Virus record (IMG/VR): IMGVR_UViG_3300037485_000420
Location: 1-29,219 of that record
Source: a virus
Direction: 5' to 3' (one strand)
Length of the DNA stretch: 29,219 nt
The number at the start of each line of letters is the position of its first letter. The first letter of the stretch is position 1. A program made the translations under genes and the position numbers. Shown in pieces: positions 1 through 29,219 of this stretch. The notes under the pieces were generated by a model, which was not told the DNA's origin, made no database searches, and saw only the letters and a list, made by a program, of their open reading frames with translations.

Positions 1-201
1 CACTGGAGTCTCTTCGATTACCTCTACTTCTTCAACAATCTCTTCAACTGTTTCTTCAGCTTCAAAAATATGCTTCAATCCATTCTTATAATACCATTCA
101 TATTGCTTTGGTACTATCTTGTCAATTACTATATTCTGATTCCCTAAAACACTATTATAGATTATAACAGTCTTTCCTTTATACTCATCTTTTATTTTCA
201 T
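1..201 (-). CDS. Small acidic-tailed phage protein (5' part; gene crosses the window junction)
   Basis: This reading frame starts at 201 (ATG, protein begins MKIKDEYKGKTVIIY) and runs off position 1 without a stop. Another in-frame ATG lies at 210. The visible 67 residues have a beta-rich start, an aromatic stretch (QYEWYYKNG) and a Glu/Val-rich tail (EETVEEIVEEVEVIEETPV). If the nine bases shared by both window ends are merged, the frame continues as PKKTRTKKK and stops at 29181, giving 76 residues with an acidic stretch followed by a basic tip. Small proteins of this look stand near head and terminase genes of other Bacteroidota phages (recalled, not searched); a structural or connector role is only a guess. 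It overlaps the upstream gene 185-349 by 17 nt, typical of one operon. Confidence 0.7.
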   Translation of the reverse strand, partial: MKIKDEYKGKTVIIYNSVLGNQNIVIDKIVPKQYEWYYKNGLKHIFEAEETVEEIVEEVEVIEETPV

Positions 202-349
202 TTTTCTCATATTCGTTGGTTATTAAAAACATTAAATAGCTAAAAATAGTAGCAGCTATAAACTTATTTTGGTATTCTTTATCATTCCAAATCATTACAC
301 TCATTCCAATTGCTAAAAGAAATGTGGTTAGTGCTATCCATCTACTCAT
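185..349 (-). CDS. Small two-segment membrane protein (54 aa)
   Basis: The start ATG at 349 lies just upstream of and overlapping the TAG stop of the sigma-like gene (342-344), and the stop TGA is at 185-187. The protein (MSRWIALTTFLLAIGMSVMI...) has a hydrophobic segment at about residues 4-20, a short charged loop (WNDKEYQNK), a second hydrophobic segment at about 30-44 and a charged end (NEYEKNENKR), so a hairpin membrane protein is likely. Function is not recognised. A small holin-like or superinfection role is possible, but the lysis cassette is elsewhere. A bipartite promoter-like element (346-375) sits over its start, so it may be the first gene of the late transcript leading to the terminase. 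Confidence 0.65.
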   Translation of the reverse strand: MSRWIALTTFLLAIGMSVMIWNDKEYQNKFIAATIFSYLMFLITNEYEKNENKR

Positions 350-878
350 AATGGTCTTTATTTAGTTCGTGTTTTAATCGTCTAAGGTCTTGCTTCATTT
401 CCGTTATCATAGCATGAGCAGTAAAAACTGAAATATTAAAATGGTCAGCAATGCTTCTTGTAGTATTATACCCTTTATCGTGAAACGTCTCAAAGAAAAT
501 TAACTTGATTCTATCGTCTAATGTGTTACGATATATTTCAATTACTGACTTCTGCTCCTGGTAGTTTAACTCGAACAGTATTTTATCCTTTATTTCGTCT
601 TCCGCTTCTTCGATTGGAAATTCATTCTCTACACTATTAACAATCTCTTGTTTGCTTTCCGTATCTCTAAATAGTAACTCGCATTTGATAAAATGGAATA
701 GAAAGTCTTTAACGTTTCCGTATTTAAACTTTGATTCGTTTTTTAGGCAGTTCAGATAAGCGTTAGATATTACTGTGTCAGCTTCAATTCGTAGGTTGAT
801 ACGATTTAAAAGATACATTGTATATTTCTTTACATCAATGTAGTGAGTTTGTAGGTATTTATCTAGTGAGTCCTTCAT
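342..878 (-). CDS. Sigma-70/ECF-like RNA polymerase sigma factor (probable)
   Basis: The protein is 178 aa. Residues ~12-75 resemble sigma region 2 (pattern around ADTVISNAYLNCLKN, then GNVKDFLFHFIKCELLFRD, like the 'GN..aWL..IarN...D' stretch of ECF sigmas). Residues ~120-170 resemble region 4, with a helix-turn-helix (TRSIADHFNISVFTAHAMI) followed by a basic helix. Region 2 binds RNA polymerase and the -10 element and region 4 binds the -35 in this family. It is the last gene of the early block, and a promoter-like element covers its 3' end, which suggests control of the switch to late genes. It overlaps the upstream gene by 20 nt. The match is by eye; a non-sigma HTH regulator is the alternative. 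Confidence 0.65.
   Translation of the reverse strand: MKDSLDKYLQTHYIDVKKYTMYLLNRINLRIEADTVISNAYLNCLKNESKFKYGNVKDFLFHFIKCELLFRDTESKQEIVNSVENEFPIEEAEDEIKDKILFELNYQEQKSVIEIYRNTLDDRIKLIFFETFHDKGYNTTRSIADHFNISVFTAHAMITEMKQDLRRLKHELNKDHYE
346..375 (-). promoter_or_regulatory. Bipartite promoter-like element at the end of the sigma-like gene
   Basis: Minus strand: AAAACACGAA (375-366), 11 nt, CCATTATGA (354-346). The spacing equals that of the elements at 23094-23123 and 27264-27293, although here the bases also code the C-terminus of the sigma-like protein. Transcription from it would enter the small membrane protein gene and run across the junction to the terminase. Confidence 0.5.
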
Positions 879-1065
879 ACCATATAAAAAAGTCCTTAAT
901 AAATATCTTTCTTCTCACCATTGAACAAAAACAGTCCTTGCTTTTGATTCCGTTCACTCGTGCATAGATAGCATCTAATTTTTTACATGACAACTTAGAC
1001 GTTTGAATCTTGACATCTGCAATCTTGATTGATTCGATGTAGTCTAATTCATCTTGCTCAAACAT
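859..1065 (-). CDS. Hypothetical small basic protein
   Basis: I take the ATG at 1065 (MFEQDELDYIESIK...), giving 68 aa. The longer frame from 1101 would add 12 residues lying mostly inside the upstream membrane-protein gene and is less likely. The C-terminal half carries a compact motif, ARVNGIKSKDCFCSMVRRK, with two cysteines and several basic residues, then an aromatic end (FFIWYEGLTR). The Cys pair and basic helix could suit nucleic-acid binding, but no family is recognised. It overlaps its neighbours on both sides (1044-1292 and 342-878), so it is translated in an operon with the sigma-like gene. Confidence 0.6.
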   Translation of the reverse strand: MFEQDELDYIESIKIADVKIQTSKLSCKKLDAIYARVNGIKSKDCFCSMVRRKIFIKDFFIWYEGLTR

Positions 1066-1292
1066 AACGAAACGATGTAAGTTAATAAAGATGTGATACA
1101 AGCAAATCCAAAACTACCCGAGTAGATTAGTCCGCTCCAAAATCCCATGCACTTAAAACAACCGAGTCCCGAATATACCCAATTGCTTAAAAAGTTAATC
1201 GGAATATACTCAAAGATAGCATCAATCACGAATTGAATAGGCTCAAATTCTACAAACCACCAAGCAAAAGCGATAATAATTAAATACTCCAT
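1044..1292 (-). CDS. Membrane protein with CFKC motif
   Basis: The protein is 82 aa with three hydrophobic stretches: residues ~3-15 (LIIIAFAWWFVEF), ~45-58 and ~60-78. Between the first and second is the motif GCFKCMGFWSGLIYSG, a CxxC followed by an FWxG stretch. Small phage membrane proteins with the pattern 'C.KC..FW.G' are familiar from Bacteroidota phages, but no role is known to me. The ATG at 1292 follows an 85-nt non-coding stretch with a -7-like box (TATATTTG at 1307-1314), so this gene may start its own transcript that includes the sigma-like gene. Confidence 0.6.
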   Translation of the reverse strand: MEYLIIIAFAWWFVEFEPIQFVIDAIFEYIPINFLSNWVYSGLGCFKCMGFWSGLIYSGSFGFACITSLLTYIVSLCLSKMN

Positions 1293-1303
1293 GACGTTTT
1301 TTT

Positions 1304-1314
1304 CGTCAAATATA
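1304..1314 (-). promoter_or_regulatory. Promoter-like -7 box next to a TGACG hairpin
   Basis: On the minus strand TATATTTG (1307-1314) fits the Bacteroidota -7 consensus TAnnTTTG. A TTG lies 15 nt upstream (1330-1332), shorter than the usual 19-21, so the -33 is weak. TGACG-A7-CGTCA (1292-1308) overlaps both the box and the start codon and could form a hairpin or operator. The rest of 1293-1377 shows only two copies of a GATTAGA/TCTAATC sequence. Confidence 0.3.
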
Positions 1315-1377
1315 TGATTAAATTCTAATCAATACCTTTATAAAGTAAATTTATTATTAAAATGTAGATTAGATTTC

Positions 1378-1587
1378 TCATTCTTTCGTGTTTTTATAGG
1401 TTTCATTGTAGTATTTTTCTGCTTTTTCTTTTGCTAATTTTGCAATACACATACCATTCATATCTCCATTAATTCTTGCCTCAATTATCTGCTCCTTCTC
1501 CATTTCTTTGGCTTGTTCAATTGCTTCTCTTGCAGGCATTGTGCTATCAGTTATCTGCTCAACTAACCATTCTACTGCTGTTTTCAT
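1378..1587 (-). CDS. Hypothetical protein, MKTAVEWLVEQ type
   Basis: The protein is 69 aa, mostly helical and charged. It begins MKTAVEWLVEQI and continues with IEQAKEMEKEQIIEA, a pattern I recall from many small early proteins of Bacteroidota phages; function is unknown. The start ATG at 1587 overlaps the stop of 1584-1769 (ATGA), showing translational coupling. Its last codons contain a copy of the AAAACACGAA motif (1385-1394). Nothing suggests an enzyme. Confidence 0.65.
   Translation of the reverse strand: MKTAVEWLVEQITDSTMPAREAIEQAKEMEKEQIIEARINGDMNGMCIAKLAKEKAEKYYNETYKNTKE
1385..1394 (-). repeat. AAAACACGAA motif copy
   Basis: Exact minus-strand copy inside the last codons of the gene at 1378-1587; no CCATTAT half follows. 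Confidence 0.5.
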
Positions 1588-1769
1588 TCCGTTTCTTTTA
1601 AGTATAACTCTATCACTCTAATTGTCTTTTCTAAGTCATCTCTGAACTGTCCTTTCTTGCGACATCTTACTATCCGTTTAATTACATCAAATTCGTATGC
1701 GTTTAGTTCGTGTTGATTGGCGAATAGGTAAAGGCTTCCATTCGTGTTATCGTAGTGTATATCTTTCAT
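1584..1769 (-). CDS. Hypothetical protein, possibly DUF3310-like
   Basis: The protein is 61 aa. The segment AYEFDVIKRIVRCRKKG followed by a 'DLEKTIRVIELYL' helix recalls the core of DUF3310 phage proteins ('..EldvIkYi.R...KgG.eDL.KA..Yl'). That family is widespread in phages and of unknown biochemical role. Here the family's N-terminal part is replaced by a short start, so the assignment is tentative. It couples to both neighbours through 4-nt ATGA overlaps (1766-1769 and 1584-1587). Confidence 0.55.
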   Translation of the reverse strand: MKDIHYDNTNGSLYLFANQHELNAYEFDVIKRIVRCRKKGQFRDDLEKTIRVIELYLKETE

Positions 1770-2290
1770 TCCTTTAGTTTTTGTTTGTATTTCAAAATTA
1801 GTTCTTTTAATTCAATCTTTGTAAATTTTCTTGTTTCGTAGGCTTTTTCACGCAAAATAATTAATTTGTCTTTTCCTATTTTCTTCTCCAAGTTGATTCC
1901 GTACTCGATTAAATTTCCATGAAGAAAAGTGTTACAGTATTCACATTGCAGGTGAACATTATCTTCGTCAAATCTTACGTTGGCATGACCTCCGCTTGAA
2001 AAATAGTGACCAGCATTCTCTTTCTTGCAAGGTTTACTGCATGAAATACAATTTAATCCTTTGTCCCTTTGTCGAATCCAAGAATTAAACACTTGCTGCG
2101 CTAACTTCAAATAGTCCTGAAGCGTCAACAAATCTTCTTTAGCCTTAATCTTCTTCTCCTTTTTTATAGCAGATAGATTCTTCAAGGCTTGAGCAGTCTT
2201 TAAACACACATCGCAACGATTTGTTTTGATTGTTGAATTAAACTTTTGCTTTGGCTCAAATGGCTCTTTACAAGTCTTGCAATATTTCAT
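1766..2290 (-). CDS. ninG: NinG-like recombination protein / HNH-type zinc nuclease
   Basis: The protein is 174 aa. An N-terminal zinc finger is formed by C4-x2-C7 and C26-x2-C29. A basic helical part (40-60) follows. The C-terminal core has C81, C84 and C88, then AGHYFSSG (His95), a basic segment (R106) and QCEYCNTFLHGN (C116, C119, H124). This layout is that of the lambda NinG (Rap) family, structure-specific nucleases that act on recombination intermediates. It lies among exonuclease, annealing protein, SSB and helicase genes, which fits. It overlaps the gene at 2268-2543 by 23 nt. Length is close to that of the family (about 200 aa). Confidence 0.75.
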   Translation of the reverse strand: MKYCKTCKEPFEPKQKFNSTIKTNRCDVCLKTAQALKNLSAIKKEKKIKAKEDLLTLQDYLKLAQQVFNSWIRQRDKGLNCISCSKPCKKENAGHYFSSGGHANVRFDEDNVHLQCEYCNTFLHGNLIEYGINLEKKIGKDKLIILREKAYETRKFTKIELKELILKYKQKLKE

Positions 2291-2543
2291 CTTCTTGTTG
2301 TTTATCTAACTCCTTTTTCAAATATAATATTTCTAAACGTAAACTGCTATTCACACGCTCAAAAGTAGCATTATCGTCTTCAAGCATTTTAAAGACTTTT
2401 AAAGCATAGTTTAAATCGTTTGCTTCTCTTTCTATAGCTTTTACTTTTTCCTCGCTTAGATTGGCTAATTTCATTCTAAAAAGCAATCTATTGATGCTTA
2501 TCTTTATGTTTAGTCTTGCTATTAGTATATCAGTACCTTTCAT
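2268..2543 (-). CDS. Hypothetical coiled-coil protein
   Basis: The protein is 91 aa and almost wholly helical, with charged heptad-like stretches: NLSEEKVKAIEREANDLNYA and SLRLEILYLKKELDKQQEDE. It probably dimerises. No family is recognised. The ATG at 2543 lies three bases after an AAAACACGAA copy (2547-2556), which itself overlaps the TAA stop of the helicase gene, so only 12 nt separate the two genes. Confidence 0.55.
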   Translation of the reverse strand: MKGTDILIARLNIKISINRLLFRMKLANLSEEKVKAIEREANDLNYALKVFKMLEDDNATFERVNSSLRLEILYLKKELDKQQEDEILQDL

Positions 2544-2546
2544 TTA

Positions 2547-2556
2547 TTCGTGTTTT
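2547..2556 (-). repeat. AAAACACGAA motif copy
   Basis: Exact copy on the minus strand, starting at the helicase stop codon and ending three bases before the next ATG. One of six exact copies in the window (see findings). Confidence 0.6.
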
Positions 2557-3554
2557 TAAAATGGTAAGTTATCGTCAAAACTACTATTTTGCTCCAATGG
2601 CTTATAAAAATTTTGTACTTCTCCAGGTAGTGTATTGTATTTTTTTACCTCACCTTTTTTTGCAGCATAAATTTTATTATGTGTATTGGGAGCGACCACG
2701 TCAATGTCATAATACGTCAAAGTATTTAAATCAAAATGAATGTCTATCTTACCTACACTACCAACTGAACGTGGTTTTATTTTATTGAAATGTATTTCAG
2801 CTTGATTATGCTCAACATCTGCACGATGTACCGTAATCATACATTTACCACTATTAAACCATTCACTACCTCCTTTTAAATCGTAAGGGCTTGGAGGATT
2901 CCTAACTCCGTTTATTTTCTCAGTAAGTTTAGGATGAATAATTGTATGTAAATGCAAATTGTGTTGTTCAGCTATGTGATTTCTATAAGGTAAAACTACC
3001 TCTAAATACGTTGCATAACCTCCGTATTTTTCATAATCATGACTCATATCCTTCCAGCTATCTATACTCGCAGTATGCAATTCTTCAGTTTGTTTAATAC
3101 TTGCTGCTATATCCCAAAACTGCATTGGAGTTAATTTTGCTTTAACATCCGTTTTAGTTAATACTTTAAAATGTTCCGTTACCCACTTGATGTTATCTTC
3201 AATCTCAGCATCGGTAATTGAATTAACTTTTTTAGGGTCAAAAGTCTTACTTGTCTTTTTATGAATGAAGTCCGCTATTATTTCAACATTATTACCAACA
3301 TCGGGAAAATATATTAAATGCTTCCATCCGTAGAATATTGAAGTATTCATAAGTAACTCCATTAACACCTGAGTTTTACCACTCATTGGAAACCCAGTCC
3401 AATCAGTACAATTACCTAACTGCATCGAATAGTGTTTATCTATCTTGTCGAATCCTAAATAAACTCCTTTATCGTGATAGTTATCTCTATAACTTTTTAG
3501 TTGTTTAAGAACATCTATAGGCTCAGTTATTTTAAATCCTTCTATTATTGCCAT
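2556..3554 (-). CDS. DnaB-like replicative helicase / RecA-fold ATPase
   Basis: The protein is 332 aa. Walker A is GFPMSGKT (residues 54-61); a Walker B-like strand ends at D165 (TASIDSWKDM); a sensor-like HTIIHPKL follows at about 204. This is the RecA-like core of phage DnaB/Twinkle-type helicases without the usual N-terminal domain, so it depends on another protein for loading or primase contact. The upstream gene (replisome-organiser-like) overlaps it by 10 nt, a classic loader-helicase pairing. The C-terminus is FDDNLPF, like the acidic tip of bacterial SSB proteins. The ATG at 3554 gives MAIIEGFKI, a natural start just before the conserved core. A packaging or RecA role is less likely. 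Confidence 0.75.
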   Translation of the reverse strand: MAIIEGFKITEPIDVLKQLKSYRDNYHDKGVYLGFDKIDKHYSMQLGNCTDWTGFPMSGKTQVLMELLMNTSIFYGWKHLIYFPDVGNNVEIIADFIHKKTSKTFDPKKVNSITDAEIEDNIKWVTEHFKVLTKTDVKAKLTPMQFWDIAASIKQTEELHTASIDSWKDMSHDYEKYGGYATYLEVVLPYRNHIAEQHNLHLHTIIHPKLTEKINGVRNPPSPYDLKGGSEWFNSGKCMITVHRADVEHNQAEIHFNKIKPRSVGSVGKIDIHFDLNTLTYYDIDVVAPNTHNKIYAAKKGEVKKYNTLPGEVQNFYKPLEQNSSFDDNLPF

Positions 3555-4165
3555 GCTGCTCTGAATTTTTGTGATTCTATTTTTGTAGAGTTTAAGTATC
3601 TTGTAAAGTTCTCATTTCTTAAGAAGTGTGAAGGAGTACACATATTATTTTCAATTACCCATGAAGAATTACACATTTCTTTAAAAGCAATATCAAAATC
3701 TTCAGCAGTATAATTTAATTTTTTAAGTAATAGTAAGTTGTTTATGTCGGTAGGATTTAAGGTCTTGAATTTACCTACTGAATTTTTATATTTCAACTTA
3801 GTATTGTTAAACCACAAAAGAAATTTATCAACATCTTTCTTTAATAATTTACCTTCTTCTTTCCCTTCTTCTTTCTCTTTCTCTTTCCCTTGTACCTTAC
3901 CCCCTTCCGTACCCCCTTCCGTACCCCCTTCGATAGGGTTTAAAATTATTTTAGTTTTACCCTCAAAACCAAGCACTTGTGCGTCTATACTATGCTTTTG
4001 TGAAAGATACGCAAACTTAGACATTTTAGAAAGTTCATTAAAATCAGGCTCGATTCCTTCAAATTGTTTTTGTAACAATGCCCATAAAAATTCACCCCTT
4101 TCATTTTTGGTAAGTTCTTTAGAAACATCATAATAACTTCGATAAAAGTTAAATGCTTTTCTCAT
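3545..4165 (-). CDS. Replisome-organiser-like protein (DUF6291-like N-terminus)
   Basis: I choose ATG 4165 (MRKAFNFYRSYYDVSKEL), 206 aa. The frame is open further up to a TTG at 4273, but the extension is basic and low in character and its 'start' sits in a promoter-like box. Residues 1-70 resemble DUF6291, found in phage replication proteins. Residues ~82-110 are a low-complexity hinge (EGGTEGGTEGG, then Lys/Glu/Gly-rich). Residues ~115-200 form a helical C-terminal domain ending in a 'TPSHFLRNENFTRYL' motif seen in phage replication initiators. Role inferred: origin recognition or helicase loading for the adjacent DnaB-like protein. It overlaps that gene by 10 nt. Confidence 0.6.
   Translation of the reverse strand: MRKAFNFYRSYYDVSKELTKNERGEFLWALLQKQFEGIEPDFNELSKMSKFAYLSQKHSIDAQVLGFEGKTKIILNPIEGGTEGGTEGGKVQGKEKEKEEGKEEGKLLKKDVDKFLLWFNNTKLKYKNSVGKFKTLNPTDINNLLLLKKLNYTAEDFDIAFKEMCNSSWVIENNMCTPSHFLRNENFTRYLNSTKIESQKFRAAWQ
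3852..3891 (-). repeat. Purine tract in the hinge of the replisome-organiser-like gene
   Basis: Forty bases are purine only on the minus strand (C/T only on plus), with partial mirror symmetry (CTTCTTTCCCTTCTTC). It codes for the Lys/Glu/Gly hinge, which may be the only reason for it. Confidence 0.6.
3898..3933 (-). repeat. Three 12-bp tandem repeats coding EGGT
   Basis: Plus-strand TACCCCCTTCCG occurs twice exactly and once with the last two bases changed. The repeats code EGGT-EGGT-EGGK in the flexible hinge and could vary in number between related phages. Confidence 0.75.
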
Positions 4166-4203
4166 AAATAATTTGTTAAATAAAAAAGCCAATCTAAAAA
4201 GGT

Positions 4204-4262
4204 GCGTAGGATTACCTTTTTTCGACTGACTTTTCTGTAAAAATTTCTTGAAGTTCCTACGC
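4204..4262 (-). promoter_or_regulatory. Inverted repeat in the presumed leader of the gene at 4165
   Basis: GCGTAGGA (4204-4211) and TCCTACGC (4255-4262) are perfect 8-bp arms with a 43-nt loop. A -7-like box TATATTTG (4271-4278, minus) lies just upstream, so an RNA starting there would carry this structure before ATG 4165. No good -33 is seen. If translation really starts at the TTG at 4273 these bases are coding. Confidence 0.3.
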
Positions 4263-4293
4263 TTCGTGTACAAATATAAGACGTATTTTTTAA

Positions 4294-4503
4294 TTATTCG
4301 TTGCTTTTTCTAATAAACTTTTTTGAATAAATACCTCTTCTACTATCACATTCATCTTCCCATTCATCTAATAGCCAAACATCGTAAACTAAGTCGGGAA
4401 GTATATCCGCCTTTTGAACTGCATCTTCTTTGCTATTTGCGTTACCAATCCAAAAAGCGGGTTGATTTTCTCGGTAGTAAAATACTTTGTAGTAAGTCTT
4501 CAT
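4294..4503 (-). CDS. Hypothetical small protein
   Basis: The protein is 69 aa (MKTYYKVFYYRENQPAFWIG...), with a beta-strand-like aromatic start, then a helix (SKEDAVQKAD) and an acidic stretch (LLDEWEDECD) before a basic end (SKKFIRKSNE). The start matches a common small-phage-protein type but I recognise no family. It follows 4500-4721 with a 4-nt overlap and precedes the replisome-organiser-like gene. Confidence 0.55.
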   Translation of the reverse strand: MKTYYKVFYYRENQPAFWIGNANSKEDAVQKADILPDLVYDVWLLDEWEDECDSRRGIYSKKFIRKSNE

Positions 4504-4721
4504 ATCGTTAAATTGTTATCGTTTGCAATTTCTCTAATTTTTTCTCTTAGATGTTCAGCCATTTTATATTCGTCTTCCGTTGGTCTTGTGCCTAAATAAA
4601 AATCCCTTTTAGTAACTTCTCTTAAGTATTGGTCAAGCTCCAATACCGTATGCTTCCAATCAAAAGCCTCCATAGCTAGTTTAGCATCGTCTTGCTCGTC
4701 AAATTCAATAGTTATCTTCAT
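4500..4721 (-). CDS. Hypothetical protein MKITIEF...ELDQYLR
   Basis: I choose ATG 4721 (MKITIEFDEQDDAKLAMEAFD), 73 aa. The longer frame from 4769 would run through the terminator hairpin of the SSB-like gene and adds an untypical sequence. The protein pairs a short beta start with helices; the pattern 'A+..A.++....ELDQYLR' is one I recall from conserved small proteins of phage replication modules, function unknown. It sits between the SSB-like gene and other small genes. A 74-nt gap upstream (4722-4795) holds a hairpin. Confidence 0.6.
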   Translation of the reverse strand: MKITIEFDEQDDAKLAMEAFDWKHTVLELDQYLREVTKRDFYLGTRPTEDEYKMAEHLREKIREIANDNNLTI

Positions 4722-4767
4722 TGTTTTTAGGTTTAAAATGTCCAGTTTTTTAATTAATAAACATGAC

Positions 4768-4794
4768 AAAAGGAGGCTTTTACACCTCCGTTTT
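4768..4794 (-). terminator. Hairpin after the SSB-like gene (weak terminator)
   Basis: On the minus strand GGAGG-tgtaaaag-CCTCC is followed by TTTTG. The stem is only 5-6 bp and the T-run is four, so termination may be partial. The hairpin lies directly after the stop of the gene at 4796-5080. Confidence 0.45.
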
Positions 4795-4795
4795 A

Positions 4796-5080
4796 TTAGA
4801 ATGGTAAATCAGTACTATTAGAACTTTGCATACTCATTCCCGTAGGCTTTGCTTCCGTTCTTTCAACGTACTCCGCTTTAACAATTTTTCCATCAGTCCA
4901 AGCCACCTTTCCGTTACCTACGAATTTTTTAGGCATTTTAGATTCTCGGTCTTCTTTTGACTGCGCTACAAAGATACTTGCGTTATTACCGTAGTCATCT
5001 TGTTTTTCGTTTACACTCATGGTGTACTTATCGTACCCACCTTGTGCATTTTTGATACTAAAGTTAATTAGTGAACTCAT
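4796..5080 (-). CDS. Single-stranded DNA-binding-like protein
   Basis: The protein is 94 aa, shorter than a classic SSB (about 110-180). It has a beta-rich body (INFSIKNAQGGYDKYTMSVN; ASIFVAQSKEDRE; KVAWTDGKIVKAEYVER) followed by a disordered Ser/Met-rich linker and the tip STDLPF, which resembles the acidic C-terminal peptide (DD[I/L]PF) through which SSBs recruit partner enzymes. It lies between exonuclease and helicase genes, so coating of recombination or replication intermediates is the likely job. The ATG at 5080 overlaps the exonuclease stop (ATGA). A different OB-fold accessory factor is possible. Confidence 0.6.
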   Translation of the reverse strand: MSSLINFSIKNAQGGYDKYTMSVNEKQDDYGNNASIFVAQSKEDRESKMPKKFVGNGKVAWTDGKIVKAEYVERTEAKPTGMSMQSSNSTDLPF

Positions 5081-5751
5081 GATAAAATTGTTTTTAGTTG
5101 TTCGTAATATTGACGTGCCGCCTTGACCCGTTCAATTATCTTTGCTTGTGCTTCTTCGTCTTTTTGCACAATAAAACGTTTTATTCTTAACTCATTTGGA
5201 ATTTGGTCAAAGTTATGGCTTAACTGTACCGCTTCCCTTACGTTCAAATCCTCATCAATTAAATGCAGTTTCCAATGCTCACGTCTTACTTCGTCTTCAA
5301 CAATCTCGAAAGGAGTATTCATTAAGCAATAAACCAATTCGCTAGTATCGTGTCCCGTTAGCATCATGTAACCTTGCATCTGCCAAAAATAATCTTTATT
5401 CTTTAAAGAAGAATCGAACATCGGGAAAGTTGACCCGTTCCAAGAGCATTTTATATCCGCTAAAAGATTATCGGTACAAATGTCAGGCTCACCCGTTAAC
5501 CATTCGTTATTAAATCTCGTTTCATTCTTTACTACAAACTCCCATTTAAGAACTTCAGAAGCAAATTGAATGGCTTGGTCTTCCATTTGTATACCTTTAT
5601 CCGTATAACGTGAACTAAAGTCTTTATAGATTCCCAATTCTTTCTCTTTAAACACATCTTGAATGTATGTTTTTGCAGTTTCAGACAAAACCTCAGATTT
5701 ACTCCGAGGGTCTGTCATCAGCTTTCCTAAACTTGAACATCTAACTATCAT
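5077..5751 (-). CDS. YqaJ/lambda-Exo-like PD-(D/E)XK exonuclease
   Basis: The protein is 224 aa. It starts MIVRCSSLGKLMTDPR, as in YqaJ-type phage exonucleases where the N-terminal Ser helix packs on DNA. Metal-site residues are seen as E57 (QMEDQAIQ), GEPD (87-90) and ADIKCSW (98-104, the D-x-K pair), followed by QMQGYM (124-129). This is the lambda exonuclease fold, which resects one strand of double-stranded DNA to leave a 3' overhang for the annealing protein. The ERF gene lies just upstream with one small gene between, completing a two-component recombination system. Start and stop overlap the neighbours by 4 nt. Confidence 0.82.
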   Translation of the reverse strand: MIVRCSSLGKLMTDPRSKSEVLSETAKTYIQDVFKEKELGIYKDFSSRYTDKGIQMEDQAIQFASEVLKWEFVVKNETRFNNEWLTGEPDICTDNLLADIKCSWNGSTFPMFDSSLKNKDYFWQMQGYMMLTGHDTSELVYCLMNTPFEIVEDEVRREHWKLHLIDEDLNVREAVQLSHNFDQIPNELRIKRFIVQKDEEAQAKIIERVKAARQYYEQLKTILS

Positions 5752-5936
5752 GCTAATTTATTTAATGTTAATTCAACTAATTTATTTCTATTCTCATCTG
5801 CAAACTCTTGTGTTATTAAACCGCTTTCAACCATTTTTTTGATTTCTCGATTGATTGCTTTAATCTTTATAGTTTCTGCATTGTCTCTTGGAGAATTGGA
5901 TTGTCTATCTCTTGTTATTTTATAGTTTTTACTCAT
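5748..5936 (-). CDS. Hypothetical charged helical protein
   Basis: The protein is 62 aa. A basic N-terminus (MSKNYKITRDRQSNSPR) is followed by two amphipathic helices (ETIKIKAINREIKKMVESG and QEFADENRNKLVELTLNKLA). No family is recognised. It lies between the ERF annealing protein and the exonuclease, with 4-nt overlaps on each side, so it may be an accessory factor of that pair. Confidence 0.55.
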   Translation of the reverse strand: MSKNYKITRDRQSNSPRDNAETIKIKAINREIKKMVESGLITQEFADENRNKLVELTLNKLA

Positions 5937-6481
5937 AACAATGAGATTACTGCTTTTTGTACTTCAGTCAATTCAAATTGGCTCAATGGCTTTAAGAATT
6001 GTTCTTTAGTAATCTCGCCAGAATCAACCTTTGCTAATCCATTCTCAAATCTTTCTTGAGGCATTGTAGGTTTCTTATTAACGTGTTTAGTAACATCGTT
6101 AGCGTCATCGTCTTGCATAGATAAACTCAATAAACTTTGAAGCGTATAACGTCTAAAGTAAGAAATACATCCTCCCAACTTTTGTGGGTCTGTTAGTTCT
6201 GGTAATTGCATTAAACTAAACACTTGGTCTTCTGTTTCAATGTCATATATCTCACTTCTTACACATCCATTTATAATAGGCTGTAAGAGCAGTAAATTGT
6301 ATTTATGTAGTATTGGCTCAACTACATCTAAAATAGTGTTTAAATCAGCATATTTTGATTTAAAGAAAGGATTGTCGGCAGACTTGTTAATCTTACCGAT
6401 TGCTTGTTTAGCTAAATGTAGCTTGTAATAAATTCCGTTTACTCTTGGAATTGCGTCTTCAAATTTTTCTACGTTTTTCAT
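5933..6481 (-). CDS. erf: ERF-family single-strand annealing protein
   Basis: The protein is 182 aa. Residues 37-47 NPFFKSKYADL and 100-114 QKLGGCISYFRRYTL, followed by DDDAND (124-129), are the hallmark blocks of ERF (essential recombination function) proteins such as that of P22. These proteins anneal complementary single strands and can promote circularisation of phage DNA. The C-terminal 50 residues are a separate helical part. It pairs with the exonuclease two genes downstream. The ATG at 6481 is preceded by a 56-nt gap with an A-rich leader and a TATATTTG box. Confidence 0.85.
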   Translation of the reverse strand: MKNVEKFEDAIPRVNGIYYKLHLAKQAIGKINKSADNPFFKSKYADLNTILDVVEPILHKYNLLLLQPIINGCVRSEIYDIETEDQVFSLMQLPELTDPQKLGGCISYFRRYTLQSLLSLSMQDDDANDVTKHVNKKPTMPQERFENGLAKVDSGEITKEQFLKPLSQFELTEVQKAVISLL

Positions 6482-6505
6482 CTTGTTTTGGTTTTAAATT
6501 GTTTA

Positions 6506-6513
6506 CAAATATA
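6506..6513 (-). promoter_or_regulatory. -7-like box upstream of the ERF gene
   Basis: Minus-strand TATATTTG fits TAnnTTTG, 24 nt before the ATG at 6481, in a 56-nt non-coding gap. No TTG is seen 19-21 nt further up, so it is a weak candidate in AT-rich DNA. Confidence 0.3.
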
Positions 6514-6537
6514 ATAGTTATTAACTTATTAAACTAA

Positions 6538-6912
6538 TTATTTGTATTTTTTTATTAATTCTTCTTGTAATAATCTCATTTGAAAGTAGTTTTCACACTT
6601 CAATACTCGCTCTTCCAACTTAGTAATTAAAGGATATTCAATAGTGAATTCACTTTGTTCTAAATCTCTAAAAATCAGTGAGTAAATATATTTGAAATCA
6701 ATTTCGTTTTTTAGGTTTTCAAACTGCTTCAATGCGTAAACAACATTCGAATGGTCTCTATTCAATACCTCACCGATTTTTTGTAAACTCCAGCCTTTGT
6801 TTCTTAGATATTTACTGATTACAAATCTAGCGTATACTTTTTCTCGTTTGCGTGATTTAGTATTTACTTCGTATTTTGCAATAACTTCGTTTAATAATTC
6901 TTTATTCTCCAT
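6538..6912 (-). CDS. Stand-alone DnaA domain-IV-like DNA-binding protein
   Basis: I choose ATG 6912 (MENKELLNEVIAKY), 124 aa; the 133-residue version adds a basic stub lying in the upstream gene. Residues ~23-62 read KREKVYARFVISKYLRNKGW followed by SLQKIGEVLNRDHSNVVYAL, matching the C-terminal domain IV of the replication initiator DnaA, whose 'RDHSxVxxA' loop and helix-turn-helix contact the DnaA box. The ATPase domain III is absent. The remaining 60 residues are helical and unrelated. It may mark the phage origin or compete with host DnaA. It lies at the front of the replication module. Confidence 0.75.
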   Translation of the reverse strand: MENKELLNEVIAKYEVNTKSRKREKVYARFVISKYLRNKGWSLQKIGEVLNRDHSNVVYALKQFENLKNEIDFKYIYSLIFRDLEQSEFTIEYPLITKLEERVLKCENYFQMRLLQEELIKKYK

Positions 6913-6916
6913 TTTC

Positions 6917-7147
6917 TTAATCTTTAAAAGTTTCTTCACACCACTTGCGGAATGACTGTTGTATTTTAATTTGCTGTTCCATAGCTTCGATATCTGCTGA
7001 ATCTATCATGTGAGAATCATAAGAACGGATTGAACTTACAACCAAGTTACGCTTCATCTTTGCAGTTCGTTGCATTGGTATGTCTTCTAAATAGTCACCC
7101 AATACTGGGAGTACTTGAGTTACTAACATTTTTTGTTCGATTGTCAT
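6917..7147 (-). CDS. Hypothetical early protein
   Basis: The protein is 76 aa and helical (MTIEQKMLVTQVLPVLGDYLEDI...), with a central basic stretch (RTAKMKRNLVVSSIRSYD) and an acidic/aromatic end (FRKWCEETFKD). I recall similar small proteins from Bacteroidota phage early regions but cannot name a family. It lies 4 nt before the chosen start of the DnaA-IV-like gene, so the two may be made together. Confidence 0.55.
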   Translation of the reverse strand: MTIEQKMLVTQVLPVLGDYLEDIPMQRTAKMKRNLVVSSIRSYDSHMIDSADIEAMEQQIKIQQSFRKWCEETFKD

Positions 7148-7175
7148 ACTATTACCTTATTTATTTATTTATTTT

Positions 7176-7388
7176 TCAAACTATTGCCTTAATTTCTCGT
7201 TTAACATCTAACCAATAAACTGCTTTTTCGTGGTTTTGTAGTTTAACCATTTCTATTCGAACATTCTCGGCAACATATAACGCAGCTTGTTTGACCACTG
7301 CATTAATTAACGCTTCACTACCATCTAATAAAGAAACGTCATATCTTACAAATTCGTAAATGCTAAATGCTTTTTCTTGTGATGTCAT
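7176..7388 (-). CDS. Hypothetical early protein
   Basis: The protein is 70 aa, helical, beginning MTSQEKAFSIYEFVRYDV and including AALYVAENVRIEMVKLQN. No motif or family is recognised. It follows the gene at 7391-7582 by 2 nt and is separated from the next gene by 28 nt, so it belongs to the same early transcript. Confidence 0.5.
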   Translation of the reverse strand: MTSQEKAFSIYEFVRYDVSLLDGSEALINAVVKQAALYVAENVRIEMVKLQNHEKAVYWLDVKREIKAIV

Positions 7389-7390
7389 AA

Positions 7391-7582
7391 CTATTTATTT
7401 ACTTGATTTAATTTAATTCTACGGATTTCATTCATTAACTCCACGTTGTAAGTAGTGAAGTGTTGTTTACGGTGAGCATCGTTTACTCCCATTGGAGGAA
7501 AGTAAGTATTCTCTGCCTTTGTTGGCTTTACGCTTCTATTCAAAAAGTTCTTAATTATCTGCATGGTGTTCAAGTTTTTCAT
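7391..7582 (-). CDS. Hypothetical small basic protein
   Basis: The protein is 63 aa from ATG 7582 (or 57 aa from ATG 7564, MQIIKNFLNRSVKP). It is basic, with a Pro-rich centre (TYFPPMGVNDAHRKQHF) and a helical end (ELMNEIRRIKLNQVNK). The overlap with the upstream gene (7551-7748) is 32 nt or 14 nt depending on start; the shorter is more usual. Function unknown. Confidence 0.5.
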   Translation of the reverse strand: MKNLNTMQIIKNFLNRSVKPTKAENTYFPPMGVNDAHRKQHFTTYNVELMNEIRRIKLNQVNK

Positions 7583-7748
7583 AAATTAATAATTCTATTT
7601 TGGAAATGTGAATGTCTATTAAGTCAAAAACATTTTGTCCTCCGATTTCTAAGCCTATTATATCAATGTAGTTGTTATCGTCTTCGATTATTTCGTAAGT
7701 GACATCAATGTCAACTCCTTCTATTGTTACTATTGTTTCGTGTTTCAT
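7551..7748 (-). CDS. Small acidic protein, paralogue of the gene at 7745-7930
   Basis: The protein is 65 aa, strongly acidic (MKHETIVTIEGVDIDVTYEI...). It aligns along its length with the next gene upstream: M+xETI near the start, VDID at residues 12-15, a shared acidic turn, then 'I+I..L.I...NV..L+D' and a 'IE.LI...L' helix. The two therefore come from a tandem duplication. Role unknown; small acidic phage proteins often mimic DNA or bind host enzymes, which is only a thought here. It overlaps the paralogue by 4 nt (ATGA). Confidence 0.6.
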   Translation of the reverse strand: MKHETIVTIEGVDIDVTYEIIEDDNNYIDIIGLEIGGQNVFDLIDIHISKIELLIYEKLEHHADN

Positions 7749-7930
7749 GATTGTAATTGTGTTAAAATTAATGTTTCTATTTCTTCGTAGCGGTCATCTA
7801 GTAAATGATTTACATTTATACTAGCTATTGACAATTCAGTTATTTCAATGCATCCTATATCTTCAGGATTCCATTCGCAGATAGCGTCAATATCAACTTC
7901 GTCTAGTTGTATTATTGTTTCGTATCTCAT
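7745..7930 (-). CDS. Small acidic protein, paralogue of the gene at 7551-7748
   Basis: The protein is 61 aa (MRYETIIQLDEVDIDAICEW...), acidic, with the same beta-beta-alpha-like layout as its downstream neighbour. Shared positions include ETI, VDID, an 'IEITELSI' strand against 'IDIIGLEI', NV and a C-terminal 'EIETLILTQL' helix. Its ATG overlaps the stop of the 46-residue gene upstream (ATGA). Function is unknown. Confidence 0.6.
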   Translation of the reverse strand: MRYETIIQLDEVDIDAICEWNPEDIGCIEITELSIASINVNHLLDDRYEEIETLILTQLQS

Positions 7931-8067
7931 TTTGCGTTTTGTTTAAGTGTAAAATAATAATCTTCTGCAACGTCAATCGCTAAAGTGATTTGATTAGCTG
8001 AAATCCAATCTCCTTGCTCAAGATAAAATTCTTTAATTAATTCTAGTTGTTTAATTGTTTCGTTCAT
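7927..8067 (-). CDS. 46-residue early protein
   Basis: A short frame from ATG 8067 to TGA 7927 codes MNETIKQLELIKEFYLEQGD and on to ...YYFTLKQNAK. It is helical and acidic. The case for a real gene is the ATGA overlap with the next ATG at 7930, the A-rich leader (AAAACAAAAAAACATG) typical here, and the fact that it fills an otherwise empty stretch between two genes. No family is recognised. Confidence 0.6.
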   Translation of the reverse strand: MNETIKQLELIKEFYLEQGDWISANQITLAIDVAEDYYFTLKQNAK

Positions 8068-8108
8068 GTTTTTTTGTTTTTAAAGGTTTATTAATTTTTG
8101 ATTGATGA

Positions 8109-8309
8109 TTATGAATTTAAAATAATTTCTAACTCGTTATGATTCAACTCAACTATGTATATATTCTTGTCGAATTCATCTATAAATATACGCTGATTAC
8201 CATTGTATACTGTGCCTATATAAGTGTAGTGACCTGTAAGGTAAACTATTCTTCCGTTCTGCTCTAAAGTTGGTAATGATTGAAGAAATACTCCTGATAC
8301 GTTTTTCAT
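8109..8309 (-). CDS. First gene of the early block, hypothetical
   Basis: The protein is 66 aa (MKNVSGVFLQSLPTLEQNGR...), beta-rich with alternating hydrophobic and polar residues (IVYLTGHYTYIGTVYNG; IFIDEFDKNIYIVEL), suggesting a small beta barrel such as an SH3-like or Tudor-like fold. Function unknown. It stands directly behind the best promoter in the window (8339-8370), so it is probably among the first proteins made after infection; such genes often act on the host. Confidence 0.55.
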   Translation of the reverse strand: MKNVSGVFLQSLPTLEQNGRIVYLTGHYTYIGTVYNGNQRIFIDEFDKNIYIVELNHNELEIILNS

Positions 8310-8338
8310 AATTTTGTTTTTTGTTTAATTGATATATG

Positions 8339-8370
8339 CAAATCTAAGTACTTTGTTTATAACTACCAAA
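8339..8370 (-). promoter_or_regulatory. Early promoter, Bacteroidota type
   Basis: Minus strand: -33 TTTG at 8370-8367, 20-nt spacer, -7 TAGATTTG at 8346-8339. This matches the known Bacteroidota consensus TTTG-N19-21-TAnnTTTG fully. Transcription would start near 8333, about 24 nt before the ATG at 8309, and run through the early block to the sigma-like gene. One ATATGCAAA sequence (8334-8342, plus strand) overlaps the -7 box and could be an operator. Confidence 0.65.
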
Positions 8371-8433
8371 CTTTTTAACAATTATTTTTCATTTATTTTT
8401 AGTTTCTCAATGTTTACAATACTTTCAGCGCAT

Positions 8434-8461
8434 AAAAAAAGGAGATATTTCTACCTCCTTT
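8434..8461 (-). terminator. Intrinsic terminator of the late transcript
   Basis: Minus strand: AAAGGAGGTA-GAAA-TATCTCCTTT followed by TTTT. The stem is 10 bp with one G-U pair, capped by a GNRA-type GAAA loop, and the T-run totals seven. It lies after the metallophosphoesterase gene and before the early promoter, so it should stop late transcription from entering the early block. Confidence 0.75.
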
Positions 8462-8492
8462 AACCTAAACATGAAAAACAAAACTTGTTAAC

Positions 8493-8521
8493 TGTCCCAA
8501 ATATAGTAAACTTTTGGGACA
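8493..8521. promoter_or_regulatory. Perfect inverted repeat TGTCCCAAA-N11-TTTGGGACA
   Basis: The 9-bp arms lie at 8493-8501 and 8513-8521; their centres are about two helical turns apart, as for a dimeric repressor. On the minus strand a TAnnTTTG box (TATATTTG, 8498-8505) overlaps one arm. RNA from it would meet the terminator at 8434 after about 55 nt. An operator, or a short RNA or attenuator, are both possible. Confidence 0.5.
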
Positions 8522-8538
8522 AATACTCTTTACATTTT

Positions 8539-8595
8539 TATATCTTTTTGCATATACTATTTAGCATTATGGCTTTTTTATATGCTTTTGCATAT
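8539..8595. repeat. 17-bp direct repeats, 40 bp apart
   Basis: TATATCTTTTTGCATAT (8539-8555) and TATATGCTTTTGCATAT (8579-8595) differ at two positions. Both contain TTTGCATAT; a third copy lies inverted at 8334-8342 over the early promoter. They may be protein-binding sites of the control region or an origin. Confidence 0.5.
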
Positions 8596-8601
8596 TATAT
8601 C

Positions 8602-9480
8602 TTACAAAGGAAACTTTCTTGAATCAATAACTTTATTTATATTTCTTACTCCACTACTTTGAACCCGATTCATATCAATAGTTAATATTCGACCTCCGAT
8701 TGGTTTAGCTGGTGCGCCTCGTTCAACGTGCCATCCTTTTGAGCCATCTTCGTATTCTTCCTTATAAGCTCCAGTAATCATTAAATGCAAATCCTTGTGT
8801 TGTATTTTGTACCCAGTCTTTGAGTTAAATATCATCGTTTCCCTCACATCGTTTCTTGCAGCGTTTTCGTGAATGTGTCCCATTGTAAACACATCAAAAT
8901 TCTCACACATTTCTAAAGCACGTGTCAAATTGATTGCTCCTTTTGTAACAACTCCACCACCACCCGAGCCATGAAAGTATTTTATTCTAGTTGTTGATTC
9001 CATTGTTTCACCAACTACCTGGACTACATTTAACCAACCACCATAGCCGCCCGTTTGAACGCTTGTACCATTTTTGTAATTAAGTAAATCAACAAATCTT
9101 TGAAGTATATCAGTTTCCTGCCATTTGATAATTGCAGTTTCATGATTTCCGTAACCTATGACAGTTAACAAATGTGCGTAAGGTGACCACCATTCGACAG
9201 CAGTTTCAACAATAGAATCTAAATATTTTGAGTTGTTATGCTCTGGTCTAATATCAGATTTTGAACTACGTTTGTCCCCTCTTCCTTGCATTAAACAAAA
9301 GAAATCACCGTTAATCATTATCGGCAAATTTTCTTTAACGCAATAGTCCAAATGGCGCTTTAAATAATCCCAATCACATTTTGGATTGTCCCAGTGTATA
9401 TCAGAAAGCATTGCAATTTTTACGCTTTTACCATGCAATCTGAGTACATGAACGTTTTTACTGTGTTTAATTAACTCCAT
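8602..9480 (-). CDS. Calcineurin-like metallophosphoesterase
   Basis: The protein is 292 aa. The metal-binding motifs are all present and in order: DIH (27-29), GD (58-59), GNHE (111-114), His170 (FHGSG) and GHIH (201-204). The fold hydrolyses phosphodiester or phosphomonoester bonds with two metal ions; the substrate cannot be read from sequence. It is cytoplasmic, with no signal peptide. It is the last gene of the late block, after the endolysin and a terminator (9488-9512), and before the control region. The position outside the replication module is odd for a nuclease of the SbcD type; it could act on host nucleotides or signals. The upstream sequence ATTATAccTAATG resembles a degenerate copy of the CCATTATAAnnTATG element. 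Confidence 0.85.
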   Translation of the reverse strand: MELIKHSKNVHVLRLHGKSVKIAMLSDIHWDNPKCDWDYLKRHLDYCVKENLPIMINGDFFCLMQGRGDKRSSKSDIRPEHNNSKYLDSIVETAVEWWSPYAHLLTVIGYGNHETAIIKWQETDILQRFVDLLNYKNGTSVQTGGYGGWLNVVQVVGETMESTTRIKYFHGSGGGGVVTKGAINLTRALEMCENFDVFTMGHIHENAARNDVRETMIFNSKTGYKIQHKDLHLMITGAYKEEYEDGSKGWHVERGAPAKPIGGRILTIDMNRVQSSGVRNINKVIDSRKFPL

Positions 9481-9487
9481 TAGGTAT

Positions 9488-9512
9488 AATTAAAAAGCCC
9501 ATTTAAGGGCTT
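9488..9512 (-). terminator. Terminator after the endolysin gene
   Basis: Minus strand: AAGCCC-ttaaat-GGGCTT followed by TTTAATT. The stem is 6 bp and the T-run about five. It lies 5 nt after the endolysin stop and just before the phosphoesterase start at 9480. Confidence 0.65.
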
Positions 9513-9516
9513 GTAG

Positions 9517-10017
9517 TTAAATGTTTGGATAAAGTATCTTACCTTGTGTAATTACTTTTCCTTTGGTAACTAAAGGTAAAAGCGTTCTCCAGGTATGACC
9601 GAAAGTCTTTTCGAAATGTGGTGCATCTTTAAAGGATTTCCAATCACCTCCCCAAACCCAACCTTTTGATTTGAAGTAATTAACTACTTCAGTCCATTCA
9701 GGTGTTTTGTCTTTATCAATATCCTTTGTTAAGGACCAGGACGCTTCTTCAAATGTACCGTTTCCATCGTTATCGTATAGCAAAACTATATCGAAAGCTA
9801 AACCGTAATTATGAATTGACTGCCATTTATCCGCATTAGTTACTTTAGGTCTTTTCAAAAACAAAGCGTGTTGTTCTTCAGCAGTTCTAAGTACATAAGC
9901 AAATCTAAGTCTGCAATTTTTAGGAAGCATTGAATTGATTTCGAGGTATTGCTCACGAAGTTCCTGGCGAATCTTTGGATGTGCAAACTCTATTCTTTCT
10001 AAGGTTATTTTATCCAT
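9517..10017 (-). CDS. Endolysin, peptidase M15 (VanY/L-Ala-D-Glu or D-Ala peptidase type)
   Basis: The protein is 166 aa. The zinc site of M15 peptidases is clear: SIHNYGLAFD (67-76, His69 and Asp76 of SxHxxGxAxD) and DAPHFE (131-136, His134). R44 in the YVLRTAEEQ segment matches the conserved substrate-binding stretch. Residues 82-91 (DNDGNGTFEE) look like a calcium loop. There is no signal peptide, so it must leave through a holin. It cuts the peptide part of peptidoglycan at lysis. The holin and spanin-like genes lie directly upstream, and its 75-nt leader is made of 33-bp tandem repeats. Confidence 0.88.
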   Translation of the reverse strand: MDKITLERIEFAHPKIRQELREQYLEINSMLPKNCRLRFAYVLRTAEEQHALFLKRPKVTNADKWQSIHNYGLAFDIVLLYDNDGNGTFEEASWSLTKDIDKDKTPEWTEVVNYFKSKGWVWGGDWKSFKDAPHFEKTFGHTWRTLLPLVTKGKVITQGKILYPNI

Positions 10018-10020
10018 CTA

Positions 10021-10094
10021 TTTACACTTAATTGTTTACTGTCAACATATCTCTTTACATTTAGTTGTTTAGTGTCAACATATTTCTTTACATT
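10021..10094 (-). repeat. 33-bp tandem repeats in the endolysin leader
   Basis: Copies at 10021-10053 and 10054-10086 match at 29 of 33 positions, with a third partial copy (TTTACATT) from 10087. They fill the whole gap between the spanin-like and endolysin genes. On the minus strand each holds AATGTAAAGA-ATATG-TTGACA; the ATG TTG ACA begins a six-codon frame ending in TAA (MLTLNN and MLTVNN). Confidence 0.75.
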
Positions 10095-10530
10095 ATCTTC
10101 TTATATAAACTTTGAGTAAAGCTATGACAAATCCAATTGCAAAGCAAATAATTAAAATTTTAATAGGGAAATTCCACTTTTTCTTGATTGTTTTGTATTC
10201 AGTTTTCACCTTATATTTTACAACTTCAATCGAATCTCGTTTAAGTTTATATTCCGTTTTGATTTGATACCTCGTTTTAGGTATAAATACTTCGTTGTAA
10301 CGCACTATCGTATCGTACTTGGTAACATACTTTACCCACTCGTTATTTATGTAAACTGAATCAATCTTTTGAATCTCGATAGTATCGGAAATTGTTTCAC
10401 ATCGCATTCCTTTTTTAACTGCTTTTCCGTAGTGATACGAAGCTGAGCAGCCAGTCATAAAAATTAACCAAAGAATTGAGATTAAACAAGCCCAAATGAA
10501 CGCTATTAAATGCGTGAAATTTATTTTCAT
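10093..10530 (-). CDS. u-spanin-like lipoprotein with C-terminal membrane anchor
   Basis: The protein is 145 aa. An N-terminal hydrophobic stretch (residues 8-24) ends in FMTGC (24-28), a lipobox with Cys28 as lipid-attachment site. A periplasmic part with beta and charged helical segments (45-118) follows. The C-terminus has a second hydrophobic segment (about 121-139) and a basic end (KVYIRR). An outer-membrane lipid anchor plus an inner-membrane segment is the topology of unimolecular spanins such as T1 gp11, which fuse the two membranes at the last step of lysis. Position between holin and endolysin supports this. Spanins are known mainly from proteobacterial phages. A lysis regulator is the alternative. 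Confidence 0.6.
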   Translation of the reverse strand: MKINFTHLIAFIWACLISILWLIFMTGCSASYHYGKAVKKGMRCETISDTIEIQKIDSVYINNEWVKYVTKYDTIVRYNEVFIPKTRYQIKTEYKLKRDSIEVVKYKVKTEYKTIKKKWNFPIKILIICFAIGFVIALLKVYIRR

Positions 10531-10748
10531 TTTTCTAATTTTTTACTAAATGAATCTGAAATCTTACTACCTACCGCAACGGATAAAAAACCAAAGAATA
10601 CCTCGTTGTTAAAACCATGCATAAAGAAATCTATTAAGCCAACAAGTACGCATATAGAAAAAGAAGTAAACATTGTAAGCGAAGTTCTTGACCATTTGCC
10701 TTCTTTTTTTAAAGTATCACGAAATAAACCTTTTATTTTTTCTACCAT
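10527..10748 (-). CDS. Holin (probable)
   Basis: I choose ATG 10748 (MVEKIKGLFRDTLKKEGKWS), 73 aa, rather than 10763. After a basic amphipathic start come two hydrophobic segments (about 24-42 and 46-60, SLTMFTSFSICVLVGLIDFF and VFFGFLSVAVG) and a charged tail (SKKLEK). Small size, two membrane helices, basic tail and a place just upstream of spanin and endolysin fit a holin, which permeabilises the inner membrane to release the endolysin. It overlaps the spanin-like gene by 4 nt. Confidence 0.65.
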   Translation of the reverse strand: MVEKIKGLFRDTLKKEGKWSRTSLTMFTSFSICVLVGLIDFFMHGFNNEVFFGFLSVAVGSKISDSFSKKLEK

Positions 10749-10944
10749 TTGGAAGTACCGCAATTAGTTTCTCTTTTATTTCTACTTTACTATGTGTTGA
10801 TGCTTGTCTAATTTCTTGATTTGCGCTTAAACAATTGAATAGTTTATCTTCAACGGAGTTCAATCTAGAGTTCATCCAAACTAATGCAATAACGGTCATT
10901 CCTAAAGCTCCATGTTTTTTAATAGTTTCGGTAATTTCAAGCAT
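10717..10944 (-). CDS. Small membrane-anchored protein of the lysis cassette
   Basis: The protein is 75 aa with one hydrophobic segment near the N-terminus (HGALGMTVIALVWMNSRL, ~10-27) and then a helical, charged domain ending NGRKNKRFIS. It overlaps the holin gene by 32 nt and follows the connector gene by 10 nt. Such single-span proteins beside holins are often antiholins or holin partners, but nothing in the sequence decides this. Confidence 0.5.
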   Translation of the reverse strand: MLEITETIKKHGALGMTVIALVWMNSRLNSVEDKLFNCLSANQEIRQASTHSKVEIKEKLIAVLPNGRKNKRFIS

Positions 10945-10954
10945 TGTTTGTGGT

Positions 10955-11464
10955 TTATAAAAATAAAATAGAATCGTTGAATCCTTGCGTTTGTTGAATC
11001 GATGGTCTAATGTCTGAATCTCTATTTAAAGGTGAAATGAAATTGGGAAACAAGTCTTTATTCATATCCAAATATTTCCACAATCTTGATTCGTAGAAAC
11101 TAGCTTTTTGTGCGTAGTGGTCTTGTACAAAATTTACCTCGCCTTGACTAACGTTATTCGAATAGTCTCCATTTTGCGTTTGGATTCCTTTATTCTTTAA
11201 TTGGTAAGATAAACCAAAAGCAGCATCTTCTGCACTTCTCCAGGCAATAGCGGGTTGAATGTACGTTACTAGTTCTTCTTCTTCAGGTAGTAAAGTTTGG
11301 TCATTGTATGCAGCCAAAATGTAGTTATAAAAATAAGTACCAAGAATAGGCATTATTCTCATGTCACTTTGAGTCTTGATGAAAGGAACGATGTTATTAA
11401 CGTCAATATTTGCAGTAATTGGAGTCTGCGTTTTTAGGTAGTTTTCAGTTACAAAATAAATCAT
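10955..11464 (-). CDS. Head-tail connector / head completion protein (DUF6712-like)
   Basis: The protein is 169 aa, mostly helical (YLKTQTPITANIDVNNIVPF; ILGTYFYNYILAAYND; EEEELVTYIQPAIAWRSAED), then a region with QGEVNFVQDHYAQKASFYES. This is the style of the Bacteroidota phage head-closure proteins grouped as DUF6712 (recalled, not searched), which sit under the portal. It directly follows and overlaps the portal gene by 4 nt, which supports an adaptor role. Confidence 0.6.
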   Translation of the reverse strand: MIYFVTENYLKTQTPITANIDVNNIVPFIKTQSDMRIMPILGTYFYNYILAAYNDQTLLPEEEELVTYIQPAIAWRSAEDAAFGLSYQLKNKGIQTQNGDYSNNVSQGEVNFVQDHYAQKASFYESRLWKYLDMNKDLFPNFISPLNRDSDIRPSIQQTQGFNDSILFL

Positions 11465-12786
11465 ATCGAAGGAGTTGAAGGAGTTGAAGAAGAAGCTACG
11501 TCACCGCCTTCTACGGGAGGAAGACTTGCTAATTTACGAATCTCGTTTTGTGTCATAGAATCAAGAACTTTGTTTGCAACTAAAGGAGACATTGCATTCA
11601 AAGCGTCTGAAGTAGCTGAAGAAGTTACGTCTAATTCAACAATCGTCTCGTTTACGATTTGGAAGTTATTGATTACTAACTTTGCATTGATTTTGCAGAT
11701 GTCTAATATCTCGTTGAATATTTCTTCGATTGAGTTACGCAAAGGAATAATACTATTCTTTTCAAATATTACATAAGACTGTTTGATGTCTGAGCCGCTT
11801 CCAAGTTTACCGCTTACACGAATTCCCATTAGTATTGGGTCAATAATATGCGCTTGACATATTTTAGAATCTATGCTTTCCGTTGTAACCTGGAACAAGT
11901 TATCATTTGAGTTTGTAGGTATTGCTTCAATCGTTGGGAGTGCTTCTTTATTGTTAGCAAAGAATGCAATTGCTTTTCCCGCATTTGTCGCTCCTTTGGC
12001 TCTATCAATAGTTGTTTTAATGCTTTGCTTTTCTTCTTCGTTTTGTGGTTTCTTTGGAAACATCATTGCAAACGATGGGAAGATAGAGTTTTGAATGTTT
12101 GACTTTTGCAAGTAAGACATTTCACCATCTAAAAAAGCCCAATTCATACAAGACGAATATTGAGGCAAAGAGTAAACATCCTGACCAACTGAATAGTCCT
12201 CATAACAATATAAGAATTCAAGTTCTTTAGTGTTGAATTTATAAGGCTTAATTGTTTGAATGTTTATCTGAGTAGACCAATCGTCACATATGTAGTATAA
12301 ATCGTTTGTAGCGTTCTTTCGTACCTTATCAGCCGCAACGTGTTTGCAAAATATTAGCGTTCCCGTTTGATTGAATCTTAGATGAAAATAAACCCGACCA
12401 TGAATGATTTTTTCTTTAGTAATTGCGGGTAAAGTTTTTTTCAGATTCATTCGCTTTTCAAAAGCATAAATGTCTACCTTTTCCATTGCTGAAGATGTAG
12501 GAGAATACTGCAATTCGTACCCACCTCCAACTGCAGCGTTAGTTTTAAAGTCTACAATCGCACCATGTAAAGGGCTTGTGTAGTACATTTGGTTTAGTAG
12601 TTGAGGGTAAAGGTTATCGTTACCAAATCTAACGAAATTACCAACGTTTAAACGAGCATTAACGTAAGGTAGAGACAAGTCTCCTTTCCCAACTTTCAAG
12701 AACGGTGTTGAGAACGCTTGATAGCCTCCCAATTCTTGTACTTCTACGGCCTTATTTGCACCGAATTCAAATCCTAAAATCTTCAT
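11461..12786 (-). CDS. Portal protein
   Basis: The protein is 441 aa, usual for portals (400-550). Typical features are the N-terminal part with FVRFGNDNLYPQLLNQMYYTSP, where the body of a portal subunit begins, the following 'LHGAIVDFKTNAAVGGGYEL', and a helical region near 330 (ICQAHIIDPILMGIRVSG). A Ser/Pro-rich tail ends the protein (VASSSTPSTPSI). Twelve copies form the ring through which DNA enters the capsid. The gene lies far from the terminase genes and downstream of capsid and tail tube, which is unusual. It overlaps the structural gene before it by one base and the connector after it by 4 nt. Confidence 0.75.
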   Translation of the reverse strand: MKILGFEFGANKAVEVQELGGYQAFSTPFLKVGKGDLSLPYVNARLNVGNFVRFGNDNLYPQLLNQMYYTSPLHGAIVDFKTNAAVGGGYELQYSPTSSAMEKVDIYAFEKRMNLKKTLPAITKEKIIHGRVYFHLRFNQTGTLIFCKHVAADKVRKNATNDLYYICDDWSTQINIQTIKPYKFNTKELEFLYCYEDYSVGQDVYSLPQYSSCMNWAFLDGEMSYLQKSNIQNSIFPSFAMMFPKKPQNEEEKQSIKTTIDRAKGATNAGKAIAFFANNKEALPTIEAIPTNSNDNLFQVTTESIDSKICQAHIIDPILMGIRVSGKLGSGSDIKQSYVIFEKNSIIPLRNSIEEIFNEILDICKINAKLVINNFQIVNETIVELDVTSSATSDALNAMSPLVANKVLDSMTQNEIRKLASLPPVEGGDVASSSTPSTPSI

Positions 12787-13142
12787 TAATCGTATATTGT
12801 ATTAGTTACTACTCCAGCTACTACCATTCTTCCCTCTTCTACCATGTTTAAACCGATATAGTATTTTATATCTTGGTCTACAACATCAATAAAATCAGCT
12901 GATTCGTACACTGTATAGGTAAATTGTCCAAGTACAAAAGTAGCGTCAACTCCCTCTTCTAATTGGAATAAATTATATCGTTCTTTATAGTCTGAAGTAT
13001 CAGTACCCACCCATTGAAATCCTTGTGAATCTTTATTAAATTCATTTTGGAAAACAAATAGATAGTAAGGATTCGAAATAGTAGATGACTCAGTTAAGGT
13101 GAGAACAAAAGTATTTATAGAATCTTTTTCTAAGTATATCAT
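12786..13142 (-). CDS. Small virion-associated protein (hypothetical)
   Basis: The protein is 118 aa and beta-rich (MIYLEKDSINTFVLTLTESS...). The start and the 'NPYYLFVFQNEF' and 'GQFTYTVYES' strands match a type I recall beside capsid and fibre genes in Bacteroidota phages. Possible roles are head decoration or head fibre; function is not established. Its ATG lies at the end of the element CCATTATAATATATG (13140-13154), downstream of a strong terminator, so it probably begins a transcript that carries portal, connector and lysis genes. Confidence 0.6.
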   Translation of the reverse strand: MIYLEKDSINTFVLTLTESSTISNPYYLFVFQNEFNKDSQGFQWVGTDTSDYKERYNLFQLEEGVDATFVLGQFTYTVYESADFIDVVDQDIKYYIGLNMVEEGRMVVAGVVTNTIYD

Positions 13143-13154
13143 ATATTATAATGG
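13140..13154 (-). promoter_or_regulatory. CCATTATAAnnTATG element
   Basis: Minus-strand CCATTATAATATATG ends in the start codon of the gene at 12786-13142. It lies 23 nt behind a terminator, where a new promoter is needed. CAAATCAAAA stands upstream as in two other copies, with a slightly longer spacer. See findings. Confidence 0.55.
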
Positions 13155-13176
13155 TGTTTAATTTTGATTTGTTATA

Positions 13177-13209
13177 AAACAAAAAACCCCCACTAATTAA
13201 AGTGAGGGT
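13177..13209 (-). terminator. Terminator after the tail tube gene
   Basis: Minus strand: ACCCTCACT-ttaatt-AGTGGGGGT followed by TTTTTTG. The 9-bp stem has one G-U pair. It lies 22 nt after the stop of the tail tube gene at 13231. Confidence 0.8.
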
Positions 13210-13230
13210 GAGGATAGCAAAGTTTACTTA

Positions 13231-13737
13231 TTATAATAAACCAGCAATAATAGTAGGGTCAACTTCATATGCTAAATTTTCCGCTTCCGAGACGATGGTA
13301 ATACTGTACTTTGAGCCATCAGCTTTGGCAGTTCCCGAGCCTTCAGCAACCGCAGTTACTTGTGAATTCGGGAAATACCAATATTTACCATTTGCATCTA
13401 AAACGATAATAGCTAAGTCTCTTTGTCCTTCTCCTAATATTTTGATTGAACGAGATTTTGCAGCTTCACGTCTATGGAACATTAAAGTAATCGTTGCAGT
13501 TACGAATGAAGAGCCATTAATCAAATCATTCGCTTGGTCTTCAACGTAGTTTCCCGTATTACGCTTAAATTCAAAAGGAATGAAAGGGTCACCCGCAGTA
13601 ATTGCAGTTACCTCCCAAGCAGCATCGTCAACTGTTACCGAAGTAACTTCGCTTTGGTCATTTATGTAGACCGTTTGGATGCCTCCGATGTTGTTGTCGC
13701 ATCCTTTTGTGATTGTAGTTATTGTATTACAAGCCAT
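13231..13737 (-). CDS. Major tail tube protein (probable)
   Basis: The protein is 168 aa and beta-rich. It starts MACNTITTITKGCDNNIGGI, a beginning I recall from tail tube proteins of Bacteroidota siphophages. The body alternates strands (EVTSVTVDDAAWEVTAI; TATITLMFHRREAAKSRSIK; RDLAIIVLDANGKYWYFPNS) and ends AEGSGTAKADGSKYSITI..., typical of the tube fold. It is framed by two terminators (13177-13209 and 13751-13784), like a highly expressed structural gene with its own transcript, and sits next to the capsid gene. A head decoration protein is the alternative. Confidence 0.6.
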   Translation of the reverse strand: MACNTITTITKGCDNNIGGIQTVYINDQSEVTSVTVDDAAWEVTAITAGDPFIPFEFKRNTGNYVEDQANDLINGSSFVTATITLMFHRREAAKSRSIKILGEGQRDLAIIVLDANGKYWYFPNSQVTAVAEGSGTAKADGSKYSITIVSEAENLAYEVDPTIIAGLL

Positions 13738-13750
13738 TTTTTTATATATT

Positions 13751-13784
13751 AAAAAAGGGATGATGTTTGTTGCACCACCCCTTT
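13751..13784 (-). terminator. Terminator after the major capsid gene
   Basis: Minus strand: AAAGGGGTGGTG-caacaaa-CATCATCCCTTT followed by TTT. The stem is 12 bp with two G-U pairs. It lies between the capsid stop (13803) and the tail tube start (13737). Confidence 0.8.
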
Positions 13785-13802
13785 CTAGTTAGTAATTAAT
13801 TC

Positions 13803-14720
13803 TTAAGAGTAAAGAACAATCTCAGTTGGGTTAGTGTACCAGAATCCAACTTTCAAGTTTGCACGTGTACGTAAGTAAGGCTCAGCAACTGTATCATTCA
13901 AGTTAACTGCTCTCAACGCTTTAGCATCTGATTCAGAATCGAAAGCATAAATCAAGTTATTCTTCAAAGTTAATACCGCAGTATTATTAGGAAGACCTTC
14001 AGCAACTACCATCTTAATTCCTAAGAAAGTCAAAGCCAATGGAAGAGTAACGAATGTTTGAGTGTTACCTTGTGCAGCAGCCAATTCGTAAGCAGTAGCG
14101 ATGTTAGAAGAAACATAGAAACGTAAATCTGCTTTCTTTCTTTTAATCGTAGCAGGAGCAGCGTTTAAGATTGCAGTAAGTTGTGCAATAACGTTTGTTG
14201 CATCAATAGAAACATTTGCAACATCTACTACGTCAGCATCAGCTAAAAGACGCTTAAGGTAACCATCACACAAAGAAAGTAAATCATCTACTGAATCAGT
14301 ATCACCTTGCCATCTTAATAACTCAACATCTTCACCAATTTGCATTGACATTGTCTCCCAATAGTAGCTCATGAAAGAAGCAACTTCGAAACTTCCGTTT
14401 GAACCAGCAGCCATCTGCAAAGAAAGGAAAGATTGCTCTAAATCGAATTGACAAATTTGAGCCATAGCAGACAAAGCACAAACATCGATATCGATAGCAT
14501 CTAATGAATCAGTTGGAGCAGAGAATGCACAAGTTGAAGATTGTAGGATGTTACCGAAAGCAACGTTAGCTAATTTTGTAGCTGACTTGATACCAGGCAA
14601 AGTACGGTAGTTGTCTACGATGTCTTCAGTAATGTAAGCACGAGAATAAAACTCGTTAGGATTAGCACATAAAAGTGCGTTTGTTTCGATATCTAAATCG
14701 AATTTTAGTTTTCTTGACAT
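13803..14720 (-). CDS. Major capsid protein
   Basis: The protein is 305 aa, a usual length for HK97-fold capsid proteins without a delta domain. Supporting features are the position directly after the protease/scaffold gene, the strong terminator behind it and the composition (Ala-rich, balanced, with clean helix and strand alternation). The middle part reads ERF-like capsid sequence such as ELLRWQGDTDSVDDLLSLCD and LADADVVDVANVSIDAT, and the end YLRTRANLKVGFWYTNPTEI resembles the C-terminal strand of the P domain. Codon use looks more uniform than in neighbours, as for a highly expressed gene. The gene ends cleanly in LYS. Confidence 0.75.
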   Translation of the reverse strand: MSRKLKFDLDIETNALLCANPNEFYSRAYITEDIVDNYRTLPGIKSATKLANVAFGNILQSSTCAFSAPTDSLDAIDIDVCALSAMAQICQFDLEQSFLSLQMAAGSNGSFEVASFMSYYWETMSMQIGEDVELLRWQGDTDSVDDLLSLCDGYLKRLLADADVVDVANVSIDATNVIAQLTAILNAAPATIKRKKADLRFYVSSNIATAYELAAAQGNTQTFVTLPLALTFLGIKMVVAEGLPNNTAVLTLKNNLIYAFDSESDAKALRAVNLNDTVAEPYLRTRANLKVGFWYTNPTEIVLYS

Positions 14721-14722
14721 TT

Positions 14723-15115
14723 TTAGTCTTGATTAAATTGGTTAAACTTCATTAATTTTTCGTGAGCAGTTAATTTTTGCTCGGTAACTTCCACTTCTTC
14801 TTCTTCAAGAGCTGGAATCATTGCTTTCACTTCTGCAATAAGTTGGATAAGTTCGTTGTACTTTTCGTCAATTGTCGGCATAACGATTGCTAAAATAGCT
14901 TCAGCGTCTGCTGTTGGGTCGATAGACATTTCAGCCTCAACAACTTCTTCTTCTACAACTTCTTCAGCCATTACTACCTCTTCTTCAACCACTTCTTCAG
15001 TAGCCATTTCAACTTCTACTTCAGCTTCGGGTGCATCCTTAATCTCAACAACTGCTCCGTCTTTTACAACGTAGATTTTGCCTTCGATTAGATGTTCTCC
15101 ATCAGGTAAATTCAT
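14723..15115 (-). CDS. Possible nested scaffold protein (internal start)
   Basis: ATG 15115 lies in frame inside the protease gene and is preceded by an A-rich stretch (AAATAAAAAACAGT) like other starts here. The product would be 130 aa, beginning MNLPDGEHLIEGKIYVV, which reads like an independent start, followed by the Glu/Val repeats and a helical C-terminus. Lambda C/Nu3 is a known example of a scaffold made from an internal start in a protease gene. No proof of use is visible. Confidence 0.4.
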   Translation of the reverse strand: MNLPDGEHLIEGKIYVVKDGAVVEIKDAPEAEVEVEMATEEVVEEEVVMAEEVVEEEVVEAEMSIDPTADAEAILAIVMPTIDEKYNELIQLIAEVKAMIPALEEEEVEVTEQKLTAHEKLMKFNQFNQD

Positions 15116-15676
15116 ACTGTTTTTTATTTGTTTATTAATACTTAACTTCAAGCCTAAAAATCCTTCAATAGAAAAACCAACTTGTCCGCTTTCAACAAGT
15201 TTATTATAATATTCTTTGTCCGTAATCTGAGCAGTCAACATAAGCGTTCCCTTTGGTACTTCAATACCATAAGAACTAAACGCTTTATCTTCTTTAGGAT
15301 TTTCTACAATCCAACTTTCAAGAATGTAAGCGGGAACAGTTTGACCAGCATCATGCTCTAAGTTGAAAAGATTTTTATTGTTTAGATTTTGCATGAAATC
15401 AGAGTAGATAGTTTCAATCTCTTGTTCAGAAAATTGAACGTAATATTCTCCTTCTTCATCGTTGCGGTAAATATCCATTGGAATCATTGCGGGTGCTACG
15501 ATTCTCATCTTTGGCTCATCTGCAAACTGCATGACTTTAGCGTGACTATTAAAAGCCATTCCTTTAACTAAAATTGCGGGTTTAGAAGTAAACGCTACTT
15601 GCTCAATTCCTAAGATTTCACCATCGGAATACTCCTCATCAATCGTAACTTTAAAAATAGGAATATCATTCGCCAT
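14723..15676 (-). CDS. XkdF-type prohead protease fused to a scaffold-like tail
   Basis: The protein is 317 aa. The first 185 residues look like the phage XkdF/prohead serine protease family: MRIVAPAMIPMDIYR (strand after the start), FNLEHDAG with likely catalytic His108, ESWIVENP (Glu120) and GQVGFSIEG with likely nucleophile Ser169. From Met188 on comes a different part, MNLPDGEHLIEGKIYVVKDG, then a Glu/Val-rich stretch (EEVVEEEVV repeats) and a helical end, like a scaffolding protein. Protease plus scaffold next to the capsid gene is the classic head module. Start ATG 15676 ends the element CCATTATAATGTATG. Confidence 0.72.
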   Translation of the reverse strand: MANDIPIFKVTIDEEYSDGEILGIEQVAFTSKPAILVKGMAFNSHAKVMQFADEPKMRIVAPAMIPMDIYRNDEEGEYYVQFSEQEIETIYSDFMQNLNNKNLFNLEHDAGQTVPAYILESWIVENPKEDKAFSSYGIEVPKGTLMLTAQITDKEYYNKLVESGQVGFSIEGFLGLKLSINKQIKNSMNLPDGEHLIEGKIYVVKDGAVVEIKDAPEAEVEVEMATEEVVEEEVVMAEEVVEEEVVEAEMSIDPTADAEAILAIVMPTIDEKYNELIQLIAEVKAMIPALEEEEVEVTEQKLTAHEKLMKFNQFNQD

Positions 15677-15688
15677 ACATTATAATGG
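15674..15688 (-). promoter_or_regulatory. CCATTATAAnnTATG element
   Basis: Minus-strand CCATTATAATGTATG ends in the start codon of the protease gene. It lies in the 60-nt divergent gap shared with the plus-strand gene at 15737. The upstream half of the longer element is poorly conserved here. Confidence 0.55.
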
Positions 15689-15715
15689 AGTAAGTTTTTT
15701 TTTGTTATATTTTTG

Positions 15716-15723
15716 TATATTTG
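15716..15723 (+). promoter_or_regulatory. -7-like box for the plus-strand gene pair
   Basis: Plus-strand TATATTTG fits TAnnTTTG and lies 13 nt before ATG 15737, so a leader would be only about 7-8 nt. A TTTG is at 15701-15704 but too close (11 nt). This is the only room for a promoter of the two plus-strand genes. Confidence 0.4.
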
Positions 15724-15736
15724 CTAAAAAAACGCT

Positions 15737-16294
15737 ATGGTAAAAATCGGAACAACAAAGATTAACAACGAAGTAACTGAGTTAACAATTGAGCAATTTG
15801 AAAAACTTAGTGCAACAATGAATAATTTAGAACTTGACCAATTCGAAAAATGGGCTAAGATATTTATTGACTTGGGAGCATCGGAAGATGAAGTTTACGA
15901 TTTGGATTTTGAAAAGTTTACGGAGATTGTAAAGGAGTTTTGTGATACTAAGAAAAAGCCTACAAAAAAGTTTCTTAAATCAATTGAATTCGATGGTTAT
16001 ACTTACCAAGCCTATGAAGACGAGTTTAAATTGAATGTTCGTGATTTGAAAATGATTGAAAAAGCAGTTTCTACTTCTCCCGAAAATTATATTTCTAGAG
16101 TTATGGCTATTATATTTAAAAGAACAGACCTAACTAAAGCGGAGCATTACGGAGATTCACACATTGCATTAAAATCAAAACTATTTAAGGAGCAAAAAGC
16201 AAACATTGCTATTCCTTTCATTGCTTACATCGGACAAAAGTTAGGTAAAACCGCTAAAGATATTCAAGTTGAAGCTACCGAAATCGTGGAATGA
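15737..16294 (+). CDS. Tail-assembly-chaperone-like protein, first of a paralogous pair
   Basis: The protein is 185 aa, one of two genes on the plus strand. It is acidic and helical: ELTIEQFEKLSATMNNLELD, then a YDLDFEKFTEIVKEF segment, KKKPTKKFLKSIEFDGYTYQ, a middle part with LNVRDLKMIEKAV and an end ATEIVE. The next gene repeats the same order of motifs, so the two are paralogues. Tail-assembly chaperones (lambda gpG/gpGT) are typically small acidic helical proteins made from two overlapping frames; that and the location among structural genes are why I suggest it. The frames overlap over 16269-16294. Evidence is indirect. Confidence 0.5.
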   Translation: MVKIGTTKINNEVTELTIEQFEKLSATMNNLELDQFEKWAKIFIDLGASEDEVYDLDFEKFTEIVKEFCDTKKKPTKKFLKSIEFDGYTYQAYEDEFKLNVRDLKMIEKAVSTSPENYISRVMAIIFKRTDLTKAEHYGDSHIALKSKLFKEQKANIAIPFIAYIGQKLGKTAKDIQVEATEIVE

Positions 16295-17006
16295 TATAAC
16301 AGTCGAACAATTTATAGAGTTAAGGTCTTTGAATAATGAAGACTTTGACTCTTTATTTAGCTATGAAATAGAATGCTTATCTATTTTAACGGATGTTGAC
16401 GTTGACGAATTCGATGACATGGATATAGATGAACTTTCAAAGGTCATTAAGCAAGTTACTTTTATAAAAAAGCAGCCTACAAATATCTATAAGAATGAAG
16501 TAAACAATTTTGTTTACATTGGTTTAAACGATTTAAAGCTAGGTGAGTTTATAGATTTGGAATACTATTTTGCAAATGATTATGTTAAACATCTAACTTA
16601 CATTTGTTCAGTTTTGTATCGTAAAACTAAACTAAGCGAATGGGAAGAAGTTGTTTATGAAGATTATTCGTTTAATATTGAAAAGCGCAAAGAACAGTTT
16701 AACGAGTTACCAATTACTTCAGTCTACGGAATATGCTCGGAATATATTAAGTATCGTGAGAACTTCTTAAAAGTTTATGAAAATCTATTTAACCCAATCT
16801 TTGATGAAGACGAACTAGACGATGCAGAACTTGATGAAGAAGATTTAAAAGAGCAAGAAGCAGAAGACAAAATAAACCGATGGAGTTGGGAACATACGCT
16901 CTACAATTTAGCCAACGAAGATGTAACTAAAATAAAAGACGTACTAGAACTTAATCTAGTATTCGCCTTTAATATTTTAGGAATGAAAAAAGAGTTAGAA
17001 ATCTAA
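16269..17006 (+). CDS. Second protein of the plus-strand paralogous pair (chaperone-like)
   Basis: The protein is 245 aa if it starts at TTG 16269 (KLPKSWNDITVEQFIELRSL). There is no ATG near; the frame is open up to 16245, and it is +1 relative to the first gene. Matching parts are ITVEQFIELRSL / LTIEQFEKLSAT, FDDMDIDELSKVIKQV / YDLDFEKFTEIVKEF, and YICSVLYRKTKLSEWE / RVMAIIFKRTDLTKAE. It adds a longer acidic C-terminus (FDEDELDDAELDEEDLKEQE, 190-210). It may be made by TTG initiation coupled to the upstream stop, or as a fusion by frameshift in 16245-16294. Its 3' end overlaps the convergent connector-like gene by 12 nt. Confidence 0.5.
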   Translation: MKLPKSWNDITVEQFIELRSLNNEDFDSLFSYEIECLSILTDVDVDEFDDMDIDELSKVIKQVTFIKKQPTNIYKNEVNNFVYIGLNDLKLGEFIDLEYYFANDYVKHLTYICSVLYRKTKLSEWEEVVYEDYSFNIEKRKEQFNELPITSVYGICSEYIKYRENFLKVYENLFNPIFDEDELDDAELDEEDLKEQEAEDKINRWSWEHTLYNLANEDVTKIKDVLELNLVFAFNILGMKKELEI

Positions 17007-17429
17007 GTTTTGAATATTTCTATTTGGTAGTGTATAGGGTAAAGCATTCTCGTCTATCCAATTAAAGTTTACGAAGACTTTAGGATTGTTTAGAATTTTA
17101 GCCATTTCAAGTAAAGGATATTTTTCGAACTGCCATTGAATGTAGTCTTGTGTAATCTCTCCGATTATAGCTTGAACTTGTGGGCTATCAAGCCATCTAT
17201 CAGTTATGTCGAAAGCATCAATGTAAATCGTTCCTTCATCTAAAAAGAAATAGTAATACATTACGCTTACAGTTATGTCGATTCTATTTAGTTCCGTTCC
17301 AGTCATAGCAGAAATACGCACACTATCGTACATTGTACCGTAGTCAATTAAGCCTAGCTTTTTGATTTCTTGCTGCAAGGCTCTAGCGAGTTTATTTCTC
17401 GTTGCGTATTTTACTTTAAATGTAGCCAT
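16995..17429 (-). CDS. Minor head-tail connector-like protein
   Basis: The protein is 144 aa. A basic helical start (MATFKVKYATRNKLARALQQEI) precedes a region GLIDYGTMYDSVRISAMTG and strands (RIDITVSVMYYYFFLDEGT), then helices and a disordered end. The pattern 'l..al..ei..~g..DtG.l..Si' recalls HK97 gp10-type neck proteins, which close the head or shape the tail top. This is a loose match. Its 3' end overlaps the plus-strand gene by 12 nt. Confidence 0.45.
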   Translation of the reverse strand: MATFKVKYATRNKLARALQQEIKKLGLIDYGTMYDSVRISAMTGTELNRIDITVSVMYYYFFLDEGTIYIDAFDITDRWLDSPQVQAIIGEITQDYIQWQFEKYPLLEMAKILNNPKVFVNFNWIDENALPYTLPNRNIQNLDF

Positions 17430-17486
17430 AAAACTATTATATAGGCAAGGTGTGAAGTACTGAATTGGTTAGTTGGGCTTTGAAGG

Positions 17487-17786
17487 TCATGGTTTAGATT
17501 TAATCATTTCGACAAATGTATCAAAAATTCCCTTTTGTTTTTCAGTCATTTCAATATAATCAAGTTCAGTAAATGATTTAGGTACACTATTTTCGATTGT
17601 GTAGAATTTCATTATTCTAGCAATTGGATCAGAAATATTAACCGTTAACAATTCTTGTGTATCTGAAAATTCATTTATAAAGAAATCATACTCTGAGGTC
17701 AAAGGATAAATTTCTTTTGTGTTTTCTAATTCATTATAAGCATAAATATCTAAGCCTATAATATCTATTTTAGTTACATTCTCCAT
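17487..17786 (-). CDS. Hypothetical protein after the tail fibre
   Basis: The protein is 99 aa and acidic (MENVTKIDIIGLDIYAYNEL...), beta-rich at the start and helical at the end (EMTEKQKGIFDTFVEMIKSK). Its ATG overlaps the fibre stop (TAATG), so it is translated with it. A small gene coupled behind a fibre gene is often a fibre-assembly chaperone; nothing else supports this. A 57-nt gap follows before the connector-like gene, with no clear signal other than TATATAATAG. Confidence 0.5.
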   Translation of the reverse strand: MENVTKIDIIGLDIYAYNELENTKEIYPLTSEYDFFINEFSDTQELLTVNISDPIARIMKFYTIENSVPKSFTELDYIEMTEKQKGIFDTFVEMIKSKP

Positions 17787-20356
17787 TATAAAAATATATT
17801 ACCTTGTGCATCTTCAGTTGTTACTATTGCTTGAGTTATAAGAACACTATATGCTGCTCCACCTCTATATGTATTTCCTCTTGTAGATATTGCTTGTGCT
17901 GTTGGGCCATTAAATAAATACGGTGCTGCGGCATTGGATAAAAGAAAAGTTGAATTTAATATAGTAGCTGGAATCGTTGTTATATTACTTGAAATTCCAA
18001 TACCTCCAGCATTATTCCACTCACTTATTATTGTTGAGTTGTGTATTTGAATTATTGCATTATTCGATAAAACAGAATAACTACTTGATGACTTAGATAT
18101 TATACTATACGCTAATGAATTTCCTGTAATCTGAAAGCCTCTCGAAGAACTACTTATACCCGTACAATTATAAACTTGTCCATTTAAAACTGACATACCA
18201 ATGCCACTAACTGATATTCCTACACATCCAACCGCATTTAACGCATTTGTAATTTCAAATCCAACACTTGAAATAGACCTACCTACACAATTATAAACGT
18301 TAGCAACACCGTAAAATCCAACACCCGTATTTGATATTCCAACACTATTAGATTGGTTTCCACTTAATCCAAAAACTCCATATCCCGAATCAGATACACC
18401 CGTACAATTTTGAATATCTCCACCGTTATGACAGCGAATACCATATCCTCCGCTTGTTCCGTAACCAATAGAATTATTTAATCTTGCACCCGCATTTGTA
18501 AATATAGCAATTGCACCCCAAGTAGTTGTCGCATAAGCCACCGCATAATTAATTTCGTGTGTTGAGTTAGTATTAAATAATATACCAACACCACCTCCAG
18601 AGTTTCTAAAAGTTGAGCCAGAGCAGTTAATAACACCACTTCCACTTATTCCTAAAATTAAACAAGAATTATCGAATAAAGTTCCAGTGCTTCCCGTTCT
18701 AACAACGTTTAAATTATTGATATTACAAGAAGTTACTACTGAGTTGGCTGCTGAGAAAGCGTGACTTAAACCACTATTATTTAACGTATATGTATAACCA
18801 TTTCCGTTAATATTTACACCATTTTTTAGAGTAATTGTAACCGCTCCAGTCTCAGTAACATTTGCAAACATCTCTATTGTTTGTCCGCTTGTAGCTGCTG
18901 CCATTGCTAAAGTTAAAGTAGCATAATAAGTGTATACACCTGAAGCATTTGATATTCCAAAGATACCACTTCCACCTCCTCCACTTATAACCAAGTCACC
19001 GCTACCAAGTAAACTATTTCCGTTAACTGTTTTGATGTTTGTTGCGCTTACTAGAGTAGGTTGCTTACCATTAAACGTAGTCCAATCTGCGCTACTCAAA
19101 GCACCCCTATTCGCAGCTGAAGCAGTTGGTAAATTGAATGTGTGAGTTGAGCCTGTTGAGTTAATTGCAAAATCAGCTCCACTTGTACCCGTTGCTAAGT
19201 TTTGAACTTGCGCAGTAATACCGTTTAAAGAAGTTAACCCAGTTGAAAATGTAGTTATAATTTGGCTTAGGTGATTATCCTCAGTGTGTAACTTAATTGT
19301 TCGACCGCTTGGCGTTACATAGATTCTGATAACTAATCTATCAGTCAAAGCCAAAGTAGTTTGAGGTACAGCCAACGCTGTTAAATATAAATCAATCGCA
19401 GTTCCACCCGTTATTATTTCGGGATTTGTTGAGTTAGATGCAATCAATGACAAAGTAGCACCATCCCATTTATATAACTCTACATAAAATGATGGATTTC
19501 CACCATTAGACGAAGCACTAAAATACGTTTCAAAATTCCAATTCCCTGCTGGTATCTCTAATTGATTAGGGTCATTAGCATCAGTAATAAAAGATTGAAT
19601 ATATCCGTTTGCATTAATTGTGAAATCCGTTCCCGTTCCGATAATTGGAACTTTATTTATTTCACGCATTGCAACTCCTCCGAATGTACCTTGACTTACT
19701 GAGCCATTCAAGTAATAGCTAACCGATGCACCGCCTCCGCTTGTTGTAGGAAAGTTAGCTAGACTTCCATCACCTCTAACATATTGACTTGCTACACCCG
19801 CACCCGTTACCGCTATATCACCGCTTGATGTGATTGGGCTATTTGCTACTGTGAATGCACTCGGCATTGTCAAGCCTACTGAAGTAACTGTGCCTGATGA
19901 AATGGTAGGTTTGTTAGCAATTGCAGTCGAGCCGCTTGTAGCGTTCCAATCTGCATTGGGAACAATTTCCCATACTGCTGCGTTTGGAGTCCAATCAGTA
20001 CATACATATACGTCTCCATTATCTAAAATCCAACGTGAGCCAACGTAAAAGCCTTCCGTTTTATCGTTTGTAGAAGTTGGTATAGTATTGAATTTATGGT
20101 TTACTTCTCTAATTTGAAGACCGTCACCAGTCATGACGTACTGACTTCCCGCCTCCCACTTAAGTTCATAACCAACTGCGCAAATCTGAGCAATGCCTCC
20201 ACCCGCTCCCGAGTCAATTGTACCTTCTTTAAGTCTTGAAGTATTCTTTAATAATACCCCTACACCGCTATTAAATTCAATATCGTTATTAGTTTTGTTT
20301 CCCGAATCAGTTACCTCTTGTAAATTAGGAGTTGCTATGTTTATATCTATTGCCAT
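17786..20356 (-). CDS. Tail fibre / spike with parallel beta-helix domain
   Basis: The protein is 856 aa. The N-terminal 150 residues would attach it to the tail. Then come short Gly/Thr-rich fibre segments familiar from phage fibres (GTVTSVGLTMPSAF; GAGVASQYVRGDGSL; about 158-195) and a beta-sandwich-like part (ISSFITDANDPN region). From about residue 470 to 840 the sequence is a right-handed parallel beta-helix with repeated N/G/S-rich turns (VTSCNINNLNV; IQNCTGVSDSGYGVFGLSG; NVYNCVGRSISSVGFEI), the fold of pectate-lyase-like tailspikes. It probably recognises, and may cut, host surface polysaccharide; no catalytic residues can be named. It overlaps the gene before it by 10 nt. Confidence 0.75.
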   Translation of the reverse strand: MAIDINIATPNLQEVTDSGNKTNNDIEFNSGVGVLLKNTSRLKEGTIDSGAGGGIAQICAVGYELKWEAGSQYVMTGDGLQIREVNHKFNTIPTSTNDKTEGFYVGSRWILDNGDVYVCTDWTPNAAVWEIVPNADWNATSGSTAIANKPTISSGTVTSVGLTMPSAFTVANSPITSSGDIAVTGAGVASQYVRGDGSLANFPTTSGGGASVSYYLNGSVSQGTFGGVAMREINKVPIIGTGTDFTINANGYIQSFITDANDPNQLEIPAGNWNFETYFSASSNGGNPSFYVELYKWDGATLSLIASNSTNPEIITGGTAIDLYLTALAVPQTTLALTDRLVIRIYVTPSGRTIKLHTEDNHLSQIITTFSTGLTSLNGITAQVQNLATGTSGADFAINSTGSTHTFNLPTASAANRGALSSADWTTFNGKQPTLVSATNIKTVNGNSLLGSGDLVISGGGGSGIFGISNASGVYTYYATLTLAMAAATSGQTIEMFANVTETGAVTITLKNGVNINGNGYTYTLNNSGLSHAFSAANSVVTSCNINNLNVVRTGSTGTLFDNSCLILGISGSGVINCSGSTFRNSGGGVGILFNTNSTHEINYAVAYATTTWGAIAIFTNAGARLNNSIGYGTSGGYGIRCHNGGDIQNCTGVSDSGYGVFGLSGNQSNSVGISNTGVGFYGVANVYNCVGRSISSVGFEITNALNAVGCVGISVSGIGMSVLNGQVYNCTGISSSSRGFQITGNSLAYSIISKSSSSYSVLSNNAIIQIHNSTIISEWNNAGGIGISSNITTIPATILNSTFLLSNAAAPYLFNGPTAQAISTRGNTYRGGAAYSVLITQAIVTTEDAQGNIFL

Positions 20357-20979
20357 AATATGTTAAATGTTTCATCTATTAAACTTGGTACTGTTACGCT
20401 TGTTGTAACTCCGTTTATTATAAAGTTGTAGGTTGTATCAGGTAAAATTAAAGTACCTCCACTTGCAACTGTATCTATATATGTACCGTCTGAATTTGTT
20501 ACCGTAGCATCTGCACAAACAATTGGAGGATTTGGATTTATTGGATTCATTGGAATAGCACAATCACCGTAACTTGCTACCTCAAAAGTAATGCTCATAA
20601 CCCACCCCGCAACGTAATCTAAATCTTGATTGTTTAATGGAGTCATTGACGCAGTTCCTACAACATCAATTTCAATATCGTTGTCATTGGTGTAGTAAAC
20701 GTACATATCTTTTAGGATAAGCTGACAATCTGAAATAATACTGTTTAGATTTGCTCTATCCGCTTGAATTAAATCAACGCAATAAACATCTATCGTAAAC
20801 TGATTTGTGTTTAATGCTTCAGTATCACTTGTAGGAGTAACAAAAACAACGGGATACTTCTCGTCTTTAGTTGCAAAGTTAGGCATTTGCTCACGAAACT
20901 CGCCACCGTACTTTTTGATTTGTAGGTGAGCATTGCAGAACGCTTCTATTTTAGATAATAGTGATATATAGCTTGTCAT
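20347..20979 (-). CDS. Tail completion/terminator-like protein with C-terminal extension
   Basis: The protein is 210 aa. Residues 1-140 (SLLSKIEAFCNAHLQIKKYG; KYPVVFVTPTSDTEALNTNQ; FTIDVYCVDLIQADRANLNS) have the alpha-beta pattern of tail terminator or minor tail proteins. After a Pro/Asn-rich linker (PMNPINPNPPIVC) an extra small beta domain follows (ATVTNSDGTYIDTVASGGTL...), a module I recall from virion proteins of Bacteroidota phages. It lies between tape measure and fibre and overlaps both neighbours. The function is inferred from position and fold pattern. Confidence 0.5.
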   Translation of the reverse strand: MTSYISLLSKIEAFCNAHLQIKKYGGEFREQMPNFATKDEKYPVVFVTPTSDTEALNTNQFTIDVYCVDLIQADRANLNSIISDCQLILKDMYVYYTNDNDIEIDVVGTASMTPLNNQDLDYVAGWVMSITFEVASYGDCAIPMNPINPNPPIVCADATVTNSDGTYIDTVASGGTLILPDTTYNFIINGVTTSVTVPSLIDETFNILWQ

Positions 20980-23090
20980 AATACTGCGGATTCTTGTACT
21001 TTATTCATCTTCTTTTGCATTGAAGTAACATCTGATTCTACAACAACTGCCTTAACTACCATTTCCCCACCTTGATTAGATTGTTGACCATTCGCTCCAA
21101 ATGTATTAGCGTTGTTATTAGCACCAAATAAGTTAACTTGCGGAGTAGCTTGTTGAGTAGATGTATTACTTGCGCCACCGCCACCGCTTGTACCCGTAGA
21201 TGCGCTTACACCGCCACCACCACCTTCAAACTGAGTAGATGAAATCTTCTTAACGTTAGCTACACCTGAAGCAACTACACCAGCAGCAGCAACAGCACCC
21301 AACGCTAAACCAACAGGACCAGGTATTGTTGAGGTCATTCCCGTAAACGCTGAAACTGCACCCTTAATAGTGTCAATCGTTGCCATTGCAATATTGAGTT
21401 TCTTCTGAGTGTTAAACGCTTTCTTTTGTGCTGCAACTGATTTACCAGCAAAAGCACCAACCAAATCTGATATACCTTGAAGCCCACCTTTAGTAGCGTC
21501 AAGCGACATATTCATCATGTTCTTTTTACGTGCAATTTCATCTTTATCCGCTTTGTCATTTATTGCACCTAATTCCGTTGCCTTTGCCGCTTCAATAATT
21601 GCTAGTTGTTCAGCGTTACCTTTAGCCGCTTCTTGCAATGCGAAGTATTTATCGTTAACTGCTAAAAGTTCTCTATCTTTTTCGGATAATGAATTGACAT
21701 AGTTTTGTTCTGCGATGTCTTCAACCGTTTGCAACCAAGCAGTTTCTGCATCTTCCTTTATTTTTTTAGCGTCTATCTCAAACTGATTTATTCTTGCAAG
21801 TTCTTTTTGATTTATTTCATCTTGTGTTTTAGAATACTCAACATAATATAAATTTAGCAATCTTGCTTTTTCGTCTCCCTCTTCTTTAGTTTTTGTAACT
21901 CTTGCTTGTGTATCTTCAATTAATCTTTTGAATTTTAATTTGTTTATTTCAAGTTCTTTTTGTATACCCTCTTCTAATAGCGAAGCCTCTAAATCTTCAA
22001 TTTGTCTTCTTGCTGCTAATCGTTCAGCTTGATATTTCTTTTCTGCTTCAATCCTTGCTTTGTAAGAATCTGCTGCTTTCTTTCTATTGCTCTCAGTTGT
22101 TTTGGCTTGGTCTTCAGCTTCCTTTGCTCTATCCTCTTTTTTACGGTTAGCCTCAGTCTTATCTATCACCTCAACTTGATGTTTAGCGTCTTTAACTGCT
22201 TCAACTTGGTCATTGTACGCTTTTCGTAATTCTTTTATTTCTTCTTCGTCTAAGTCACCGCTCAATTTACCCGCTATAATTTTATCTTTAATAGCTTTCA
22301 ATCTTGCCTCAGCAGTCTTGATTATCCAATACTGTTTTTGCTTTTCTAATTCAACCGTATTTTTACCATCTAATTTAGCTAGTTCAATTTCTCTATCATA
22401 TCCACCAACAACCGATTTGCTTTTTTCTTCGTATGCTGCTGCAGTTTTTTCAGCTGCTGCTGCTTGTTTATCCGCTGCATCTTCTGCTGCATTATTAGTA
22501 AGTCCTAACCAATCAGTCAAGTCTTTGAATCCTTGAATAACCATGTCTATAACTGCACCTATAAATTCAAATACCTTGCCTATTGCGTTTAATACTGGCT
22601 TTAATATTCCGAGTTTATTCATTATAACTCCGATTACCGCAACGATAGCTACAATCGCAGCTACTAATAAGAAGATTGGATTTGCAAGTAATGCTACACC
22701 AAACTGAACAAACGCTTTTGATAAACTACCAACAACTGAGATTAAACCTTTAATGCTATTTCCAATCGTTGCGGGTGAAATTGAGCCTAAAGTTTGCTGA
22801 AACATTTTAGCTTTCTGCGCTGCCTCTTCAAAGTCTAATGACATCAAAGAATCTTTCATTGAGCCAAACGAATTTGATACTTGTTCGAACTTACTACCCG
22901 AAGCAAAAACTGCTACTTGGTCATTAGCGTCTTTCAGTTGGTCTTTAAGTTCACCCGCTCTTTGAGCAAGTTCTTGCATTTGTTTAGGGTCAGTCGCATT
23001 TGCAAGTTCTCCCTTCAACTCACGAAGTTCTGCTTTAATAGCCGCTAAGCCATTTAATTTTATAGGTATCTCAATTGGTGTTGAAGCCAT
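20976..23090 (-). CDS. Tape measure protein
   Basis: The protein is 704 aa. It has an N-terminal coiled coil (AAIKAELRELKGELANATDP), a hydrophobic segment at about 129-157 (QFGVALLANPIFLLVAAIVA) flanked by further hydrophobic helices, a long coiled coil at about 215-500 and a Gly/Ala/Ser-rich end (EGGGGGVSASTGTSGGGG). This is the layout of siphophage tape measure proteins, which set tail length; at about 1.5 angstrom per residue it would suit a tail near 100 nm. The membrane-like segment fits DNA delivery. ATG 23090 ends a CCATTATAAnnTATG element with a full upstream half. Confidence 0.82.
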   Translation of the reverse strand: MASTPIEIPIKLNGLAAIKAELRELKGELANATDPKQMQELAQRAGELKDQLKDANDQVAVFASGSKFEQVSNSFGSMKDSLMSLDFEEAAQKAKMFQQTLGSISPATIGNSIKGLISVVGSLSKAFVQFGVALLANPIFLLVAAIVAIVAVIGVIMNKLGILKPVLNAIGKVFEFIGAVIDMVIQGFKDLTDWLGLTNNAAEDAADKQAAAAEKTAAAYEEKSKSVVGGYDREIELAKLDGKNTVELEKQKQYWIIKTAEARLKAIKDKIIAGKLSGDLDEEEIKELRKAYNDQVEAVKDAKHQVEVIDKTEANRKKEDRAKEAEDQAKTTESNRKKAADSYKARIEAEKKYQAERLAARRQIEDLEASLLEEGIQKELEINKLKFKRLIEDTQARVTKTKEEGDEKARLLNLYYVEYSKTQDEINQKELARINQFEIDAKKIKEDAETAWLQTVEDIAEQNYVNSLSEKDRELLAVNDKYFALQEAAKGNAEQLAIIEAAKATELGAINDKADKDEIARKKNMMNMSLDATKGGLQGISDLVGAFAGKSVAAQKKAFNTQKKLNIAMATIDTIKGAVSAFTGMTSTIPGPVGLALGAVAAAGVVASGVANVKKISSTQFEGGGGGVSASTGTSGGGGASNTSTQQATPQVNLFGANNNANTFGANGQQSNQGGEMVVKAVVVESDVTSMQKKMNKVQESAVL

Positions 23091-23123
23091 ACTTTATAAT
23101 GGTAATTTTTTGATTTGTGTTTT
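23088..23123 (-). promoter_or_regulatory. Bipartite promoter-like element before the tape measure gene
   Basis: Minus strand: AAAACACAAA (23123-23114), 11 nt, CCATTATAA (23102-23094), then AGTATG with the start codon. It differs at one position of the left half from the copy at 27264-27293 and has the same spacing. It fills most of the 41-nt gap after the tail gene at 23132. Confidence 0.6.
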
Positions 23124-23131
23124 AAAGTAGA

Positions 23132-25858
23132 TTAATTGTATTTAGTAATAGTAATGTAAGTTTGAGCAGCAGAACAAACATCGTCAGCTTGAACGCCACT
23201 TGCGTAAGTTGAAACTGCTACCGCACTTGTAGTAGGTAGTATTGCTAAAACTTCTCCTCCAATATCTAAAGAACTCATATTAAAAGATATTTCAACGTTA
23301 TCTACTAATTGTGAGTTAAATCCTAAAATTGCATAACCTCCCGCAATACTTCTATTTGTAGTTATTGTACCTCCAAAGTCATTTCGTATAATTGTCAATG
23401 TTGGTGCGCTTGTGCCTATTTGTTCAAACCTTGCTTTAAATATTGTTTCAGTTACATCCGTTGGATTAGCTTCAGTTATATTTACAAACTTTTCCGTTAC
23501 TATATTATCGTCACCAATTATTAACCCCGTAGTACCGCTTAATACAACGTTGTTTCTACCTTTAATCATTACATCTGCGCCACTCATAACAACGTTATTA
23601 TTGTCAACGCTTGTTTGTAATATGTCTTTAGTAATATGGCTAACTTGTGAATCAACGGGCAACTTAGGAATTTTAAATTTAAACGGAGCAAAGTCAATTT
23701 CTGAATCAATGCTTATCAATTCAACTTTTGTAAATCCTTTTACGTTTGCGTTGTAATCAATTATTTTGTTTATGTTCCACCAAGAATTATCAATTCTAAT
23801 CTTGTCATTCAATCTCATGGCTTGGATGTCTCCCTCGTTCAAATCGAAGTAAGCAACCAACATTTTGCCCGTATTGATTTGGTTAACTGTTCTTCTCCAA
23901 TACTTGTTATATAGATTGTTATTCGTTACGTTTACACCATCGTAATAGTAAAAGTCACAAGTAGCGAAGTTCAAATCGAAAGTAGGATTCAATGGATTGT
24001 CAAAGTGTCCTAATAAAGGATAAGTTGTCAATCCCGTTTGTCCCGTAGTCCCATAATCGTAAATATTATAAGCACTACAAGTATCAGTTCCACCATCTAC
24101 TAAAATTCTTATGTTTGTTTTAGGAGCAGACCCCGCTATAAATGGAACGTATGCACCAAATGTTGTTCTTCCTACGGGAGTAGGGCTAAATATCATCTCT
24201 TTAGTATCTATTCCCTTTTGGTATTCCGTATCGAATACATACTCAACTTGTCCGTAGATTTCATTCGTTGCTCCAACGTAATCAGTATTCGGTAAATCCT
24301 CATCTGCCTTGTACGTGAGAATCATTTTCTTTGACGTGATGTCAGGAAGAAAGATTAATTCTTGGTCAATGTCCTTGCATAACTTCTTAGTCCAATCTAC
24401 TGTATTTCCGCTATCGTAGTAATCGTCTCTATGCTGAAGTATTAAGTTGTTAGGAGCAGTCTTATCAATTTCAACAAACAAGTTAAACATCGAAAGTATA
24501 CCTTTTACAAAGTCTCGCTGCTTTAGTTTTTTAGGTATAAAGTTATTCATTTGAACAGTCGACCCCGTACCAATCATATTAGTTGAGGGCTGCACAGTCA
24601 TTGTCAGCGCATTTACATCAAGAATCAAATCAACTTGAACGTTTGTGCCTCCCGAACTATTTGCATCTTTCCAAAGTGGTGTATTATTATTTGAAACGCT
24701 TACACCAACCTTTGACGTAATTACATCACCAGGTGATAACCCCGAAACGGGAATGCTGAAATTGTATATACCATTTAAAAATGTAGTTACACCAGGAGCA
24801 ATTGGAGGATTAGAAGCAAAAAAAGTAAAACTCCCCATCCAACCAATCGGAGAAGTTAAATATAACACTCCATTCTTGTATATCTCAATGATTGGAGAAT
24901 AAGTAAAATCACCAAAAGGTAATCCAAACGCAAGAGCGTAAAGATATGCATTCGCTCCCGTTGTATTGTCAAGACTAAAATTCAGGTTTACATTAAAATT
25001 AAACATTATCACTTGTCCCCAAGTAACAGTAAACTGCGAGGTGTATTCTCCCGTTGTAGGATTGAAAATCGAAAAGTTATCTTGTACCTCCGTTAAATTG
25101 ATTAAAGGCTGAACTGCGCTTACGTTTGTTCCCGCTGCTTGTGTTAACGTATATGTGTCTGATTTAGTTGCTATGACCTCATAATTATCATAGTCAACAG
25201 TAGGTAAATCTCCATTATACGGTATAATCAATTGGTCAAACTTAGCTGCTCCAGAAGTAGCCCAAGTGTAGCTGAATCCATTTGTTGCAAAGATAGAATC
25301 AAAGTAACGCTTCACATAGATAGCAGGTCTCATCTCCTTAAGCGGATAAACATTATCTCCCGACCAAGGCAACAAATACTTATATCCATCCGTTACAGTA
25401 TTATTAAACGTACCGACAACATTACTAGCAGTTATAACGTGGTCTAATTCACTAAAATCTAAATCAGTTAAATACTTGTTATCTAACTTAGTAAATAAAT
25501 CAGATGTTGCATCCTTAACCATTAGTTGATATTCAACTTGCTGCTCATAGTTGCTATTTGGCTGACTCTTATTAACCGATAAAAGTTGAAGGTAGCAGTC
25601 CTCCATGATAGGTATTCCATCTTGAATTACCGCACACTTAGTCAAAGCGTTTATGTCGAACGTTCCCGCAACGATATTTACATCGTAGTAATGGTTAAGT
25701 AAATCGTGATTATTCTTGCTACCGATTGCAGTTAACGTTTTAGAATTTGAGCCTTTTTTTTGCGTTAAATCTCGCACATCTCCCGAAGCAAAGTTCAAAG
25801 GAAAGTTACTCCCTTCTTTAATATCGATGAAACCATTTTCAAGTTGAATCCTAACCAT
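23132..25858 (-). CDS. Large tail tip / receptor-binding-type protein
   Basis: The protein is 908 aa and beta-rich. The N-terminus (LENGFIDIKEGSNFPLNFAS, then DVRDLTQKKGSNSKTLTAIG) matches a type of large tail protein I recall from Bacteroidota phages, where a thin-tail hub domain is expected. The central part has many hydrophobic strands. Near the C-terminus are short repeats NNNVVMSGADVMIKGRNNVV with a beta-helix look, and a final domain (TISTITKY-like end, residues 810-908) that may touch the host. Together with the 469-aa gene upstream, which overlaps it by 8 nt, it probably forms the tail tip. It lies before the tape measure gene, the reverse of the usual order. Confidence 0.6.
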   Translation of the reverse strand: MVRIQLENGFIDIKEGSNFPLNFASGDVRDLTQKKGSNSKTLTAIGSKNNHDLLNHYYDVNIVAGTFDINALTKCAVIQDGIPIMEDCYLQLLSVNKSQPNSNYEQQVEYQLMVKDATSDLFTKLDNKYLTDLDFSELDHVITASNVVGTFNNTVTDGYKYLLPWSGDNVYPLKEMRPAIYVKRYFDSIFATNGFSYTWATSGAAKFDQLIIPYNGDLPTVDYDNYEVIATKSDTYTLTQAAGTNVSAVQPLINLTEVQDNFSIFNPTTGEYTSQFTVTWGQVIMFNFNVNLNFSLDNTTGANAYLYALAFGLPFGDFTYSPIIEIYKNGVLYLTSPIGWMGSFTFFASNPPIAPGVTTFLNGIYNFSIPVSGLSPGDVITSKVGVSVSNNNTPLWKDANSSGGTNVQVDLILDVNALTMTVQPSTNMIGTGSTVQMNNFIPKKLKQRDFVKGILSMFNLFVEIDKTAPNNLILQHRDDYYDSGNTVDWTKKLCKDIDQELIFLPDITSKKMILTYKADEDLPNTDYVGATNEIYGQVEYVFDTEYQKGIDTKEMIFSPTPVGRTTFGAYVPFIAGSAPKTNIRILVDGGTDTCSAYNIYDYGTTGQTGLTTYPLLGHFDNPLNPTFDLNFATCDFYYYDGVNVTNNNLYNKYWRRTVNQINTGKMLVAYFDLNEGDIQAMRLNDKIRIDNSWWNINKIIDYNANVKGFTKVELISIDSEIDFAPFKFKIPKLPVDSQVSHITKDILQTSVDNNNVVMSGADVMIKGRNNVVLSGTTGLIIGDDNIVTEKFVNITEANPTDVTETIFKARFEQIGTSAPTLTIIRNDFGGTITTNRSIAGGYAILGFNSQLVDNVEISFNMSSLDIGGEVLAILPTTSAVAVSTYASGVQADDVCSAAQTYITITKYN

Positions 25859-27260
25859 TGATAACGTTTTGATTTGATGGTTTAACTGTAAGTGACTTTT
25901 TGATTAAGTTCTTGTTTCTTGACTTTTCAACTTCAAATGAAGTGTCTACAATTTGTACCGCTTGATACGTTGAGCCAATCTTCAAAAAAGCCAAAGGAGT
26001 AGATACTAATTCTTCAAATAGAATAGCCATCTCTTCAGTCATGTAGTTAGTGTTTAAGTCAATCGTACTCGCAAGTAGTACACTTGCGTTTGTCATTCCA
26101 AAGTCAGTTGGGTAATAGTTCCAACGATTAGATGAAACATAACCAGCAACGTCTCTATTGAATTCAGTTCGTTGAACGTTCCCTTTGTCATAGCTTCTAA
26201 GTTGAAAAGCAAATGAAGGGAAAGAGCCTTTTCTATCTAGGAATAATATTTCGTAATCTTCAATCTTACATCGTTTGTCTAAGTTCACTCTATACTTAAC
26301 CGAGTATTGTGTACCCGATGCATTCGTATACCAAAAATCGTAGTAGGTAGTGTCTGCTTCGACAAGTCCACCCGTTCCGCTTACCGTTGTTAATGTGCCT
26401 ACGTTATTGACTCCAACCGTAACTGCTGTAATTACATTGGCATTACTTACCGCCTTTTTAAATACGCTTCCATTACTATTTTCGAAGTACATAAATCCCG
26501 TAGATACGGATTGATTAGGAACGTTTACGATTAGGTCTTGCTCAGGTGTTGCGTAGAATCCCGTTTGTGGAATAGATGTTAAAAGCAAATCAGTCGCAGC
26601 ATTACAATCGTAGTTAGTCTCATTGTAGCTTATCCAATCTAACCAACTAAAAGCAGCGTTAAAGACAACTGCTCTGCTCACAGTTACAACTGCTAATGTT
26701 TGTGTCTTTCTATTGTCTGCATAGTAAACACTTCCGTTAATAGTTGCGTCAGTTACCTCACTCCATAATGCTGAAACAGTAAAGTCAGTAGTTCCCGTTA
26801 TAGCAGTTACAACGAATAGACCTTCCAATTGTGGATTAGCCACCCCGTTATCCGCTTGAACGATTCTAACCTGGTCACCTACTACAAACGAATGAGTAAC
26901 TGTTATTTTAACATTCCCTCCATTGTTGGATAATGAAGCAGTATAGTTCACTCCCGTAATATATTCTTCTCCAATTCTCACATCGTATTCATAGAAAGAA
27001 TTTGCAGCATTGTACATTGCACCACTTGGTAAATCGTAAGAGACTTTATTGCTCAATAGCTTGGATAAATCTTGTTCACCGTATCCGCTTGTCACTAAAG
27101 GGAGAATTCTATACTCAGCAATTTGTGCGCCTCCGTATTGACGAACTTGAAAAATATATTTGAAGCCTAATTGATTCTTGTTTGTAGAATCGTAGATGTA
27201 CTTTAACTCATTGTAAGCGGGTGAGAAAGTAAAAGGTTTTGCTATTAGTGTTATTGCCAT
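25851..27260 (-). CDS. Tail protein, possible distal-tail (Dit-like) component
   Basis: The protein is 469 aa and beta-rich throughout. The start (MAITLIAKPFTFSPAYNELK, then YIYDSTNKNQLGFKYIFQV) and later parts (KIEDYEILFLDRKGSFPSFA, a conserved 'D+.GsfpsF.F' block) look like a beta-sandwich structural protein common in Bacteroidota siphophages. It sits directly after the terminase genes and is coupled to the large tip protein by an 8-nt overlap, so a distal-tail or baseplate role is likely. I have no decisive motif. ATG 27260 ends the bipartite element. Confidence 0.55.
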   Translation of the reverse strand: MAITLIAKPFTFSPAYNELKYIYDSTNKNQLGFKYIFQVRQYGGAQIAEYRILPLVTSGYGEQDLSKLLSNKVSYDLPSGAMYNAANSFYEYDVRIGEEYITGVNYTASLSNNGGNVKITVTHSFVVGDQVRIVQADNGVANPQLEGLFVVTAITGTTDFTVSALWSEVTDATINGSVYYADNRKTQTLAVVTVSRAVVFNAAFSWLDWISYNETNYDCNAATDLLLTSIPQTGFYATPEQDLIVNVPNQSVSTGFMYFENSNGSVFKKAVSNANVITAVTVGVNNVGTLTTVSGTGGLVEADTTYYDFWYTNASGTQYSVKYRVNLDKRCKIEDYEILFLDRKGSFPSFAFQLRSYDKGNVQRTEFNRDVAGYVSSNRWNYYPTDFGMTNASVLLASTIDLNTNYMTEEMAILFEELVSTPLAFLKIGSTYQAVQIVDTSFEVEKSRNKNLIKKSLTVKPSNQNVING

Positions 27261-27293
27261 ATCTTATAATGGTTAAATTTTCATTCGTGTTTT
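27258..27293 (-). promoter_or_regulatory. Bipartite promoter-like element before the first tail gene
   Basis: Minus strand: AAAACACGAA (27293-27284) starting at the terminase stop, 11 nt, CCATTATAA (27272-27264), then GATATG with the start codon. The same arrangement and spacing occur at 346-375 and 23094-23123. Confidence 0.6.
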
Positions 27294-28443
27294 AGAAGCT
27301 AAAGTATGAATCATCGGTATAGTAATTGTCCTTAATGAATCTTCCCGCATATTGAATCGCATCCATAGCATCGTCAAATAGTTTGATTGGCTCGTCAGTT
27401 ATTGAGTCTCCTACTTTCTTCCATTTGTAATTCTCATACTCACGTTTTAAGTTAGGATTGTCCAAGCAGTAAACCCCGAAAGTTTTCACGTTGTCAATTC
27501 CTTTCTTGACTCCCTTCGTTGCATTGTTTATATTGTACCCAGCAATTTGAATCTCTGCTATTATTTCGGGTCTTGAATGGTCGCCTAAGATATCAGCATT
27601 TTTGTCTATGCCTAATTCATTCATGCGCTCGATTAACATCGTGGTGGTCAAGTAGCTTTCATAGATAACCGATTCAACAAAGATGTCCTTCTCATTCCAA
27701 TACACTTTCATTAATGCAGTAGGGTGATTGTACCCAAAATCCAAACCGTAGCAGAACGATTCAAATCTTGAAGGTCTCTCTTTCACGAACTGCCAATTCG
27801 AATAAATGTTTGTTTTGCTTATAGTCTTTTCACCTAAAGCATAGATTTGGTATAGTGCCTCATCCGTTCTTTTCAAATCCTCAATTTGTCGCTTGATTGA
27901 TTCGGGTAAGAATGGATTGTCCTTATATGTTGATTTGATTAATACACTTTCATCTTCGGGAAGTTCGTAAAGCCAGGAGGAACTATCGGAAGGATTGTAA
28001 TCGAATATCATTGTGCTTTCAGTTCTCATGTTCAGCTGCTGAAAGTCTTCAAACCAAAGTTCATTCGCTTCATTACACCAACCGATATCTCTTTTTCTTC
28101 CTCTAATCTTCTGCTCGTCATCTACACTAAAGAATTCAACGATTGAGCCATTACCAAACCTATAAATGTTTTCACTCTTATTGTGATTTGCTACGTCATA
28201 GATTCCTAAGTCCTTCATGATTTCAAAAAAGTCACGCATGACTGTTGCCCGTAAAGCTGGGAAAGTTTTACGAACTATACTCACTACCTTGTTCGGATTT
28301 TGTAGGCAATAGACAATTATAACCTGACAAAGCGAATAGGTTTTACTTGAACGTGAGCCACCTTGATTAACTATGAATCTAATATTCGAATCAGAAAGCG
28401 CAGTAAAGTTCTGCTCAAAGATTTTAGTTGCTTTGATTTCCAC
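27292..28443 (-). CDS. terL: Terminase large subunit
   Basis: The protein is 383 aa, starting at GTG 28443. Walker A is GGSRSSKT (28-35), Walker B with catalytic Glu is in DIGWCNEANE (119-128), and the coupling motif region is FDYNPS (147-152). The RNase H-like nuclease domain shows D235 (GLDFG), D288 (ILGDHS) and DDAMDA (357-362). This is a PBSX-family type terminase motor that cuts and pumps DNA into the head. It overlaps the small subunit by 20 nt. The length is a little short for the family (about 420), but all motifs are present. Confidence 0.9.
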   Translation of the reverse strand: MEIKATKIFEQNFTALSDSNIRFIVNQGGSRSSKTYSLCQVIIVYCLQNPNKVVSIVRKTFPALRATVMRDFFEIMKDLGIYDVANHNKSENIYRFGNGSIVEFFSVDDEQKIRGRKRDIGWCNEANELWFEDFQQLNMRTESTMIFDYNPSDSSSWLYELPEDESVLIKSTYKDNPFLPESIKRQIEDLKRTDEALYQIYALGEKTISKTNIYSNWQFVKERPSRFESFCYGLDFGYNHPTALMKVYWNEKDIFVESVIYESYLTTTMLIERMNELGIDKNADILGDHSRPEIIAEIQIAGYNINNATKGVKKGIDNVKTFGVYCLDNPNLKREYENYKWKKVGDSITDEPIKLFDDAMDAIQYAGRFIKDNYYTDDSYFSF

Positions 28444-28840
28444 TTACGATAGTAACTTTGATTTCGTTTATCTTTTCACCTTGACTTGTTACATCCGTTT
28501 TTTCAGTTAACGAATTTAATCGTTGTGTAATACTTGGATTGAATTGTCCTACCATACCGCCTTCGATTTGGTCTTGACGAATCTTTCTCTTTATGCGTGA
28601 GCAGATGTTCACATATTCATTATAAGCCTCATTCTGATTTACAAAATACTGATGTACAAAACAAATGTTATCCTCGCAGTAATTCTCAAATCCTTCCATT
28701 GTCAAAGGTGGTGTGTGAAACTCAGACTTCACTCCCGTTGCAGTTGCTTTTTGAATCTCTCTTGGTTTTAAGCTACTCTTGTACTCTTCGAATAGTTGGT
28801 ATAGCTTCTCTGGTGTTTCTATGTACTTGTGTTTAGCCAT
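28424..28840 (-). CDS. terS: Terminase small subunit
   Basis: The protein is 138 aa. The N-terminal helices (KYIETPEKLYQLFEEYKSSL) and 'PPLTMEGFENYCEDNICF' block match the Bacteroidota phage TerS type ('yi.tPe.l...F..Yk...k' and 'PLT..Gf..yc'). The C-terminal half has a basic helical part (SRIKRKIRQD) and a disordered tail. TerS binds the packaging site and loads TerL. The ATG at 28840 stands two bases after an AAAACACGAA copy. The genome junction lies about 380 nt upstream. Confidence 0.8.
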   Translation of the reverse strand: MAKHKYIETPEKLYQLFEEYKSSLKPREIQKATATGVKSEFHTPPLTMEGFENYCEDNICFVHQYFVNQNEAYNEYVNICSRIKRKIRQDQIEGGMVGQFNPSITQRLNSLTEKTDVTSQGEKINEIKVTIVSGNQSN

Positions 28841-28842
28841 GA

Positions 28843-28852
28843 TTCGTGTTTT
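28843..28852 (-). repeat. AAAACACGAA motif copy before TerS
   Basis: Exact minus-strand copy occupying the whole gap between the stop of the gene at 28854 and the TerS start. It takes the place where a ribosome-binding site would be. Confidence 0.6.
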
Positions 28853-28853
28853 T

Positions 28854-29042
28854 CTAGTTTTCTTGATAACATAGTTCGTAATATACTTCCTTAGCTACTT
28901 CGTTAAATTCTATTTTTTTGACATCTGAATAAAATACGCAGTAAGATGCTTCCGTTTTTTTCAAGCATTCTTTCAATCTATTCCATTCGTATGAATGTAA
29001 CTCTTGATTTATGACTGCAATATAGTATTTATTGTTTGACAC
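28854..29042 (-). CDS. Hypothetical small protein upstream of TerS
   Basis: The protein is 62 aa (SNNKYYIAVINQELHSYEWN...), starting at GTG 29042; there is no other Met in the frame. It has a beta start, a helix with Lys/Glu (RLKECLKKTEASYCVFY) and an acidic helical end. No family is recognised. It overlaps the 46-residue gene upstream by 14 nt and ends 13 nt before TerS. It could be a packaging accessory protein, which is inference from position only. Confidence 0.5.
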   Translation of the reverse strand: MSNNKYYIAVINQELHSYEWNRLKECLKKTEASYCVFYSDVKKIEFNEVAKEVYYELCYQEN

Positions 29043-29169
29043 TTTGAATGTAGTTATACGCTTGAAAAAGTAGTTGGATTTGTCTTACGTCTGATTTAAT
29101 GAAGTTTGAATCCATTTCTATTACTACTCCTTTGTGTTGGTATATGTATTCTTTTACCGTAGCAATCAT
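29029..29169 (-). CDS. 46-residue protein near the genome junction
   Basis: A short frame from ATG 29169 to TAA 29029: MIATVKEYIYQHKGVVIEMD and on to ...LLFQAYNYIQSVKQ. It is helical with no recognised motif. It fills the gap between the junction-crossing gene (stop 29181) and the gene at 28854-29042, which argues for it being real. Confidence 0.5.
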   Translation of the reverse strand: MIATVKEYIYQHKGVVIEMDSNFIKSDVRQIQLLFQAYNYIQSVKQ

Positions 29170-29180
29170 TAAGTCGAAAT

Positions 29181-29219
29181 TCACTTCTTTTTAGTTCGTG
29201 TTTTTTTAGGCACTGGAGT
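29181..29219 (-). CDS. 3' end of the junction-crossing small gene
   Basis: Read on the minus strand from 29219, the frame gives TPVPKKTRTKKK and a TGA stop at 29183-29181. The first three residues repeat the last three of the frame that leaves position 1, because the nine bases are the same at both ends. This fits one 76-residue protein cut by the choice of window ends. A copy of the AAAACACGAA motif (29195-29204) lies inside this C-terminal coding part. Confidence 0.65.
   Translation of the reverse strand, partial: TPVPKKTRTKKK
29195..29204 (-). repeat. AAAACACGAA motif copy at the junction
   Basis: Exact minus-strand copy inside the C-terminal codons of the junction-crossing gene, six bases from the 9-nt terminal repeat. 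The next bases (CTAAA) are the same as in the copy at 366-375. Confidence 0.5.
29211..29219. repeat. 9-nt sequence shared by both window ends
   Basis: CACTGGAGT stands at 1-9 and at 29211-29219. It has internal two-fold symmetry (ACT-GG-AGT). Either an assembly overlap of a circle or the cohesive end of a cos phage. Confidence 0.7.

Follow-up and report, generated by a model that had tools for sequence, protein, structure and literature searches.

A divergent ECF-type sigma factor as the probable late-gene regulator of uncultured Bacteroidota phages

Results

Genome setting and gene order

We analysed IMG/VR record IMGVR_UViG_3300037485_000420 as one window of 29,219 nt. The window closes as a circle through a 9-bp terminal repeat (CACTGGAGT, at 1-9 and 29211-29219), its end junction is colinear with a relative (L006), and it is the circular genome of a Bacteroidota siphophage. 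The terminase relatives and the promoter type suggest that the host, too, would belong to the Bacteroidota.

Nearly all of the gene order discussed here runs leftward on the minus strand (Table 1). The early part, from 8309 to 878, carries recombination and replication genes: an Erf-like annealing protein, an exonuclease, a helicase-like protein and NinG. Its final large gene, a reading frame for 178 aa, stands ahead of the packaging genes and is the subject of this work. Beyond it the order crosses the genome junction into small genes, the small and large terminase subunits and tail genes, and further on come the tape measure, head genes, portal and lysis. The neighbours on either side of this gene, at 185-349 and 1044-1292, encode small proteins, possibly membrane proteins, and the first of these, the 54-aa gene, is probably read from the early transcript.

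Several other features accompany this order. Two 33-bp direct repeats, 88% alike and containing TTGACA, lie at 10016-10081, immediately before the point where the endolysin gene starts (10017). An inverted repeat, GC-rich and with a T run behind it, lies between the capsid gene and a 168-aa gene (13738-13802); it is present in most relatives with no late promoter downstream, and it looks like a terminator or attenuator. Two overlapping genes at 15737-17006 (+) are oriented opposite to all others, and wherever a relative was found to have an orthologue of the first, that orthologue runs against the late genes. A host-type TATATTTG box at 15716 precedes the pair, which may possibly be read by host sigma.

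Table 1. Genes and predicted promoters referred to in the text, in window coordinates
Feature	Position	Strand	Description
54-aa gene (MSRWIALT...)	185..349	-	ATG within late promoter 1; overlaps the sigma stop
Sigma factor gene, 178 aa	342..878	-	Domain 2, about residues 1-71; linker, 72-92; domain 4, about 93-177
Late promoter 1 (predicted)	346..374	-	AAACACGAA-N11-CCATTATGA; in the sigma gene 3' end; would serve the packaging block (terminase genes)
Host-type promoter (predicted)	8339..8370	-	TTTG...TAGATTTG; upstream of the early block (gene 8109-8309)
Late promoter 5 (predicted)	13146..13174	-	TAACAAATC-N11-CCATTATAA; 3-nt gap to the ATG of the 118-aa gene, which precedes the portal gene
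Late promoter 4 (predicted)	15680..15708	-	CCATTATAA with AAC 18 nt upstream; 3-nt gap to the ATG of the 317-aa head gene, which precedes the capsid gene
Late promoter 3 (predicted)	23094..23122	-	AAACACAAA-N11-CCATTATAA; 3-nt gap to the ATG of the tape-measure gene
Late promoter 2 (predicted)	27264..27292	-	AAACACGAA-N11-CCATTATAA; 3-nt gap to the ATG of the 469-aa gene
Terminase large subunit gene	27292..28443	-	Query for finding relatives

Predicted host-type promoters of the early genes

TAnnTTTG is the -7 box of Flavobacterium sigma-A, and in F. psychrophilum the primary sigma box lies at -12 to -5 (PMC9723704). Boxes of the form TATATTTG stand before early genes near 1314, 4278, 6513 and 8505. 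Single TAnnTTTG matches are common, and only the promoter at 8370, which is intergenic and paired, is persuasive. A scan of the window for the E. coli sigma-70 consensus found no excess (12 versus 10.1 expected).

A predicted two-domain sigma factor at the end of the early block

The NCBIfam profile TIGR02937 (sigma70-ECF) aligns to residues 4-167 of the product, over nearly the whole profile, with an E-value of 2.3e-5 and 24.1 bits, below the curated cut-off of 42.9. A Pfam scan of the protein gave no Sigma70_r2 or Sigma70_r4 match. The sole Pfam match above cut-off was the Mga helix-turn-helix (PF05043, residues 110-175, 22.3 bits against a gathering threshold of 21.1), a match that covers the sigma4-like helix-turn-helix only and leaves domain 2 unexplained. 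Distant homologues weakly match PHROG 351, 1190 and 1740, which are phage RNA polymerase sigma factors (E 1.2e-5 to 0.016, the former value for homologue L098 against PHROG 351), whereas the PHROG scan of the window protein listed no sigma family.

The AlphaFold model used here was built from 19 diverse family sequences (pLDDT 79.6) and replaced an earlier model from near-identical sequences, which had a pLDDT of 65.9 and weak PDB matches. Helices 2-71 form one domain and helices 93-177 a second, with a low-confidence linker between them, which is the layout of ECF-type sigma factors (domains 2 and 4 only, joined by a linker). The best 50 Foldseek matches in the PDB are all sigma factors or mimics of sigma domains such as PhyR, the top one at E 2.8e-3. 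Domain 2 matches SigR region 2 (Z 8.3, 65 residues, 2.2 Å), and domain 4 matches both sigma-H region 4 (Z 9.0, 75 residues, 2.2 Å) and sigma-E region 4 on -35 DNA (Z 7.8), Z values that, taken alone, are middling for helical proteins. Superposition of each domain on SigR region 2 and on sigma-H and sigma-E region 4 gives 2.2-2.6 Å. TM-scores over the full length are low (about 0.3), as the model leaves it uncertain how the two domains are placed against each other (pTM 0.41).

The first-pass annotation had seen regions resembling sigma 2 and 4 in a gene that ends the early block, and had proposed structure prediction as the check. The predicted fold has both domains, the TIGR02937 match points the same way, and the gene is indeed the last large one before packaging. 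Family profile, fold list and genomic position thus agree, and the case for a sigma identity stands on that agreement: judged by sequence and model, the product is a divergent two-domain (sigma2 + sigma4) ECF-type sigma factor, and would have sigma activity. Within domain 2, the loop at residues 47-57, between the second and third helices, has only 18% identity across lineages, against 44 and 32% in the flanking helices. We take the position of this loop to be that of the -10 reading loop of ECF sigmas.

Conservation in an uncultured phage group

The sigma gene has 25 near relatives at 90-99% identity. A terminase search gave 568 matching contig stretches, from which 80 were kept, and the 63 with at least 3.5 kb upstream were tested for a sigma homologue. 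All 63 have one, 0.7-1.9 kb before terL. PF08281 matches in two relatives (G006 and G014) fall in other genes and below cut-off, and were discarded. No match was obtained by tblastn with three members of the sigma family in 50,697 phage records, and therefore no cultured phage with this sigma was found there. Searching genome contigs for a host or prophage, with sigma and terminase as queries, also returned none.

A bipartite element at the head of late blocks

CCATTATRA occurs 6 times in the window versus 0.72 expected, a number that 0 of 100 shuffles reach. Five of the six copies, all on the minus strand (354, 13154, 15688, 23102 and 27272), have an AAC block 18-19 nt upstream. The composite AACA-N15-CCATTATRA is seen 4 times against 0.005 expected, and AAACAC-N14-CCATTATRA, common to three copies, is absent in 200 shuffles. 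The copies at 346-374 and 27272 have an identical 9-nt AAACACGAA block and an identical 11-nt gap. The sixth copy, CCATTATAA at 17783 (+), lacks the AAC block; it is probably there by chance, and we do not count it as a promoter. Four of the five bipartite sites lie exactly 3 nt ahead of the ATG of their block's first gene, the early block of the window has no such site apart from the copy in the sigma gene 3' end, and the host TAnnTTTG -7 box is absent at all five. Immediately upstream of late promoter 5 is a terminator-like hairpin (13209-13186). In a collection-wide scan, the element matched within the same phage group, together with scattered single matches.

The AAACACGAA block alone is also enriched in the window (7 versus 0.6 expected). 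We rejected it as a signal by itself, because it also falls within coding sequence and precedes other starts that have no -10 block. Two such starts have it 2-3 nt upstream (2547-2555 and 28843-28851, both minus strand).

The copy over the 3' end of the sigma gene, which had already been noticed in the first pass, is real, and is encoded by sigma codons 168-178 (LKHELNKDHYE). Across 22 distinct clade sequences, codons 168-171 (the -35 block) and 175-178 (the -10 block) show zero synonymous change. By comparison, 108 of 139 amino-acid-invariant degenerate codons do change synonymously, as does codon 172 in the gap. If the average invariance of 22% per codon is taken, invariance of the four codons of the -35 block has a chance probability of about 0.002; the codons of the -10 block are under the further constraint that the next gene's start ATG overlaps them. 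Lineages B (G008) and C (G006 and G011) likewise have a copy here, and none was found at the sigma gene 3' end in lineages D, E, F and H.

The -10 box changes by lineage while the -35 block is kept

We located orthologues of p118, p317, the tape measure and p469 in 14 genomes and read the DNA upstream of them. The typical -10 box is CCATTATAA in the window clade, CTATTATAA in G008, ACAATATAG in G006 and G011, ACATTATA in G002 and G005, GCAATATAA or GCAACATA in G013 and G014, TAATATAGT in G016, and TACCAAGTT or TACAATTA in G015 and G001. Outside the window clade these cores were picked by eye in those same upstream regions, which makes the site counts per genome descriptive; the permutation test worked on the raw upstream sequence and used no cores, and the AAC distance is also less affected by the choice. 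Box similarity is 0.66 for the same clade at different loci, 0.51 for different clades at the same locus, and 0.50 for different clades at different loci. When each lineage is represented by a single genome, boxes within a genome have a similarity of 0.663; permuting genomes within each locus gives 0.549 (sd 0.014), and 0 of 2000 permutations reach the observed value. The sites change together across unrelated loci, and therefore behave as sites of one trans-acting reader.

The late sites also have an ECF-type -35 AAC at a fixed distance from the -10. Across lineages its distance to the -10 core has a sharp peak at 19 nt, and AAC is found at 18-20 nt for 27 of 37 ATG-proximal cores (seven lineages) versus 1 of 21 other cores. 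In the relative G008, a bipartite site at 13294 (-) lies in the early region with no start codon after it.

We read the -10 variation as the signature of a co-evolving trans-acting reader, whose specificity would be that of the sigma factor. The phage lineages may differ in host, and a host factor could in principle drive the -10 changes. Alternatively, the sites might be promoters for a host sigma, primary or ECF, with the phage protein an activator, an anti-sigma or another sigma-like regulator. The low sequence similarity of the protein to known sigmas fits such a role, as do the similar folds of sigma mimics such as PhyR, and ECF sigmas number seven in a host such as F. psychrophilum (PMC9723704). 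We nevertheless think this very improbable: the sites lack the TAnnTTTG box, the reported host ECF motif has CGT at -10 (PMC9723704), the -10 boxes track phage lineages, and the phage protein has both DNA-reading domains and a gene that always adjoins packaging genes. Less probable still, in our view, is a sigma factor with other target sites and elements that belong to an unlinked regulator. The tie between protein and sites is drawn from co-variation, which could reflect another co-inherited phage protein, but ECF sigmas read sites of just this two-block geometry with a -35 AAC, the window yielded no other recognisable sigma-like protein, and one site lies within the sigma gene itself.

Placement of the start codon

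Across lineages, the distance from AAC to ATG is 29-34 nt at 44 of 52 gene-linked sites, and 30 or 31 nt at 33 of them. ECF promoters such as those of sigma-E and sigma-W start transcription about 31-33 nt from the first A of AAC. With AAC some 30-31 nt before the start codon, most late mRNAs should therefore begin at or near the AUG. Such near-leaderless late mRNAs, predicted here from promoter spacing, would be unusual for Bacteroidota: leaderless mRNAs make up 5.5% in F. psychrophilum (PMC9723704), and of the transcripts predicted in F. johnsoniae, 87% carry a leader longer than 10 nt (PMC6847099).

The proximity to start codons could also mean that the element is no promoter at all, but a translation-start signal, an upstream enhancer in a phylum without Shine-Dalgarno sequences, with the sigma-like protein acting elsewhere. 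This would suit the 3-nt spacing of the four window copies and the enriched AAACACGAA before other starts, and Flavobacterium does use a Kozak-like A-rich upstream sequence (PMC6847099). Against it, AAC has its sharp peak at 19 nt from the core whereas core and ATG are anywhere from 5 to 24 nt apart across lineages, which favours a promoter. The sites head late blocks, the next start codon falls within the copy in the sigma gene, and the -10 varies by phage lineage although ribosomes hardly change. We regard a translation signal as very unlikely, if the least unlikely of the three alternatives considered here.

Discussion

It is very likely, in our judgement, that the gene at 342-878 encodes an ECF-type phage late sigma factor that directs host core polymerase to the five AAC/CCATTATRA late promoters. 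From what was computed, namely the fold and family match, conservation, the bipartite element, its co-variation between genomes and the absence of sites from the window early block, we infer binding to core, promoter recognition, timing and transcription start positions as follows. Host RNA polymerase with the host primary sigma would read the early genes from TTTG/TAnnTTTG promoters. The phage sigma, encoded last in the early block, would accumulate and bind host core polymerase; its domain 4 would read the -35 AAC, and its domain 2 the -10 CCATTATRA 18-19 nt further on. Each of the five late promoters would open a structural or packaging block, the first from within the sigma gene 3' end, and at four of the five sites transcription would start at the AUG or no more than a few nucleotides away.

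This proposal departs from that of the first-pass annotation, in which a sigma reading CCATTATRA was likened to T4 gp55. The recognition gains comparative support, since the element changes with the sigma by lineage, but CCATTATRA is the -10 half only. T4 gp55 is a phage sigma that redirects host polymerase to late promoters with an AT-rich -10; it reads only the -10 TATAAATA and needs gp33 and the sliding clamp. The window sites are instead bipartite, with a -35 block, and the likeness to gp55 gives way to that of a two-domain ECF-type sigma with a predicted domain 4 and a -35 AAC. The sites are moreover coupled to the start codon, a feature that points to leaderless late mRNAs.

The phage protein shares with ECF (group IV) sigma-70 factors, such as E. 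coli sigma-E, M. tuberculosis SigH and SigL and S. coelicolor SigR, the possession of sigma2 and sigma4 only, a similar length, a -35 with AAC, similar block spacing and a near full-length TIGR02937 match. It differs from them in falling below curated cut-offs without a Pfam sigma match, in an AT-rich -10 rather than one of CGT/GTC type, and in its proposed role as a late regulator with no anti-sigma gene recognised adjoining it. The SPO1 cascade of gp28 and gp33-gp34 is a temporal switch by phage sigmas, but its host phylum, promoters and sequences differ, and the window phage has a single sigma. The nearest predicted viral structures, BFVD A0A6J7X487 and A0A8S5MMJ5 (35% and 21% identity), come from uncultured phages, and the latter is annotated as sigma subunit-like. 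Among the best structural matches is also PDB 9n9q_C (E 3.1e-3, Z 8.6), a sigma factor that works in an RNA-guided transcription complex.

In the literature searched on late promoters or sigma factors of Bacteroidota phages we found no matching description, and transcription in these phages has hardly been studied. Our analysis names a proposed late-gene switch for a large group of uncultured phages of about 29 kb, the group of the 568 terminase-matching contig stretches, and its promoters would predict late operons from sequence. The lineages form a natural series of sigmas and promoters, with at least seven -10 variants and one conserved -35, that could be used to work out how two-domain sigmas change -10 specificity. 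Whether the phage sigma sets transcription starts at the AUG throughout this Bacteroidota phage group, giving leaderless late (virion) mRNAs and making promoter and start codon one unit that co-evolves with the sigma, we hold to be an evenly balanced question. Because the predicted promoters sit at the start codon, leaderless late translation in Bacteroidota can be put to a direct test.
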